Positions 1 through 64,000 of a DNA stretch of 64,000 nucleotides are shown one piece after another. Every line of letters begins with the position of its first letter. Position 1 is the first letter of the stretch. This DNA comes from Methanosalsum natronophilum (GTDB lineage Archaea > Halobacteriota > Methanosarcinia > Methanosarcinales > Methanosarcinaceae): assembly GCF_024808815.1 (NCBI RefSeq), contig NZ_JANUCS010000003.1:1-64000 (forward strand). The letters run 5' to 3'. A program made the translations under genes and the position numbers. The notes beneath the pieces were generated by a model. That model did no database searches and was not told where the DNA came from. It saw only the letters and a program-made list of their open reading frames with translations.

Positions 1-129
1 AAAAGAAGAAGCAAAGTAGTAGGTGCATTCCCAAATCAGGAAGCATTGATGAGATTGGGTGTTTCGATACTAATAGATATGAACGAAGAATGGTTAACAG
101 GAAATAGATATTTAAACATGGATCTCTAA
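1..129 (+). pseudogene. IS256-family transposase, C-terminal 42 residues (cut by window edge)
   Basis: An open frame enters the window at base 1 and stops at TAA 127-129. The translation contains RRSKVVGAFPNQEAL and ends NEEWLTGNRYLNM-D-L. That is the characteristic C-terminus of Mutator/IS256 DDE transposases (family pattern FPN...L, then EEW..GRRYL). Only the tail is visible, so whether the element is intact cannot be judged. It sits about 360 bp beyond the 3' end of mtaB, so the methanol island borders a mobile element. Confident about family; the partial/pseudogene status is only because of the window edge. Confidence 0.8.
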
Positions 130-172
130 CTAAAGTGTGGTACAGGAGAATTTACAGCAAAATAGTGACACA
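130..172. mobile_element. probable right terminal region of the IS256-type element
   Basis: Just after the transposase stop lies gaatttacagcaaaatag followed by tgacac (about 149-167). This resembles the common IS256-type terminal pattern in which TTACACAAAA is followed by TGACAC. The left end lies outside the window, so the inverted-repeat match and target duplication cannot be tested. The exact end is inferred. Confidence 0.4.
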
Positions 173-200
173 ACCAGAATCACTTTATGGATATGCTAAA

Positions 201-236
201 AAGTAAATATTTCGCTGAAAAATTCGCTGTTTACTT
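201..236. terminator. stem-loop between the IS and mtaB; possible mtaCB terminator
   Basis: AAGTAAA (201-207) is the reverse complement of TTTACTT (230-236). The 22-nt loop carries a direct repeat TTCGCTG. It lies about 255 bp beyond the mtaB stop on the minus strand. The rest of 173-480 shows no convincing gene. A terminator role is a guess, since a short U-tract is not obvious next to the stem. Confidence 0.3.
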
Positions 237-491
237 GAATATTCATCAAACTTTCTGTAAATAGTATAAATTAACTCATATACATTAGATTTCTTTAAAG
301 GAGCGAAGTTTAGAAATTCAAGAAGAAGTTATAGATAATTGCATGGAGAATATTTCTAAAAGACCTTGAAGTTTAAGTTTGTCAGTAAAAACTGGAAAAG
401 GCAAGTTTATCTAATTAGCCTGCACCAATACTTCTCCTAACAATAAAAAAAAAGATAATTTATTTAATAAAAAAACTATAGGACTTAGTCA

Positions 492-1874
492 TCAAAAATA
501 ATTTCCAGGAATGAACCCTCTAACTTTTTTGGTATATTCATCCAAACATTCATTTTGAAATTCATCAGAATCATCGGTTAATGCTTTAAGTTCCAGTCTC
601 AATTTTTCAAGATTAGTGCACTCAAACCGCGATAAGTTTAACTTATTTCTGGATCCTTCTATTAAAAGATTACAACATTTAAGAGCAGCTTTTTTTGTCC
701 TCATATAAGTATCATCTGTATAGTTGGTAATTTCTTTACCAATTTCATAAGCATTATCATAAGATAAAATAAATCCTTGAGGGTCTCTATATCTATCTGA
801 TACCATCAAAATATCTCTTAGAATTTTATCATTTCCAGTCTCAATTGCTGCATTTAGCATACTGCAGTCGTATGCAAGGACCTCTCCCCAGCACTGGACT
901 GACATCCCACCAAATTCACCATGGTATTCTACTGATTCATTTGACCACATATCACAACACTGCATCATTAAGTTACCCATTATGTCAGAGTGTGCACAGC
1001 TTGAACTTTTTCCACATTGAGAAACTGGCATGCCTGTGACTGCCTTTAGAATGACGTTCTCGTAACCACAATCTTTTCCAGGCCCTATAGCACCAGCTTC
1101 ATTTGCTACTAAAGAACGTGAAGCTGATGCGCCCCTAATCACTGCAGCTGAAGTATGTGCTAAGTTTTTATCAAGAAGTCCACCAGCAAGAAACATAGCA
1201 GTGTTTGCTTGAGAACAAGCTGTATCTCCCGCTGGAACAGATTTGTATTTTTTAGCAATTTTTGTGATTTCCAACCATAAGTTTTCAACATCAATTGCCC
1301 CAAGACAGCCGATTGAATATAATATGCCTCTAAAGTCATTTTTCAAAATTGAATAATCAAACACTTCTTTACCGCCAATAGACTCAATCGATAATAGATC
1401 TGCTCCTTTAGAGGCTACACTATCAAAACACTCCATAAGAAGAGAAAAACGACCATCTTTTAAATCTAAATGGTTTTTTCTTTCTCTTATGTCAGCTATT
1501 GTATGTCTAAGCCCACACTTAATTCCATATTCATCATAAAACTCTTCCAAAATAGTTTTTTGTATATGAGCTATTTCAGATCCTAATTTAGCATTAATAG
1601 TCATATCTTGAACGTGTTCAGTTTCTAAAACCACAGAAGGTACTCCTAGCTGAATCATTCTATTCAATATATCATTTGTAATCCTGTCATATTCACTTAT
1701 TAGTTTTTCAGGACTTTTAGATGCTTCAGGTCGTGGTGCGTAATTTATTTCAGGAATAGTAGAACCTGAACCAATTTCTAAATCAAAACCTGTTTTAATG
1801 GGTTTTTTACACCTACCAAAAACCATATCATCGGCACTATTATAAGCCATTCGTGTAAATTTTGTTTTAGTCAT
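492..1874 (-). CDS. mtaB: methanol:corrinoid methyltransferase MtaB
   Basis: MtaB moves the methyl group of methanol to the cobalt of the corrinoid protein MtaC, the first step of methanol methanogenesis in the cytoplasm. The 460-residue product matches the family length (about 460). The zinc ligands of the family are recognisable: Glu in LSIESIGGKEVFD, Cys in GDTACSQANTAM and Cys in GPGKDCGYEN. The ATG at 1874 is preferred over an in-frame TTG at 1883, because AAGGA lies 9 nt upstream and the N-terminus (MTKTKFTRMAYNSADDM) then matches known MtaB starts. It follows mtaC by 16 nt, as in the mtaCB operons of Methanosarcina. Very secure. Confidence 0.97.
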   Translation of the reverse strand: MTKTKFTRMAYNSADDMVFGRCKKPIKTGFDLEIGSGSTIPEINYAPRPEASKSPEKLISEYDRITNDILNRMIQLGVPSVVLETEHVQDMTINAKLGSEIAHIQKTILEEFYDEYGIKCGLRHTIADIRERKNHLDLKDGRFSLLMECFDSVASKGADLLSIESIGGKEVFDYSILKNDFRGILYSIGCLGAIDVENLWLEITKIAKKYKSVPAGDTACSQANTAMFLAGGLLDKNLAHTSAAVIRGASASRSLVANEAGAIGPGKDCGYENVILKAVTGMPVSQCGKSSSCAHSDIMGNLMMQCCDMWSNESVEYHGEFGGMSVQCWGEVLAYDCSMLNAAIETGNDKILRDILMVSDRYRDPQGFILSYDNAYEIGKEITNYTDDTYMRTKKAALKCCNLLIEGSRNKLNLSRFECTNLEKLRLELKALTDDSDEFQNECLDEYTKKVRGFIPGNYF

Positions 1875-1890
1875 AATACTCAATCCTTCA

Positions 1891-2658
1891 TTAGTGCCTA
1901 TGAAATTTTTCTCTTAATTGAGTTATATTTAAACCTTTGAGAATAGATTCTGCAATTTTTGGCACGTCTGCAGCTTCTTCACCATATATGCCTAAATCAA
2001 AGTGAGATACAAAATCTTGTGTAACGGCACCACCTCCACATACAAATGGCACATCAATTCCTTCATGTTCAAGTTTTTCTTTAATTTGTCTAAAAGAATG
2101 CATTGTAGTAGTCATTAGTGCTGTACCACTCAAAAAAAGAGGCCTTTCTTTTTTTACTGCTTCAACAACATCGTCAACTGGAACATCCCGACCTAAATCT
2201 ATGACTTGATAACCATTTGCTCTAAGGAGTATAGTAACTATAGTTTTTCCAATGTCATGAATATCTCCTTCTACTACAAAAGAGATCACTTTTCCTTTAT
2301 TATATTCTAAGGGAATATTTGACATCTCTTTACAGTATTCAATTCCATCAATCATTGCATGAGCTGATATTATGACATCTGGGAGATAAATTATGCCTTC
2401 ATCATAGAGGCGTGATACAATCTCCATCCCTTCCATAAGAGCTTCATTTATGAGGTAAAGTGGGTCAAGTCCATCATCCATTGCAATTTTCAAACATGAA
2501 ATAACCTCATCTTCGTCGCCTTCAAAAATAGCTTTTGTAATTAATCGGATTTGGTTGTCAGTTGGATAAAGTTCTTCAGCTGCTTCGTCTGCAGTCATAT
2601 TATCTTCAACTTTAACGTTATATCTTATTAGAATTTTATCAGGATTTATGTCTAACAT
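1891..2658 (-). CDS. mtaC: methanol corrinoid protein MtaC
   Basis: MtaC is the cobamide-carrying partner of MtaB. It accepts the methyl group from methanol and hands it to coenzyme M through MtaA. The 255-residue protein has an N-terminal helical cap (about 1-120) and a C-terminal B12-binding Rossmann domain. The base-off/His-on motif GDIHDIGKTIV supplies the cobalt-binding His, followed by NGYQVIDLGRDVP and ALMTTTMHSF. A GGATG ribosome-binding site precedes the ATG. It is the first gene of the mtaCB pair. Its promoter region carries an inverted repeat next to the TATA box. Confidence 0.97.
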   Translation of the reverse strand: MLDINPDKILIRYNVKVEDNMTADEAAEELYPTDNQIRLITKAIFEGDEDEVISCLKIAMDDGLDPLYLINEALMEGMEIVSRLYDEGIIYLPDVIISAHAMIDGIEYCKEMSNIPLEYNKGKVISFVVEGDIHDIGKTIVTILLRANGYQVIDLGRDVPVDDVVEAVKKERPLFLSGTALMTTTMHSFRQIKEKLEHEGIDVPFVCGGGAVTQDFVSHFDLGIYGEEAADVPKIAESILKGLNITQLREKFHRH

Positions 2659-2708
2659 AAAAATACATCCAAGTTCAATAAAATTAAGACTTAACCATCA
2701 ACTTTCTA

Positions 2709-2748
2709 TATGTTTAAAGTATATTTACTAGTTTGAGTTTAAACTAGT
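2709..2748 (-). promoter_or_regulatory. mtaCB promoter with 8-6-8 inverted repeat upstream of TATA
   Basis: Read on the minus strand, ACTAGTTT-aaactc-AAACTAGT (2748-2727) is a perfect 8-bp inverted repeat. It directly abuts AAATATAC-type TATA sequence (about 2719-2726). Transcription would then start about 25 nt downstream, giving a leader near 40-60 nt to the mtaC ATG at 2658. An inverted repeat touching the BRE/TATA is a typical operator position in archaea. The regulator is unknown. The TATA assignment is by eye. Confidence 0.5.
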
Positions 2749-2777
2749 TAAATAGCTTGCGTAATGATATCAACAAC

Positions 2778-5700
2778 TCAAAAATATTTTGAACTATTTT
2801 CTCTACATAAAGCAACAATTACATTTTTTTTGTTCCAAGTACACCTGCTAAATTTTGTTTCTTTATGTACTAATTCACCACTTTTTGTAATAAAAGGGGA
2901 ATTGCAAGAAGAAATGGTACCTTTGATAACATCTGACAATAAGGTAGCAACCTCGATCTGCGAGTCATGGGAATGTAAAGAGACTAAGTTTGTACCGATG
3001 ATACTTTCTCTTTCATATTCGAGCCTATCTGCAGCAATCTGGTTTAGATATAATATCTTTCCACTATAATCTATAATAAAAATGAGATCCTCTAAAGATT
3101 CAATTACATTGTGAACATCTTGTTGATAATTGTGAGTTTCTGCATCATCTTTAATTTTTTCTAAAATAACACCAATTCTTGTAGCAATGGCTTCAAGAGA
3201 GTCTCTAGAATTTTCTGAAATTTCGTACTTATCATAAGATGCTAAAAACATGATTGCACAAATATGCATGTTAGTGTATATAGGTATGATAGCAGTTGAT
3301 GCTAAGGATTCTCTGTTTAAATTCTGTTCCCTTGTTATTGACAATAACTCGGAATGTAATTTATATATGGGCCATCCCGTCTTAAATAATCTTGAGGTCA
3401 TTGAATTTTTATCATAGTGGGAAGTTTTTTCAATAAAATATTCTGATAGACCTTTATGAGTAATTAAATTTAAATCACCTGTTATTTCATCGACAATATA
3501 GATCATTCCACAGTCAACTTCATTAACTTGAAGTGCTAGGTCTAGTAATTGCTCAAAAGTTTCATGAAGATCATTTGATGGATGTAATAGGTAACCTAAA
3601 TTAGAGTCAACATTCATAAAACTATGTGCTTGCTTCTTATCTGTTATGTCAACAATGACCCCTTGGAGAAGTTCAAGGTTACCATTTTGATCAGCTTGCA
3701 TAAATGTTCTTTCATCGACCCACCTTACTTCTCCAGAACTAGTAATTATTCTATACTCTTGGGAAAATTCACTAAATCCATCTTCAAAACGGTTAGATAA
3801 TCCAATCTGTACAGCTTCAAGATCATCTGGATGAATAATATCTCCAAAAAGGAGTTTGCCGGAAATAAAATCTTCTGGAGTATAACCAAACTTTTCAATA
3901 TTATCAGATACAAATTCAACAGGCCAATTAGTTTCAGCTCTCCATAAAAAAACAATTGTAGGGCTGGTCTTGATTACATTTTGCAACATTTTTTGAACTT
4001 CTAGTGAATTAAGCAAATCGTTTTCTTTTCTTTTTTGTTCAGTTATGTCCCTTAAAGTAATCATTACAGCGGGCTTACCTTCATGATCAATCGCAGAAAA
4101 GCTTGCTTCAACTGGCACCTTAGTGTTATCTTTGTATAAAAGTTCCAGCTCATAGCTTCTTATTGGACTAGTATCTGTCTTTAAACATTTATTGTACCTT
4201 TTTAAGATCATTCTACTGTATTCAAGTGGAAAGACATCAAGAAATGGTGTACCAACAACTTCATCTACATTGCATCCTTTAATTTCGCAAAACTTAGAGT
4301 TAACAAACTTTAAGTATTCATCTTGAACAATTATAATTCCATCATTTCCTTTTTCTACAAGTGTTGAGTATTTTTTTTCAGATGCTTTTAAAGCACTTTC
4401 TGATAATTTATTATTAATTATTCTCCATGTATCTTGGATTATTAGAATCACGGTTTGTAGGTCAACTTTAGCATATGTTTGCTTTCTGCCCCAAAATTCG
4501 GAAAGCATAACAATTCTATCATCACAAAATATTGGGACAAAAACGGTATTTCCATAGGGCCTATTTTTTTTAGGGAACTTTAGTTTGATAATATTTGGAG
4601 ATGTATCCGAACAATCTTTAATAATTGCTTCTTTTTGATAAATATGCTCATATATTCTGCTGACTTCACTTCCATTAAATATGGCTTCAAAAAAGCGCTT
4701 ATCTTCTTCTTGGGCTGCGTCATAGCAATAAGCTTTAACTGTTGAATTAACTAAATCAATCAATGCAACGTAACCTTGTGAACTGTCAGTCAGTGCAGAT
4801 ACACTTTTAATTGCAAAATTTATAATTTCACGAACAGATTTGTTTGTCATTTGGTTTAGTTCTAACATAGACTCAGTTCTTATTTCATCTAGTTTAAGAG
4901 CATTCTCTGTTCTAACTTTATCAGTAATATCATGTAGGGAAATCATTGCAGCTTTTTTGTTTTCATGCTTAGTAGGTATAAAAGTAACTTCAACAGGAAT
5001 CATTTCATCGCTTTTAGAGATGATGTCAACACTATAAACTCGGGCATCTTTTTGTTCATTGCTCAAACATTTTCGATATCTGTTGATAAACATTCTAAAA
5101 TACTCAACTGAAATAAAATATAGTAATGGTTGTTCAAGAATGTCTTCTTCACTATAACCGGTTAAATAACAAAATTTAGAATTAGCAAATTTTAATTTTT
5201 CATCTTGAGCAATAATTATTGCATCACTACTACTTTCTAAAATTGATAAGTATTTGTTCTTGTAATCCTTTAGATCGCTTTCAATCTTTCTGAATTCAGT
5301 AATGTCTTCGAACTCAACTAATATCGGAGTTGAGTTACCTTTGAAAGTATCTATTCTTTTAGCACTAAATGCTATTTTTTTTATGTTGCTTCCATCATCT
5401 TGAATACTTATTGCACTGTATTTAATATCATTATTGTTGATTAAGAGAGCTGTTAATGCTTTCTCTAGATCCTTTAATTTTAATTTATTACTGTCAAGTT
5501 CAAATAGCGATTTATTAGATATATTTTTTGAGCATGTATTGAATAGATTGCAAAAGGAACTATTTGCAAATACTACTTCTAAAGTCCTATTAAGAATTAA
5601 GATAGGTTTTTCTATTATTTGAAGTACATTGGTAAAGTCACTCATATAACATTCATAATGAGTTATTCTTTTCGAATGTTTTTTTTTACGTGGGGTAAAA

Positions 5701-5987
5701 ATCACTCTTATCCACTTATTAACGTGCTTAATTTTAACTTTTGCTATAAAATCAAGCTGTTCTTTTTCACTGCTATCTTTGAAAAAATTTAAGACTAAAT
5801 TCTTATCATTCTCACAAAAAATATCTGTAAAATTGAAATTACTAGATGCTAAATCGGATTGCGAAATTCCGAATTGATTGATATTGTTAGATGCAAACTC
5901 GACTGTTAAAACCTTTTCTGTATTTAGGCATAAAAACACAGGTGATATTTCATCTATTGTTGTCATAAGCTTGTGATTAAAGTACAT
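2778..5987 (-). CDS. multi-PAS/GAF sensor protein without kinase or DNA-binding domain
   Basis: This 1069-residue soluble protein is built almost only of sensory domains. In order, with rough residues: PAS-like (1-120), PAS (120-235), PAS (245-360, ending SLHDITDK), GAF (370-535), PAS (540-655, ending TLRDITEQ), PAS with PAC (670-790, GVIVDITDK), GAF (800-950), PAS (960-1069). The protein stops right after the last PAS core (NVIVALCRE). No HisKA, HATPase, GGDEF or HTH is present, and no further reading frame for one exists in the 119 bp before mtaC. AAGGTGA lies about 10 nt before the ATG. It sits between mtaA and mtaCB on the same strand, so a role in sensing for methanol metabolism is plausible but inferred. 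Some methanogen methyltransferase loci carry PAS/GAF sensor kinases (MsmS type), but this one would need a partner for output. Confidence 0.85.
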   Translation of the reverse strand: MYFNHKLMTTIDEISPVFLCLNTEKVLTVEFASNNINQFGISQSDLASSNFNFTDIFCENDKNLVLNFFKDSSEKEQLDFIAKVKIKHVNKWIRVIFTPRKKKHSKRITHYECYMSDFTNVLQIIEKPILILNRTLEVVFANSSFCNLFNTCSKNISNKSLFELDSNKLKLKDLEKALTALLINNNDIKYSAISIQDDGSNIKKIAFSAKRIDTFKGNSTPILVEFEDITEFRKIESDLKDYKNKYLSILESSSDAIIIAQDEKLKFANSKFCYLTGYSEEDILEQPLLYFISVEYFRMFINRYRKCLSNEQKDARVYSVDIISKSDEMIPVEVTFIPTKHENKKAAMISLHDITDKVRTENALKLDEIRTESMLELNQMTNKSVREIINFAIKSVSALTDSSQGYVALIDLVNSTVKAYCYDAAQEEDKRFFEAIFNGSEVSRIYEHIYQKEAIIKDCSDTSPNIIKLKFPKKNRPYGNTVFVPIFCDDRIVMLSEFWGRKQTYAKVDLQTVILIIQDTWRIINNKLSESALKASEKKYSTLVEKGNDGIIIVQDEYLKFVNSKFCEIKGCNVDEVVGTPFLDVFPLEYSRMILKRYNKCLKTDTSPIRSYELELLYKDNTKVPVEASFSAIDHEGKPAVMITLRDITEQKRKENDLLNSLEVQKMLQNVIKTSPTIVFLWRAETNWPVEFVSDNIEKFGYTPEDFISGKLLFGDIIHPDDLEAVQIGLSNRFEDGFSEFSQEYRIITSSGEVRWVDERTFMQADQNGNLELLQGVIVDITDKKQAHSFMNVDSNLGYLLHPSNDLHETFEQLLDLALQVNEVDCGMIYIVDEITGDLNLITHKGLSEYFIEKTSHYDKNSMTSRLFKTGWPIYKLHSELLSITREQNLNRESLASTAIIPIYTNMHICAIMFLASYDKYEISENSRDSLEAIATRIGVILEKIKDDAETHNYQQDVHNVIESLEDLIFIIDYSGKILYLNQIAADRLEYERESIIGTNLVSLHSHDSQIEVATLLSDVIKGTISSCNSPFITKSGELVHKETKFSRCTWNKKNVIVALCRENSSKYF

Positions 5988-6103
5988 AAACTCGAGTTCA
6001 CCTTAGATAATCAATTTAAAGATTAACATGACTTTTATTTGAAGATGGATTACAAGCTTTCGGTCAGAAATAATGTTAATGGTATCTGCTTCAAGCACGA
6101 AAT

Positions 6104-6122
6104 CTTTATATATAATGAAGTT
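6104..6122 (-). promoter_or_regulatory. TATA box for the PAS/GAF sensor gene
   Basis: On the minus strand the stretch reads ATTATATATAAAGATTTCG, a strong archaeal TATA element. It would place the transcript start near 6085, giving a leader of about 100 nt before the ATG at 5987. The sequence is nearly symmetrical, so orientation is taken from gene order. Confidence 0.4.
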
Positions 6123-6137
6123 TTCGTAGTAAACATC

Positions 6138-6208
6138 GTTCACACCTGCAACGATACTTCCTTTCAATCCAATCTACTCAGAATATCGTTCTTATATAGG
6201 GTGTGAAC
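6138..6208. other. large interrupted inverted repeat between mtaA and the PAS gene
   Basis: GTTCACACC (6138-6146) pairs perfectly with GGTGTGAAC (6200-6208). Inside it AACGATA (6150-6156) pairs with TATCGTT (6184-6190), giving 16 bp in two blocks separated by an asymmetric internal loop, with a 27-nt apical loop. It lies upstream of the sensor-gene TATA and about 200 bp past the mtaA stop. It could be an operator, a 3' structure on the mtaA transcript or a small RNA. No further gene is seen in 5988-6404. Confidence 0.5.
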
Positions 6209-6404
6209 ATTTTCTTTTACTCATTTTTCAACGAACAAGAAGCTAATAATGCTTACAGTTATTATTTATGCTAATACCATAGAGTTGCCTTTAATTTTTG
6301 TTCCTTAAAGGGTAAAGACTCAGTTAAATTTTGTCTACTACTAATTAATTTTCAAATATTAATAGTCTTTAAAGAGATAAAAAGTGATTTTGCTAGATGC
6401 AAAA

Positions 6405-7415
6405 TCATTGATAATATTCGTCTCGACCACTAACGAGTGCTTTAACATTTTCTAAAGGTGTATTAGGAGCAATTCCGCAACCAGGTGCGACAACATCGAT
6501 ACCTTCACTTAATGCCCTTGTAACATCGTCTTTAATTTTATCTGGAGTACCACTTAAAAGGGAAAAAGGACTTGATACATTACCTACCAATGAAACTCTA
6601 TCACCAACAACATCCTTTGCGTCTCTTACACTAGCAACTTTCTCTTCGATACTTAGTGCCGTAAAATTACAGTCTGCCATCATATCCAAGATTGGAGTTA
6701 CATTACCACATACATGTAACACAGTTACACTTTGAACATCCTCTGCAAACTTTGTAAGACGGGGCTTTAATCTTTCATTAAAGTCTTTTGGATTCATCAA
6801 GTCGGGGGAAGCTACTGGATCAGCAACACAGATAACATCGGCTCCATTTTCAACTAGGCCATTTGCGTATTTGACTGCTGCTTCGGTAGCAAAGTCAAGT
6901 AGTTTTTCAAATTCCTCCGGTTTTTTAATTGACCACTTCATGAACTTACTAACACTACAAAGATCCGATGCAAGCGTGATTGGGCCTTCCATCCCTGCAA
7001 TAAGAGGTACACTTTCATCGACTTTTTCTTTTATTATGTTAGTGGCTTCAAAAACAGCAGGAATTCTTCCTGATTCTAATAGGTTCTCAGGTAAATCCTC
7101 ACGATCTAAACCTTTTTTATATGGGTGGTCTGTAATTGAGGGTTGTCTATTCTTTGTTCCCATATTAACTTCACACCCTAAGGCTTCAGCCAAAACAGTA
7201 AGACAATATGGATACCTTACAGCTTCCAAGTTTCCGAATTCATGTGCTGCAATAGCCAACTCAGCCATTAATTTTGGGTCACTATGAGCTTCAGGCCATT
7301 CTGCATTCTTAATATCCATTAGTTCTACAATTGCAGTTTGTGTAACTGAAACTGCAGGTGCTTTATCTACGTCTTCTCCTTTAAGAGCTTTAATTAATCG
7401 TTCTTTATAATTCAT
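6405..7415 (-). CDS. mtaA: methylcobamide:CoM methyltransferase MtaA
   Basis: MtaA transfers the methyl group from methyl-MtaC to coenzyme M, yielding methyl-CoM for methyl-CoM reductase. The 336-residue protein is a member of the uroporphyrinogen decarboxylase superfamily. The zinc motif H-x-C-xn-C is visible: LHVCGNVTPI in the middle and VAPGCGIAPNTPLENVKAL at the C-terminus. The ATG at 7415 sits just behind TAGGTGAG; an in-frame GTG at 7424 lies inside that Shine-Dalgarno and is rejected. Discrimination from MtbA (methylamine-specific) rests on the neighbouring mtaCB. Being clustered with mtaCB is notable, since in well-studied Methanosarcina species mtaA is unlinked. Confidence 0.9.
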   Translation of the reverse strand: MNYKERLIKALKGEDVDKAPAVSVTQTAIVELMDIKNAEWPEAHSDPKLMAELAIAAHEFGNLEAVRYPYCLTVLAEALGCEVNMGTKNRQPSITDHPYKKGLDREDLPENLLESGRIPAVFEATNIIKEKVDESVPLIAGMEGPITLASDLCSVSKFMKWSIKKPEEFEKLLDFATEAAVKYANGLVENGADVICVADPVASPDLMNPKDFNERLKPRLTKFAEDVQSVTVLHVCGNVTPILDMMADCNFTALSIEEKVASVRDAKDVVGDRVSLVGNVSSPFSLLSGTPDKIKDDVTRALSEGIDVVAPGCGIAPNTPLENVKALVSGRDEYYQ

Positions 7416-7547
7416 GGTTCTCACCTAAAAATTTTGTACAGCAACTTGATTTATTCAATGTTAACGTTACTATACCTCAAGTGCAAAACTTCCTTGCTTT
7501 AACAATCAGCTTAATCCAATCTACATGTGTTTTTGTTTAGCAATAAA

Positions 7548-7617
7548 ATAGATTAGTCTATAGTATATAAATATTATTTTTGAATAATTCATATATATAA
7601 AGATTTTTATAGATTAG
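7548..7617. promoter_or_regulatory. repeat-flanked TATA cluster upstream of mtaA
   Basis: Two copies of ATAGATTAG (7548-7556 and 7609-7617) lie 61 bp apart and flank TATA-like stretches (TAGTATATAAATATT and CATATATATAAAGATT). The mtaA ATG is 130-200 bp away on the minus strand. That fits the long leaders known for methyltransferase genes of Methanosarcina. The remainder of 7416-8048 is extremely AT-rich and shows no coding region. A further TATA (AAATTATAAATATATGC, about 7945) probably serves the plus-strand gene at 8049. Confidence 0.4.
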
Positions 7618-8048
7618 ACCTCGAAATTAAAGTGTTGTATAAGAAATTAGGACGGCATTAGACTTCGAATTCAATCAAAATCTTTAACAATTTTCAAATT
7701 CAATTAACTTTTATATTAAAAAAATCTTTATATATTATTAGAAGAAAAGAAAAATTTTGAAATAATATATATAAATATCGTTTCCATGAAACCTTATCAA
7801 GTAAAATAGCTGAAAACTAATTCAATTTTTATCTGTATAAGCTTCTAGAAACTATTTAAAAAATAAAAGTTGAAAAATCTACAAATCATAAAAAGTTATT
7901 CAATCTTACTAATGAATTTGACCTAAACTAATCTTCATTTTATTAAATTATAAATATATGCATGGTTATATGTTTGTATGTAGTATTTAGTTAAATTAAT
8001 TAAGAAAAGTATTTTAAATGCTTTTACTTGCTCTAGGAGGATGTTTTT

Positions 8049-8255
8049 ATGCATTGCGATGTTTGTAAAGCTGAAAGTGATAGTAGATATTGTTCAGATT
8101 GTGGAAAAATAATGAATGAGCTAATTAGACGCGTTGGAGAAACTAGGTGGGCATCAATTGATGATTGCTCTTTTATCTATCCAATGGTTAAAAGAGCCGG
8201 AAAAGGTGAACTTACAATAACTGATATAATAAATGAACTTGAAAAAGAAGATTGA
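8049..8255 (+). CDS. small zinc-ribbon protein of unknown function
   Basis: The 68-residue product begins MHCDVCKAESDSRYCSDCGKIM. Two CxxC pairs very likely form a zinc ribbon, followed by a short helical region rich in charged residues. The start is well supported: CTAGGAGG lies 7 nt before the ATG. It is transcribed alone and followed by a hairpin/U-tract. The function is not recognised. Its place between mtaA and the smc operon does not say which it belongs to. Confidence 0.75.
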   Translation: MHCDVCKAESDSRYCSDCGKIMNELIRRVGETRWASIDDCSFIYPMVKRAGKGELTITDIINELEKED

Positions 8256-8402
8256 TTTTATTTGAATCGATATTAGTATGATTCTTTATGAGTTTAGTTG
8301 AAAAGGTTTGAATAATATAGGCTATTTTTAAAGTTCAGCATTTTTTATTTTTTTTAAGTCTACTTCATTTCAAAAAAAAATTAAATCAGAACTATGTAAA
8401 GT

Positions 8403-8430
8403 AAAATAAGTTTAATGAGCTTATTTTTTT
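8403..8430 (+). terminator. hairpin with T-tract downstream of the zinc-ribbon gene
   Basis: AAAATAAG (8403-8410) pairs with CTTATTTT (8420-8427) across a 9-nt loop, and the 3' arm runs into a T-run to 8430. It is 150 bp past the stop of the zinc-ribbon gene. The rest of 8256-8659 shows only AT-rich sequence with possible promoters for the next gene. Confidence 0.5.
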
Positions 8431-8671
8431 GGTAAAATGATTAACTAATTGAGAAAGCATATTTTTATTTCTAAATTCACTAGTCTTAGTGGAAAATGTA
8501 CAAAAACACATTTAAGGGCGTAACTCTTATACAAAATAAATTTTCCGATATTTTGTATATAATATTTAAATTAAAGAGTGCTACCATAACCTATATTATA
8601 AGTTTTTTACATAAGCATAACTTGTATTTAGATCAATAATTTAGAGGGATGAATGGTTTGTGAGGTATTTT

Positions 8672-9433
8672 ATGAGTAATGATAGTAGAGATTTAATTAT
8701 TGAAAGACTTGAGAGAAAACTTCTACAAAAAAATCAAGATATAGAAGATATGAAAAGTGAACTAAAACAATCTATAATTTCAGAATTACCTACGAATTCA
8801 AAAAACAATGATGTTTTTGATAGTCGACTGTCAGAGTTAGAACTAAAAGTAAAGAATCTGTCAACCAATTTGAATGGGGTTATGAATGAATTACTCGATC
8901 AGAAGTCGATGATTAACTCATTAAAAGACACGATTTCTAAAAGTAATATTGAAGAAAAAAAGAACAATTACATTAAATCGAATGAAAGTTGCTTCCAATC
9001 AGATTCATTCGATAATTTAAATCAAACTATGGGGAAATCTGAAGATATTAGTGGTGTTGATACTTCAATAGAAAAAAATAGTTATAATGAAGCTGATATA
9101 TTAGATTCTAACTCTAGTTTTAAATCAAAAAATGCTAGATTTATCCATGATTTAGACTTTGATCGAGAAACAAATGACTTTCATATTAAGGATGAGGAAA
9201 AGCTAAATTCAGGAGAGTACATTGTAGCTGAAAGCTGTGATAATTCTGATCTAATAAACAACCAACCAAAAGAAAAAACTTCAACGAATTCCATGAATGA
9301 ACCATCTGAATATATAATTGCAGATGACGATGCAAAACGTAAAAGAAAAAGTAATTTAGATTATGAAACCGTTGAAAATCGTGAAGGTGAAGATGCTGTT
9401 ATAACTACAACTCGTAAAAGAACAAATGATTAA
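8672..9433 (+). CDS. coiled-coil protein upstream of smc
   Basis: A 253-residue hydrophilic protein with no membrane segment. Residues about 1-95 are heptad-like (RLERKLLQKNQDIEDMKSEL, then LSELELKVKNLSTNLNGVMN), predicting a coiled coil. Residues 95-253 are Ser/Asn/Asp/Glu-rich and probably disordered, with a basic patch AKRKRKS near 225 and TTRKRTND at the end. The ATG at 8672 has GAGGT 5 nt upstream; a GTG at 8660 with GAGGGATGA upstream is an alternative. It ends 75 bp before smc on the same strand, so a link with chromosome condensation is possible but inferred. I recognise no family. Confidence 0.7.
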   Translation: MSNDSRDLIIERLERKLLQKNQDIEDMKSELKQSIISELPTNSKNNDVFDSRLSELELKVKNLSTNLNGVMNELLDQKSMINSLKDTISKSNIEEKKNNYIKSNESCFQSDSFDNLNQTMGKSEDISGVDTSIEKNSYNEADILDSNSSFKSKNARFIHDLDFDRETNDFHIKDEEKLNSGEYIVAESCDNSDLINNQPKEKTSTNSMNEPSEYIIADDDAKRKRKSNLDYETVENREGEDAVITTTRKRTND

Positions 9434-9508
9434 TTTATTTTCTAAATGAGCTCAATAAATTAACTATAGTAGTGTTGATAGTACTTAGGCCGATATCTGA
9501 GGTATCTT

Positions 9509-12500
9509 GTGTATATAAAATCAATTGAATTCACTAATTTTAAATCATTTGGGAAGAAGGTAAAAATACCTTTTTTTGATGATTTTACAACAATATCTGG
9601 CCCTAACGGAAGTGGGAAATCTAATATAATTGACGGTATTCTATTTGTTCTAGGACTTTCTGGTTCTAGGACTTTAAGAGCTGAAAAATTAACTGATTTG
9701 ATATATAATAATGGTCATGCGAAAAAAAAGCCAAATTACACGCAGGTATCTATTTACTTTGATAATAAAGATAGAGAATTGCCTTTAGATGCTGATACTA
9801 TTGTTATTTCACGAAAAATAAAAGAAACTGAAAATGGTTACTATAGCTACTTTTACTTAAATGGTAAAGCAGCTAGTCTCTCAGATGTCCATAATGTTTT
9901 AGCAAAAGGGCGAGTTACTCCCGAGGGATATAATGTTGTTATGCAAGGAGACGTAACAAGAATTATAACAATGTCTCCAACTGAAAGGCGCAAAATAATA
10001 GATGAAATCGCTGGCGTCTCAGAATTTGATGCCAAAAAAGAAAGGGCATTAAATGAACTAGAAATCGTAAGAGAGCGAATTGAAAGAGTGGACATTATAA
10101 TTTCAGAAGTCATAACTCAACTTGAAAAACTAAGAGGAGAAAGGGATCAGGCACTAAAATATAAAGGTTTAAAAGATGAAAAAATAAAGTATGAAGGGTA
10201 TATTCTTTTATCAAAACTCAAAGATTCTAAAGAAGAATTGAATTCTATTAGCCTTGAACTTGAAAATAAAAAATTATCACAATCCAACTTGAAACAGTCA
10301 GTGGATAAATCATATGAGAATCTTCAAACCGCTGAGAAAGAGTTCAATGATTTAAATATGAATATAAGAAAGATGGGCGAGGATGAACAAATACAAGTAA
10401 AAAAGGAAATTGAAGAAATAAGAGGCGATATCTTTCGATTCAATAGTAGTATCGAGTTAAAGGAAGCTGAGATAAAAGAATTAGAAGAAAAGAAAAAAAA
10501 TGCATTTATTGGAATTGATGAGTCTAAAACTGTACTTGTGGATATTGAATCTCAACTTAAGGATCAAGAAACTAGAAAAGATAGTTTGCATGACCAAATT
10601 AATGATCACAAAAATGAAAGGCAATTATTGATTAGCAAGATTTCAGAAATAGATTCTAGATATGCAAGCACAAAAGCTGAATTAAATAACATAAAAGATG
10701 AGTTAGAAGGCTTAAAAAACCGTAAAAGTGAACTCTTAAGAGAAGAAGATCGGCTACTAGATTCCTTACGAAGAAAATCTTCTGAGTTAAAGGAAATCGA
10801 GAACGAAATAGAAGAATCTAAACAAAAAGTCTACTCGGCAGATAGCGATAGAAAATCACTTGAATATGATATTGAAAAACTAAAAGAAAATATTGGATCT
10901 TTAGAAAAAGATATTGACGATCTTGAAAGTAATAGAGCTCAAGTAAAACAAGTACTTCATGAACTGGATGGTAAACTCCGTGACTATCAACAAAAATATG
11001 CTAAAGTTGAAGCTCGTGTTAAAGCAGCAGAAGATTCAGGAAACTATTCAAAAGCTGTAGATGTAATTTTAAAGGCAAGTAAAAGAAAGATTATACCAGG
11101 GATATATGGTACGATTGCAGAACTAGGAAAAGTTGATCAAGAACATTCTACAGCTTTAGAAGTAGCTGCAGGCGGGAGGATGCAATCAATTGTGGTAGAC
11201 AATGATGATGATGCAGCTAACGCTATAGATTTTTTGAAGAACAAGAACTCAGGCAGAGCAACATTTTTACCTCTGAATAAAATGGAAAGAAGAAGACCTT
11301 ATAAAGATTTATCCAACAAGGAAGGTGTTATAGGCTATGCTATTGATTTAATAGATTTTGATTTAAAATTTGAAGCTGCTTTTTGGTATGTTTTTAGAGA
11401 TACATTAATAGTGGATACACTTGCTAACGCTAGGCGTTTGATGGGTGGGCTAAGAATGGTTACGTTAGATGGTGAAGCTATCGAGAAAAGTGGAGCAATG
11501 ACCGGTGGCTCTGTAAAAAGATCCAGACTATCCTTCGCAGCTGCTGAAAAAGAAAAATTGATGAGTTTAGGTGAAAAAATAACGGAATACGAATCTAGAA
11601 GAGATAGTACATTGAAAAAACTAGATTCAGTAGAATCTCATATCTCTAATATAAAAAAAGAAATTAATAAATCTGAGAATGAAATTTCTAAAAAAGAGCT
11701 CCACCTTGAAGAAATAAGCAGCCGTGGTGAACGTTTAGATGAATTGATAAAATCTAGAAGTTCAAGCCTTGAACAAATAAAAATTGAACAGAATGACATA
11801 CGAAATCATATGTCTCAAATAATAGGTGAAAAAGAAGAAGTTGAAGAAAAAATAACTTCATTGTCAAAAGAAGCTGAACTCATTGAAAGTAAATTAGCTG
11901 ACTCTAGGATTCCAGAATTAAACAAAAAAGTCTCTAACATTGATGAAACTATAAAAAATCTTGGAGATAAATCATTTGAGGTTCAATCTCGAATAAACTC
12001 ACTTGAACTTGATTATGAATACACAAAGAAAAAAATCAATGATAATAGGGAATACATAGGGGAAATAGAATCCAAAAAAGAAGATTATAAGAATCAAATC
12101 GCATCATACAAGGAAAAAATAGAACAAATGAACTTGCAACTATTATCTATGCAAAATAAAGAGAAAGAACTTTCAGAAAAGCTAGTAGAACTTAGAAATG
12201 AGCGAGATAAAAAAGAATCAGATTATAAAAAACTAAAAGAGAACTTTGAAAGCTTAAAATCTAATTTTGAGTCCATGAAGAGAGAAATAGATGGGTTAGA
12301 ATCTACAAAAGAAGCTTTGAGAGATCAAATAGATGATTTGGTATCTGAAATAGATAGAAGGGATATTGAAATAGAATCGAAAGTTCCTAGTTATGAGACA
12401 GTTAAGACTAGAATATCTTCAATTGAAAGATCAATGGAAAAACTTGAACCGGTTAATATGAGAGCCATTGATGAATATGATAGTGTTGAACAAAGGTTAG

Positions 12501-13033
12501 AAGAACTTAAAGAGAAGCGAGATGTTCTTTTTAATGAAAGAGAAGGAATTATTTACCGAATTGATCAATACGAAGATTTAAAAAAATCTTCTTTTATGGA
12601 AGCATTTGATGGAATCAATGAACACTTCAAATTAATATTCAATGAATTGTCGGACGGTAGTGGAGAATTAGTTCTAGATAATTATGATGATCCGTTTAGT
12701 GGCGGACTAACCTTAAAAGCACAACCAAAAGATAAAAGCTTACAAAGACTTGAAGCAATGTCTGGGGGAGAAAAAAGTTTAACAGCCCTTGCTTTTGTAT
12801 TTTCAATACAACAATATCGGCCTGCACCGTTTTATGCTTTTGATGAAATTGATATGTTTTTAGATGGTGCAAATGCAGAAAGAGTCGCCAAGAGAATTAA
12901 AAAATCAACAGAATATGCACAGTTCATAGTTGTTTCTTTAAGGAAGCCTATGATTGAGGCAGCTTCTAGGACTATAGGAGTTTCAATGCAAGATGATAAT
13001 ATTAGTAATATTACAGGTGTGAAAATACGTTGA
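9509..13033 (+). CDS. smc: chromosome segregation ATPase SMC
   Basis: SMC forms the core of the condensin-like complex that compacts and segregates the chromosome. The 1174 residues show the full architecture: Walker A GPNGSGKSNIIDG near residue 32, long coiled coil, hinge domain about 515-650 (IPGIYGTIAELG through MTGGSVKRSRLS), second coiled coil, ABC signature EAMSGGEKSL and Walker B PFYAFDEIDMFLDGAN near the C-terminus. The start is GTG with TGAGGT about 8 nt upstream. The stop overlaps the TTG start of scpA, indicating co-translation with its kleisin. Confidence 0.97.
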   Translation: MYIKSIEFTNFKSFGKKVKIPFFDDFTTISGPNGSGKSNIIDGILFVLGLSGSRTLRAEKLTDLIYNNGHAKKKPNYTQVSIYFDNKDRELPLDADTIVISRKIKETENGYYSYFYLNGKAASLSDVHNVLAKGRVTPEGYNVVMQGDVTRIITMSPTERRKIIDEIAGVSEFDAKKERALNELEIVRERIERVDIIISEVITQLEKLRGERDQALKYKGLKDEKIKYEGYILLSKLKDSKEELNSISLELENKKLSQSNLKQSVDKSYENLQTAEKEFNDLNMNIRKMGEDEQIQVKKEIEEIRGDIFRFNSSIELKEAEIKELEEKKKNAFIGIDESKTVLVDIESQLKDQETRKDSLHDQINDHKNERQLLISKISEIDSRYASTKAELNNIKDELEGLKNRKSELLREEDRLLDSLRRKSSELKEIENEIEESKQKVYSADSDRKSLEYDIEKLKENIGSLEKDIDDLESNRAQVKQVLHELDGKLRDYQQKYAKVEARVKAAEDSGNYSKAVDVILKASKRKIIPGIYGTIAELGKVDQEHSTALEVAAGGRMQSIVVDNDDDAANAIDFLKNKNSGRATFLPLNKMERRRPYKDLSNKEGVIGYAIDLIDFDLKFEAAFWYVFRDTLIVDTLANARRLMGGLRMVTLDGEAIEKSGAMTGGSVKRSRLSFAAAEKEKLMSLGEKITEYESRRDSTLKKLDSVESHISNIKKEINKSENEISKKELHLEEISSRGERLDELIKSRSSSLEQIKIEQNDIRNHMSQIIGEKEEVEEKITSLSKEAELIESKLADSRIPELNKKVSNIDETIKNLGDKSFEVQSRINSLELDYEYTKKKINDNREYIGEIESKKEDYKNQIASYKEKIEQMNLQLLSMQNKEKELSEKLVELRNERDKKESDYKKLKENFESLKSNFESMKREIDGLESTKEALRDQIDDLVSEIDRRDIEIESKVPSYETVKTRISSIERSMEKLEPVNMRAIDEYDSVEQRLEELKEKRDVLFNEREGIIYRIDQYEDLKKSSFMEAFDGINEHFKLIFNELSDGSGELVLDNYDDPFSGGLTLKAQPKDKSLQRLEAMSGGEKSLTALAFVFSIQQYRPAPFYAFDEIDMFLDGANAERVAKRIKKSTEYAQFIVVSLRKPMIEAASRTIGVSMQDDNISNITGVKIR

Positions 13034-13872
13034 ACCCTAAAAATGAGTTGGTTTCAGAAAAAAACTTAGAGGAAAACTTTAATAAAATCTCTAGACTAAA
13101 ATCAAGTATTTTAGAGGATTTAAATGCTTTTGGAATTGAAGAGCTAAAAGGGCAAGAATCTGAAAACTTAACTGGTGAACCAATTGAAATATTGGTTGAA
13201 TTGGCTAAAAAAGAGCATATTAATCCATGGGATATTGATATTGTTGAAGTTACTGATAAATTTCTAGCGAAAATAGAAGAAATGGATTTAACGGATTTAA
13301 GGATCTCCGGTAGAACTCTGCTATATGCTTCAATTTTACTCCGAATGAAGTCCAACGCTTTTATGGATAACGATGAAGATGATTGTATTGATGATTTTGA
13401 TGATTTTGATGATGAGCTAGGCTTCTATGATGTTGATGAATATCCTGTACCCGATTTACCACTCCGTAGAAATTCAAAAAGACCAGTTACACTAGAAGAA
13501 CTTATAACAGAATTGCAAAAAGCTGAAAAAGTTGAGGTACGTAGAAAAGAGAGAAATAGGAATAAAAAACAATTTAATAGCTCAAAAGATAGTATTGAAG
13601 ATGTACTAGGCATTGCTCATGAAGAAAGCATTTCGGAAATCAATGAGTCTGTTTATAAATCAGTAGAAACGAGTCTTAAAGATAGAGACTGTATATCTTT
13701 CAGTGAGTTCCTAGAAACGAGCTCTTTTAATAAAAAATCAGAGCAACTAATGACCTATATTTCACTCCTTTTTCTAGCCACTGATAAAAAAATAAAACTT
13801 TACCAAAGAGAATTTTTTGGAGAATTATATATTGTTAAAGACGATGCATCTTTGCCAGTTGAAGAGAATTGA
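13030..13872 (+). CDS. scpA: kleisin ScpA, condensin subunit
   Basis: ScpA is the kleisin that bridges the SMC heads. The 280-residue protein has the family N-terminal signature EPIEILVELAKKEHINPWDIDIVEV (residues about 50-75) followed by the helix ending TLLYASILLRMKSNAF. It then has an acidic linker (DDFDDFDDELG) and a C-terminal winged-helix region. It starts with TTG inside the smc stop (4-nt overlap, TTGA), and its own stop meets the next gene the same way. The smc-scpA-scpB order supports one operon. Confidence 0.93.
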   Translation: MNPKNELVSEKNLEENFNKISRLKSSILEDLNAFGIEELKGQESENLTGEPIEILVELAKKEHINPWDIDIVEVTDKFLAKIEEMDLTDLRISGRTLLYASILLRMKSNAFMDNDEDDCIDDFDDFDDELGFYDVDEYPVPDLPLRRNSKRPVTLEELITELQKAEKVEVRRKERNRNKKQFNSSKDSIEDVLGIAHEESISEINESVYKSVETSLKDRDCISFSEFLETSSFNKKSEQLMTYISLLFLATDKKIKLYQREFFGELYIVKDDASLPVEEN

Positions 13873-13877
13873 TAAAT

Positions 13878-14984
13878 ATGAATAAAAAAGAAATTATTGA
13901 AGCATCATTATTTGTTTCGGGCGAAGGTTTAGACTGCACTAGTATCTCTAAAAAATTAAATATATCAAAGGATGAAATCAAAGAATTAATTACTTCTTTA
14001 ATTCAAGAATATGATCGAAGAGAAACTGGTTTAGAAATCATACAAATAAATACAGATAGGTTTGCTATGCAAGTTAAACCTAAATACTCAAAAATTGTCA
14101 GTAAAATTGCACCAGGTGAAATTAAACCACCAGTTCTTAGAACTTTATCAATGGTTGCTTACCATCAACCCATATCCCAGGCTGATTTAGTAGATATTAG
14201 AGGCAATTCTGTATACGATCATGTAAATGAACTGAAAAACCGGGGTTTTATAAATACAAACCCACATGGTCGCACAAAAATTCTTCAAACTACAGAACTT
14301 TTTGCGGACTATTTTGGTATAGAATCAAATGATATGACAACTATTAAAGAGAAAATCATAGAACTATCTCGTAATCAAAGTGGAAATCTTGGACTCGATA
14401 GATGGCTTGGGCGAAAAGTTATAGCTGTAACTCCAATGTATGAATCTTTAATGGATATGTGTGGAATATCTGAATATCGCGTGATTAATGCTTATAAACC
14501 AACATCTGATGAAATTGATTCTCTCTCAGATGTTTACAAATTATTGATTGCTGAAGGCTATAGTTCAAATGTAAGTAAGTATTATGATGGAGAAATAATT
14601 GAGGTTAAATCAACTACATTTGAAGATTTGATAAATAATATCAATTTGTTAAGTGATGTTTATGATTCTAATGTCGCAGAAACGTCAATAGAAAAAATCA
14701 AAGAAAAAAGAGAATATTATGTTTCCAAAGCCATGGTAATTGATAAAAAGGCTAATCCAAAAACGGATATGATATCGAGGATATTATCTGATCTTCACAT
14801 CAGAATATCGTCAGATGGTGTCTGTATATTACCTGACTACAAATTGTCTATAGCTGAAAAAGATAATTCCAGTAATATAGGGATAGTGGTACCAACACAT
14901 GGGCTAGATGAAGATTTATTTGAAAAGGTTTGCAAAAAGTATGAAACTATCATAGATGGCTTGAAGGAAACTAAGTCAGAATAA
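13878..14984 (+). CDS. scpB: ScpB, condensin winged-helix subunit with long C-terminal extension
   Basis: ScpB is the dimeric winged-helix partner of ScpA. Residues about 1-165 match the family: EIIEASLFVSGEGLD at the start, ALQVKP-like FAMQVKPKYS, then LRTLSMVAYHQPISQADLVDIRG and the second winged helix. The protein is 368 residues, roughly twice a usual ScpB. The extra part (about 185-368) has no domain I recognise but is well folded in appearance, with no low complexity. The ATG at 13878 is used; a TTG at 13869 overlapping the scpA stop would allow translational coupling and is equally possible. Confidence 0.9.
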   Translation: MNKKEIIEASLFVSGEGLDCTSISKKLNISKDEIKELITSLIQEYDRRETGLEIIQINTDRFAMQVKPKYSKIVSKIAPGEIKPPVLRTLSMVAYHQPISQADLVDIRGNSVYDHVNELKNRGFINTNPHGRTKILQTTELFADYFGIESNDMTTIKEKIIELSRNQSGNLGLDRWLGRKVIAVTPMYESLMDMCGISEYRVINAYKPTSDEIDSLSDVYKLLIAEGYSSNVSKYYDGEIIEVKSTTFEDLINNINLLSDVYDSNVAETSIEKIKEKREYYVSKAMVIDKKANPKTDMISRILSDLHIRISSDGVCILPDYKLSIAEKDNSSNIGIVVPTHGLDEDLFEKVCKKYETIIDGLKETKSE

Positions 14985-15069
14985 GGTGTTTAAATATATA
15001 TTTATATAGTATAGTATAAATAAGGGTTATTTATATGAATAAATAGTTTAAATACTGAGGATAATTATT

Positions 15070-15621
15070 ATGACAGGATATAATCTTAAAATAGAGAATG
15101 TTGTTGCATCTACTAAACTTGCAGAAAGTTTTGATTTAACAAAAATTGAGATTGAGTTTGAAGGTGCCGAATATAACAAACAAAAATTTCCAGGGTTAGT
15201 ATATAGGGTATCTGATCCAAAGGCTGCTTTCCTTGTATTCACATCAGGAAAGGTAGTATGTACCGGCGCTAAAAATGTTAATGATGTGCATACAGTTATA
15301 AAAAACATGGCAAAAAAGCTAAACTCTATAGGCGTAGAAACGGTTCCCAACCCAGACATAACTGTTCAAAATATCGTTGCATCTGCAGATTTACACGCAG
15401 TTCTTAATCTAAATGCTATTGCAATTGGACTAGGTCTTGAAAATATAGAATATGAGCCAGAACAGTTTCCTGGACTAGTTTATAGGATTGATGAACCAAA
15501 AGTAGTAGTTTTAATATTTAGTTCAGGTAAGCTTGTAGTTACAGGTGGGAAATCACCTGAAGACTGTGAACAAGGGGTAGAAGTTGTTAGACAACAGTTA
15601 GATAGCATGGGACTGCTTTGA
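15070..15621 (+). CDS. tbp: TATA-binding protein
   Basis: TBP recognises the TATA box and recruits TFB and RNA polymerase. The 183 residues form the usual two imperfect direct repeats: first [17 protein letters not shown]...[29 protein letters not shown], second [16 protein letters not shown]...[29 protein letters not shown]. Length and both saddle halves are complete. TGAGGATAA precedes the ATG. An own TATA (ATATATTTATATAGTATAG, about 14992-15015) separates it from scpB. The next gene follows after 8 nt. Confidence 0.97.
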
Positions 15622-15629
15622 AATAATAC

Positions 15630-16562
15630 GTGAGTATCTTGAACTATAAACTAAATTTTGATGTATGTGTGCTTTTACCTACACTAAATGAAGAGGCAAC
15701 TATAGGTAAACTCATACAAGAGTTTAAAGAAGAAGGATTCAATAATATTGTTGTCATAGACGGCAATAGCACTGATAGGACAAGAGAGATAGCACTATCA
15801 GAAGGCTCAGAGGTCATTCTTCAAGAAGGTAAAGGCAAAGGTCAAGCGTTACAACAAGCTTTCCAGATAATTGATAATGAGTATATCATAATGGCTGATG
15901 GGGATGGTACTTATCTTCCATCGGATATTCACAATATATTATCTCCACTTGTTGAAGATGAAGCGGATCATGTAATAGGAAACAGGTTTGCAGACTACGA
16001 AAAAGGCGCCTTCACAAAATTGAACCTTATAGGCAATCGGCTGATAAACTGGCTTTTTGGCCTTGCATACGGTGAATGGCTAAGTGACATTCTTTCAGGC
16101 TATCGTGGATTCACAAAAGAGGCTATAAAGAGCTTTGACTTAAACAAGACCGGATTTGAAATTGAATCCGAAATAACAATTGAGAGTGTAAAAAAGGATT
16201 TTAGAATTGTAGAAGTTCCGATAACTTATTTGTCACGTGATTCCAGCGCTGCAACTAAGCTAAATCCTTTAAGGGATGGTTTTAAAATAGGGGCTACAAT
16301 TTATAAGCTAGCAAAAGTCCATAACCCTATGTTTTATTTCGGGATAATCGGCTCTATTTTCCTATTTTGTGGCGTAATAGCTGGCTTTTTTGTTATAACT
16401 GAGTGGCTAAGAGGAGTTACTAGAGAACTTATGACAATTTTGACAGCCATTTTAATCCTGTCCGGTTTTCAATTTTTGATTTTTGGTTTTATTAGTGATT
16501 TAATTGTTTCACTTCACAAAGATACCGTAAGGTCTGTTAGAAAAATGATTAAAGAAAAGTAA
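15630..16562 (+). CDS. GT2 glycosyltransferase, dolichyl-phosphate sugar synthase type
   Basis: A 310-residue family 2 glycosyltransferase that likely transfers a sugar from a nucleotide to dolichyl phosphate for N-glycosylation. The GT2 core spans about 1-220: VCVLLPTLNEEATIG, IDGNSTDRT, then MADGDGTY as the metal-binding D-x-D site, and a C-terminal acceptor region DILSGYRGF. Two hydrophobic segments follow (MFYFGIIGSIFLFCGVIAGF and MTILTAILILSGFQFLIFGF), as in AglJ/AglD-like enzymes. The GTG start lies 8 nt after the TBP stop. Sugar and position in the glycan are unknown. Confidence 0.85.
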   Translation: MSILNYKLNFDVCVLLPTLNEEATIGKLIQEFKEEGFNNIVVIDGNSTDRTREIALSEGSEVILQEGKGKGQALQQAFQIIDNEYIIMADGDGTYLPSDIHNILSPLVEDEADHVIGNRFADYEKGAFTKLNLIGNRLINWLFGLAYGEWLSDILSGYRGFTKEAIKSFDLNKTGFEIESEITIESVKKDFRIVEVPITYLSRDSSAATKLNPLRDGFKIGATIYKLAKVHNPMFYFGIIGSIFLFCGVIAGFFVITEWLRGVTRELMTILTAILILSGFQFLIFGFISDLIVSLHKDTVRSVRKMIKEK

Positions 16563-16730
16563 TGAATGAAAGCTAATTTTACTCCTAGACAAGAAAAAAT
16601 GTGGTACTAAAGGACTTTATAGCAAGTTAACTTGATATATAGTCAAATCTATTTTTTAAAAAGAATTATATAATATTCTTCCTTTTTGAGTAAATGAGAT
16701 TAAATTATAAACTTTATAGAGGTACATTAT

Positions 16731-18011
16731 ATGAGCATAGTTAATGAAGCAAAAAATGGTAAAATAACTGAAGCAATGAAAGTTGTGGCAGAGAATGAAA
16801 ATGTTGAACCTGAGTTTGTACGTCGAGGAGTAGCTTCTGGGCGCATTGTAATTCCAACTTCTCCATATAGGGATGTTAAATTCTGTGGTATTGGGCAAGG
16901 CTTAAGGACTAAGGTTAATGCTTCAATTGGAACATCCTCAGATATTGCTGATGTCAGTTTAGAAGTAGAAAAAGCAAAAGCAGCTGAACAAGCAGGTGCA
17001 GATACTCTGATGGAGCTAAGTACAGGTGGTGACTTTTTAGATATAAGGAAAAAGGTAGTTGATAGCATTTCTTTATCTGTTGGGTCCGTACCATTATATC
17101 AAGCTTTTATTGAAGCCACAAGAAAACACGGTTCTATAGTAGATATGACTGAAGATGATTTGTTCAAAGCCACTGAAGATCAAGCAAAGCTAGGAACTAA
17201 CTTCATGGCGATACATACAGGAATAAATCAAGTGACTTTAGATAGGCTTAAAGCACATGGTCGTTACGGTGGTCTATGCTCACGTGGTGGAGCATTTATG
17301 AGTACATGGATGCTTTACAATGAAAAAGAGAATCCTCTGTACAGCCAATTTGATTACCTAGTTGAAATCTTAAAAGAACATGAAGTGGTGCTTTCAATGG
17401 GTAACGGAATGCGTGCTGGAGCTGTACACGATGCTACTGACAGAGCACAAATTCAAGAACTGATAATAAATGCAGAATTAGCTGATAAGGCTCATGAACA
17501 AGGTTTACAAGTAATTGTTGAGGGTCCTGGTCATGTTCCTATTGATATGATTGAAACAAATGTAAAACTAATGAAAGCTATGAGCAATAATAAACCATTT
17601 TACATGCTAGGTCCACTAGTTACTGATGTGGCCCCTGGAAGGGATCATATAGTTACAGCTATAGGTGCATCGATTTCTAGTTCAGTTGGATGTGACTTTT
17701 TGTGCTATGTAACTCCTGCTGAACACCTTGCGCTTCCAAACGTTGAAGATGTAATTACTGGAGTGCAAACATCAAAAATTGCAGCACATGTAGGAGATAT
17801 GGTTAGACTTGGAAATATGGATCAAGACCTTGCAATGTCAAGGGCACGTGCTAGCCTTAAATGGGAAGAGATGTATAAACATGCATTGGATCCAGAATAT
17901 GCCCGTAAGATAAGGGATAGCCGTGCACCAGCAGATGAAGACTCATGTACTATGTGTGGAGATTTCTGTGCACTTAAAATTGTAAATGAGAGCTATGATT
18001 TAGCTAAATAA
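16731..18011 (+). CDS. thiC: phosphomethylpyrimidine synthase ThiC
   Basis: ThiC is a radical SAM enzyme that converts aminoimidazole ribotide to hydroxymethylpyrimidine phosphate in thiamine synthesis. The 426-residue protein is the short archaeal type. The C-terminal CxxCx4C cluster motif is present (DSCTMCGDFCALK), as are GADTLMELSTGGD, GVNQVTL-like GINQVTLDRLKAHG, EGPGHVPID and LGPLVTDVAPGRDH. GAGGT lies 8 nt before the ATG. Upstream (16563-16730) I see a TATA-like AATTATATAATATT but no THI-box riboswitch pattern. Confidence 0.95.
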   Translation: MSIVNEAKNGKITEAMKVVAENENVEPEFVRRGVASGRIVIPTSPYRDVKFCGIGQGLRTKVNASIGTSSDIADVSLEVEKAKAAEQAGADTLMELSTGGDFLDIRKKVVDSISLSVGSVPLYQAFIEATRKHGSIVDMTEDDLFKATEDQAKLGTNFMAIHTGINQVTLDRLKAHGRYGGLCSRGGAFMSTWMLYNEKENPLYSQFDYLVEILKEHEVVLSMGNGMRAGAVHDATDRAQIQELIINAELADKAHEQGLQVIVEGPGHVPIDMIETNVKLMKAMSNNKPFYMLGPLVTDVAPGRDHIVTAIGASISSSVGCDFLCYVTPAEHLALPNVEDVITGVQTSKIAAHVGDMVRLGNMDQDLAMSRARASLKWEEMYKHALDPEYARKIRDSRAPADEDSCTMCGDFCALKIVNESYDLAK

Positions 18012-18040
18012 TCTATAACTCTTTATTTTTTTCTATTTTG

Positions 18041-19009
18041 TCACATCCATTCATAGTTTTTGATGACTTCGGGTTTGAAATTATAAAGAAGACTGTTTTC
18101 TACATACCCAAAAAAGAGACATCCACTACAATTAGATGTGACATCATTTCTAATAGCTTTACTATTATTCCATATGTGTTCTAAGCTAGAACTGATATCT
18201 CCTAATTTGGTTTTTTTTAAGCGACAATGTTCAACTGTTCCATTTGAAGTAACGTTCAGTATGATATCTGATGCGTGACATTTATAATCTGTGCTCATGT
18301 TTTTTACTAATTCAAGATATGTTATTGAGTTAATGATAGGATAACCCTTTTTTTTCATCAATATAAGTTTATCTATAACCCTTTGATATTTATTGTTTTT
18401 TTTAATATCTAAAGTGCTCCAATCAGTTGAATCGATTGATTCAATTTTATGTATTGGCTCAAAGGATATTTTCATACCTAAATCTTTAGCTAATTTCACC
18501 AAATCTTCAACATCTTCAAGATTTTTCTTGCTAAGAACACAGTTAATTAGTATTTCTTTATTGAGTTTATCCCTAGCTTTAATAATTCCTGGGAGTAAGG
18601 TATTAAAACGTATACCTCTAATTTCTTCAAGGGACTTGATACTATCCAAAGAAATAGATAAATAATCTAAATGATCTAATTCATCAATTCTATTTTCAAG
18701 AAGCAGTCCATTAGTTATTAAAGAGGTAGTCATTCCAAGTTTATGAGCGTGTTCTAATATATCGGGTAAGTCTTTTCTAAGTAGAGGTTCAGTTGCCCAA
18801 ACATTATAAAAAAGAATTCCAAAAGACTTAGCTTGTTCTAATAGATAGAAAATTTCATCAGTATCGAGCTCATCCCTTTCATATCTCCAGTAGTCACAAA
18901 AACTACATTTGAGGTTACAACGCGAATTGATTTCATGGGATAAGACCACAGGTCTTTTTTTTAGATGAAGTTGATATAATGCACGTAATTCAGTTAGATA
19001 TGATGACAT
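18041..19009 (-). CDS. radical SAM protein, SPASM-like C-terminus
   Basis: A 322-residue radical SAM enzyme. The cluster motif is CNLKCSFC (CxxxCxxC) near residue 31, followed by the usual barrel pieces TSLITNGLLL and LSISLDS. The C-terminal region has Cys residues in YKCHASDI, VEHCRLKK and NCSGCLFF, compatible with one auxiliary Fe-S cluster. The substrate is not recognisable; heme-type, peptide-modifying and lipid enzymes share this fold. The ATG at 19009 is chosen over a GTG at 19015. It lies convergent to thiC (30 bp gap) and downstream of the ribosomal operon terminator, so it is likely separate. Confidence 0.8.
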   Translation of the reverse strand: MSSYLTELRALYQLHLKKRPVVLSHEINSRCNLKCSFCDYWRYERDELDTDEIFYLLEQAKSFGILFYNVWATEPLLRKDLPDILEHAHKLGMTTSLITNGLLLENRIDELDHLDYLSISLDSIKSLEEIRGIRFNTLLPGIIKARDKLNKEILINCVLSKKNLEDVEDLVKLAKDLGMKISFEPIHKIESIDSTDWSTLDIKKNNKYQRVIDKLILMKKKGYPIINSITYLELVKNMSTDYKCHASDIILNVTSNGTVEHCRLKKTKLGDISSSLEHIWNNSKAIRNDVTSNCSGCLFFGYVENSLLYNFKPEVIKNYEWM

Positions 19010-19064
19010 CAACACTATATTAAATAGACATCAATTTAAGTTTATACATTGTGAATAAATTTCT

Positions 19065-19097
19065 AAAAAAAAAGGTTCCTCGAGATATACGAGGAAC
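19065..19097 (-). terminator. hairpin plus U-tract terminator of the ribosomal protein operon
   Basis: GTTCCTCG (19075-19082) pairs perfectly with CGAGGAAC (19090-19097) around a 7-nt loop. On the minus strand the stem is followed by CC and then nine T (plus-strand A-run 19065-19073). It begins 4 bp after the rpl12 stop. This is the cleanest intrinsic-type terminator in the window. Archaeal termination mainly needs the U-tract, so the hairpin may instead stabilise the transcript. Confidence 0.8.
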
Positions 19098-19100
19098 AGA

Positions 19101-19412
19101 TTATCCAAAAAGAGCACCTAGTCCTGCCATACCACTTTCTTCAGACTCGTCTTCTTCTTCCTCTTCTTCAGCAGCTTCTTCAGCAGCCTCTTCAGTTGGC
19201 TCTGAACTGCTTGACGCAGAAGCAGCTGGAGCAGCAAAAGCAGCAGATGCAATCGCTTCTTCAATATCCACATCTTCAAGTGCTGCAATCAAGGCTTTTA
19301 CTCTTGATTCGTTAACTTCGACCCCAGCTGATTCTAATACTGAGTTAATTCCTTCTTCTGTTATTTCTTTTCCTGCACTGTGCATCAAAAGTGCTGCATA
19401 TATATATTCCAT
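19101..19412 (-). CDS. rpl12: ribosomal protein aL12 (P1)
   Basis: aL12 forms the ribosomal stalk that recruits translation factors. The 103 residues begin [20 protein letters not shown] (dimerisation domain), then an Ala/Glu-rich hinge, and end [11 protein letters not shown], the factor-binding tail. GGTGAT precedes the ATG. It is the last gene of the operon. The final 50 bp closely resemble the end of rpl10 at DNA level. Confidence 0.97.
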
Positions 19413-19459
19413 TACTAATCACCTACGCTATTAATTTTTTGTTAATTATAAATTTTCAG

Positions 19460-20503
19460 TTATCCAAAGAGAGATCCTAGTCCTGCCATACCACTATCTT
19501 CAGACTCGTCTTCCTCTTCTTCTTTCTTTTCTTCAGTGTCAATTACTTCATCTGTGCTCTTCTGATCATTAGAACTTTCAGCAGATTCTTTCCTAGCCCC
19601 AACAATTTCATTCAAATCATCATCTAGCGCACTTTCATCTTTTGCTGAAGCGGCTGTAGCAAGACTAACCATTTGTGAATGTGCCTTGCTAATCAATTTG
19701 TCCATCATATCCGGCTCAAGAATCTCTGCACTTAAACCAAGACTCTGTGATTTAATAAATGCAGTTGAAAGCAAGATATTGATGTTGGCTTTTGTTGGGT
19801 AACTTGCATTGACTGAAAGGTTAAATGCTCTTTGGAAAGCAACTGAGATATCATTGAAATATTTGTTTTCATCTATTTCTAATACATCAGGAGTAAATAT
19901 GAATCCACTTTCATAAACTGCCCTTAAGTCCATTCCAACTTCTAATGGATGGATTTCAAGTCTAGCTAACATAGCTGCAAGCTTTGAAGATACTACTTCA
20001 CCTTCTTTTGCAACTACCTTATTTTCTTTAATAACAACTTTACCTTGTTCAATAGCAGCCGGTATTCCTACACTTTGAAGGTCTCCCAATATAGGGCCAG
20101 GTGGAAAACTAGTTGGACCTTTTTCTACCATTATGTCTTTAGGAGCGACAGTTCCAGCTTTAATTGGAGATGGTGTTTTGCTTTGTTCAAGAATCTTGTA
20201 TAACTTGAATGGATTTTCTTCAGTAAAAATAAGTGCAGTTTGAAGTTCTACAAAATCGTTCATTTTTTGTATATCTTCATTTGCTTCATCTAGAGCTCTG
20301 TTTATCAATGTATTTCTAGATACACGAAGTACTGCAGTATCCTTCAATTCCCTTCTCATTATCTGGAACTGTTTTGCAGGAATGCCTCCAATACCAGCTA
20401 TTGCAAATAGTGGATAGGTGTTTATGAGATCTTTTATGGATTTTATCTCATCTTTTTTCCACTGAGGGATATGCTCAGTGTGATGCAATGTTTCTTCCAT
20501 CAT
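19460..20503 (-). CDS. rpl10: ribosomal protein uL10 (P0)
   Basis: uL10 anchors aL12 dimers on the 23S rRNA stalk base. The 347-residue archaeal form has the rRNA-binding region (1-110: WKKDEIKSIKDLINTYPLFA), the inserted domain with TSFPPGPILGDLQ, helical spines for aL12 dimers, an acidic linker and the tail SGMAGLGSLFG shared with aL12. Its ATG overlaps the rpl1 stop by 4 nt (ATGA), so the two are translationally coupled. A second ATG directly follows at 20500. Confidence 0.97.
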   Translation of the reverse strand: MMEETLHHTEHIPQWKKDEIKSIKDLINTYPLFAIAGIGGIPAKQFQIMRRELKDTAVLRVSRNTLINRALDEANEDIQKMNDFVELQTALIFTEENPFKLYKILEQSKTPSPIKAGTVAPKDIMVEKGPTSFPPGPILGDLQSVGIPAAIEQGKVVIKENKVVAKEGEVVSSKLAAMLARLEIHPLEVGMDLRAVYESGFIFTPDVLEIDENKYFNDISVAFQRAFNLSVNASYPTKANINILLSTAFIKSQSLGLSAEILEPDMMDKLISKAHSQMVSLATAASAKDESALDDDLNEIVGARKESAESSNDQKSTDEVIDTEEKKEEEEDESEDSGMAGLGSLFG

Positions 20504-21141
20504 ACCACCCTCACGGATGAACCCATTGTGGTTGTAATATAAACCGACTTTAGGTTGTGTTTTCCTTTCTCGAGAGCATTTTCAATTCTATACAAAACTG
20601 TTTCAACATTTTCAGCAACTTTATTAGGATCAAGATTTCTTATTCCAACAGAAACATGGAAAGTTTGCTTATCTTTAGACCTAACTCTTATTGAGTTTTT
20701 TAGACTGTTAATCATGCTAATAATATCTTTGTCACCAGTAAGAGGAGTTGGCATTTTCCCCCTTGGACCAAGCACTGTACCAAGGGCTTTACCAATCATG
20801 GGCATATATTGCGCTTCTGCAATAAAAAAACTACATTCATTTGCAAGAGCCCTTGCCCTTGATTTGTCCGTAGCTAATTCATTAATGTCCTCTTCTGAAA
20901 AAATATAATCTGCCCCTGAATTTTTAGCTTTTAGTGCAACGTCTCCTTTTGCAAAGACTGCAACCTTTCTTTCCTTACCAAGACCATGAGGAAGAATTAT
21001 TTCTTCATCAATTCTATTCTTGGGTTGACTTAAATCCAGGTTTTTTAGATTAATGGCCAGATCAACACTTTCCTCAAAGTTTCTACTTTTAGAATCCTCA
21101 AGCAATTTGTTAACAGCTTCTACTATATTATTATCAACCAT
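20500..21141 (-). CDS. rpl1: ribosomal protein uL1
   Basis: uL1 builds the mobile L1 stalk of the 50S subunit and is a known translational repressor of its own operon in archaea and bacteria. The 213 residues include the signatures LGPRGKMPTPL and the RNA-binding stretch FHVSVGIRNLDPNKVAENVETVL. The ATG at 21141 is chosen over the upstream in-frame ATG at 21174. GGGAGG lies 5-6 nt before 21141, and the family starts near MVDNNIVEAVNKLLE. A compact folded leader ends at this Shine-Dalgarno. Confidence 0.96.
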   Translation of the reverse strand: MVDNNIVEAVNKLLEDSKSRNFEESVDLAINLKNLDLSQPKNRIDEEIILPHGLGKERKVAVFAKGDVALKAKNSGADYIFSEEDINELATDKSRARALANECSFFIAEAQYMPMIGKALGTVLGPRGKMPTPLTGDKDIISMINSLKNSIRVRSKDKQTFHVSVGIRNLDPNKVAENVETVLYRIENALEKGKHNLKSVYITTTMGSSVRVV

Positions 21142-21147
21142 TTTGTA

Positions 21148-21195
21148 CCTCCCGTAGTTGTGTGAACCATTCACAGCGGCTTCAGCCTACTACGG
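21148..21195 (-). promoter_or_regulatory. three-way-junction leader RNA at the rpl1 ribosome-binding site
   Basis: On the minus strand CCGTAGT (21195-21189) pairs with ACTACGG (21158-21152). This encloses two small hairpins: GGC-tgaa-GCC (21187-21178) and TGTGAA-tgg-TTCACA (21175-21161). All pairs are Watson-Crick. The closing helix shares two bases with the GGGAGG Shine-Dalgarno (21153-21148) of rpl1. uL1 autoregulates by binding its mRNA in Methanococcus, so this is a good candidate uL1-responsive element. Structure is seen directly; the ligand is inferred. Confidence 0.65.
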
Positions 21196-21278
21196 TATAT
21201 TTTGGAGTATATTATCTCCATGTAAGCAGTTCAATAGTATATCTATTGGGTTTAAAGTTATCGGTTAGACTAACCTAT

Positions 21279-21764
21279 TTACCATTCCTCAGCTTCTAGT
21301 CTACTATCAAAGTCTCCAGAATCAATCGCCTTTTGGCAATCTTTAGGGGAAACTCCTTCTACTGTAATTCCTAATGGTACACAGCTACCAATTATTTCTT
21401 TGGTTGCCGCTTTGAAGTTATATGAAAGGATATCACCTTTTTTCATACGAGCAACTTTTGCAATCTGTTCAATTTTCAAATCACCTATGATCTCGGTACC
21501 AGGCTCAGATGCACCTTTTTCTACACCTACCTCTTTCATTAGCAAGGCAGAAGTTGGTGGAGTTCCTACCTCAATCTCAAAGTTCTTTTTATCATCAACA
21601 ATTACTTTGACAGGAACTTGCATACCATTATAATCTTTTGTTTTATCGTTAATTTGATCGACTACATCCTTAATGTTAACACCTAGTGGCCCGAGTGCAG
21701 GTCCTAGAGGAGGACCAGGGTTTGCTTTACCACCAGCAACTAATGCTTCTACTACATTTGACAT
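21279..21764 (-). CDS. rpl11: ribosomal protein uL11
   Basis: uL11 binds the GTPase-associated centre of 23S rRNA. The 161 residues show the N-terminal domain VEALVAGGKANPGPPLGPALGPLGVN and the RNA-binding C-terminal domain with PPTSALLMKEVG and the archaeal tail. It follows spt5 by 26 nt. The 104-bp gap to rpl1 holds the rpl1 leader and possibly a further promoter. Confidence 0.97.
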   Translation of the reverse strand: MSNVVEALVAGGKANPGPPLGPALGPLGVNIKDVVDQINDKTKDYNGMQVPVKVIVDDKKNFEIEVGTPPTSALLMKEVGVEKGASEPGTEIIGDLKIEQIAKVARMKKGDILSYNFKAATKEIIGSCVPLGITVEGVSPKDCQKAIDSGDFDSRLEAEEW

Positions 21765-21790
21765 TTAAAATCACCATTTTTAATTAATAG

Positions 21791-22258
21791 TTAGGCTTGC
21801 TCTTCTTTTTTTAGAACTCTTACAGTATCTCCTCTTATTGTTATAGGAATTGGAACAACTGCATCAAATAGCTCTACTGTTATTTCTTCATGTCCTTCAT
21901 CTACTCTTTTAACACGTGCTTTTTCACCTTTAAATGGACCTGAAGTGATTTCTATAATTGCTCCTTCAGTAATTCCAGTTACGGTTGGTTTAGGTGTGAG
22001 GAAATGCATTATTTCATCTAGGCTGGATTCTCCCTTTACAAGGGACCTAGCATGAGGTACTGTTTGTATTGCTTGCTCAACAGTACTAACGTTCGGTGCC
22101 TCTATTAGTACATAACCTTTTAATTCGTCAGGAGCAAGTATGGATCGTATATCAAGACGATCTTTTCTTGCGATTTGAGTTAGCATTATAGCTACAGATT
22201 TCTCCTGGTTAGCTGTAGTTTTAACAACATATATCACAGAATCCCCATTTTCACTCAT
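21791..22258 (-). CDS. spt5: transcription elongation factor Spt5 (NusG)
   Basis: Spt5 clamps RNA polymerase for processive elongation. The 155-residue protein has the NGN domain (about 10-90: VVKTTANQEKSVAIML, then DELKGYVLIEA) and a KOW domain (about 95-150: GAIIEITSGPFKGEKARVKRVD). It starts 4 nt after secE and is the third gene of the ftsZ-secE-spt5 series typical of euryarchaea. Confidence 0.97.
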   Translation of the reverse strand: MSENGDSVIYVVKTTANQEKSVAIMLTQIARKDRLDIRSILAPDELKGYVLIEAPNVSTVEQAIQTVPHARSLVKGESSLDEIMHFLTPKPTVTGITEGAIIEITSGPFKGEKARVKRVDEGHEEITVELFDAVVPIPITIRGDTVRVLKKEEQA

Positions 22259-22262
22259 TTAA

Positions 22263-22481
22263 TCACACCAATCTTGGGACTTCTGTTAAAAGTAGATATA
22301 TAATAAATCCAACGGTGCCTATAACCAAAATACCAATAGCTGCTATCTTGGAAATCATTAGAAATTCCTCTCTAGAAGGTTTTTTAGTCAATTTAAGGAC
22401 TCTGAGATAAGATTTAATGCTTTGAAGAACACCTTTTTTTGATTTATCAGATTGAAATGTACCGTTTCCCAATGTTTTCAC
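22263..22481 (-). CDS. secE: protein translocase subunit SecE (Sec61 gamma)
   Basis: SecE clamps the SecY channel in the membrane. The 72-residue protein has an amphipathic region with LRVLKLTKKPSREEFLMISK and one membrane helix (AAIGILVIGTVGFIIYLLL), exactly the family layout. The start is GTG at 22481. Archaeal SecE genes are typically next to spt5, as here. Confidence 0.93.
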   Translation of the reverse strand: MKTLGNGTFQSDKSKKGVLQSIKSYLRVLKLTKKPSREEFLMISKIAAIGILVIGTVGFIIYLLLTEVPRLV

Positions 22482-22640
22482 AACCAGTCTAGTTAGTTAT
22501 TAAATAATAAGAGCTCTATTTATCCACAAGTCAAATTCTAGTGGGTATAATAGAGGCAACTAAAACACTTTATCTATAAAATACTTTTCCGTTGAGTTTG
22601 TATAATTTCTTTTCAACAAATAAAATAAGAGGAATGGATA

Positions 22641-23744
22641 TTATTTAACAAAATCAATTCCATATCTACGTGTCACATTTTTAGCGCTACCTTGTCCATA
22701 TATTTGTGGAGATTTCACACCAGTGACGACAATCATTGTACGAACGGTTTGATCAAGCTCAGGATCAACTTGAGCTCCCCAAATTAGTCGAGCACTTGGG
22801 TCAATTCTGCTATAAACTTCTTGAACTACAGTTTCAGCTTCTGCAATTGTCATATCAGGTCCTCCAATAACATTAACAAGAGCTGAAGTAGCACCAGAAA
22901 TATCGACATCTAGTAAAGGACTCCTTAAAGCTTTCTGGACGGATTCAGAAGCTTTGTTTTCTCCATCGGCTTCTCCCAATCCAATCATAGCCACTCCTCC
23001 ATTTTGCATAACTGTTCTGACATCTGCGAAGTCTAAATTAACTAGGCCCGGTTTTGTGATTAATTCTGTAATTCCTTTAACAGCTCTCATTAATACTTCA
23101 TCGGATACTTTAAAAGCAGCTTGAAGTGGTAGTCGTGGTACTACCTCTAGAAGTTTATCATTTGGTACAACAATAACAGTATCCGCGACCTCTCTTAATC
23201 TCTCAAGACCTGCTTCAGCATTAGTACGTCTTACATGCCCTTCTACACCAAATGGAAGAGTAACGACTGCAATAGTTAAGGCTCCTGCATCTCTTGCAGC
23301 CTCTGCAAGAATGGGGGCAGATCCAGTTCCAGTACCTCCTCCTAAACCGGTTGTTATGAAGACCATATCTCCACCAGTTACAATGGTGCGCAGTTCATCT
23401 ACACTCTCCAATGCAGCATCTTCTCCAATTTGAGGTAAACTTCCTGCACCCAGTCCTCTGGTCTTTTTTTTACCTATAAGCATTTTTTTGTCGGCAGTAA
23501 CATTTAAGAGATGCTGGGCATCAGTATTAAGGGCTATAAGTTCTGCGCCCCTTATTCCTTCATCTTTCATTCTTTGAATGCTATTTGAACCACCACCACC
23601 ACAACCTATCACTTTTATCGACGTTTGCAGTTCATGTAACATTTTCTCTAGTTCTGCGTTTATATCTGATCCACCTCTTTCATTTGAGGCATATTTACCT
23701 TCTTCAGCAGATCGAGATAGAGCTTCTTCTACTATGGACTTCAT
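22641..23744 (-). CDS. ftsZ: cell division GTPase FtsZ
   Basis: FtsZ polymerises into the division ring. The 367 residues contain the early GTP-binding loop [17 protein letters not shown], the tubulin signature [10 protein letters not shown], the T7-loop region with [11 protein letters not shown], and the FtsZ1-type N-terminal extension (about 1-40). It is the promoter-proximal gene of the translocon/ribosomal cluster, with 159 bp before secE that may hold a second promoter. Confidence 0.97.
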
Positions 23745-23792
23745 ATATTATCCTCCAACTATAAACTAATAAAGTTTTTGCATGTATTTTTT

Positions 23793-25241
23793 TCATAGAT
23801 AAATCTTTGTTGTATAAGTATCATTAACCATCTCTGGTGTTATAATCTTAGTATTAACTTTGACGGTATTTCCACTAGCTAATTTTCCAAACATTGGTCC
23901 AGGTTCTACGCCTAACTCTTGTGCCATTTTAGGATTAAACCTTTGCTTTTTTATATAGATAGCACCTTCAGCCAAATCGTGCTTAGTTTCATAATGTTTT
24001 TTTAGTATTTGAATGCACTCATAGGTTATCTTGGCTTTTAAGTTTAAACATATGTTGTTTTCGTTAAACGCAAAGAAGTAGTTATTGATATTCCCATCGC
24101 TCTCTATTATGTATATAACAGGGAGTTTTTCGAGACTAATTTGTAACTCTTCAAGACCACATTTATTAACTTCATCTACTAAGTTTTTATTAATTTCTAA
24201 CTTATGTATTTTTTTATTGGTTGAAGAGCTTTCATAGCATATGGGTAAATCTAAGGATGATAGCTGTTTTTTTAGTATATGTGATATTTTAACAAATGAA
24301 TCAGGTTTATAAGAATTAGCAATATTTCTAATTAAAGAAAAGAAACTCCAAGGGATTGTACTCATTTCTCTAATTTCACTTTCTCCTATTATCTCTATTC
24401 CAAGTAAAGTAAGAATGTTTTCAATCTTCTTTTGCTCTTTAATAGGCAGGTTTTTTTTGTCAAAAAAAGCAAAGTCTGGTTTTGTTCTTTCTACAGCATG
24501 CGATATTAAATTGTAGTCTAGATACTTTATTTGGTAATTTGAAAAAATGTGTCCAAAGGTTATTCCAGATTCAAATATCAATTTAGATTGTCTTACAGGA
24601 TAATGTCCTCCACCAAAACCTAAAGCAACAGGCTTTTTTGCCTTTAAAATGTCATTCTTTATTTGTAATATTGATTGTGCAACAATCTTGCCGGCATATA
24701 CATCAGTCCATTGAGCGTGTTTACTACCAATTTCTACAAATAAAGAAGGTGTTTGTATGTCACTTGGTCCATGATGAGTTGCTTCTAGGGATACTTCATA
24801 GTCTCCACCCTGACATAACGTTTTCATCGAGTTTAATACTAGTTTTAGAGCAATTGGTGAAGACATAGCAAGCTCTTTACATCGTCCCCCATAACCAATA
24901 CTATTCACATTACCACTAAAATGTGCTGTAAGAACTTTTCTATCTTGTTTACTGGCGTGTTTAGATGCAAAAATAATCAAGGAAGGCTCAAATCCAGATT
25001 TCCTTATTGTTTGATCTATAGCATCCTGGTAGATAAGACTAGAATTGATTTCTATTATTCTATGGAATTTAGATTCAAAGACTCTATGAAAATCATCAGG
25101 AATATATTTGTGATCAACTTGATGCCAAATTTCAATTTGTAAAAGTGAATTCATTATGTTTAGACTAGCATCATCTTTTTTAGAGCAGATTATTGTGACT
25201 TTATCTTCACTTGAATCTATAATGCTGGTATCTGAATACAT
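23793..25241 (-). CDS. dtdA: D-aminoacyl-tRNA deacylase DtdA (DTD2), extended
   Basis: DtdA hydrolyses D-aminoacyl-tRNAs and so protects translation from D-amino acids. The N-terminal half (about 1-270) carries the archaeal DTD2 signatures IIFASKHASKQDRKVLTAHFSGN, EATHHGPSDIQTPSLFVEIGS and GFGGGHYPVRQS, including the catalytic-region histidines. The protein is 482 residues against about 250-280 in Pyrococcus. The C-terminal 200 residues are an added region that ends with a substrate-like motif GVEPGPMFGKLASG. A long form is, as far as I recall, usual in Methanosarcinales. Confidence 0.9.
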   Translation of the reverse strand: MYSDTSIIDSSEDKVTIICSKKDDASLNIMNSLLQIEIWHQVDHKYIPDDFHRVFESKFHRIIEINSSLIYQDAIDQTIRKSGFEPSLIIFASKHASKQDRKVLTAHFSGNVNSIGYGGRCKELAMSSPIALKLVLNSMKTLCQGGDYEVSLEATHHGPSDIQTPSLFVEIGSKHAQWTDVYAGKIVAQSILQIKNDILKAKKPVALGFGGGHYPVRQSKLIFESGITFGHIFSNYQIKYLDYNLISHAVERTKPDFAFFDKKNLPIKEQKKIENILTLLGIEIIGESEIREMSTIPWSFFSLIRNIANSYKPDSFVKISHILKKQLSSLDLPICYESSSTNKKIHKLEINKNLVDEVNKCGLEELQISLEKLPVIYIIESDGNINNYFFAFNENNICLNLKAKITYECIQILKKHYETKHDLAEGAIYIKKQRFNPKMAQELGVEPGPMFGKLASGNTVKVNTKIITPEMVNDTYTTKIYL

Positions 25242-25282
25242 TGTAAAACTTACCTTGTAAGAATGGCACTAGTAAACTATAT

Positions 25283-26095
25283 TTAATGTTTTTTCACAAG
25301 ATCAAAAACCCATCTACTAATCCCAGGTGCAATATTCCCACACTTTTTGTAGTAAATTATTTCTAAACCCAAATTTTCATAATCTTTAACTAGGTTTCTA
25401 ATTTCTTTTTGACTTTTGAATGTATAAAAATGAATATGTCCTCCAAGTTTCACAGATTTTAAAACAACATTTAAGAAACAATCTTTTCCGTAAGGAGTTG
25501 GTACTATTGCTCTATCAAACTTGTGAGTGAACATTTTATTTATACTAAATGCATTTCCATTTATTACCTTTAGATTTTCATCTACTTTATTTAAAGATGA
25601 ATTGTACTTTAAAAGCTCACATGCCCATATATTTGAATCAATAGCTGTTATTTTTGAATTTACTGCTGGAGGTATAGCAAAGGGCCCAACACCACTAAAA
25701 GGGATCACAATATTTTCTTTCGGCTGTATTTGTTTAAAAACTCTCAACCTTTCATCTGAAAGGCGGTTATTAAAAAATACTTTTTCAATATCAATTTTAT
25801 ATTTATGGCCATTTTCTCTATGAATTGTTGTTAAACGGTTACCTTCAATAATCTCGTACTTGCATACTCTTTCCTCACGACATACTTTTGTTACCTTGTT
25901 AGCTACTACTTTAATATTATTATTATTTTCAATTAGAATTGCTTTAGCTAGCTTCAATTTTATATCTTCTAACTCTGAAGGAATTTTAAGTATCAATATA
26001 TCTCCAATGAGATCAAACCTTTTAGGTACCAATGATTGGAATTCATCTGGTACATTCTCTTCAACTATCGTTTTTATTTTCTTCATGTACTTCAT
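25283..26095 (-). CDS. Trm5/Taw2-family tRNA position-37 modification enzyme
   Basis: A 270-residue class I SAM-dependent enzyme. The family signatures are HRENGHKYKIDIEKVFFNNRLSDERLRV (about 110-137) and the SAM loop VIPFSGVGPFAIPPA (about 150). Trm5 methylates N1 of G37; Taw2 transfers an aminocarboxypropyl group in wyosine synthesis. The catalytic-loop region reads DRAIVPTPYGKDCF instead of the usual N-L-P or N-P-P motif, so the exact reaction is uncertain. It lies just upstream of dtdA, 41 bp away on the same strand, consistent with a tRNA-quality operon. Confidence 0.75.
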   Translation of the reverse strand: MKYMKKIKTIVEENVPDEFQSLVPKRFDLIGDILILKIPSELEDIKLKLAKAILIENNNNIKVVANKVTKVCREERVCKYEIIEGNRLTTIHRENGHKYKIDIEKVFFNNRLSDERLRVFKQIQPKENIVIPFSGVGPFAIPPAVNSKITAIDSNIWACELLKYNSSLNKVDENLKVINGNAFSINKMFTHKFDRAIVPTPYGKDCFLNVVLKSVKLGGHIHFYTFKSQKEIRNLVKDYENLGLEIIYYKKCGNIAPGISRWVFDLVKKH

Positions 26096-26154
26096 CTTTC
26101 ATAGATGGATGCTTATACTTAGAATATGTAGTTGTAAATAAATTCATATACCAG

Positions 26155-27522
26155 TTAACTATGCTTTATTGATTTGATATTCATAAACTCATAAATCCCA
26201 AACTTAGATAATTCTCTTCCAATTCCACTTCTTTTGATTCCACCGAAAGGCATAGATGGATCTGGCTTAAAAAAGGTATTAATTCCAACCATTCCAGCTT
26301 CAACAAGTGATGCAAGCCTTAGTGCTTTATTTTCATCATAGCACCAAATAGTAGAACTTAACCCAAATTTAGTATCATTAGCTATTTTTATGCAATCATC
26401 TTCATTCCTTGCAGTAACCAGGGCAGCTACAGGGCCAAAGGTTTCTTCGTTGTAGACCTTCATATTAGTTGATATTTCTGCTAGGACTGTAGGTGGATAA
26501 AATAACCCATCAAATTCGCTTACATTTTTCTGTAATAAATTCTCTGCACCCTTTGCTAATGCATCACTTACTTGGTTATTGATAGTTCCAAGCTGTGCTT
26601 CATTTGCCATTGGGCCAATATCAGTACTTGGTTCTAGTGGGTCCCCAATTTTCATATTCTCGATATTCTTTAGAAATTCATTGATAAACTCTTCTTTAAT
26701 TGGCTCTTCTAAGATTATTCTTTTTGCAGATATGCATACTTGACCACAATTTAAAAAACGTGCATTTGAGGCAAAGAGAGCTGCTTTTTCAACATCGGAA
26801 TTTTCTAAAACTATAAATGGATCGCTTCCTCCAAGTTCTAGAACAGATTTTTTTAGGAACCTTCCAGAAATCTCAGCAATACTTTCTCCTACATAATCGC
26901 TGCCTGTAAAAGAGACACCTTTTATCTCGTTGGAAGATATTAATCTAGAAGCGTGCTCACCACTGACCATTATTGTTTGAAATACTCCATCTGGAATTCC
27001 TGATTCTTTGAAAATCTCCTCAATAGCTTTTGAGCACATTGGTACATTATTTGAATGTTTTAAAAGAATTACATTTCCACTAATTATTGTGTAAGAGGCC
27101 GAACTTAAAACCTGCCAGAATGGAAAATTCCATGGTTTAATAAAAAGAATTGGTCCAATGGGCTGAAAACAAATGTAAGATTTATTACTATCACTTTCTT
27201 TTAGAATTGGTGAAATTAAATTTTCTGTATTTTCAACAAAATAATCTATAGTTTGAATACATTTTTCTATTTCATTTAGGGATTGTTTAATAGGCTTACC
27301 CATTTCAATAGTAATTATTGTGGCTAAAGCTTCTTTTTCACGATTTAATACTTTAGAAACGTTTCTTAGATAACTTGCTCTTTCATTAATACTTTTCAGC
27401 TTCCAACTTTCAAAGGCATTGATAGCATTTTTCAAGCAAAAATCAGTTTCTTTCTTAGAATGATAACTAAATTCTCCATTAACGGTTTTAGTAGTTGGAT
27501 TAATTGAGACTATTTTATTCAT
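26155..27522 (-). CDS. NAD(P)-dependent aldehyde dehydrogenase, succinate-semialdehyde type
   Basis: A 455-residue aldehyde dehydrogenase. Catalytic elements are present: the oxyanion Asn in KPWNFPFWQV, Glu in LELGGSDPFIVL, the nucleophile Cys in NCGQVCISAKRI, and EETFGPVA. The ATG at 27522 follows GGAGA by about 6 nt; an ATG at 27534 is inside that region. Closest sense is the GabD/SSADH group, but the substrate cannot be read from sequence. The gene stands alone. Confidence 0.85.
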   Translation of the reverse strand: MNKIVSINPTTKTVNGEFSYHSKKETDFCLKNAINAFESWKLKSINERASYLRNVSKVLNREKEALATIITIEMGKPIKQSLNEIEKCIQTIDYFVENTENLISPILKESDSNKSYICFQPIGPILFIKPWNFPFWQVLSSASYTIISGNVILLKHSNNVPMCSKAIEEIFKESGIPDGVFQTIMVSGEHASRLISSNEIKGVSFTGSDYVGESIAEISGRFLKKSVLELGGSDPFIVLENSDVEKAALFASNARFLNCGQVCISAKRIILEEPIKEEFINEFLKNIENMKIGDPLEPSTDIGPMANEAQLGTINNQVSDALAKGAENLLQKNVSEFDGLFYPPTVLAEISTNMKVYNEETFGPVAALVTARNEDDCIKIANDTKFGLSSTIWCYDENKALRLASLVEAGMVGINTFFKPDPSMPFGGIKRSGIGRELSKFGIYEFMNIKSIKHS

Positions 27523-27640
27523 GTTCTTCTCCATATGTTTTATCTACTGTGTACATGGCCCATGATATTGCTTTTGAGCTAATGTATATATCAATGGTCA
27601 AATTTGAGCTCATAATTTTTAAATAAATGTGCATGCTTAT

Positions 27641-27712
27641 TATAGTGTGAAATTCAAAGTGAGTGGCTTTTTTGATACTACCCCGTTCCCTACCGCTCAC
27701 TTTGAAACTATA
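27641..27712. ncRNA. bulged 17-bp stem-loop in the divergent intergenic region
   Basis: TTCAAAGTGAG (27653-27663) pairs perfectly with CTCACTTTGAA (27696-27706). After a one-sided 6-nt bulge, TATAGT (27641-27646) continues the stem with ACTATA (27707-27712). The 32-nt loop contains ACCCCGTTCCCTACCG-like sequence, much more GC-rich than the surroundings. No gene fits here. It lies between divergent ALDH and ribose-bisphosphate isomerase genes. It may be a small RNA or a structured operator; transcription is not shown. Confidence 0.4.
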
Positions 27713-27801
27713 CTTCTTCTTTTTACATCATGATAAAAAGTAGTTTTGGTTTGGATTAGATATAGTTAGCTATAAGTTTTTCTAAGTTCTATATTAAATT
27801 C

Positions 27802-28731
27802 ATGAACGATATAATACATGAAACAGCACAGAAAATTGAATCTATGGAGATAAGAGGTGCAGGCAGAATCGCGGTAGCCGCATCAAATGCAATTAAAATA
27901 TATGTAGAAAATTTGAACGTATCATCAATGGAAGAATTTAAAAATGAGATTAATCAAGTTAGATCCGTTCTTATTAATACTAGGCCTACAGCGGTATCAC
28001 TTCCAAATGCTGTAAAAATTTCGAGTACATTTAAGTCAAACACAGTAGATGAAGCAAAAAAAGAGATTATAGAGAATGCTGATAATTTCATTAAATCTGC
28101 TCAAAAAGCGATTGATTCTATAGGTGAAATTGGATCAAGAAGAATTAGCAATGGTAGCGTTATTTTAACGCACTGCAACTCACATGCAGCTATAGCTTCA
28201 ATTAAAAAAGCTTTTGATCAAGGTAAAAGCATATCCGTTGTCGCAACTGAATCCAGGCCTAGAAAACAAGGATTAATAACAGCAAAAGAGCTAAATGACT
28301 ATGGGATCAAAACCACTTTAATTGTAGATTCAGCTGTTATGTCAATTATGAAAAAAGTTGACCTTGTGATTGTAGGTGCTGATTCTATAGCCGTTAATGG
28401 AACACTTGTAAATAAAATAGGGACATCTCAACTTGCACTTATTGCTAATGAATCAAGGGTTAACTTCATAGTAGCCGCTGAAACATACAAATTTAGCCCA
28501 AATACGATATTAGGTCAAAAAATAGACATAGAAGAAAGGTCTCCATATGAAGTTGTTGATGCTGAGTATCTAAGTACACTTGAGAATGTAACTATAAAAA
28601 ATCCAGCATTTGACTTCACACCGGCTGAATACATTGACTTGATTATAACGGAGGCAGGTGCTATTCCTCCTCAGATGGCATATGTAATAATTAGAGATTA
28701 TCTTGGATGGACTCTAGAAGATCTAGACTAA
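27802..28731 (+). CDS. ribose-1,5-bisphosphate isomerase
   Basis: This enzyme of the archaeal AMP/pentose-bisphosphate pathway turns ribose-1,5-bisphosphate into ribulose-1,5-bisphosphate, the substrate of form III RubisCO. The 309 residues belong to the eIF2B-like family. Motifs for the isomerase are NCNSHAA-like THCNSHAAIASI, ATESRPRKQG, VIVGADSIAVNGTLVNKIGTSQLA and ERSPYEV. No Shine-Dalgarno is seen before the ATG, so translation may be leaderless. It faces pyrH convergently with 6 bp between stops. Confidence 0.88.
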   Translation: MNDIIHETAQKIESMEIRGAGRIAVAASNAIKIYVENLNVSSMEEFKNEINQVRSVLINTRPTAVSLPNAVKISSTFKSNTVDEAKKEIIENADNFIKSAQKAIDSIGEIGSRRISNGSVILTHCNSHAAIASIKKAFDQGKSISVVATESRPRKQGLITAKELNDYGIKTTLIVDSAVMSIMKKVDLVIVGADSIAVNGTLVNKIGTSQLALIANESRVNFIVAAETYKFSPNTILGQKIDIEERSPYEVVDAEYLSTLENVTIKNPAFDFTPAEYIDLIITEAGAIPPQMAYVIIRDYLGWTLEDLD

Positions 28732-28737
28732 TTGTTC

Positions 28738-29442
28738 TTAATTTGTGATTATGGTCCCATCTTTCAGACTATTCAATTCGTCAGGACTTTTGACAATAAT
28801 ATCAATTGTATGCTTAAAAATAGAAGGATTGGTGCCATCGATAACAAATGTTTTAATGTTACATCTTTCTATCATCTTTGAAGCTAGCGGATCTACAGGC
28901 GACTTAGACCCTGCAATCATCTCTGTAGCCATGACTATATCAACCAACTTTTTAGGGCTAATTTTGTCATATTTGGTAGCATTTTTATCTGTATTTGGAT
29001 CTCCGGAATATACACCATCTACCGAAGTAGCTATTATTAAGCAGTCTGCACCTATATCTTCAGCTACTATAGCTGACACTGCATCAGTTGTCTGACCGGG
29101 TATAACTCCACCCATGACCACGATGTTATGCAGCAAGAAAGCTTCCTTTGCTTCTTTATAATTTTGAGGAGTATATGGGCACGTATCATTTCCAAGGGCA
29201 CATATAAGTAGTTGCGCATTCAACCGAGTTACCTCAATTCCGATATTGTCACAGACAACTTCATTTGACCCCAAATCTCTAGCGACATTAATGTAGTTTC
29301 TAGCAGTTTCACCGCCACCGGTAACAATGACTAGTTTATGATATTTAGCCATCTCTTTGATAATAGATGTATATTGTTTAAAAATTTCAGCATCCAAGTT
29401 TTTGCTAAGTATAGATCCGCCTATAGAAATTACTAATTTCAT
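28738..29442 (-). CDS. pyrH: UMP kinase
   Basis: PyrH phosphorylates UMP to UDP in pyrimidine synthesis. The 234-residue archaeal form has the amino-acid-kinase fold: ISIGGSILSKN at the start, VTGGGETARNYINVARDLG, GGVIPGQTTDAVSA and DCLIIATSVDGVYSGDP. AAGGAAATGATT precedes the ATG. It is last in the asd / OB-fold / pyrH operon, 7 bp after the preceding stop. Confidence 0.95.
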   Translation of the reverse strand: MKLVISIGGSILSKNLDAEIFKQYTSIIKEMAKYHKLVIVTGGGETARNYINVARDLGSNEVVCDNIGIEVTRLNAQLLICALGNDTCPYTPQNYKEAKEAFLLHNIVVMGGVIPGQTTDAVSAIVAEDIGADCLIIATSVDGVYSGDPNTDKNATKYDKISPKKLVDIVMATEMIAGSKSPVDPLASKMIERCNIKTFVIDGTNPSIFKHTIDIIVKSPDELNSLKDGTIITN

Positions 29443-29449
29443 TATTAAA

Positions 29450-30187
29450 TCATTTCCTTTTTTTCTTTAAAGCTAAGAACAAAGTCATTAAAATAACTGC
29501 TAAAAAGGTTGTAACATATTCAAACCCAGTTAATACATTGAATGGCAGTGAGTCTCTATATTGTCCTACATTTTCACTATGAAGGGAATCACCATTTAAT
29601 AATCCTTCTGCCTGAACCTTCATACCTTTTTCTAATGTAGTGACCCCATAAAATAGAACCTTAATACTTTTTTCAGTTTCTACGTCTTCTATATACATTA
29701 TTGTTTTTCCAGAGCTGTCTCTGATGTTTGTTAGGTTTCCAACAACTTTTATAAACTTTCCATTGTAAGCAGCAGGATTATTTTTCACATCACTTATTGC
29801 AACTTCACCTAATTCTCTTTTTGGATAATGCATCACATATTCTTGATTGAATATGTCTTTACCTAAAGGCACATGTTTGAAACTACCAGTTACCATGACT
29901 CTGTCTCCTTTGCTAAAACCTTCAAGTATATCCAAATAAGTGACGTCTAGTAACAAGAAGTATTCATCTGAGCCTATAGAAGCTGAATATCTTTCAAGTT
30001 CATTTATATCTGCTATAACACTAATCTTTCTATAAGCTGTTGTGCTGTCGTATATACGTGGATTATTTTCTAAATCTTTAATATCAACAACATCTCTTTG
30101 GAATATGGAAGTTTCTGCTGAGACATGTGGCACGCTAATTATAGATAAAAAAAGTAAGATGATAGTGAAAATTAGTTTGTATTTCAA
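29450..30187 (-). CDS. exported membrane-anchored OB-fold-like protein
   Basis: A 245-residue protein with an N-terminal signal peptide (MKYKLIFTIILLFLSIISVP, then HVSAE) and a C-terminal anchor (TTFLAVILMTLFLALKKKRK). Between them are two related beta-rich modules: RISVIADINELERYSASIG...VMVTGSFKHVP and FIKVVGNLTNIRDSSGK...MKVQAEGLLNG. Both look like nucleic-acid-type or CcmE-like OB folds. It would face the cell exterior. It is sandwiched between asd (20 bp) and pyrH (7 bp). The function is unknown. Confidence 0.75.
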   Translation of the reverse strand: MKYKLIFTIILLFLSIISVPHVSAETSIFQRDVVDIKDLENNPRIYDSTTAYRKISVIADINELERYSASIGSDEYFLLLDVTYLDILEGFSKGDRVMVTGSFKHVPLGKDIFNQEYVMHYPKRELGEVAISDVKNNPAAYNGKFIKVVGNLTNIRDSSGKTIMYIEDVETEKSIKVLFYGVTTLEKGMKVQAEGLLNGDSLHSENVGQYRDSLPFNVLTGFEYVTTFLAVILMTLFLALKKKRK

Positions 30188-30207
30188 AAATATTTAGCTC
30201 CACTTAT

Positions 30208-31239
30208 TTACATGTAACCTTTCTTATACATTAATTCTGCATTAAGGACACTAGCACCAGCAGCACCTCTGATGGTATTGTGTCCCATTGCAACATATCT
30301 TATTCCTTGACGTATTCTGCCTATACTTATACTCATTCCATTCCCTGCATTTCGATCTAACCTTGGCTGTGGTCGATCTTCCTTATCACTAACAATTATT
30401 GAGTGCTTTGGTTTGCTGGGTAAATCACCAATATTAGGATCAAATTCTTTAAATGCTTTAGTTACTTCGAATGGGTCTGGTTTTTGTTTCATTGATGCCC
30501 AAATTGCTTCAGTATGCCCATCCATTACAGGAACCCTGTGGCATGATGCACTAATATTTATGTCAACATTTTCAATCTCAGAGCCATTAAATTCACCTAG
30601 AAGCTTTAAAGGTTCAGTTTCCATTTTATCTTCCTCGGTTGATATATATGGGATAATGTTATCCATGATGGCCATTGATGGTATACCATTAAAACCAGCT
30701 CCTGATATCGCTTGCATCGTAGCAACATTTACTGATTCCAGCCCAAATTGCATTAGTGGCTTAAGTGTCATAACCATAACTATAGTTGAGCAATTTGGGT
30801 TTGTAATGATGTGCCCGTCCCAGTTTCTATTATCCTTTTGTACATCAATCATGTCTAAATGATTTGAGTTCACTTCTGGAATAACGAGCGGAACGTCCGG
30901 TTCCATTCGAAAAGCAGAAGCATTACTTGCTACTACAAATCCTGCCTCTGCAAATTTTGGTTCAATTTTACTTGCATTGTTTGAAGGTAATGCCGAAAAT
31001 ACGATATCTGCATCAACTTTTGAAGTATCTACAGGCACAACTTCAATATCTTTAATCTCGTCCGGTAGTTTAGATTCTAATCTCCAAGAAGCTGCATCTG
31101 AATATTTTTTACCTGCACTCCTTTCTGAAGCTGCAAGAGAAGTAATTTCAAACCAAGGATGATTACTTAATGCTTCTATAAAACGCTGCCCAACTGCTCC
31201 AGTTGCACCTAATATTCCAACTTTAATCATTTCTGCCAT
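30208..31239 (-). CDS. asd: aspartate-semialdehyde dehydrogenase
   Basis: Asd reduces aspartyl phosphate to aspartate semialdehyde, the branch point to lysine, threonine and methionine. The 343-residue protein has the NADP loop [18 protein letters not shown], the active-site Cys in [13 protein letters not shown], and [10 protein letters not shown] with the downstream catalytic His region [14 protein letters not shown]. The ATG at 31239 is chosen over 31296 because it places the dinucleotide loop right at the N-terminus, as in the archaeal family. First gene of a three-gene operon. Confidence 0.95.
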
Positions 31240-31571
31240 GATAATCCCTTTGATATACTCTTCTGCATAAAAGTGACAATTTTTAAATTCTATCACTTAT
31301 TCAAACCTTATATTTATTTGTATGATATTCATATAAGAAATTGTTTAAAACCAATATGACATTTGTTTCATAAAATGGATTTTCTGAAGTGAATTTCATA
31401 TTTGATAATTAAATGATGTTGCTCTTTAAAGCCTAATTATTAATAACTAATTGAAATTGGATAAAAACTTATCGACTATTACTTAGAAGTCAATTCCGTG
31501 CGTTTTTCATCTCAAGTTCTATATAGAACTGTATTTTATTATTTTCGGGACAGGTCTTTTTCCATCAAAAA

Positions 31572-33785
31572 ATGTTTATGCCTACAGAACATGACAATAT
31601 TTGCATGTTTGAACGTGAAGATTATCAAAATTACTTTCCAAAAAAAACATATTACGCTAATCAGCAAGAAGCGATGGCTAAAATAAATTCTGCTTTGAAC
31701 GAAAAAAAGCTGGTTCTTTTTGAAGGTGCATGTGGTACTGGTAAAACCCTAAGTGCTTTAGTTCCTTCTCTTTATTTTGGGAAAAAAAATCAGAAGACCG
31801 TGATTATAGCAACAAATGTTCACCAACAGATGGTTCAATTTGTAAATGAGGCAAAAGCAATCAAAAAAAATGTAAACATTAAAGCAGCTGTTGTTAAAGG
31901 TAAGTCAACGATATGTCCACATGAAGTTGATTATGAGGAATGTAACCTAAAAAGGGAAAACACTATTGATTTATTGGATCTTGAAAAGGAGATTGAATTA
32001 AAGAAGCAAGAAATAAGGGCAGCAACTGACAATTACAAGAAATCAAAAGATCAAGATAATATTATATTAAGAGATGAGCTAGTAAAAGAACTCTCTGCTG
32101 CTGAAGAGAAACTGACTAGCATACGCAACAGGGCCTGCAACGAATTATATGAGGTTATTAAATATGATAGTCAGTCGTTCAGGAATTGGTTGTTTGAAGA
32201 CGTCAGAACACCTGAAGAAGTGAACAATTTTGCAGTAAATAAGGGCATGTGTGGATATGAACTTCTCAAAAGAGAACTAAAACATGCAGATTTAGTTATA
32301 TGTAATTTTCATCATATTTTGAATAGCGATATTTTTTCAACTTTACTAAACTGGCTTGAAAAAACACCCGAAGATGTCATTGTTATTTTTGATGAGGCTC
32401 ATAACCTTGAATCATCTGCTAGATCCCATTCATCACTCACTTTAACTGAGCATACTTTAGAAAAGACAATAGCAGAAGTTGAAGCCAATTTAGATTATAT
32501 AAAAAATAAGGATATATATAAATTATTTAGTCTTTTTCTACGAAGTGTTCAAGAAACCTATAATTCACGATTTAAATTTGGTGAAAGAGAAAGGGTAGGG
32601 AAAAAATGGTATGACTTGAGAATAAGTGATCCTTATGAAAGAAATGACATGGTCACTGCTAGGTTTTTACGTAGCACAATTAAGGAGAATATTGGCGATG
32701 CCAAAGATATTCAAAAAATATTAACTATTGCAAATGATATAGGTTTTAAACTTGATGAAACTTATAAAGAGCAATATAAAAGTGGCCTCACTAGTGTTTT
32801 AAAAAAGTCACATATTTTACAATCTTCACAATTTATTTCTAACTATCTAAACCTTTCAAATAACCCTAACTATTATCCAATTTTAAATGTGAGAAGGGAT
32901 TCTAGCGACAGTATATATGCTAGAGTTGAGCTATTTACTTGCATCCCTAAGAATGTAACACATCCACTACTTGAATCTATATATTCGGTAATCTTGATGT
33001 CGGCCACTTTGAGGCCATTTGATATGGTAAGAACCACATTAGGTATTAATCGACCAGTTTGTGAATTATCTTATGGCACATCATTTCCTCTAGATAAGAG
33101 ATTAACTGTAGCTGTATCTATACCACCATTATTTTCAAGAAATAGGGATGATATACAATCTGCTGCCTTAGTAGAGCAGGCTTTAATAGATTCAATTAAA
33201 AACACAGAAGGTAATGTTGTTGTATTCTTTCAAAATTCGTTTGAAGCTGTTAGATATTATAAAAAGCTAAAAGTAAAATTTGAAGATATATCTATTCTTA
33301 TTGACGAAGTTGGAGTATCTGCAGAGAATGTTAGAGAACAGTTTTTTGAAATCGGTGAAAACGGAGGAAAAGCTGTTTTAGTATCTTATTTGTGGGGGAC
33401 TTTAAGTGAAGGTGTTGATTATCAAAATAATAGAGCACGAACTGTAATTATAGTAGGTGTAGGATATCCTGGATTAGACGATAGAATGAAAGCAGTCGAG
33501 TCTGCCTATGATCACGAATTTGGATATGGTTATGGCTGGGAATATGCTGTTCAGGTACCAACTATAAGAAAAATTAGGCAGGCAATGGGCAGAGTTGTAA
33601 GATCACCTGATGACTATGGGGCAAGAGTTTTGTTAGATGGTAGATTTTTGAGTAACTCTCATAAAAAACTAGGTAAATTCTCAGTATTCAAAAAGTTTCC
33701 TCAGGAAGAACAAAATGAAATTATAGATGTAGAAGTCGATAAATTAAAATACTCCCTACAAAATTTCTTTGTAGAAAATAACTAA
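31572..33785 (+). CDS. XPD/Rad3-like Fe-S DNA helicase
   Basis: A 737-residue superfamily 2 helicase of the XPD/DinG group (5'-3' DNA unwinding, repair). Motif I is FEGACGTGKTLSAL (about 50-63) and motif II is VIFDEAHNLES. Fe-S-region cysteines occur in STICPHEVDYEEC, NRACNELY and KGMCGYELLKREL. Helicase domain 2 has LMSATLRP, YLWGTLSEGVDY and IRQAMGRVVRSPDDYG. The Fe-S region holds an added coiled segment of about 50 residues (LEKEIELKKQEIRAATDNYK). The 31240-31571 gap has only AT-rich promoter-like sequence. Confidence 0.88.
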   Translation: MFMPTEHDNICMFEREDYQNYFPKKTYYANQQEAMAKINSALNEKKLVLFEGACGTGKTLSALVPSLYFGKKNQKTVIIATNVHQQMVQFVNEAKAIKKNVNIKAAVVKGKSTICPHEVDYEECNLKRENTIDLLDLEKEIELKKQEIRAATDNYKKSKDQDNIILRDELVKELSAAEEKLTSIRNRACNELYEVIKYDSQSFRNWLFEDVRTPEEVNNFAVNKGMCGYELLKRELKHADLVICNFHHILNSDIFSTLLNWLEKTPEDVIVIFDEAHNLESSARSHSSLTLTEHTLEKTIAEVEANLDYIKNKDIYKLFSLFLRSVQETYNSRFKFGERERVGKKWYDLRISDPYERNDMVTARFLRSTIKENIGDAKDIQKILTIANDIGFKLDETYKEQYKSGLTSVLKKSHILQSSQFISNYLNLSNNPNYYPILNVRRDSSDSIYARVELFTCIPKNVTHPLLESIYSVILMSATLRPFDMVRTTLGINRPVCELSYGTSFPLDKRLTVAVSIPPLFSRNRDDIQSAALVEQALIDSIKNTEGNVVVFFQNSFEAVRYYKKLKVKFEDISILIDEVGVSAENVREQFFEIGENGGKAVLVSYLWGTLSEGVDYQNNRARTVIIVGVGYPGLDDRMKAVESAYDHEFGYGYGWEYAVQVPTIRKIRQAMGRVVRSPDDYGARVLLDGRFLSNSHKKLGKFSVFKKFPQEEQNEIIDVEVDKLKYSLQNFFVENN

Positions 33786-33790
33786 ATAGA

Positions 33791-34054
33791 TTAGCTCCAT
33801 TTAGGAGCTGAAATTTTTATTTTACCTTTTTCATATCTATATATTGCTTTATTAGCATCAACTGCACAGAAAATTGGATAAGTTCCCCTGTATTTTTTCT
33901 TCTTATGTCTTAATTTTATGGAAAAGCTTTTTTCATTAATTTTCAGCTCTACATTTTTTTTCTTTACACCGGGCAAGCTTATTTCAAGGTTTAAAGTTTT
34001 ATTAGCTTCATCTGAATATTCATAAACATAAGGATATTCTATTGACTTGTCCAT
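33791..34054 (-). CDS. small Hsp20/p23-like protein
   Basis: An 87-residue alpha-crystallin-like domain: LNLEISLPGVKKKNVELKIN is the core strand pair and YRYEKGKIKISAPKW the C-terminal strand pattern. It lacks the flanking arms of full Hsp20 chaperones, and the C-terminal I-x-I anchor is only suggested by IKI. It may be a chaperone or a GvpH/CS-domain adaptor. It lies convergent to the helicase with 5 bp between. The upstream region has tandem and inverted repeats. Confidence 0.65.
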   Translation of the reverse strand: MDKSIEYPYVYEYSDEANKTLNLEISLPGVKKKNVELKINEKSFSIKLRHKKKKYRGTYPIFCAVDANKAIYRYEKGKIKISAPKWS

Positions 34055-34113
34055 AATTTAACCCCCAAAAGAACTTATTGCGTATCTATATTTATAGTTA
34101 TTGAATATTAGTT

Positions 34114-34133
34114 ATATGCGATAAATATGCGAT
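34114..34133. repeat. tandem ATATGCGAT operator-like repeat
   Basis: ATATGCGAT occurs at 34114-34122 and 34125-34133, an 11-bp offset, so both copies lie on the same face of the helix. It is 60-80 bp upstream of the Hsp20-like gene (minus strand), just beyond its likely TATA (CTATAAATATAG near 34085-34096). A regulator site is inferred. Confidence 0.4.
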
Positions 34134-34146
34134 TAAATAAAATAAA

Positions 34147-34190
34147 CTTGAGCTACTAGTATAAACTAGTTATAGGATATCTAGCTCAAG
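34147..34190. promoter_or_regulatory. nested inverted repeat in the Hsp20 / RFAP synthase divergent promoter
   Basis: CTTGAGCTA (34147-34155) pairs perfectly with TAGCTCAAG (34182-34190). Inside lie two ACTAGT palindromes (34155-34160, 34165-34170). TAAACTAGTTA here also occurs in the mtaC promoter repeat. In the same 34055-34355 gap a TATA for the plus-strand gene is seen near 34256 (TTTAAATATATAAG). Confidence 0.4.
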
Positions 34191-34355
34191 CTAGTGCATA
34201 AAATAACAGCTACTTGAAATGACATATATAGCCGGCACTAATGGGAAACACTTATTTAAATATATAAGAGATTACATATGCATGTTTTTAACTTAGAAAT
34301 CTTCTTCTGTATAAAAAGAATGTATTGTAGTTATATTATGATTTGAGGAAAATCT

Positions 34356-35327
34356 ATGATAAAAATAAAATCACCATCTAGATTACACTTGGGGCTAATT
34401 GACCTTAATGCGGAATGTGGAAGAGTTGATGGAGGAACTGGTCTCACGCTTGAGTATCCACATGTAAAGTTAAAGGCCTGTAAAGCTGAAAAGATGTCAA
34501 TAAATACATTCCCCGGCTCTGAAAAAATATTAAATGGTGCAAAAGCTGTTCTGGGAAATAATAATGGTATATCCTTTCATGTAGAAACAACTGTCCCAGT
34601 ACATGTAGGTTTAGGTTCGGGGACACAATATTCTCTTTGTGGGGCTATGGCTGCGAATAGGTTATATGGCCTAAAGCTATCGGTAAGAGAATTAGCTTCT
34701 CGTACAGGAAGGGGCGGTACATCAGGAATAGGAATTGAATCATTTGAAAATGGTGGTTTCATAGTAGATGGCGGACATAAATTTAGTGACAAGAAAACAT
34801 TCTCTCCATCTTCAGCTAGCAAGGCAACTCCAGCTCCAATTTTATTTAGAAAAGATTTTCCAGAGTGGTATATAGTAATTGCAATTCCTAATTTGAAAGG
34901 AGCATATGATAAAGAAGAATGTGATTTATTTCGTGATATTTGCCCTATACCTTTAAGTGAAGTTCAAGAGATATCACATATTATTTTAATGCAGTTAATA
35001 CCATCTGTTATAGAAAAAGATATTTTATACTTTAGTAGGGCTATTAATAATCTACAAAAAACCGGATTTAAAAAAAGAGAAATTTCAATCCAGCCACCTA
35101 TTGTAGGAAAGTTAATGGCAAAAATTCATGATTTTGGAGCTTTAGGTGTAGGGATGAGCTCATTTGGACCTACCATTTATTCAATATTAGAAACTAAAAC
35201 TTCAAGTGAAAAATTAAAAAGAGAAATAGAAAGTTTCTTTAAAAATAATATTGACGGAGAGGTTATTGTTACAAAGGCAAACAACAGTGGAGCAGTTATA
35301 GAAGAGGTGGCATATGAAGGAAACTAG
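34356..35327 (+). CDS. beta-ribofuranosylaminobenzene 5'-phosphate synthase
   Basis: This enzyme condenses 4-hydroxybenzoate (or p-aminobenzoate) with PRPP, the first committed step of (tetrahydro)methanopterin synthesis. The 323-residue protein has the GHMP-kinase fold: SPSRLHLGLIDLNAECGR at the start, the glycine-rich loop VPVHVGLGSGTQ, and GRGGTSGIGIESFENGGFIVDGG. TGAGGAAAATCT precedes the ATG. It overlaps nop5 by 14 nt. Confidence 0.92.
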   Translation: MIKIKSPSRLHLGLIDLNAECGRVDGGTGLTLEYPHVKLKACKAEKMSINTFPGSEKILNGAKAVLGNNNGISFHVETTVPVHVGLGSGTQYSLCGAMAANRLYGLKLSVRELASRTGRGGTSGIGIESFENGGFIVDGGHKFSDKKTFSPSSASKATPAPILFRKDFPEWYIVIAIPNLKGAYDKEECDLFRDICPIPLSEVQEISHIILMQLIPSVIEKDILYFSRAINNLQKTGFKKREISIQPPIVGKLMAKIHDFGALGVGMSSFGPTIYSILETKTSSEKLKREIESFFKNNIDGEVIVTKANNSGAVIEEVAYEGN

Positions 35328-36279
35328 TAAATACCCTTCATGGTTTGGAAGTTTACTCTTAGATGAAAATAACGAACTTGAAGATACTGTATTGCACATT
35401 AAAGATATTCAATTCCTCGCAGAAACTCTTAAGGACTATATTTTTACGAAGCCAAAAATGAATTTTACAGGCAGAAACTTGAGTGAAGAAGCAATAAAAT
35501 GTGGATTTGTAAATTCTAAAGAAGAATATTATTCATTACTACATCAAGTTTCTGTAAAGACAGTAAAATTACAGTTAGCTGAAATGGAACAATCGGACTT
35601 GAAAATAATACAAGCAATCAACGCACTAGATGACATTGATAAATCTGCGAATGAGCTTTCAGAACGTCTTGCAGAATGGTATGGCATTCACTTCCCAGAA
35701 ATTGAATTATTTGGTGATGAATTAGCATATTTTATCAGCAAACATGGGGTAAGAAAAAACATAGGTGCAAATGACAACTATTTTAATTTAGCAGAGTCTT
35801 CGATGGGAATCTCTTTTAATGATGAGGATGAGGACATAATTACTGAATATTCTTTCAATATTTTGAGTCTTTATGCAACTAGAAGAAAAATTGAGCTATA
35901 TATCCATGAACAAATGGATATAGTTGCCCCAAATTTATCTAATATTGCTGGTTATCTTTTAGGTGCACGTATGATTAGTATTGCAGGGAGTCTTGAAAAA
36001 TTAGCAAAAATGCCATCAAGCACAATACAGGTAATAGGAGCTAATAAAGCACTGTTTAAACACTTGAGATCAAAAGCAACGTCTCCAAAACACGGTATTA
36101 TTTTCAATCATCCAACTATTAAAGGTAGCTCCTGGAGGCATAGAGGGAAGATTTCACGTTCACTTGCTTCTACTGTATCAATTGCTGCAAGAGTCGATTT
36201 TTATTCAAGTGAAACAATATTGAATGACGATTTAGCTCAACAACTTGAAGCTAAAATAAAATCCATAAAAAAGCTGTGA
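35314..36279 (+). CDS. nop5: C/D box sRNP protein Nop5 (Nop56/58)
   Basis: Nop5 is the scaffold of the archaeal C/D RNP that 2'-O-methylates rRNA and tRNA. The 321 residues show the N-terminal fibrillarin-binding domain, a coiled coil (about 100-215), and the NOP domain with PNLSNIAGYLLGARMISIAGSLEKLAKMPSST-type signature (given here only in part), then GIIFNHPTIKGSSWRHRGKISR. The usual order nop5-fibrillarin follows. Confidence 0.95.
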   Translation: MKETSKYPSWFGSLLLDENNELEDTVLHIKDIQFLAETLKDYIFTKPKMNFTGRNLSEEAIKCGFVNSKEEYYSLLHQVSVKTVKLQLAEMEQSDLKIIQAINALDDIDKSANELSERLAEWYGIHFPEIELFGDELAYFISKHGVRKNIGANDNYFNLAESSMGISFNDEDEDIITEYSFNILSLYATRRKIELYIHEQMDIVAPNLSNIAGYLLGARMISIAGSLEKLAKMPSSTIQVIGANKALFKHLRSKATSPKHGIIFNHPTIKGSSWRHRGKISRSLASTVSIAARVDFYSSETILNDDLAQQLEAKIKSIKKL

Positions 36280-36340
36280 ACTCTCTGTTAGTAATAAAAA
36301 AATAAACAAAAAATTTTAAGAAACGAGGATTGAAACTGAA

Positions 36341-37021
36341 ATGAAACTTAGCCCAGTATCTCAAGGTGTATACAAAATTCAAAATGGAACGTCTGCACTT
36401 GTGACATATAACTCAGTCAAAGGAAAAAATGTTTACGGGGAAAAACTTATAGAATTTCATGGCGATGAATATAGAGAATGGAACCCCAAAAGAAGTAAAG
36501 TTGCTGCAATGCTAATGAAAAAATTTAAAATTCCACTAGTAAAATCATCTAAAGTATTATATCTAGGTGCTTCAACGGGTACAACAGTAAGCCATATATC
36601 CGATATTGTAACTGAAGGAATAGTATACTCGGTTGAATTTTCTCCACGCCCAATGCGCGAGCTTATAAAACTCTGTGAAATGCGGTCAAACATTATTCCA
36701 CTGCTTGCAGATGCTTCTAATCCATCTTCTTATTCTGCAATAGTTGAAAATGTTGATATTATTATTCAAGATATAGCACAACCAAACCAAGCTGAAATTG
36801 CATTATTGAATAGCGATAAATATCTAAAGCCAGGTGGATATCTAGTTCTTTCTATCAAAGCAAGAAGTATAGATACAGTTGAAAATCCTAAAAAAATCTA
36901 TAAGTCTGAAATGAATAAACTTTTGAATAGCAGTTCATGTTGTTTTGAGCTGGTGAAAAAAAGTGAACTTGCTCCGTATCATAAGGATCACCTGGCAATA
37001 GTTGCAAAAGCTGAAAGTTAG
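36341..37021 (+). CDS. flpA: fibrillarin, rRNA/tRNA 2'-O-methyltransferase
   Basis: Fibrillarin is the catalytic subunit of the C/D RNP. The 226-residue protein has the SAM-binding loop VLYLGASTGTTVSHISDI, YSVEFSPRPMRELI, and the catalytic-region motifs DIIIQDIAQPNQAEI and LVLSIKARSID. AACGAGGATTG precedes the ATG. It lies 61 bp behind nop5, its partner. Confidence 0.97.
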   Translation: MKLSPVSQGVYKIQNGTSALVTYNSVKGKNVYGEKLIEFHGDEYREWNPKRSKVAAMLMKKFKIPLVKSSKVLYLGASTGTTVSHISDIVTEGIVYSVEFSPRPMRELIKLCEMRSNIIPLLADASNPSSYSAIVENVDIIIQDIAQPNQAEIALLNSDKYLKPGGYLVLSIKARSIDTVENPKKIYKSEMNKLLNSSSCCFELVKKSELAPYHKDHLAIVAKAES

Positions 37022-37035
37022 TGAAACTCGGTGAT

Positions 37036-37070
37036 AAATAAATTAAAAAGTAATCAATTACTTCTTATTT
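37036..37070 (+). terminator. stem-loop after fibrillarin
   Basis: AAGTAA (37048-37053) pairs with TTACTT (37058-37063), continued after an asymmetric internal loop by AAATAA (37036-37041) with TTATTT (37065-37070). It begins 15 bp after the fibrillarin stop and separates it from ribK. A terminator or processing site is inferred. Confidence 0.4.
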
Positions 37071-37112
37071 ATGTTTCGACAATTCATTGAACTTTCAAAA
37101 TATGGTGTTTAA

Positions 37113-37805
37113 ATGAATATAAAAGAACCTCTAAAAAAATTAGGCTTTCTAGGTGCAACTAAGAACTCTGTATACATATCTTCAACTGAAATAATAGATT
37201 ACATTTCTAAAAATGATGAGTCAGCGAAAGAAATATTCAAAGAATTAGAAAAACAAGGTCTTATAAAAATAAGCAGTACTTCAGACGACCAGTTAGCTAT
37301 GATTACTGAAAAAGGTTTTGATATTTTAAAGAAAGAATACTCTGACTATAAATTCATTTTTTCCGCTAAAGATAATTATATGAAAATTAAAGGTACAGTA
37401 ACAACAGGTTTAGGTGAAGGACAATACTATATGCTTAAAGAAGGATATATCAACCAATTCAGTAAAATACTAGCCTTTAAACCATACCCTGGGACCTTGA
37501 ACGTGCTACTAGATTCACAAAACTCAAATAAACATCAGAAATTTAAAAAAGAGTTTTCAATTAGAATCAATGGTTTTACAAGTAACGAGCGCACATTTGG
37601 GGGCGGATTATGTTACTCAGTGGAGATTGGTGGAATTTATGCAGGAATTCTAGTTCCAGATAGGTCACATTATCCTTCTAACTTGGTGGAAATCATAGCA
37701 CCTGTTAACCTCCGTGAAACACTTAATTTAGAAGATGGTGATGATATTACAATCACTGTAAACAGTTCCCATGATTTAAATGGAGATTATAATTATGAGC
37801 GTTGA
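37113..37805 (+). CDS. ribK: CTP-dependent riboflavin kinase with N-terminal winged helix
   Basis: RibK makes FMN from riboflavin using CTP, a specifically archaeal activity. Residues about 1-90 are a winged-helix DNA-binding-like domain (YISSTEIIDYISKNDESAKE, GLIKISS). Residues 95-225 are the kinase: KGTVTTGLGEGQYYM, KPYPGTLNVLL, then IIAPVNLRETLNLEDGD. The wHTH suggests it could also regulate riboflavin genes, as proposed for such RbkR-type fusions. It overlaps ribB by 11 nt. Confidence 0.9.
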   Translation: MNIKEPLKKLGFLGATKNSVYISSTEIIDYISKNDESAKEIFKELEKQGLIKISSTSDDQLAMITEKGFDILKKEYSDYKFIFSAKDNYMKIKGTVTTGLGEGQYYMLKEGYINQFSKILAFKPYPGTLNVLLDSQNSNKHQKFKKEFSIRINGFTSNERTFGGGLCYSVEIGGIYAGILVPDRSHYPSNLVEIIAPVNLRETLNLEDGDDITITVNSSHDLNGDYNYER

Positions 37806-38526
37806 TGAATATATTTTTGCAGAAAATGTAAGGAAAGCTATAGAATCCTTTAAAGCAGGGAATACAATATTATTATTTGATATGGAAGGGAGGGAAGAAG
37901 AAACAGATTTTGCGATACCAGCAGAAGCTGTAAAACCATCTGACGTTCGCCTAATGAGGAAAGAAGGTGGAGGCTTGATATGTGTTTCACTGGACGCCCT
38001 TGCAGCAGAGAAACTTGGACTCCCACTAATGTCAGATTTATTGATTTCTGCAAGTGAAGTAGATCCATCAATCTTAAAAACAATTGAGAAAAGTGGTGAT
38101 CTGAAGTATGATTCAAGGTCATCTTTTTCCTTATGGGTTAATCATAGAAAAACAAGAACAGGGATTCCTGATAATGACCGGGCCCTAACCATAAATGAGG
38201 TTGCAAATAGTGTCAAGAAAACGCTAAATGCTGAACCTGTAGATTTTGGGATTGAATTTAGAACACCTGGTCATGTTGCACTTCTGAGAGCAGCTGAGGG
38301 TCTTACTAATGAAAGATGTGGTCAAACCGAACTATCAGTAGCACTTGCTCATATGTCAGGAATAACACCTGCAGTAGCTATCTGTGAGATACTTGACGAT
38401 CACAGTGGGACTGCATTATCGAAGAAAAAAGCAATTGAACTTTCTAACAAAAAAGAAATGGTTTTTGTAGAAGGTTCTGAGATAGTAGAAGCCTATGAGA
38501 CATGGAAAGAGCTGAACAGCTATTGA
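37795..38526 (+). CDS. ribB: 3,4-dihydroxy-2-butanone 4-phosphate synthase
   Basis: RibB forms the four-carbon precursor of riboflavin from ribulose 5-phosphate. The 243 residues hold DMEGREEETDFAIPA (acidic metal-binding loop), KEGGGLICVSL, and RTPGHVALLRAAEGLTNERCGQTELSVAL. The ATG at 37795 has GGAGAT 7 nt upstream; an ATG at 37780 is less likely. Together with ribK it forms a riboflavin/FMN pair. Confidence 0.95.
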   Translation: MSVDEYIFAENVRKAIESFKAGNTILLFDMEGREEETDFAIPAEAVKPSDVRLMRKEGGGLICVSLDALAAEKLGLPLMSDLLISASEVDPSILKTIEKSGDLKYDSRSSFSLWVNHRKTRTGIPDNDRALTINEVANSVKKTLNAEPVDFGIEFRTPGHVALLRAAEGLTNERCGQTELSVALAHMSGITPAVAICEILDDHSGTALSKKKAIELSNKKEMVFVEGSEIVEAYETWKELNSY

Positions 38527-38580
38527 GAAAGAATAAAATAACTTAAGTTTAATTTACTGTATTTATGTAAGGTTCAATGT

Positions 38581-38655
38581 GGGGCCGTAGGGTAGCCTGG
38601 TCGATCCTACAAGGCTGGGGGTCTTGTGACTGGAGTTCAAATCTCCGCGGCCCCA
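38581..38655 (+). tRNA. tRNA-Pro (anticodon GGG)
   Basis: The acceptor stem GGGGCCG (38581-38587) pairs with CGGCCCC (38648-38654), with discriminator A at 38655. The anticodon loop CTGGGGG sits on the stem CAAGG/TCTTG (one G-U), giving anticodon GGG. The T-loop is GTTCAAAT within the arm TGGAG/CTCCG. CCA is not encoded and no intron is present. The gap 38656-38885 after it shows no gene. Confidence 0.93.
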
Positions 38656-38885
38656 TTGATTTCTTTAGCAAAAAGGCATTTCACATAATATTTTCAATGC
38701 AAAACGATACTGTTCGTATAATTCTATCCTATCTGCCTCATATGATACTACAATGGTTCACAGCTTCAAACAGTATCCAATCTCTAAATGGATTATTATT
38801 AACAAACCAAAATTAATTACGCCAAAGATGTGTAATTTTGTGATGTGTTTTTCTTTTGAGCAATAAATAAATAACATCAAGTTTT

Positions 38886-41285
38886 TTGGAATTATTGTTT
38901 TTGGAAATTCAAAAAAATATATTGGCGTTAAGTTCACCTGGAGAGATAGGTATCAAAAACATCTTTGAAAAATTAGGTATTTTCATAGAAGATAATAAGC
39001 TCTTAATTTGCATAATCGCAGTATTTTTTATAATTATTGCAATACATGGGGCTCAAAATATTGAGATGGAGACGGGTACAGAGACATTTGCAGATAAAAA
39101 CTCACGCCTTTATCAAGACTTTGAACATCTTTATCTTAATATTTTTAGTAAACCGACTATTCCAGTAATGGTAGAAGGTGGAGATGAGATCTCACCAGGT
39201 ATTTTGAATGCAATAGATAGATATCAAATTCTTGTTGAGAACATTCCTGGAGTTGAAGGAACTGATAGTGTTGCTTCTGTTGTAAAAGAGATTCATTTCG
39301 AAGAACATGGTAGATATGATATTCCTTCAGATCGAGAGGTTATCAAATCATATCTTGAAAAAAATAATGCTGGTGAGACTACAGTTCCTCAAAAGAACGT
39401 AAATATAGTTTATATCACCCTTGATAGAAATCTGGATGACGCTGAACTCAGGGAAATAAATGAAAAAATTATGGATTCTATTAGTTTAGCCCAATTTCCA
39501 CCAGGGTATACTGTAACTGTTACTGGATTTACCACTTTTAATATTGCAGTTGAAGATTTAATGAACGAAACAACAGCTATATTGTTAGTTGTTTCAGGGA
39601 TTTTTATGATAATAGCTTTATATGCTGTTTTCAGACACGTTCGTTGGAGGATTTTACCACTCCCGCTTGTGTTTTTAGGCATAATATATACTTTTGGGCT
39701 TATGGGATATACTGAAATTCCATTAACTACTGCATCAATGGCAGCATTTCCTATTTTGATAGGGCTTGGAATTGATTATGCAATTCAGTTTCATAGTAGA
39801 ATCGAAGAAGAATTCTCGAGATCAGATAATGAAGCAGTTGCAGTTATTGAAACGATTAAGCATACCGGCCCAGCAGTATTAATAGCTTTAATAATCACAT
39901 CACTAGGTTTTGCATCACTATTGACATCTACAGTTCCAATGATTCAGGATTTTGCTAAACTTCTTTTAATAGGAATCACTGTTTGCTTTTTAACTTCACT
40001 TTTTGTTGGAGTTTCTATTATTTATGGTCTACATAGAATAAGAAGGAGAAGGCACGAGTTTGCAAAAAAATACAATCTAACATTTTTGATTAGAAATTCA
40101 GAGAATAAATCAAATGATGGTGAAAAGGCTGAAAATGAAAATTTGGTAAAATTATTGAGAGGTACGTCTAAAATCACTTCCAAACATCCTATTCTCATTA
40201 TTTCAGTTGCAGGTATTCTGTGTATAGGAGGACTATATGCAGATTTTCTAGTTCCACTAGAAGCTGATATGAGAACCTTTGTCCCTCAAGACATGCCTGA
40301 GCTAGCTGAACTTAATAGGCTAGATACCTATATTGGCGTTGAGGATTCGATTAATTTAATCGTAATGTCTGACAATAATGCCAATCCTGAGCTATTGAAG
40401 TGGATAGACGATTTCGAATCTCATATGGTGGATAGGCGAAGCCATATTCATTCATCATCAAGTATTGTGGATATTGTTAAGGCAGAAAATGATGGCAAAA
40501 TACCTGAAAGCTCTAGTGAGATTAAAGAGATTTATTCTCAATTATCTGATTCACAGAAAGAAATGTATGTCTATGAAGAAACATTGTTACATGTCAATTT
40601 GAATATCGGTGATGCTTTTGGAACAATTGGTATAGAGGGGATGGAAGATGTTGTTGAAATGGTTGAATATGACCTAATGTGGATACCCCCACCTCCAGGA
40701 GTTCATATAACTGCTACTGGTGATCCTGTAATATTTACTGAAGTTATTTTTGCATTGACAAGTGGAAGAACTCTAATGACACTATTTGGTTTGCTATTGG
40801 TTTTCTTTGGGTTATTGGTAATATATAGGGATATTGTGAAAGCGGTTGCCCCTGTAATAACAATGTTAGCTGTAATTGGTTGGAATGGTGGAGTTATGTA
40901 TTATACTGGAATAGAATATACGCCAATGACAGCTACACTTGGTGCTTTAATACTAGGTATTGGTTCAGAGTATGCAATTCTTATGATGGAAAGATATTAT
41001 GAGGAAAAAGAGAAAGGATTGGCCCACGTTGAAGCAATGAATGAGGCAATAACAAAAATAGGAAAAGCTATCGCAACCTCTGGCTTTACAACTATGTTTG
41101 GTTTCTCTGCTTTATTGGCATCTCCATTTCCAATGAATCAAAACTTTGGACTTGTAACAGTAATCGATGTAGGATTAGCTCTAATGGCTACTTTTGTGGT
41201 ATTTCCTGCTGTGATCTTGCTCCTTGATCAATGGAGAGATAAGAGAAGTGAAAGAAAAAAGATTAATTTGAATAATTGTGTTTAA
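38886..41285 (+). CDS. RND-superfamily (MMPL/HpnN-like) membrane exporter
   Basis: A 799-residue membrane protein with two halves. Each has one N-terminal helix (LLICIIAVFFIIIAIHGAQN; PILIISVAGILCIGGLYADF), a large extracellular domain, and a bundle of about five helices. GIGLDYAIQFHSR-type motif appears as IGLGIDYAIQFH and ILGIGSEYAILMMERYYEE, the conserved proton-relay region of MMPL/sterol-sensing-like RND proteins. The cargo is unknown, perhaps a lipid or isoprenoid. Two secreted proteins follow with overlaps, suggesting a three-part exporter. Confidence 0.85.
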   Translation: MELLFLEIQKNILALSSPGEIGIKNIFEKLGIFIEDNKLLICIIAVFFIIIAIHGAQNIEMETGTETFADKNSRLYQDFEHLYLNIFSKPTIPVMVEGGDEISPGILNAIDRYQILVENIPGVEGTDSVASVVKEIHFEEHGRYDIPSDREVIKSYLEKNNAGETTVPQKNVNIVYITLDRNLDDAELREINEKIMDSISLAQFPPGYTVTVTGFTTFNIAVEDLMNETTAILLVVSGIFMIIALYAVFRHVRWRILPLPLVFLGIIYTFGLMGYTEIPLTTASMAAFPILIGLGIDYAIQFHSRIEEEFSRSDNEAVAVIETIKHTGPAVLIALIITSLGFASLLTSTVPMIQDFAKLLLIGITVCFLTSLFVGVSIIYGLHRIRRRRHEFAKKYNLTFLIRNSENKSNDGEKAENENLVKLLRGTSKITSKHPILIISVAGILCIGGLYADFLVPLEADMRTFVPQDMPELAELNRLDTYIGVEDSINLIVMSDNNANPELLKWIDDFESHMVDRRSHIHSSSSIVDIVKAENDGKIPESSSEIKEIYSQLSDSQKEMYVYEETLLHVNLNIGDAFGTIGIEGMEDVVEMVEYDLMWIPPPPGVHITATGDPVIFTEVIFALTSGRTLMTLFGLLLVFFGLLVIYRDIVKAVAPVITMLAVIGWNGGVMYYTGIEYTPMTATLGALILGIGSEYAILMMERYYEEKEKGLAHVEAMNEAITKIGKAIATSGFTTMFGFSALLASPFPMNQNFGLVTVIDVGLALMATFVVFPAVILLLDQWRDKRSERKKINLNNCV

Positions 41286-41310
41286 TTTAGAAATTGAAAG
41301 GCTGATGAAA

Positions 41311-42420
41311 ATGAAATCCATTATCAATTTAAACTCTTTAAAAGCAGTATTATTTTTCTTTATTTTATGTGGCTTTTTATCTTCACCTTTATCGCTTACT
41401 GGGGCTGCAATTGAGGAAAATGGAATACTTTCTCCTGGTTATGGATATTCTGATGATTATTATAGAGGATATGGTGAACCTAATATCAGTATTTCTGTTA
41501 TTGGGAATACAGAATTTGAACGTGGAGAAAAAGCAACATTGCAAGTCAACTTGGTTAACAGAGGTATCCCATATGGGTTCAGCCCAAGCAAACGGCTCAG
41601 CGCTGCAAAACAGGATCAACACCTAATATCTGTAAAAGAATTAGATTACGAATCTAGAAAAACTATAGCTGTTGGCCTAAAAACTAGTCTTTATTCAAAG
41701 TCTAATTATGTTGAAATTGATTCTGATAGTAGAACACACTCTATAGAAAAACTAGTTCCAGGAGAACGCCTTGAAGACCCTCTAGAATTTGGAATAAAAA
41801 TATCCAATAATGCACCGGCTGGAGAATATATTCTAGAATTGCCTATATCTTACCAATATCAAAGTAGTGCACGTATGACTAATAGGAATATTGATTTGCT
41901 AGGTCTTCCTGAATTGGACCACACAACACACTATAATAATGTGGAAAAAACAATTCATGTTCCCATAGTGATAAAAAAAACACCTAAATTTGAAATAACA
42001 GAAGTAACTAGTTTTCAGGATCTAGTGCCTGGATCAAGCCAAAAATTAAACGTTACATATAAAAACATAGGAGAAAAAACCGCATATGATTCAGTTTTGC
42101 GTAAAATTGCCATAGTTCCATTGTCTACAAACCGTGCAACAACTTATATTGGAACAATGGAACCCGGTCAAGAAAAAACAGTAACATTTGATATTGAAGC
42201 AGATTCAGATGCTTTAGAAAAACTTTATGCAATTAATTCAGAGATAAGATATCTCGATGAGGATGATGAACTTAAATTTTCAGACACATTAAAGATTGAC
42301 GTAGAAGTTGAAGAAACACGAACCCAATTAAGCCTTATTATACTGGCATTTATAGGAATAATTGTAGTTGGTGTATATATGGTAATTAATGTAATAAGAA
42401 ATCTTGACCACTATAAATGA
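41311..42420 (+). CDS. exported S-layer-type (COG1361-like) protein, paralog 1
   Basis: A 369-residue protein with a signal peptide (MKSIINLNSLKAVLFFFILC, then GFLSSPLSLTGAAIEE), two beta-rich modules for the outside, and a C-terminal membrane helix (LSLIILAFIGIIVVGVYMVI). The modules include FERGEKATLQVNLVNRG and QKLNVTYKNIGEKTAYDSVLR, the NEW3/CARDB-like pattern found in archaeal surface proteins. The ATG at 41311 follows GAAAGG by 9 nt. It starts right after the RND gene and ends in a 4-nt overlap context with its paralog's frame. Confidence 0.78.
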   Translation: MKSIINLNSLKAVLFFFILCGFLSSPLSLTGAAIEENGILSPGYGYSDDYYRGYGEPNISISVIGNTEFERGEKATLQVNLVNRGIPYGFSPSKRLSAAKQDQHLISVKELDYESRKTIAVGLKTSLYSKSNYVEIDSDSRTHSIEKLVPGERLEDPLEFGIKISNNAPAGEYILELPISYQYQSSARMTNRNIDLLGLPELDHTTHYNNVEKTIHVPIVIKKTPKFEITEVTSFQDLVPGSSQKLNVTYKNIGEKTAYDSVLRKIAIVPLSTNRATTYIGTMEPGQEKTVTFDIEADSDALEKLYAINSEIRYLDEDDELKFSDTLKIDVEVEETRTQLSLIILAFIGIIVVGVYMVINVIRNLDHYK

Positions 42421-42452
42421 AAATATTTTTTAAAAAGGAGATGACAATTTCT

Positions 42453-43511
42453 ATGGAGAAGAAAAAAGTTAAATTTTTAATAGTAACACTTTCGTGCTTT
42501 TTATTAATTTCAATCCTAATAACCCCTTCCGCGGGACAACCTCCAGAGAACTTCAATTTTGGTGATAATTTTTATACAACTTTTGGTTTACCAGAAATTT
42601 CTGGGAACTTGATAGGAAGTAATGAATTTGAAAGAGGAGATAAAGCTACTCTTGAAATCAACCTTGTAAATAAAGGTGTAATTGAAGGATTCAGGTCTGA
42701 AATAGATGCTATTGATGATGAGGAAATAAAACTCCAAGAATTAGAGAAGCAATACGAATCAGATAGAACAACAGCCATTGGTATTGTTTCTACACTACAT
42801 TCTCAATACCCTGAGATTAAAGTAAAGTCTGGTTCTCAAGAAGCAGGTACATTAAGGTCCGGTGAACAAACAGCAACACCTGTACCTTTTGACATTGAAA
42901 TCAGTAAAAACGCAAAAGCTGGTATCTATGAATTAAAGATGGAAGTGAAATATGCTTATCAAGAAAATGTACAAGTTGGCGGAAGGTTATCCAATGAAAC
43001 ACTAATCAATCGAGAAATCGGCTTATGGTATGAAGTGAATACTCAAAAAATAACAATACCTATTAAAGTTAAAGATGAGGCAGACTTTTCAATAGTTGAT
43101 GTAAAAAGCGACTTACGCCCTAATGATGAAGGTATCCTTCAAGTAACTTACAAGAACCAAGGAGAAATGACGGCTAAAGATACTACTGTGAGAATTACTG
43201 TTGCAGACCCTTTTAGTACTACAGACGATCAGGCTTATCTTGGGTTAGTTGAACCTGGTGAAAGTAAAGTTGCTATATTTAGAGTTGATGTATCAGAATA
43301 TGCTATCCCAAAAACATACCCAATTATCAGTCAAATTAGATATGAAGATACAGATGGTCATGATAGACTTACTAGTACGATGAGAGTAGAAACCGAAGTT
43401 TTACCTGCAGAACCAATAAATACAACCTTTATTTTCTTAGGAGTGCTAACCATTTTAATTATTGCTGCAGCAACAGTAGCTTATAGAAAAATACAAGGTA
43501 AACAAAAGTGA
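42453..43511 (+). CDS. exported S-layer-type (COG1361-like) protein, paralog 2
   Basis: A 352-residue protein with the same layout: signal peptide (KKKVKFLIVTLSCFLLISIL), modules FERGDKATLEINLVNKGVIEG and DEGILQVTYKNQGEMTAKDTTVR, and a C-terminal helix (TTFIFLGVLTILIIAAATVA). It is clearly a tandem duplicate of the preceding gene (shared G-x-N-EFERG-KATL-NLVN-G). AAGGAG lies about 12 nt before the ATG. It ends the RND operon at a hairpin that overlaps its stop codon. Confidence 0.78.
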   Translation: MEKKKVKFLIVTLSCFLLISILITPSAGQPPENFNFGDNFYTTFGLPEISGNLIGSNEFERGDKATLEINLVNKGVIEGFRSEIDAIDDEEIKLQELEKQYESDRTTAIGIVSTLHSQYPEIKVKSGSQEAGTLRSGEQTATPVPFDIEISKNAKAGIYELKMEVKYAYQENVQVGGRLSNETLINREIGLWYEVNTQKITIPIKVKDEADFSIVDVKSDLRPNDEGILQVTYKNQGEMTAKDTTVRITVADPFSTTDDQAYLGLVEPGESKVAIFRVDVSEYAIPKTYPIISQIRYEDTDGHDRLTSTMRVETEVLPAEPINTTFIFLGVLTILIIAAATVAYRKIQGKQK

Positions 43512-43527
43512 ATGCTATTTCACTTTT
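43504..43527 (+). terminator. hairpin overlapping the stop codon of the RND operon
   Basis: AAAAGTGAA (43504-43512) pairs perfectly with TTCACTTTT (43519-43527) across a 6-nt loop; the TGA stop (43509-43511) lies in the 5' arm. The 3' arm ends in TTTT and is followed by AATTT. Likely end of the three-gene transcript. Confidence 0.6.
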
Positions 43528-43784
43528 AATTTCCTAATTCATCTAATTAAGCTAATTGGAATTATAGAGACATAAAAAGATAGGATTTTTCAAATTTCCC
43601 CACCAATTTCACTGGTTTGAAGTTTGATGGCCAATATTAACATATTTAGAACCATTTTATGAGCTAGTTTTTGATTTAGAGCTAATTATTTCATAACTAT
43701 AATGATTTTAGAATCAAAACTGCTGAATCAATGTCAAAGACTTCGTCATTCTGAGTAATATGCTATTGGTAAGAAATATGGCCC

Positions 43785-44032
43785 GAAGAAATTCATGCTA
43801 TCATATGACAGAACAATAATTCAAATCCCCTTATTCCTGTAAGACAGAGGAAAAAAAGAAAACTAATGGAAATACTGTTGTAAACTGGTTGAAAAGTTTG
43901 CTGAGAAACTTTTTAGGAGTAATATTTTCAGTCCGAACAAGAAAATATGGTGAAGAAATTAAGGCTAGAATATACAGAAACCAGTTAAAGGAAGTAAAAT
44001 GTAAGATACTAATACATAATACATACAGATAA
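43785..44032 (+). pseudogene. decayed IS5-type transposase remnant
   Basis: Two frames join into a transposase C-terminus. Frame A (43785 onward) reads EEIHAII-stop-QNNSNPLIPVRQRKKRK. After a frameshift near 43845, frame B reads TEEKKKTNGNTVVNW, then VIFSVRTRKYGEEIKARIYRNQ and LKEVKCKILIHN, ending TAA 44030-44032. The pattern F-S-x-x-K-R-K-Y-G-x-x-x-x-A-R-x-Y-x-N-Q-x-K-E-x-x-x-K is that of IS5-like elements common in Methanosarcinales. A stop and a frameshift make it dead. The region 43528-43784 probably holds more of it but is too decayed to assign. Confidence 0.65.
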
Positions 44033-44215
44033 AACTTTTTTTTCACATCTATTATTGACATAAGGATTTCTAAAGATTAAATTTTCTAAGATTGTTTATA
44101 GTTAACAACATAATCTTTGGAAAAGATAAAATAGCAATATGGTTATCAACTATGCAAATATTTGATTAGATAAAAAGTCAACCTAAATTAGAGAAATTAA
44201 ATAGAAGAGATATTT

Positions 44216-46153
44216 ATGGAAAGTTACGAAATTTTTTTAGCTCTTTTAGCTGGCTATATATTAATATTGGTAGCTATTGGATTTCATTTTACAAAAAAAC
44301 AGAGAAGTATCACAGACTTTTGGCTTGCAGGTCGTGAAGTAAGAGCAATTGGTATTGGGTTTTCAGCAGCTGCATCGTGGCTAACAGCTGGTGCAATTTT
44401 AGCAGTAATTGGATATTATATGATTCAAGGAATGGGCTCAATATGGGGTTTTGTTGCCCCTAACGTCCTCGCTCTTTTGATAATTGCACTATTTGTATCA
44501 AAAATAAAAAGTCTACCATCTATAACGCAACCCGAACTACTAGAACAAAGATACGGTAGTAAAATAAGGGCTCCTATAGCTGTAATAATTACTATTGTAA
44601 TGATATTGTTTGCAGTTGCTGATATCAAGGGATTTGCACTTGTTCTTGAAGTTCTTTTTGGGCTAAGTCCTGTATACGCAGCTGTGATTGTTGCAGTTGC
44701 AGTTTCAACTTATGTTACTTTGGGGGGTCTCAATGCGGTAGTCTGGACGGATGCTCTTCAGTTCATGTTTCTCTCAACCTTTGTTATCCTAATGGCAGTA
44801 ATTGTTACCGGCTCTGCTAATGGCTCCGAATCATTGATTGATATCTCTTCAATAAATATTGCACAAACAGTTGGAAGTGTACCATCCGAATGGTGGAATC
44901 CCTTCTCTATTGGAATTCCAATGGTTTTAATTTTCGTTCTAGCTATCATACCAGGGTGGATTACTGAACAGGACCCTTGGCAAAAAGTTTGGGCTGCAAA
45001 AGATGTAAGGTCGGCTAGAATTGGGCTTATAGCTGGATCCTTTTTAGTTTTAATTGTTTTTGGAGCATGTGCATTCATTGCACTCGGACTGAACTCAATA
45101 TATCCAGAAATTGCTGAAATGGGTTATCCTGCAGGAATGGCATATGCTGAACCTGCCTTACTCGAGTTTATGAGTACAATGTTTTCACCACTATTGATAG
45201 CTATAGCAGCTATTGGTCTAGCTGCTGCAGCTATGTCATGTGCAGATACTTTTGCCACGTCAGGTGCTTCTTGTGTGTCCCGTGATATTTATCAAAGATT
45301 TGTAAAACCAGATGCAACTATGAAAGAAATGATGGTGATTAATAGGGTTAGTGTTATTTTCATAGTTATTACAGCAACGATAGCCTCTTTTTTTATAGAT
45401 AGTATAATTCATGCGGTACATATAGCTACATTTATTGCAAGTGCTTCTTACTTTTTCCCTATAATGGGAGGTATTTTCTGGAAAAGAGCAACTACTCAAG
45501 GAGCCTTAGCAGGAGTTTTTGTTGGAGCTACTTTACAAATTGGTATGACAATATTTGACACTATAAAAGATCCTGTGATGGGTGTTCCATACTTAGAATC
45601 AATACATCCAGCATTAATGGGACATGGTGTAATATTAAGTATGGCATTAAGTGGAACTGCATTTATTTTAGTCTCACTTACTACAAAAGCCCCTGATAAT
45701 ATAAATCTAGCACCATTTTTCAAAGAAGCGGCTGAAGAACTATATGTAGAAGAGATAAAAACAATTGATGAAAATGATGTAGAATATGTTGATTTTTTAA
45801 AGCAAATACGTGAAAGAAAAGTTGGTGAGCGTGCTCATATTCACCTAGAAGTTTCAACCTCTGCAATGATTAACTGGAGCAAATTCAGTGAGGAGCTAAA
45901 AAATAAATATCCAGTATGGGTAGCTCCTAGCGGTGGTGATTCTCTATATAGGTTAACTAATTCCGACATGCTAGCATGTGTAAAAATAACTCGAGGAAAT
46001 ACACAAACAGAAATTTGGTTTGCATCTGAACCACCAGCTGATATGATGGAGTCTCAAAGAAGGGAGTTATATATTGCATTCAAAGAAATTCAAGATATTC
46101 TTCATGATATTGGAGTGATAGTTGACCTTGAGAAGAATGAACTACAATCATAA
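44216..46153 (+). CDS. sodium:solute symporter (SSS family) with cytoplasmic tail
   Basis: A 645-residue transporter with about 13 membrane helices (residues 1-490), like PutP/PanF. Family features are DFWLAGREVRAIGIGFSAAASWLTAG near residue 35, TLGGLNAVVWTDALQFM (about 165-185) and GWITEQDPWQKVWAAKD. Residues 500-645 form a soluble tail without membrane segments, with HIHLEVSTSAMINWSKF and an alpha/beta pattern, of unknown role. The solute may be proline, a betaine or another osmolyte or methylated substrate; this is not decided by sequence. Confidence 0.88.
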   Translation: MESYEIFLALLAGYILILVAIGFHFTKKQRSITDFWLAGREVRAIGIGFSAAASWLTAGAILAVIGYYMIQGMGSIWGFVAPNVLALLIIALFVSKIKSLPSITQPELLEQRYGSKIRAPIAVIITIVMILFAVADIKGFALVLEVLFGLSPVYAAVIVAVAVSTYVTLGGLNAVVWTDALQFMFLSTFVILMAVIVTGSANGSESLIDISSINIAQTVGSVPSEWWNPFSIGIPMVLIFVLAIIPGWITEQDPWQKVWAAKDVRSARIGLIAGSFLVLIVFGACAFIALGLNSIYPEIAEMGYPAGMAYAEPALLEFMSTMFSPLLIAIAAIGLAAAAMSCADTFATSGASCVSRDIYQRFVKPDATMKEMMVINRVSVIFIVITATIASFFIDSIIHAVHIATFIASASYFFPIMGGIFWKRATTQGALAGVFVGATLQIGMTIFDTIKDPVMGVPYLESIHPALMGHGVILSMALSGTAFILVSLTTKAPDNINLAPFFKEAAEELYVEEIKTIDENDVEYVDFLKQIRERKVGERAHIHLEVSTSAMINWSKFSEELKNKYPVWVAPSGGDSLYRLTNSDMLACVKITRGNTQTEIWFASEPPADMMESQRRELYIAFKEIQDILHDIGVIVDLEKNELQS

Positions 46154-46970
46154 AATAATTTTACTATTTATATTAATAGTAATTTTAGTTGTCACTGTTG
46201 GTTGTATTGATAGAATGGAGGATGTTGATGTAGAATCTACCAACATCGATGAATACGAGTTTGAAATATATTTTAATGAAAGCTTAGACTCTACTCATAT
46301 AAAAAATACTACCAGCGTTTACTTGTCATCGAATGATACAGTAAAGTCCGTACATATGATAAGAAACACTAAAAGGTTGGAAGTTGTTCCAATGGAACAA
46401 TTCATTCGGTCTGGTGAAACAATTACTAATGTTGTGACTTTGGTAGAACCAGTAACTAAAAATGAAGGTACAGTTGAGGGAATTGAGATACTTAAGGAGA
46501 AAATCAAGAAAAACGACATTTCCGATGTTGAGTATAATATTTCAAAAGAGGTAATAAGAGGAAGAGAACATATCTTTATTGATTTTGAAGAAAAAGTTAC
46601 TGGTTTTGTAGCATATACTTTAGTTAATCAAGGCAGACAGAACTATGTTCATACAGTTAATACCCCTTCTGTAGTTCGAATTATACTTCCAGAAAGTTAT
46701 ACTACTGGAAATAGGGTGCTTGGATATCCAAGACCTACATATGATTCTAAGTACGAAGATGATAAAGGCAGAAAAGTCCTAACATGGTACAAAATAGAAA
46801 ACAATTCAGATGATTTCAGGGAGATTATCACTATAGGTTTTTATGAAAAATCTGCACCGTTAATATTAACCTATGTTTCAATTATGATATTGATGTTATC
46901 TTTTGCGATAATAACAAACTATTACAAAAATAAGAGGAAACGAAATGACCTTCAAGATGAGATCAAATAA
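46137..46970 (+). CDS. predicted lipoprotein with C-terminal membrane helix
   Basis: A 277-residue protein. The N-terminus (NHKIILLFILIVILVVTVGC) is a lipoprotein signal with a VTVGC lipobox. The middle is beta-rich with charged residues, and the C-terminus has a membrane helix (LILTYVSIMILMLSFAIITN) and a basic tail. The ATG at 46137 lies inside the symporter's last codons (17-nt overlap) behind GAGAAG. The overlap implies a shared transcript, so it may assist or regulate the symporter. Family not recognised with certainty. Confidence 0.68.
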   Translation: MNYNHKIILLFILIVILVVTVGCIDRMEDVDVESTNIDEYEFEIYFNESLDSTHIKNTTSVYLSSNDTVKSVHMIRNTKRLEVVPMEQFIRSGETITNVVTLVEPVTKNEGTVEGIEILKEKIKKNDISDVEYNISKEVIRGREHIFIDFEEKVTGFVAYTLVNQGRQNYVHTVNTPSVVRIILPESYTTGNRVLGYPRPTYDSKYEDDKGRKVLTWYKIENNSDDFREIITIGFYEKSAPLILTYVSIMILMLSFAIITNYYKNKRKRNDLQDEIK

Positions 46971-47069
46971 CCTCTTGATCTTCTAATCCATGATTAATAC
47001 CATTACCATTAGTTACTTATTATAGAAACTTCAATTATTTATTGTTTTGATCTTGAGGGAGGTGAGATT

Positions 47070-47183
47070 GTGAAAGTTGGCGATAAATATTCATGTGAAA
47101 TATGTGGAAACGAAGTAGAAATTACTAATGTAGGAGGGGGAGTTCTTGTCTGCTGTGGACAAGATATGGAGTTAGTAGATTAA
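47070..47183 (+). CDS. desulforedoxin-like 37-residue rubredoxin-type protein
   Basis: A short gene with GTG start behind GAGGGAGGTGAG. The product (37 residues) is V/M-KVGDKYSCEICGNEVEI, then GGGVLVCCGQDMELVD. CxxC followed by CC is the Fe(SCys)4 site of desulforedoxin and the N-terminal domain of desulfoferrodoxin. It would serve as an electron carrier in superoxide or peroxide reduction. It opens a set of small redox genes. Confidence 0.85.
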   Translation: MKVGDKYSCEICGNEVEITNVGGGVLVCCGQDMELVD

Positions 47184-47221
47184 ACTTATAATGTATTTTT
47201 AATTTTTTAATTGGTGATAAA

Positions 47222-47455
47222 ATGAAGTGCTATGATTGTGCTAAAAATGGAAAAGAGGCCGATACGTCAGGAATTTGTATTGTTTGTGGCAGAGGTGTTT
47301 GTAGTAGTCACTTGATTCGAGAAGAGATTCCAATAATTGACATGAAACAATATAGTGTACACCTTGAAGGTAAAGACTTAGATCATATTAACAAAATTTT
47401 ATGCAATTCATGCCATGAAGCTATAATGGAAAATGTGTGTGAGGTTCGACAGTAA
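47222..47455 (+). CDS. DUF2180 zinc-ribbon protein, copy 1
   Basis: A 77-residue protein beginning MKCYDCAKNGKEADTSGICIVCGRGVCSSHL and ending with CNSCHEAIMENVC. Three Cys pairs (CYDC, CIVC, CNSC) and a His suggest two treble-clef-like zinc sites. This matches the methanogen family DUF2180. TTGGTGATAA precedes the ATG. Its role is unknown; its neighbours suggest stress or redox handling. Confidence 0.8.
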   Translation: MKCYDCAKNGKEADTSGICIVCGRGVCSSHLIREEIPIIDMKQYSVHLEGKDLDHINKILCNSCHEAIMENVCEVRQ

Positions 47456-47476
47456 TAATTTAAGGTGTGTTGTAAA

Positions 47477-47692
47477 ATGAAGTGCTATGAATGTATAGAA
47501 TCAAAAAAACAAACTGAGGCTGTTAGTGTATGCATAATATGCGGCATGGGTTTGTGTATGGATCACATTAAAGTTCTAGAGATTCCAGTATCAACAGGAA
47601 AGTATCCGGAATTTAAAGAATGTACTAAGCCACTACCACGATTTACTTGTAATGATTGTCTGGGAAATATAATGGTAGATGCTTTTGATTAA
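47477..47692 (+). CDS. DUF2180 zinc-ribbon protein, copy 2
   Basis: A 71-residue paralog of the preceding gene: MKCYECIESKKQTEAVSVCI, then CGMGLCMDHIKVLEIP and FTCNDCLGNIMVDAFD. The Cys/His layout is kept while the middle differs, so the duplication is old. The ATG at 47477 is preferred over a GTG at 47465 because it aligns with copy 1 and TAAGGTGTG lies upstream. Confidence 0.8.
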   Translation: MKCYECIESKKQTEAVSVCIICGMGLCMDHIKVLEIPVSTGKYPEFKECTKPLPRFTCNDCLGNIMVDAFD

Positions 47693-47722
47693 AATATAAT
47701 TAATAAATTTGGAGGCAAAATA

Positions 47723-48076
47723 ATGACACATAAAGATAATGAGGAAATTTTAGAAAGTATTGGTTGTAAAATGGGATTCACGCCAGAGATACTAAAAACA
47801 CTAGAGGATATTGAGCCAAGCTTTCTACAAAAATATAATCGTTGTGACCAAAAAATATTGTCTGATGGTGCTTTACCCGCAAAGATGAAAATTTTAATGG
47901 CACTTGCAGTGGTTGCCTCAAAACAATGTGAAGCATGCACAGTATCACAAATGAAAAGTGCATTAAATGCAGGTGCTACGAAAGAAGAAATTATGGAAGC
48001 AATGGATGTTATATTCATCACATCTGGGGCACCTGCAGTAGCTGCGTGTCGTGATGCGCTAAAATTACTTAAGTAA
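47723..48076 (+). CDS. carboxymuconolactone decarboxylase (AhpD-like) family protein
   Basis: A 117-residue all-helical protein of the CMD/AhpD family. The core is [37 protein letters not shown] in part, carrying the CxxC pair (C-E-A-C). AhpD enzymes have a His after the second Cys (CxxCxxxH); here the position is Gln (CEACTVSQ), so a full peroxidase-recycling proton relay is doubtful. GGAGG lies 8-9 nt before the ATG. It follows the DUF2180 pair by 30 bp. Confidence 0.85.
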
Positions 48077-48085
48077 TTGAGGTAA

Positions 48086-48428
48086 GTTGTTTTTTTCAAG
48101 AAGGGGACTGTTATAAGACCTATACTTATAATTTTTATATTTCTTATCATAAGTATAAACAGAAAGACATCGACTGAACTTAGAAATTATAACTGCATTG
48201 ATTCTCAAAAGCTAGGTTCAGACCAATACACAACCCCTTTTCAATGTTTAATATGCCACAAAAATGAGTGTCCTGGTTCACTTTAAGAGGGAAAAATAGA
48301 TCTAAATACAATTATAAAAAACAATTTTAGAGAATCCAATAGCAACAGGTGCTTTGAAAGCCTTATTGTATGATAGAATTTCAATTAAAGGTATGGTTTA
48401 TGAAACTCATAATTTTCAAGTTTTATAA
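48086..48428 (+). pseudogene. decayed coding remnants between the CMD gene and the iron-sulfur flavoprotein
   Basis: Two start-less open stretches look coding. First, 48086-48286 encodes a hydrophobic segment RPILIIFIFLIISI, then NYNCIDSQKLGSD and QCLICHKNECPGSL (contains CxxCH). Second, 48318-48428 encodes ENPIATGALKALLYDRISIKG and VYETHNFQVL. Neither has ATG, GTG or TTG at a usable place. They may be pieces of one dead gene or chance. No function is claimed. Confidence 0.3.
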
Positions 48429-48439
48429 AGGTGAATTTT

Positions 48440-49057
48440 TTGGTAAGTGAAAGAAATATTCGAATATTAGGAATATCTGGTAGTCCTAGGAAAAAAGCAA
48501 CTGATTATGCAGTATCTCATGCTTTAGAATATGCTAGTGAAAATTACTCAGCCTCTGTAGAATATTTTTCTGCAAAGGGTAAAACCATAAATTTCTGTAT
48601 TCACTGCGATTATTGTATACGCAAAAAAGAAGGGTGTGTATTCAAGGATGACTTGACGGATTTGTATGATAAAATGATATGGGCAGATGCATGGATCATT
48701 GGAACCCCAGTTTATCAAGGAAATGTTAGTGGTCAAACAAAAGTTATTATTGATAGATGCCGTGCAGTTGTAGCCCGTAATCCAAAAGTTTTCAGGAACA
48801 AAGTTGGGATTGGCGTATCAAATGGTGGTGATAGGACAGGAGGTCAAGAACCAGCATTAAAAACTATACACGATTTCTATATAATTAATGAAATGATTCC
48901 TATTGGCGGTGGAGCTTTTGGAGCAAATCTTGGAGGAACTTTTTGGTCAAAAGATAAAGGAAAAGAAGGCATTGAAAATGATGAGGTTGGTATGAAAAGT
49001 TTGTATAGGACAATTGATAGGATGATTGAAGTGAGTAGAACACTTATTGATTGCTGA
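48440..49057 (+). CDS. iron-sulfur flavoprotein (Isf-like NADPH-dependent FMN reductase fold)
   Basis: A 205-residue flavodoxin-fold protein. IRILGISGSPRKKATDYAV is the FMN phosphate loop. The compact cluster motif is CIHCDYCIRKKEGC (CX2CX2CX6C), the hallmark of Methanosarcina Isf, which carries [4Fe-4S] and FMN and can reduce oxygen or peroxide. GTPVYQGNVSGQ is the second FMN loop. The TTG at 48440 follows AAAGGTGA by 5 nt; the GTG at 48431 lies within that site. It is directly followed by the FNR-like gene. Confidence 0.88.
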   Translation: MVSERNIRILGISGSPRKKATDYAVSHALEYASENYSASVEYFSAKGKTINFCIHCDYCIRKKEGCVFKDDLTDLYDKMIWADAWIIGTPVYQGNVSGQTKVIIDRCRAVVARNPKVFRNKVGIGVSNGGDRTGGQEPALKTIHDFYIINEMIPIGGGAFGANLGGTFWSKDKGKEGIENDEVGMKSLYRTIDRMIEVSRTLIDC

Positions 49058-49073
49058 AAAGGAGCTATTTGAA

Positions 49074-49772
49074 TTGAAACTTAATCTTAAACTAATTGAA
49101 ATAATTAAAAGAAGCACCTCAGTAACTAGTTTTAGACTAAGCAAGCCAGAAAACTTTGATTATCTTCCAGGACAATATGTATTAGTTGGAATTGATTTAG
49201 ATAATGAATACATTAGAAAGCCATTAACATTGTCAAGTAGCCCCACGGACGAAAAATATATTGAATTCACAAAAAAGCTTACTGGACATGACTTTTCAAA
49301 CGGTCTAGCTAGTTTAAATTTAGGTGATACTCTTGTAATAGAGGGGCCCTATGGAAACATGTACTATGATGAAGAAGAATCGCAAATTTGTTTGATAAGT
49401 GGTGGTATTGGAATTACTCCTATGATAAGTATCTGCAAATACTGTAGCCATAAAAAATTATCTACTGAAATAGTTTTGATTGGTAGTTATAAACATGAAA
49501 CTGATCGAGTATTTAGACATGATTTCGAAGACCTCCAAAAAGAGAACTCCAATTTAAAAGTCATAGATACACTGACAAGACCAGAACCCAGTTGGAATGG
49601 CTATAAAGGTAGAATATGCGAAAATATAATTAAAAATGAGGTACCAAATTATTTGAATCGCATTTACTACCTGTGCGGCCCACCACCTATGGTAAATTCT
49701 GTTGAAAAACTGCTTATTGATATAGGATTGTCAAAAAAGCAAATTAAAAAAGAAGTATTTATAGGTTATTGA
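49074..49772 (+). CDS. FNR-like FAD/NAD(P)-binding oxidoreductase
   Basis: A 232-residue ferredoxin reductase-type flavoprotein. The FAD domain has LPGQYVLVGI and RKPLTLSSSP; the NAD(P) domain has CLISGGIGITPMISI and YYLCGPPPMVNSVEKLL. The [2Fe-2S] C-terminal cluster of PyrK/HydG-type proteins is absent. The TTG at 49074 is chosen because AAGGAG sits 9 nt upstream and avoids overlap with the previous gene. Likely electron partner of the upstream iron-sulfur flavoprotein. Confidence 0.82.
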   Translation: MKLNLKLIEIIKRSTSVTSFRLSKPENFDYLPGQYVLVGIDLDNEYIRKPLTLSSSPTDEKYIEFTKKLTGHDFSNGLASLNLGDTLVIEGPYGNMYYDEEESQICLISGGIGITPMISICKYCSHKKLSTEIVLIGSYKHETDRVFRHDFEDLQKENSNLKVIDTLTRPEPSWNGYKGRICENIIKNEVPNYLNRIYYLCGPPPMVNSVEKLLIDIGLSKKQIKKEVFIGY

Positions 49773-49870
49773 AAATAACAAGTAAAGATTGAGTTTTTTT
49801 AAATTTTAATTAGACTTTATTTTACTCTACTTAAAAAAAACATATCGTTAACTATCTGCGAGGTTTAAGT

Positions 49871-50407
49871 ATGAAACGAATAGCATGGGGAATAACAGGT
49901 TCTGGAGACCTTATAAAAGAAACTTTTGAAATAATGGTTGATATTAAAAAAAGAACAGATATAGAAATAATGGTTTTTCTTTCAAAAGAAGGAGAAACTG
50001 TAATGAAATGGTACAGAATGTGGGATGAATTAAAAAAGAATTTTAAAAATATTAAAACGGAGTCAGGTCCTAATTCTCCATTCATTGCGGGCCCTTTGCA
50101 AGTAGGCTATTATGACTTGCTTTTAGTAGCACCACTAACGGCAAATTCAACTGCAAAAATTGCTTATGGAATAGCCGATACTTTAGTTACAAATGCAGTG
50201 GCTCAAACAGCAAAAGGGACAACACCAATTTATTTATTGCCTGTTGACCAAGTAAAAGGCACTATTAAAACATATGCGCCCAATGGAAAAGAATTTGAGT
50301 TAAAAATGAGAGATATTGATATAAACAATTCCGAGACCTTATCAAAAATGGAGAATATAAATATTATTGGAAAACCAGAGGATATCTATGATTTATTTGA
50401 TCTATAA
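49871..50407 (+). CDS. archaeoflavoprotein AfpA / DmrB-like FMN protein
   Basis: A 178-residue flavoprotein-family (FMN, Rossmann-like) protein. KRIAWGITGSGDLIKETFEIM is the start typical of AfpA (AF1518) and of dihydromethanopterin reductase DmrB. AGPLQVGYYDLLLVAPLTANSTAKIAYGIADTLVTNA is the FMN-binding core (given in part). No ferredoxin domain follows, unlike the DmrX type. AfpA of Archaeoglobus takes electrons from ferredoxin and sits beside an Isf gene, like here. Either role is possible; the context favours AfpA. Confidence 0.8.
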   Translation: MKRIAWGITGSGDLIKETFEIMVDIKKRTDIEIMVFLSKEGETVMKWYRMWDELKKNFKNIKTESGPNSPFIAGPLQVGYYDLLLVAPLTANSTAKIAYGIADTLVTNAVAQTAKGTTPIYLLPVDQVKGTIKTYAPNGKEFELKMRDIDINNSETLSKMENINIIGKPEDIYDLFDL

Positions 50408-50428
50408 TTTTTTATGAATCATATATAG

Positions 50429-51256
50429 TTATGAAAAAATATATCCTTCTTTTTTGTACACTAGGTTATTCTTTAGATTAGAGGAATTCTCTATTTTTCC
50501 ATAGCTCAATGACTTGAATAAAGAATATGCTCCAATTATTGAATCAAGAGCGTCACCTTCATAATTGGATAATATATCATTTTTTAAAGAAAAGGGTACA
50601 AAGATGTTGTTTTCGGCCAAATAATTAAGTATTTTTATTCTATTACCTAACTCTTCCTGTCCCCTGCCTTTATAAGGGAAATACATGCTAATTTTTTTTA
50701 GCGTACATGCAGGGCATACCTCAACAACCCATGGTTTATTTTTGTTCAGCTCGTTCATAGGCAAAAATGCAGCTGACTTTTTAGATAGAAGTGGGTAAAC
50801 TATTTTTGTAATTCCATAATATGTTTGTTTGAATAGTCTAAGATTATATGGTGAAAATGGAGCTTTTTCGATAGTTTCAGAACATCTTTTTATTTCAACT
50901 CCATTTGATAATTCTAAAAAATCTCTCCTAAATTCATCTGGACTAGGATATTTTTTAGTAAAATCAAAAATAAAATCGTTCCAATTTGAATAATGCTTCA
51001 AGAAAGGTTCAGGTACACTTAATGGGAAATCAAAACCATATAAAGTGTTCATTGGCGCATTTTCAATCAATTCCACTATTTTATCATAGCAGTTAAACTG
51101 GTTCTTACCTGCAATTTTCTCAACAGGGTAGCAATCTAAAACTTGCAAATTGCAGTTTTGATTAATTTGGGTTTTAGTTATCCATATTTTTCCACAAGCT
51201 TTTTTTGCACCACTAAAGTCTACTCCATAGAGTATTTTTCTTTTAACTTTACACAT
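50429..51256 (-). CDS. DUF429-like RNase H-fold protein
   Basis: A 275-residue protein beginning KILYGVDFSGAKKACGKIWI, then TLYGFDFPLSVPEPFL and VVEVCPACTLKKI, with LSNYEGDALDSIIGAYSLF near the end. Asp in GVDFSGA, Asp in GFDFPLS and the late E/D-D-A-x-D match the acidic set of DUF429/RNase H-like proteins. The substrate is unknown. It is co-directional with and 11 bp behind the inositol-1-phosphate synthase gene. Confidence 0.65.
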   Translation of the reverse strand: MCKVKRKILYGVDFSGAKKACGKIWITKTQINQNCNLQVLDCYPVEKIAGKNQFNCYDKIVELIENAPMNTLYGFDFPLSVPEPFLKHYSNWNDFIFDFTKKYPSPDEFRRDFLELSNGVEIKRCSETIEKAPFSPYNLRLFKQTYYGITKIVYPLLSKKSAAFLPMNELNKNKPWVVEVCPACTLKKISMYFPYKGRGQEELGNRIKILNYLAENNIFVPFSLKNDILSNYEGDALDSIIGAYSLFKSLSYGKIENSSNLKNNLVYKKEGYIFS

Positions 51257-51267
51257 GACAAATAATA

Positions 51268-52371
51268 TTAATTATCTCTTTTATTTTCAATGAAGTCATT
51301 GGTCATGTTGTAAGCTTCATCATCTGAATATTGTATTGGTGGATGCTTCATAAAATAAGCAGAAGCTGAATGCAAAACACCAGATACTTTTCGGTCTAAA
51401 GCCAACTTACAACATCTAATGGCATCAATAACTACTCCTGCTGAGTTTGGAGAATCTTCTACCGATAAACGAAGTTCGAGGTTCATTGGAACATCTCCAA
51501 AGAGCTTCCCTTCCATTCGTAGATAACATACCTTATTGTCTTTTTGCCATGGGACATAATCACTTGGACCTACATGTATATTCTCATCATCAAGGCGATC
51601 TTTAAGAACTGATTGCACTGCTTCTGTTTTAGAGGTCTTTTTTGAAGAAAGTCTGTTTCTATTCAGCATATTAAGGAAATCAGTGTTACCACCAGTGTTC
51701 AATTGATATGTTTTTTCTAACCTCACACCCCTCTTTTGGAACATATCAACCAGAGTCCGATGTGTTATAGTTGCACCTAATTGTGCCTTTATATCATCTC
51801 CAATTATTGGAATTCCCTTATCCTTAAACCGTTGGGACCATTTAGGATTACTTGCTATGAATACAGGCATGTTATTAATGTATGCAACACCTGCTTCCAG
51901 GGCACATTCTGCATAAAAACGAGCAGCTTCCTCAGATCCAACTGGAAGGAAATTGAGTAAAATCTCGGTACCTGAATCTTTTAAAATTGATACAATTTCA
52001 TCTTTAGTTGCTTCTTTTTCATCTGATGGTATGAATTTATACTTGTCATCATATGTAGCTATGTGTTCAGAAACCCCATCAAGTATTTTTCCCATTGAAA
52101 CAGCAACATCTTTTTTTGGAATGTTGTCGCAAAATACAGTTGTGCAATTTGGTAAGGAAAATATAGCCTCTGAGATATCTTTTCCAACCTTCCTTTTATC
52201 AATATCAAATGCAGCAACAACGTCTATATCGTAAGGCCTATAACCTCCGACTTCCCAGTGCATCAAACCGATAGCATCGTTGATGTTCTTTGATTTATAG
52301 TATTCAATCCCCTGTATTAATGAACTTGCACAGTTGCCAAGGCCCGCAATTGCAATTTTTATTGTACTCAA
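51268..52371 (-). CDS. myo-inositol-1-phosphate synthase
   Basis: The enzyme cyclises glucose 6-phosphate to inositol 1-phosphate, used for archaeal phosphatidylinositol-type lipids and compatible solutes. The 367 residues start IKIAIAGLGNCASSLIQGI (NAD loop). Further signatures are IGDDIKAQLGATITHRTLVDM, TGGNTDFLNM and EDSPNSAGVVIDAIRCCKLA. The start is TTG with GAGGTGA 7 nt upstream. Confidence 0.93.
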   Translation of the reverse strand: MSTIKIAIAGLGNCASSLIQGIEYYKSKNINDAIGLMHWEVGGYRPYDIDVVAAFDIDKRKVGKDISEAIFSLPNCTTVFCDNIPKKDVAVSMGKILDGVSEHIATYDDKYKFIPSDEKEATKDEIVSILKDSGTEILLNFLPVGSEEAARFYAECALEAGVAYINNMPVFIASNPKWSQRFKDKGIPIIGDDIKAQLGATITHRTLVDMFQKRGVRLEKTYQLNTGGNTDFLNMLNRNRLSSKKTSKTEAVQSVLKDRLDDENIHVGPSDYVPWQKDNKVCYLRMEGKLFGDVPMNLELRLSVEDSPNSAGVVIDAIRCCKLALDRKVSGVLHSASAYFMKHPPIQYSDDEAYNMTNDFIENKRDN

Positions 52372-52890
52372 AATTATTCACCTCATAATCGGACAACAAG
52401 ATAATGATAATTATAAAACTAAATAATTAATTTATCGACTTAATGATTATATTTTAATGAAAAGTTTCTGATAACTTACTATAATATAAATATACTGTTA
52501 AACTAACAACAAAATCGGTATTTTAACATTAAATATCTTGCTTTCTTGAACATAGCTAATTAGACATAAAAATATTTGCATTATGTATAGTATTTTAGAT
52601 TTTTGTAATCCTATATTAAAGGTATTATTTTGCTTTAAATATTTCTTATTTCAATAAAAATGTATCCTATATTGTCGTCAAAAATTTAAAAAAATCTTGA
52701 ATAACTTATATGGGTTTTAGTAATTTGTGTACATTATCTACTAGAAGCTATGCTCGAGACCAGAGATTCTGCTTGTAAGAATATATTTAAATAATTATAA
52801 CGCTACATAAATAGATAAACTTAGATTCTTGTATATATAACTAAAAAAGAATTTTACTGTTTTAGTTGTTACAAAAAAAGTTTTTTTTTC

Positions 52891-52908
52891 GAATGTAAAT
52901 GAACATTC
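52891..52908. promoter_or_regulatory. 6-6-6 inverted repeat before the ferritin-like gene
   Basis: GAATGT-aaatga-ACATTC is perfect, ends 28 bp before the ATG at 52937, and follows a T-run (52881-52889). A TATA-like TATATTTAAATAATTATAA lies at 52782-52800, so the repeat falls in a transcribed leader or overlaps a nearer promoter. The whole gap 52372-52918 is otherwise AT-rich with no gene seen. Confidence 0.45.
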
Positions 52909-52936
52909 TTTAATCAATATGAAAAAGGTGGTTAAT

Positions 52937-53455
52937 ATGAAGGATATTTTGGATAGTATTATAGAGGAGCTAGAAGAACTTGATACGTTTGAAGAGGTTT
53001 TAGATATGGCCATCTCTCTTGAAGAAAAGGGTAGGAGCTTTTATTTAGATAAACTAGCAGAGATAAAGAGCCCGACTGTTCAAGATATATTTACTTATTT
53101 AGCTCGAGAAGAAAAAAAACATTCTCAATACCTACGGGACTTCAAAGAGAAATACAGTAAAGATTCAATAAGTCATGATTTGTCTTCTTTCAACCCAGGT
53201 GCAGCTACAACACCAGATTTCAGAGAAATGCTACAAGAAGAATTTTCAGAACGATGGTCAGATGAGGAAGGTGTACTACTATCTGCCCTAAGATTCGAGA
53301 AAAAAACCGAAATGTTGTATACCGAGCTAGCTAGAAGAGCAACTGATAAAAAGAAAAAACATTTTTTTGAAAAATTAGCTAACTATGAAAAAGAACACTA
53401 TGAACTAATTGATGGATTTCTTGAGTTTTCAACACAGTTTAGAATGGAAACATAA
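52937..53455 (+). CDS. rubrerythrin/ferritin-like diiron protein without rubredoxin domain
   Basis: A 172-residue helical protein of the ferritin-like superfamily. Diiron ligands are visible in two helix pairs: MAISLEEKGRSFY with LAREEKKHSQYL (ExxH), and LRFEKKTEMLY with YEKEHYELIDGF (ExxH). There are no Cys pairs, so the rubredoxin domain is missing. It probably stores iron or reduces peroxide using an external donor. The ATG at 52937 follows AAAGGTGG; an ATG at 52919 is too early. Confidence 0.82.
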   Translation: MKDILDSIIEELEELDTFEEVLDMAISLEEKGRSFYLDKLAEIKSPTVQDIFTYLAREEKKHSQYLRDFKEKYSKDSISHDLSSFNPGAATTPDFREMLQEEFSERWSDEEGVLLSALRFEKKTEMLYTELARRATDKKKKHFFEKLANYEKEHYELIDGFLEFSTQFRMET

Positions 53456-53470
53456 CAATTCAATATTTAG

Positions 53471-53507
53471 TAATAGTAAGTAAGAATTAACTGTTTGCTT
53501 ACTATTA
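53471..53507 (+). terminator. hairpin after the ferritin-like gene
   Basis: TAATAGTAAG (53471-53480) pairs perfectly with CTTACTATTA (53498-53507) around a 17-nt loop, starting 15 bp past the stop. No strong T-run follows. Confidence 0.55.
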
Positions 53508-53635
53508 CAGCTAAAATTTATTTCTCTACAAAGTAAATGAGATTAAATAACATGTTATTTATCTAATCAAACTAAATGATAATAATGTAGATTTTCAAAA
53601 TTGTTACAAGAAATAGTATAGATGAAAATCACAAA

Positions 53636-53960
53636 ATGAGCGATAAAATATTTGCAAAAGTTAAGAATGTTTTTTTAAAGGATGCGGAATGGGCTAGCAA
53701 AATCTTTCAAAACTTCTTCTGATCATTCAGGCTTAATCTCATAAAATAACCATGTATAAATGAACTTTATGTTTGTGTTCTTGTAGTTGCTACAAAATAT
53801 AAATATTCATCACTTTCATATTATCTAAAATCACTGAAAGATACTGGCCATATTGACTCAAAAAGGTAAAATGCTACTAAATCTATTGCTTAAAGCCACT
53901 TAAACAATTTAATCAATCAAAGAAAAAAATATTCAAATTACTAGTCTGCTTAATAACCAA
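53636..53960 (+). pseudogene. decayed gene, possibly a transposase
   Basis: One frame reads coding-like sequence interrupted by stops. It begins MSDKIFAKVKNVFLKDAEWA, then SKIFQNFF followed by TGA (53720), a further TAA, then CINELYVCVLVVATKYKYSS and LSYYLKSLKDTGHIDSKR with TAA at 53867. Later fragments are LINQRKKYSNY-like. Amino-acid composition fits a real protein, and the short helical tracts with YLKSLKDTGHIDSK look like an N-terminal part of an IS transposase. The family is uncertain. The remainder of 53508-54113 has only promoter-like AT-rich DNA before fen. Confidence 0.45.
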
Positions 53961-54113
53961 ATGTTCAGATATATTGAAGGATTGCTTTTTAGAAAGGTTA
54001 TCTAAGGGAATATAATCTTTTATTCATGAGTCTAATAGAATATTAATTTATAATAATTTAACCTAAATTTTCTTAAGTAAAAATTAAATAGCTGCAAGTG
54101 ATAACTTCATACG

Positions 54114-55127
54114 ATGGGCAGTGATATCGGTAGTTTACTCAAAAAAAAGAACTCACATATTGAAGATTTACATAACAAAAAAGTAGCATTTGATGCTCAC
54201 AATGTATTGTATCAGTTTTTAAGTATAATTAGGCAAAGGGATGGTACTCCCTTGAAAGATTCCAATGGGCTTATAACATCTCACCTTTCAGGTATTTTTT
54301 ATAGATTTTTATATATTATGGAAGAAGGAATCAAACCAATATTTGTATTTGATGGGAATCCACCTGAACTAAAACGTGAAACACTTGACAGAAGAAAAGA
54401 AAGACGCCAAAAAGCACAACATAAATGGGATGAAGCAGTAGAAAAAGGGTTAGAGGAGGAGGCTTTTAAATACTCACAGGCTTCTGTGAAATTAGATGAC
54501 TATATTATTGAAAGTTCAAAAGAGCTGCTTAATTGTTTAGGCATACCATTTGTAGAAGCTCCAGGAGAGGGAGAAGCCCAGGCAGCCCATATGGTAATAA
54601 ATGGCGATGTGGACTTTACAGCCTCTCAAGACTATGATGCTTTATTATTTGGATCTCCTTTAGTCATAAGAAATCTAACTATAACTGGAAAAAGAAAGCT
54701 ACCTGGAAAAAATACATATGTTGATGTTCAACCAGAAATCATTGATTTAGAACTATCTTTAAGTGAATTAGAAATTACTTATTATCAACTAATTGATGTT
54801 GCTTTATGTGTTGGAACAGACTATAATCAAGGTCTGTATAATATTGGCCCGAAAAAAGCTGTAACTTTGATAAAAAAGTATAGTACCATAGAAAATCTGC
54901 TGAAAAGTATGGAATATGATGACCAAAATATAGGTCAAGTTAAAAAACTATTTTTGCACCCTTTAGTTACAGACAAATATAAAATATCATGGGAAAATCC
55001 AAATAAAGATAAACTGATTAATCTGTTGTGCAAAAAGCATAATTTTTCTGAAGAACGTGTATCTAAAGCATATGATAAATTAATTCAAAAAACAAACCCC
55101 ATTCAAAGGACTTTGGATCAATTTTGA
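54114..55127 (+). CDS. fen: flap endonuclease FEN-1
   Basis: FEN-1 removes 5' flaps in Okazaki-fragment processing and repair. The 337 residues have the N-region VAFDAHNVLYQFLS and FVFDGNPPELKRET, and the I-region EAPGEGEAQAAHM with ASQDYDALLFG, both carrying the catalytic acidic residues. The C-terminus ends with the PCNA-binding box QRTLDQF. All elements are intact. Confidence 0.97.
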   Translation: MGSDIGSLLKKKNSHIEDLHNKKVAFDAHNVLYQFLSIIRQRDGTPLKDSNGLITSHLSGIFYRFLYIMEEGIKPIFVFDGNPPELKRETLDRRKERRQKAQHKWDEAVEKGLEEEAFKYSQASVKLDDYIIESSKELLNCLGIPFVEAPGEGEAQAAHMVINGDVDFTASQDYDALLFGSPLVIRNLTITGKRKLPGKNTYVDVQPEIIDLELSLSELEITYYQLIDVALCVGTDYNQGLYNIGPKKAVTLIKKYSTIENLLKSMEYDDQNIGQVKKLFLHPLVTDKYKISWENPNKDKLINLLCKKHNFSEERVSKAYDKLIQKTNPIQRTLDQF

Positions 55128-55154
55128 AAAACCAAGGTAGTTGACTAGCATTTT

Positions 55155-56711
55155 TTATTTTATAAGAGTCCATCCAGTCATTTCAACTGGCTTTTCGAGT
55201 TCAAGTAAATCTAAAATTGTTGGAGCTATATCTGCAAGCTTACCTTTTCTTAATGTAATATTATCAACATTTTTTTGAACAAGTATGATTGGGACTGGAT
55301 TTGATGTGTGTGCTGTATGAACCTGAAAATCGGTATTATGACTAACCATCTTTTCAACGTTTCCATGATCTGAAGTAATTAAAGCAATACCATCAACACT
55401 TAGAATGGTATTGACCAATTTACCAACACAGTTATCTACAGTCTCTACAGCTTTTTTAGCTGCATTAAAATTCCCTGTATGGCCAACCATATCCATATTT
55501 GCATAGTTTAATATTATAAAATCATATTTTTTAGAAACTATGCTTGCTATAAGCTCATCAGTAACCTCATATGCACTCATTTCTGGTTTTAAATCGTAGG
55601 TAGCAACTTTTGGTGACGGTATTAATATGCGATCTTCACCTTTGTACTTTATTTCATTTCCTCCATTAATAAAGAAAGTAACATGTGCATATTTTTCAGT
55701 CTCTGATATACGGAGCTGCTTCAACCCATTGTTGCTAATAGTTTCACCAATGCCATTTACTATATTCTCTACACAAAAAGCAACATTAGCTTCAAGCTCT
55801 TTATCGTATTCTGTCATACAAACAAAATGTGTACATGGCCAATAATCACGTACAAATCCTTTAAAGTCATGTTTTAAAAAAGAATATGTGAGCTGTCGAG
55901 CTCTATCAGGCCTAAAATTAAAAAATATTATTGAATCTTCATCTTTGACAGTTCCGATTGGTTCACTAGAATCATCAATTATAACAATTGGTTTTATAAA
56001 CTCATCAGTAATACCATTTTCATAACAATTTCTAATAAGAGTTAAGTAGTTATTGGAAAAATAACTTCCATTTCCTTTAGTAAGTGCATCATAAGCTAAC
56101 TTTGTTCGTTCCCATCTACGGTCTCTATCCATTGCATAATATCTTCCAGTAATAGATGCTATTTGTCCAACATTGTTTATTTTACAGATTTGTTCTAATT
56201 CAGCTATATCATTCAACCCTGAAGTTGGAGATACATCCCTTCCGTCAAGAAAAGCATGAATAAACACATTTTCTATACCCTCTCTTTTAGCAAGCTTAAG
56301 TAAAGCTTCCAAGTGATTTTTATGACTATGGACACCTCCATCAGAAACCAAGCCAATTAAATGCAGGCTAGAGTTTTTCTTTCTAACATGATTAACAGCT
56401 TCTAAAAGAGTATTATTATTATAAAAATCACCATTTTTAATGGACTCGTTTATTAATGTAAGATCTTGATATACTATTCTTCCAGCGCCTATGTTTAAGT
56501 GCCCTACTTCTGAATTGCCCATTTGTCCATCAGGAAGACCTACTGATTTCCCTGAAGAATCTAATAGACTAAATGGATAATTTCTAATAAGAAAATCAAT
56601 ATTTGGCTTTTTAGCAGCTTTAAATGCATTGCCCTCATCACTTTTAGAATATCCCCATCCATCAAGAATCATGAGTAAAAGAGGTCTTTTCTGAAACATT
56701 TTTAAAACCAT
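55155..56711 (-). CDS. gpmI: 2,3-bisphosphoglycerate-independent phosphoglycerate mutase
   Basis: GpmI interconverts 3- and 2-phosphoglycerate. The 518-residue bacterial-type protein has the metal site [10 protein letters not shown], the nucleophile Ser in [43 protein letters not shown] and the late metal-binding [10 protein letters not shown] and [12 protein letters not shown] start at 56699 (MFQKRP) is possible. It is 43 bp behind purH on the same strand. Confidence 0.95.
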
Positions 56712-56754
56712 ATTATTATGTTTATGTGATTTTTGTTTTTCAGTGAATTTCAGC

Positions 56755-58371
56755 TCAATGGAGGAAGTGTCTCATTCCTGTAAATATCATTGATACGCCT
56801 AACTTATTGGCTGTATCAATTACCTCTTGATCCCTTATAGATCCTCCAGGTGATACAATAAATTTAATATCGCTTTCAGCTGCATGAACGATGCTATCAT
56901 CAAAAGGGAAAAAAGCATCAGAAGCCATTACACAATTCGATAAAACGTCTTTGCAATATTTCTCGAAAGGCATGTCAATATGTTCTCTATCATAAATGAC
57001 TTTTAGGTTTTCTTTTGCTTTTGTACTAGCAAGCTTGCGTATTGAATCAACTCTATTAGGTTGTCCTGCACCCATTGCTAAGAGCATGAAACAACCTTTT
57101 TTATACTCGTATCCAATTGAAACTGCATTTGATTTAATACATTTACAAGCTTTTAGTGCAAACTCAGCAAGGTTCTTTTTTTCAGAGGGGAAGTATTCAG
57201 TAGTTACACATTCCCATTTATTGTATAGTTCTGAATTCTTTGACTGTTTTAATAATCCACCATCTATAAATTTATAAGTTTGATAGTTAGGATAATCATC
57301 TGTAAGGTTAGGTATTTCAAGTATTCTTAACTTTGAACTTTTCTTCTTAAGATATTCTAATGCATTAGAATCAAAACTTGGTGCTATCACCATTTCAATA
57401 AACCGCCCTTTCAAAAATTCTGCACTACTAAGATCAAATGGTTTGTTCGTACATATTATGCTTCCAAAACCAGAGATCGGGTCACCATCCCATGCTGACT
57501 TTAGAGCTTCTACTAAAGAATTTCCAGTTGCAAATCCACAAGGGTTATTATGCTTAACTATAGATACAGTAGGGATTGAAGAATCAATTTCTTTGACTGT
57601 TTTTAGAGCATTATCTGCATCCACATAATTATTATAGGAAAGGGCTTTACCGTGTAATTGTTTTGCTTTTGCAATAGACGGATATTTCAAGCCAGGTTCG
57701 GTATAAACAGTTGCTTTTTGATGCCAATTTTCACCATATCTTAATTCTTTTCCATCTATATAACTAAGTCTAGTTACATCCTCATTCAGAAGTTGTTTAC
57801 TGAGATAAATATCAATTAAACTATCATAATCTGCTGTATGTTTAAATGCTTTTGTGGCAAGAAGTTCTTTAGTTTCTGGCAAAGTATCTCCGTATGATTG
57901 CAACTGATCCAAAATAATTGAATAGTAAGAAGGATTACATACTACAGTAACTGCTTTATAATTTTTAGCTGCAGCCCTTATCAATGTTGGACCACCTATA
58001 TCTATGTTCTCGATGGCCTGTTCAATTGTTGTGTTTTCTTTTGAGATTGTTTCCTTAAAAGGGTACAGGTTAACTGCCACAATGTCAATTAACTCAATAT
58101 TTCCTTTTTTTAAGTCATCTAGATGCTTTGAATTATTTCTGTCACATAAAATTCCACCGTGTATTTTTGGATGCAAAGATTTCACTCTTCCATTCATCAT
58201 TTCAGGAAACCCTGTAACTTCATCAACTTCAACTATTTCTAGACCTTCATTCTTCAGTATTTTAGCAGTACCGCCAGTTGAAATTATCTCTATGCCAAGC
58301 TCTTTTAGGCCTTTTGCGAAATCAACTATCCCGGTTTTGTCAGAAACACTAAGCAATGCCCTTTTAACCAA
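56755..58371 (-). CDS. purH: bifunctional AICAR formyltransferase / IMP cyclohydrolase PurH
   Basis: PurH does the last two steps to IMP. The 538 residues begin [18 protein letters not shown], with [18 protein letters not shown] (cyclohydrolase, about 1-195) and [16 protein letters not shown] plus [13 protein letters not shown] (formyltransferase). Most archaea use PurP and PurO; the bacterial-type fusion is known from Methanosarcinales and was probably acquired by transfer. The start is TTG with GGTGAT about 5 nt upstream. Confidence 0.95.
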
Positions 58372-58427
58372 AAAATCACCAAATGTAATTGTAAGATATT
58401 ATCTATAAAAGTTCTGGTTCAATTTTA

Positions 58428-60335
58428 TTATTTATTAAACTTAATTACTGGGCATTTGTAAATACATTTACTACAATGCTCACAGTTATTTTTTATGTGA
58501 ATACCATTATGTGCAATATTTAAAGCTTTATTTGGACAGTGTCTAACACAAATTCCACAAGATTGACACTTAAGAGACCTGATAACTGAATTTTTAGCAT
58601 CTTTAATGAGACTAAGAGCCTTTTTCTCATCTCTGTCCTGGACTGTAATGGCGCCAGACGCGAATATCTGCACATTTATGCCTTTGTTTTTAACTATAAC
58701 TGCACCGTCTATATATAATGGTACACCACAAGCACTTAACAAATTGTTATCTTTGAAATCTTCGATGTTTAAAGGAATTCCAAAACTACCTTCAGCTGAG
58801 AAAACGTCATCTTTACATGGCCTGTATCCAGAAGTAATTTTAAAGTTAAGATCTTGTGTTGAACTATTTTTTTGAACGAGTGAAATACCTAGATTGTTAG
58901 CTGATTTTCTGATATTTTGTGGTGGCTTCTCCCACCTCCACATTCCATGGCGAACCCATTTTTTAGAAAGGCCTCTTGACTCCGCAAAGCTAACTAACTG
59001 GTTCATAAATTGCTCTTCAAGATGAGGATGAGTATCTTTTAATCTCATCAATTCTGAAAGTGAAGATGAAGGACATAACCAACATCCTATCCGATCGTAA
59101 CCTTGCTCATAAAGTGGATTATAAGGGGCTTTAGTCTTTAAAATATATAACCAAACATGTAAAGCAGTCCAATTTTGTATTGGCGCAGCAGCAATTTGAT
59201 TTACAACCCATGGATTTTTCCAGACCCGACTGCTTTTAGCTCTGGCGCTGGATTCGTATTTTCGCTGTCCAATAAATGTTAGACATCCATCCTCAAAATT
59301 GTTTTCTATTAGGCTAGATATTGGTCCAAGCTTACATATTTTACAACACCATCTTGATTCCACAGTAGGTGGTCCAAAAGCAGGGAATGATTCCCAAAAA
59401 GAATTTCCTGCGCTTGTAGATATTAGATTTTTATCATAACATTTGGCTACCTTTTCGACATTATCGAGAGTTTCAGGGAACTCAAGTCCTGTATCTGCGA
59501 AAAGAATATAAAAATCCTCTAAACATTCACTCAATAATTGCATTAGTACTAAACTATCCTTGCCACCAGAATATGAAATACAAATAGGCTTATCTATATT
59601 TTTTATTGTATTATTAATAAAATTGTACGCTTCTTGTGTATATTTTTCCATAATAGCTTCATTAGCTTTAATAACGTCGCTCCATTTTGTTTCTTTTTTC
59701 AATAGGGATGTATCATTGTTGGCTCCGTTCCACCTGGTTTTAACACCTACACCGTATTCAGAACTTATCATTTCAGAACCTTTCATTTTCGACCTACCCC
59801 CTGCAACAACGTTATTTTCCCTAGAAACTACAATAACTTCATTACCTTCTATGATTTCATTGTCGCAATCAATAATTCCTGGGGCAAGCACACTAGCACC
59901 ATTAACTATGAAGGGGACAGCTGTATCATCGACCATCACCCAATTTTTAAGCGATTTTAAGTTACGTCCTTCAAAAAGTATTTTTGCTCCAGAAGGTCTT
60001 AGTAGGAGTACCCAATCAAGTCTCTCTATTTCAAAACGTATATTTCCAATGACTTTTCCATCAATTATGATTTCTTCCATCCTATCGTCATATGGTGCTT
60101 TATTTAAAATTACAACTCTATCATCTGGTATAAGAGGCACTCCAAATTGCTTAGTTGATATTTTGTTTATAAGTGATATGTCATAAGAAAAAGCAGGTCG
60201 GATATCACCTGGTGGAGTAATGGTTACTTTTAAGGTATTTTTTTTACATGTATCACATATCTCTCCGAGCACAGGCACATTGCATTGATGGCACCAATGT
60301 AACATCAATTTCCCCAAATATACAGGTCGTGACAT
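58428..60335 (-). CDS. PP-loop (PAPS reductase-like) / PUA / ferredoxin fusion
   Basis: A 635-residue protein. In order: zinc ribbon (CHQCNVPVLGEICDTC, about 14-30), a beta-rich part, a PUA domain (about 132-195, VPFIVNGASVLAPGI and EGNEVIVVSRENNVVAGG), the PP-loop ATPase/PAPS reductase domain (about 245-470, ISYSGGKDSLVLMQLL), Cys clusters SRWCCKICKLG and GCWLCPSSS, and two 4Fe-4S motifs (CQSCGICVRHCP, CEHCSKCIYKCP) at the C-terminus. PUA domains bind RNA, so tRNA or rRNA sulfur modification is as likely as sulfate or sulfite chemistry. No SD; a TATA at 60360-60371 suggests a leaderless transcript. Confidence 0.85.
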   Translation of the reverse strand: MSRPVYLGKLMLHWCHQCNVPVLGEICDTCKKNTLKVTITPPGDIRPAFSYDISLINKISTKQFGVPLIPDDRVVILNKAPYDDRMEEIIIDGKVIGNIRFEIERLDWVLLLRPSGAKILFEGRNLKSLKNWVMVDDTAVPFIVNGASVLAPGIIDCDNEIIEGNEVIVVSRENNVVAGGRSKMKGSEMISSEYGVGVKTRWNGANNDTSLLKKETKWSDVIKANEAIMEKYTQEAYNFINNTIKNIDKPICISYSGGKDSLVLMQLLSECLEDFYILFADTGLEFPETLDNVEKVAKCYDKNLISTSAGNSFWESFPAFGPPTVESRWCCKICKLGPISSLIENNFEDGCLTFIGQRKYESSARAKSSRVWKNPWVVNQIAAAPIQNWTALHVWLYILKTKAPYNPLYEQGYDRIGCWLCPSSSLSELMRLKDTHPHLEEQFMNQLVSFAESRGLSKKWVRHGMWRWEKPPQNIRKSANNLGISLVQKNSSTQDLNFKITSGYRPCKDDVFSAEGSFGIPLNIEDFKDNNLLSACGVPLYIDGAVIVKNKGINVQIFASGAITVQDRDEKKALSLIKDAKNSVIRSLKCQSCGICVRHCPNKALNIAHNGIHIKNNCEHCSKCIYKCPVIKFNK

Positions 60336-60359
60336 GTTAGTTTGAGTCTAATATGTTTA

Positions 60360-60371
60360 ATATATATTTGT
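60360..60371 (-). promoter_or_regulatory. TATA box for the PP-loop/PUA/ferredoxin gene
   Basis: On the minus strand AATATATATTAAAC is centred about 30 bp before the ATG at 60335, so transcription would start almost at the start codon. There is no Shine-Dalgarno in between. Confidence 0.45.
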
Positions 60372-60481
60372 TGGTGTAATCTAAATATACATTTTCGCTC
60401 AAAACTAAAATAATAAAACATATGAATATTATGCACTCTAGATAATATAATTTGGTTCAAATCAAACAGTTAAACGTTGAT

Positions 60482-60512
60482 TAACGAACACCCATTCGTT
60501 AGGTATATATGT
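60482..60512 (+). promoter_or_regulatory. operator-like inverted repeat and TATA of the HTH/HMG-CoA synthase operon
   Basis: TAACGAA (60482-60488) pairs perfectly with TTCGTTA (60495-60501) across 6 nt, and is followed at once by GGTATATATG (60502-60511). The ATG at 60538 is about 30 bp from the TATA centre with no Shine-Dalgarno, so the transcript looks leaderless. The repeat covers the BRE, an ideal place for repression, most simply by the HTH protein encoded next. Confidence 0.6.
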
Positions 60513-60537
60513 AGCGAGAAATGTTAGTTATGTAACC

Positions 60538-61278
60538 ATGACTGCTGGCACATCCTATGAAAATGTTAGGAAAAAACTTTCTGAAAAAATGGCAGGTGAG
60601 ATAACTCTCTCAGAAAAGCCAGGAGAAGCCTTAAAGAAGTGGAGATTGAATTTTGATATTGCACAAACAGAACTTTCTTCTTATTTAGGTGTTTCTCCTT
60701 CGGTAATTAGCGATTATGAAAGTGGTCGACGAAAATCACCCGGAACTTTAATTGTCAGCAAAATAATTGAAGCACTTTTAAGTATTGAAACCGAAAAGGG
60801 AGGAAAGAAAATACATGCTTATGAAAGTATGCTTTATGCAGAGTCTCCTTCCAAAGCTGTTTATGGAGCTTATGAATACACGTACCCAATGCAACTTGCA
60901 AGACTTTCAAACTTAATTGATGGGACTATTATTTACAAAGGTATTGAAAAGCCACTTTATGGATTTACTGTAATAGATAGTAAAAGGGCAATCCTAGAAA
61001 TGTCATCCCATGAGTTTCAAAGGCTATATGGCTGGAGTACAGAAAGGGCCATGATATTCACCAAAGTCTCTACAGGGAAATCTCCAATGGTGGCTATACG
61101 TGTAACTAGTCTAAAACCTGCGACAGTTGTAATACATGGTATTCAAGCAAATGATGTTGATCCGATGGTGAAAAAAATGGCTGAAGTTGATAGGATACCT
61201 GTTATTGCAACAACTATGGATCTTGATGAACTTATTGCTACACTCAAAAAATATAGCCAATATCATGCACTAGAATAA
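60538..61278 (+). CDS. HTH (XRE-like) transcriptional regulator of the mevalonate operon
   Basis: A 246-residue predicted DNA-binding protein. The helix-turn-helix is at about 40-70 (AQTELSSYLGVSPSVISDYESGRRKSPG). The C-terminal two thirds form an alpha/beta domain (VYGAYEYTYPMQLARLSN, VATTMDLDEL) that may bind a ligand; VIHGIQANDVDPMVKKMAE resembles small-molecule domains. It begins the operon with HMG-CoA synthase 27 bp downstream, so it likely controls isoprenoid precursor synthesis and itself. Confidence 0.85.
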   Translation: MTAGTSYENVRKKLSEKMAGEITLSEKPGEALKKWRLNFDIAQTELSSYLGVSPSVISDYESGRRKSPGTLIVSKIIEALLSIETEKGGKKIHAYESMLYAESPSKAVYGAYEYTYPMQLARLSNLIDGTIIYKGIEKPLYGFTVIDSKRAILEMSSHEFQRLYGWSTERAMIFTKVSTGKSPMVAIRVTSLKPATVVIHGIQANDVDPMVKKMAEVDRIPVIATTMDLDELIATLKKYSQYHALE

Positions 61279-61305
61279 GAATTTTAATAATCAATAGGTG
61301 AAAAA

Positions 61306-62355
61306 ATGAAAACTGGAATAGTATCATACGGTGCCTATATCCCAAAATACAGAATAAAAGTTGAAGAAATTGCACGTGTTTGGGGAGATGATGCGGAAAG
61401 CCTTTCAAAAGGATTGAAGGTAGACGAAAAATCAGTTCCTGATATAGACGAGGATGCAGCTACAATTGCAGTAGAATCTGCAAGATCTGCCATTGCAAGA
61501 TGTAATATTGATCCTACAAGAATCGGTGCAGTTTACACCGGATCAGAAAGTCATCCCTATGCCGTTAAGCCTACAAGCACAATTGTTGCTGAAGCTATTG
61601 GTGCCACTCCACAGCTGACAGCTGCAGACTTTGAGTTTGCATGTAAGGCAGGCACTGCTGCAGTACAAGCTTGTATGGGCTTAGCCGCATCGAAGCAAAT
61701 TGATTTAGGATTAGCAATTGGCTCAGACGTATCTCAAGGTGCTCCCGGTGATGCACTAGAATATACAGCAGCTGCTGGAGGTGTTTCAATGCTTATTGGA
61801 ACAAATCCTGATGAAATAATAGCCAATATTGAAGACACATATTCATTTACTACCGATACTCCTGATTTTTGGAGAAGAGAAGGGATGCCATACCCAGAAC
61901 ATGGCGGTAGATTTACAGGCGAACCTGGTTATTTCAAACATGTGACTGGAGCAGCTGAAGGTTTAATGAGTAAGCTAAATACAACACCTAAAGACTATGA
62001 TTATGCGGTATTCCATCAACCAAACGGGAAATTTCCTAGTAGGGTAGCAAAAATGTTAGGATTTACAACAGAGCAGATTCTTCCAGGCCTTGTTGTTCCG
62101 AAACTAGGGAATACATATTCAGGCTCGTGTTTAATGGGTATAGCTGCCACTTTAGATCAAGCAAAGCCCGGTGATTGTATTTTCGCTACAGCATTTGGAT
62201 CAGGAGCTGGAGCTGATGCTTTTAGTTTTGAGGTTACGGAAAATATAGAGAAAAGTCGTAATAAAGTGGCTACAATAGAAGAAATGCTTCAAAATCCAAC
62301 TTATATAGACTATTCTATTTACGCTAAACATAAAGACAAATTAAGACGTGCTTAA
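61306..62355 (+). CDS. hydroxymethylglutaryl-CoA synthase
   Basis: HMG-CoA synthase condenses acetyl-CoA with acetoacetyl-CoA for the mevalonate pathway that feeds archaeal lipids. The 349-residue archaeal form has Glu/Cys/His catalytic regions: [30 protein letters not shown] (nucleophile Cys) and [16 protein letters not shown] (His). AGGTGA lies about 8 nt before the ATG. In archaea it forms one complex with thiolase and DUF35, whose genes follow. Confidence 0.96.
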
Positions 62356-62369
62356 TCAGAGGAATAATT

Positions 62370-63542
62370 ATGCGAGATGTTGCAATTATAGGAGTTAAAA
62401 ATACTAATTTTGGTGAAAAGTGGGACGTATCTTTTAGGGATATTTTTGTTGAAGCTGGAGCAGGTTCTTTACAAGATGCAGGTGTAGCTGGAGAAGATAT
62501 AGATGGCTTGTATGTTGGTAACATGAGCGGTGGCCAATTTGTTGAACAGGAACATATAGGGGCGTTAATTGCTGACTATTCAGGTCTGGCAAAGAACCTC
62601 AATGTTCCATCGACACGTGTGGAAGCAGCATGTGCATCGGGAGGACTTGCTCTAAGGCAAGCTATATTTGGTGTAGCTTCAGGTTATCAAGATATAGTTG
62701 TTGCTGCAGGTGTTGAAAAAATGACAGATGTTTCATCTGCTGTTGCCTCAGCTGCTCTTGCTGCAGCTTCTGATAGAGAATGGGAAGGAATTATGGGAGC
62801 TACTTTTCCTGGATTATATGCCATGATTGCTAGGCTTCACATGCATAAATACGGGACAACATCTGAACAAATGGCAGAAGTTGCTGTAAAGAACCATTCT
62901 AATGGTTTTCTGAATCCTATTTCTCAATATAGAAGGAAAATTACAGTAGAAGATGTATTAAGTTCGATTCTTGTAGCTGACCCATTACATATACTTGACT
63001 GCTCGCCTATTACAGATGGTGCATCATCGTTAGTATTAGCACCAGCAGATATTGCGCATGAATACACTGACACTCCAGTGTACATAAAGGCAAGCTCTCA
63101 GGCAAGTGATACGATTTCTCTTCATGATAGAAAAGATATAACGACACTAGATTCCACTGTTGCAGCAGCTAATAGGGCATATGAAATGGCTAAGATGAAA
63201 CCCAATGACATTGACCTTGTTGAAGTACATGATTGCTTTACTATTGCTGAAATATGTGCCATTGAAGACCTTGGTTTCGTGAAAAAAGGACAAGGTGGAT
63301 CATTTACACAAGAAGGTGAAACCTCAATTGGAGGGAAAATACCAGTTAACACTTCAGGCGGGCTTAAATCATGTGGTCATCCCGTGGGGGCTACTGGGAT
63401 TAAACAAGCTGTAGAAGTTGTTCATCAACTGAGAGGGGAAGCTGGGAAACGACAGTTGGATAATGCAAATATCGGCATGACTCATAATGTAGGCGGTTCA
63501 GGTGCAACCGCAGTAGTCCATATATTAGCAAGGGATAGGTGA
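62370..63542 (+). CDS. acetyl-CoA acetyltransferase (thiolase)
   Basis: Thiolase makes acetoacetyl-CoA from two acetyl-CoA. The 390 residues contain the acyl-accepting Cys in [15 protein letters not shown], the His region [12 protein letters not shown] and the second Cys/His motif [29 protein letters not shown] precedes the ATG. It is 14 bp behind HMG-CoA synthase and couples the unfavourable condensation to it. Confidence 0.95.
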
Positions 63543-63549
63543 TAAGTAT

Positions 63550-63942
63550 ATGTCAGTAGCAAGATTTTGGAGAAAACAAGTTCAGAGGTATAATTTAGTT
63601 GGGACACATTGTAAGAGCTGTGATGAATATTTTTATCCTCCAAGAAATATGTGTCCTACATGTCGAAGAAATGGTAAAATTGAGTCATATAAATTTAATG
63701 GAGATGGAGAGGTAATATCATTTACAGTAATCCGAACAGCTGCAGTCGGATTTGAACACCAAACACCTTACATTCTTGCCATAGTCCAGCTAAAAGAGGG
63801 TCCTAAACTTACAACCCAGATTTCATGTGGTATAGATGAAATTTATTTGGGAATGAAAGTTAAACCTGTATTTAGAAAATTAGGTGATGGCGGAGAAAAA
63901 GGTATGATTTATTATGGAACGAAGTTTATAGCCGCTGAGTAA
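63550..63942 (+). CDS. DUF35 zinc-ribbon/OB-fold protein of the thiolase-HMGCS complex
   Basis: A 130-residue protein. The N-terminal rubredoxin-like zinc ribbon is CKSCDEYFYPPRNMCPTC, followed by an OB fold (GEVISFTVIRTAAVGFEHQTPYILAIV, in part). In archaea this protein bridges thiolase and HMG-CoA synthase and shares a CoA channel. GTGATAAG lies upstream, and it starts 7 bp after the thiolase stop. Confidence 0.94.
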   Translation: MSVARFWRKQVQRYNLVGTHCKSCDEYFYPPRNMCPTCRRNGKIESYKFNGDGEVISFTVIRTAAVGFEHQTPYILAIVQLKEGPKLTTQISCGIDEIYLGMKVKPVFRKLGDGGEKGMIYYGTKFIAAE

Positions 63943-63947
63943 ATTGT

Positions 63948-64000
63948 ATGTTTGAAGTTGAATTAAAATTAAAGATTGAACACTCTATGGTTATTCCATA
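63948..64000 (+). CDS. start of a CYTH-domain protein (class IV adenylate cyclase/ThTPase-like), cut by window end
   Basis: The first 17 codons read MFEVELKLKIEHSMVIP. E-x-E-x-K (EVELK) is the entry motif of CYTH enzymes, and MFEVELK is a common start for archaeal CyaB-like proteins. It begins 5 bp after the DUF35 stop, so it could be part of the operon. No Shine-Dalgarno is evident. Only this part is visible. Confidence 0.6.
   Translation, partial: MFEVELKLKIEHSMVIP

Follow-up and report, generated by a model that had tools for sequence, protein, structure and literature searches.

In Methanosalsum natronophilum a small, folded RNA structure lies directly ahead of the uL1 ribosomal protein gene; what is its function? 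In the 64,000-nucleotide stretch of DNA analysed here (the window), the minus strand carries a 44-nt element (21195-21152) in the 137-nt spacer between the uL11 stop codon and the uL1 start codon (ATG 21141), with the sequence CCGTAGT-A-GGC-TGAA-GCC-GC-TGTGAA-TGG-TTCACA-CA-ACTACGG read 5' to 3'. An initial annotation had proposed it as a uL1 autoregulatory three-way junction. Both bacterial and archaeal uL1 are known to repress the operon that encodes them, through mimicry of rRNA (PMC10931766). We predict that the element, as part of the 5' leader of the mRNA for uL1, uL10 and P1, is an autoregulatory site bound by uL1, with a probability of about 0.88, because of its position, its conservation, the covariation of its helices, its likeness to the rRNA and its overlap with the Shine-Dalgarno sequence.

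The leader element and its putative transcript

The genes on the minus strand follow in the order ftsZ, secE, spt5, uL11, uL1, uL10 and the gene of the acidic stalk protein P1 (Table 1). A gap of 10 nt separates the outer helix of the element, helix P1, from the uL1 start codon, which places the element upstream of the coding region. Folded alone, it was predicted to form exactly the closing helix with two inner hairpins drawn in the initial annotation, and the two-base overlap with the ribosome-binding site reported there is correct, two bases being common to the 3' end of helix P1 and the GGGAGG Shine-Dalgarno sequence. The isolated element had a minimum free energy of -14.9 kcal/mol, as compared to an average of -9.6 in shuffles (z -2.1), and 6 of 200 shuffles folded as stably, so that folding energy by itself is only mildly unusual. 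The pattern CCGTAGNAR-(10..40)-ACTACGG matched once in the window and not at all in 100 shuffles. Positions 21100-21290 matched no Rfam family, even at a threshold of E 10.

In addition, a promoter-like block (ACCGATA-NN-TTTAAA) is located between uL11 and uL1. The form CCGATA-(1..3)-TTAAA recurs in 28 of 90 leaders (Methanosarcinaceae, Methanoperedens and ANME-2), where it sits 43-82 nt upstream of helix P1, and in none of the shuffles. This conserved block points to separate transcription of uL1-uL10-P1. Directly upstream of helix P1 the minus strand also holds a small hairpin, TGGAG-ATAATATA-CTCCA (21220-21203), and some Methanoperedens leaders have CCTCCC where the hairpin of the window has CTCC. 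It is possible that either motif pairs with the Shine-Dalgarno sequence as a competing structure.

Table 1. Positions of the uL1 leader features and of the presumed regulated genes in the window, with E. coli 23S rRNA counterparts
Feature	Position	Strand	E. coli 23S counterpart	Basis
uL1 gene, 213 aa from ATG (21141-21139); presumed repressor and first regulated gene	20503..21141	-		Pfam Ribosomal_L1 4e-56; PDB matches to archaeal uL1
uL10 gene, presumed co-regulated	19463..20503	-		Pfam
Acidic stalk protein P1 (archaeal L12) gene, presumed co-regulated	19104..19412	-		Pfam
Promoter-like block ACCGATAACTTTAAA	21251..21265	-		recurs in leaders
Whole leader element, predicted uL1 binding/repression site with inserted hairpin	21152..21195	-		fold, covariance model match, unique pattern, conservation
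Helix P1, 5' strand CCGTAG	21190..21195	-	GGTGG 2120-2124 (H77 5' strand)	covariation, rRNA match
Helix P1, 3' strand CTACGG, two G common with Shine-Dalgarno	21152..21157	-	CCACC 2174-2178	covariation
T21189 (variable position 7) and invariant A21188	21188..21189	-	G2125, A2126	leader comparison, rRNA alignment
Invariant A facing position 7	21158..21158	-	A2173	leader comparison, rRNA alignment
P2 hairpin GGC-TGAA-GCC	21178..21187	-	GGCT 2127-2130 with AGCC 2158-2161 (base of H78)	double changes at 2/3 pairs, rRNA match
3' asymmetric loop holding the inserted hairpin	21159..21177	-	2162-2173	leader comparison, rRNA alignment
P3 hairpin TGTGAA-TGG-TTCACA, lineage-specific insert	21161..21175	-		folding
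Shine-Dalgarno GGGAGGT	21147..21153	-		sequence; GGAGG-type after helix P1 in nearly all relatives

The conserved core across relatives

Leaders of uL1 from Methanosarcinales, other Halobacteriota and Thermoplasmata were collected from 30 relatives and 80 named genome contigs, giving 110 partially overlapping loci of which 85 are distinct. A script requiring a 6-bp helix NNNTAG/CTANNN together with the surrounding core found the core just upstream of uL1 in 105 of the 110 leaders. Three further leaders (L062, L091 and L094) have the core with a 5-bp helix and were recognised by eye, and in two Thermoplasmata-type leaders among the 110 loci (L083 and L089) no element was found by script or by eye. 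The core is composed of helix P1, a variable base opposite an invariant A, a second invariant A, the P2 hairpin and, on the 3' side, an asymmetric loop whose length ranges from 3 to about 80 nt. Among the six pairs of helix P1 the outer three covary (CCG/CGG, TTG/CAA, CCA/TGG, TCG/CGA), and the constancy of the inner three is partly built in, because the script required a TAG-like 5' strand. P2 has three to six pairs and is mostly followed by a G directly 3'. Position 7 is a T in the window, allowing a T-A pair; most relatives have a G, A or C there, facing the same A, which is invariant. Hence, of the closed 7-bp helix originally described, six pairs are conserved and the seventh position is variable. 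Helix P1 overlaps the Shine-Dalgarno sequence in most relatives, and uL1 lies immediately downstream in 46 loci retrieved at full strength by the covariance model or by pattern.

Pair statistics were determined on 40 leaders free of the inserted hairpin P3 and aligned with MAFFT. In these, 99.4% of cells were paired, the covariation score was 0.393 as compared to at most 0.155 for slid structures, and 40 double-change cells were observed versus 8.3 in shuffles. Five of the nine core pairs change on both sides, the helices being kept by compensatory changes, and three of the six P1 pairs are uninformative because they are invariant. The search for compensatory base changes across relatives, suggested in the initial annotation as a check, thus came out in favour of the element, with both P1 and P2 covarying.

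The same 40 leaders, which include neither the window sequence nor leaders with P3-type inserts, were used to build a covariance model. With this model the site was the single match in the 64 kb of the window (E 0.0022). Matches were obtained in 193 of 296 Halobacteriota genomes (E up to 0.1), an underestimate because many P3-bearing Methanosarcinaceae were missed, and in 25 of the 118 genomes from another phylum, that of a DHVE2 archaeon. In a direct pattern search, 80 of 112 Methanosarcinaceae genomes had a match, either to the P3-class or to the P3-free form; the genera without a match are largely those whose inserts exceed the pattern length. Additional model matches in the genomes were weak and mostly inside long open reading frames, and one set of them fell within 23S rRNA but at a distance from its uL1 site; all of these were taken as chance.

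Likeness to the 23S rRNA and the proposed control of uL1

The 23S rRNA sequences of relatives were located with the Rfam LSU model. In each of seven such sequences the leader core could be fitted at one location only, nt 2155-2192 (about nt 2170), as compared to a fit in about 1-4% of trials with shuffles. This location aligns with E. coli positions 2120-2178, the uL1 stalk with helices H77 and H78. Leader and rRNA site correspond one-to-one in helix P1, in the variable base with the adjoining A, in P2 and in the A that precedes the 3' strand (Table 1). The extra arm is placed differently, as an extension of P2 (H78) in the 23S rRNA and inside the 3' loop in the mRNA of the window. For a genome of the same genus, nine letters, GTAGGAGGC, are identical between rRNA and mRNA, and the two share GTAGGAGGC, GCC, AATGGG and ACTAC in this order. 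No 23S rRNA gene was detected in the assembly of the window itself, and mimicry was examined in the relatives.

In the proposed mechanism, helix P1, the variable base with its neighbouring A, P2 and the first part of the 3' loop would mimic the 23S uL1 site (H77 and the base of H78). uL1 in excess of newly made 23S rRNA would presumably bind the leader, and the bound protein would stabilise helix P1, so that the overlapping Shine-Dalgarno sequence would be hidden from the 30S subunit. Translation of uL1 would then drop, and that of uL10 and the stalk protein might follow through coupling. This putative repression would last until rRNA draws uL1 off.

The element is of an already known kind of switch, since leader uL1 sites exist in bacteria and have been proposed earlier for halophilic archaea, and since Haloferax leaders have the core. 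The latter (L099-L106) carry the same CCGTAG-N-A-P2-...-A-CTACGG arrangement by the Shine-Dalgarno sequence before uL1, with the differences that in most halophile leaders the 3' loop is about 3 to 5 nt long and lacks P3, and that P2 is shorter. A uL1 autoregulatory site has reportedly been characterised in the Methanococcus MvaL1 operon by Kraft et al. (1999) and Nevskaya et al. (2005). There, uL1 likewise acts as the repressor (presumed in our case) of uL1-uL10-L12, and the site similarly consists of two helices and an asymmetric loop that mimic the 23S site. However, the Methanococcus site is intragenic, about 30 nt past the start codon, whereas that of the window is in the leader and overlaps the Shine-Dalgarno sequence. 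In bacterial rplK-rplA leaders the uL1 repressor recognises an irregular stem with an internal bulge, again by rRNA mimicry (PMC10931766). Repressor sites in several bacterial groups lie ahead of the L1 cistron, sometimes directly as in the window, a likeness by description in a different lineage (PMC10931766). With leader sites already known in bacteria, the initial view that a 5'-leader location would represent a different design is not upheld.

Inserted hairpins and alternative readings

As judged from the leader comparison, P3 is an insert in the asymmetric loop, outside the conserved core. Of the initial proposal, uL1 as the target is well supported by the position directly ahead of uL1 over two phyla, the covariation, the 23S match and the contact with the Shine-Dalgarno sequence; the three-way junction as its essential shape is not, the core being two helices with an asymmetric loop and the third helix lineage-specific. 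P3 is absent from Halobacteria, Archaeoglobi and Methanohalophilus, as well as from genus g6, which belongs to the same family, and from the majority of groups beyond that family. One copy is present in Methanolobus, Methanosarcina, Methanomethylovorans and the window, two in one leader (L004), and three in Methanococcoides and an HMMV2-type genus. Six leaders (L005, L010, L014, L016, L029 and L035) have 70-80 nt inserted in the 3' loop, with three consecutive hairpins predicted in five of them, and three ANME-2 leaders (L067, L071 and L072) have a separate hairpin.

Because MAFFT misaligned the P3-bearing leaders, P3 was judged by folding only. With helix P1 held, 53 of 60 distinct P3-class leaders folded with two inner hairpins, that is, as a three-way junction. 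The arms are mostly TGRAC/GTTCA across genera, the exceptions being TGGAC/GTCCA and the TGTGAA/TTCACA of the window. In the two closest relatives (L002 and L003) P3 is weak or different and an alternative fold is predicted. P3 is probably real, though the support for it is weaker than for P1 and P2. In a search limited to open-access papers no earlier description of this variant with inserted hairpins was seen.

P3 could be a functional third arm, either a second protein contact or a switch competing with the rRNA-like loop, which would be compatible with uL1 control through the core. P3-size segments as a set folded better than shuffles (mean -3.53 versus -1.18, with 0 of 100 as good), the TGRAC/GTTCA arms are kept across genera and some loops retain rRNA-like letters, e.g. 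AATGGG and TGGAC. On the other hand, P3 is missing from Methanohalophilus, genus g6 and most other groups, and changes in its arms are mostly one-sided. We consider such a role possible, with the odds against it; most likely P3 is a tolerated or tuning element and not part of the recognition core. More doubtful still is a broader proposal, that the uL1 leader of Methanosarcinaceae has become a multi-arm junction, with one to three hairpins inserted in the counterpart of the 23S uL1-site loop, and acts as a genus-variable composite regulator whose arms might determine how strongly uL1 represses or might bring in another ligand.

As regards the ligand, the leader might be bound by another ribosomal protein of the cluster, namely uL10, the uL10-P1 complex or uL11. 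The uL10 and stalk protein genes are downstream within the same cluster, uL10 binds bacterial rplJL leaders, and uL10-L12 leaders are known in bacteria (PMC4538822). Nevertheless, the core matches the 23S uL1 site position by position and the element precedes uL1, not uL10, which renders this reading improbable. We give equally little weight to a structure independent of ribosomal proteins, such as a hairpin for RNA processing or stability or one merely tuning access to the Shine-Dalgarno sequence. The overlap with this sequence in most relatives would fit, and a freely varying number of P3 hairpins is expected of a stability element, but the invariant A residues, the variable base opposite an A and the 23S uL1-site match would be left unexplained. 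A chance fold in an intergenic spacer, for which only the mildly unusual energy of the single sequence would speak, has a negligible probability: the core, present in at least 105 of 110 leaders and conserved across two phyla with compensatory changes, together with the unique pattern excludes it, and it is refuted by the covariation and the covariance model match.

As a predicted uL1 site, the element would connect the supply of ribosomal proteins with that of rRNA, a mechanism that is itself classical. The analysis compares an RNA element without an Rfam entry broadly across two archaeal phyla. The natural series of 0, 1, 2 and 3 inserts could serve to tell the parts of the uL1 site needed for recognition from those that can be remodelled. 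Moreover, if the composite regulator proposed for Methanosarcinaceae were true, a ribosomal feedback switch would have become a composite regulator that differs between genera.
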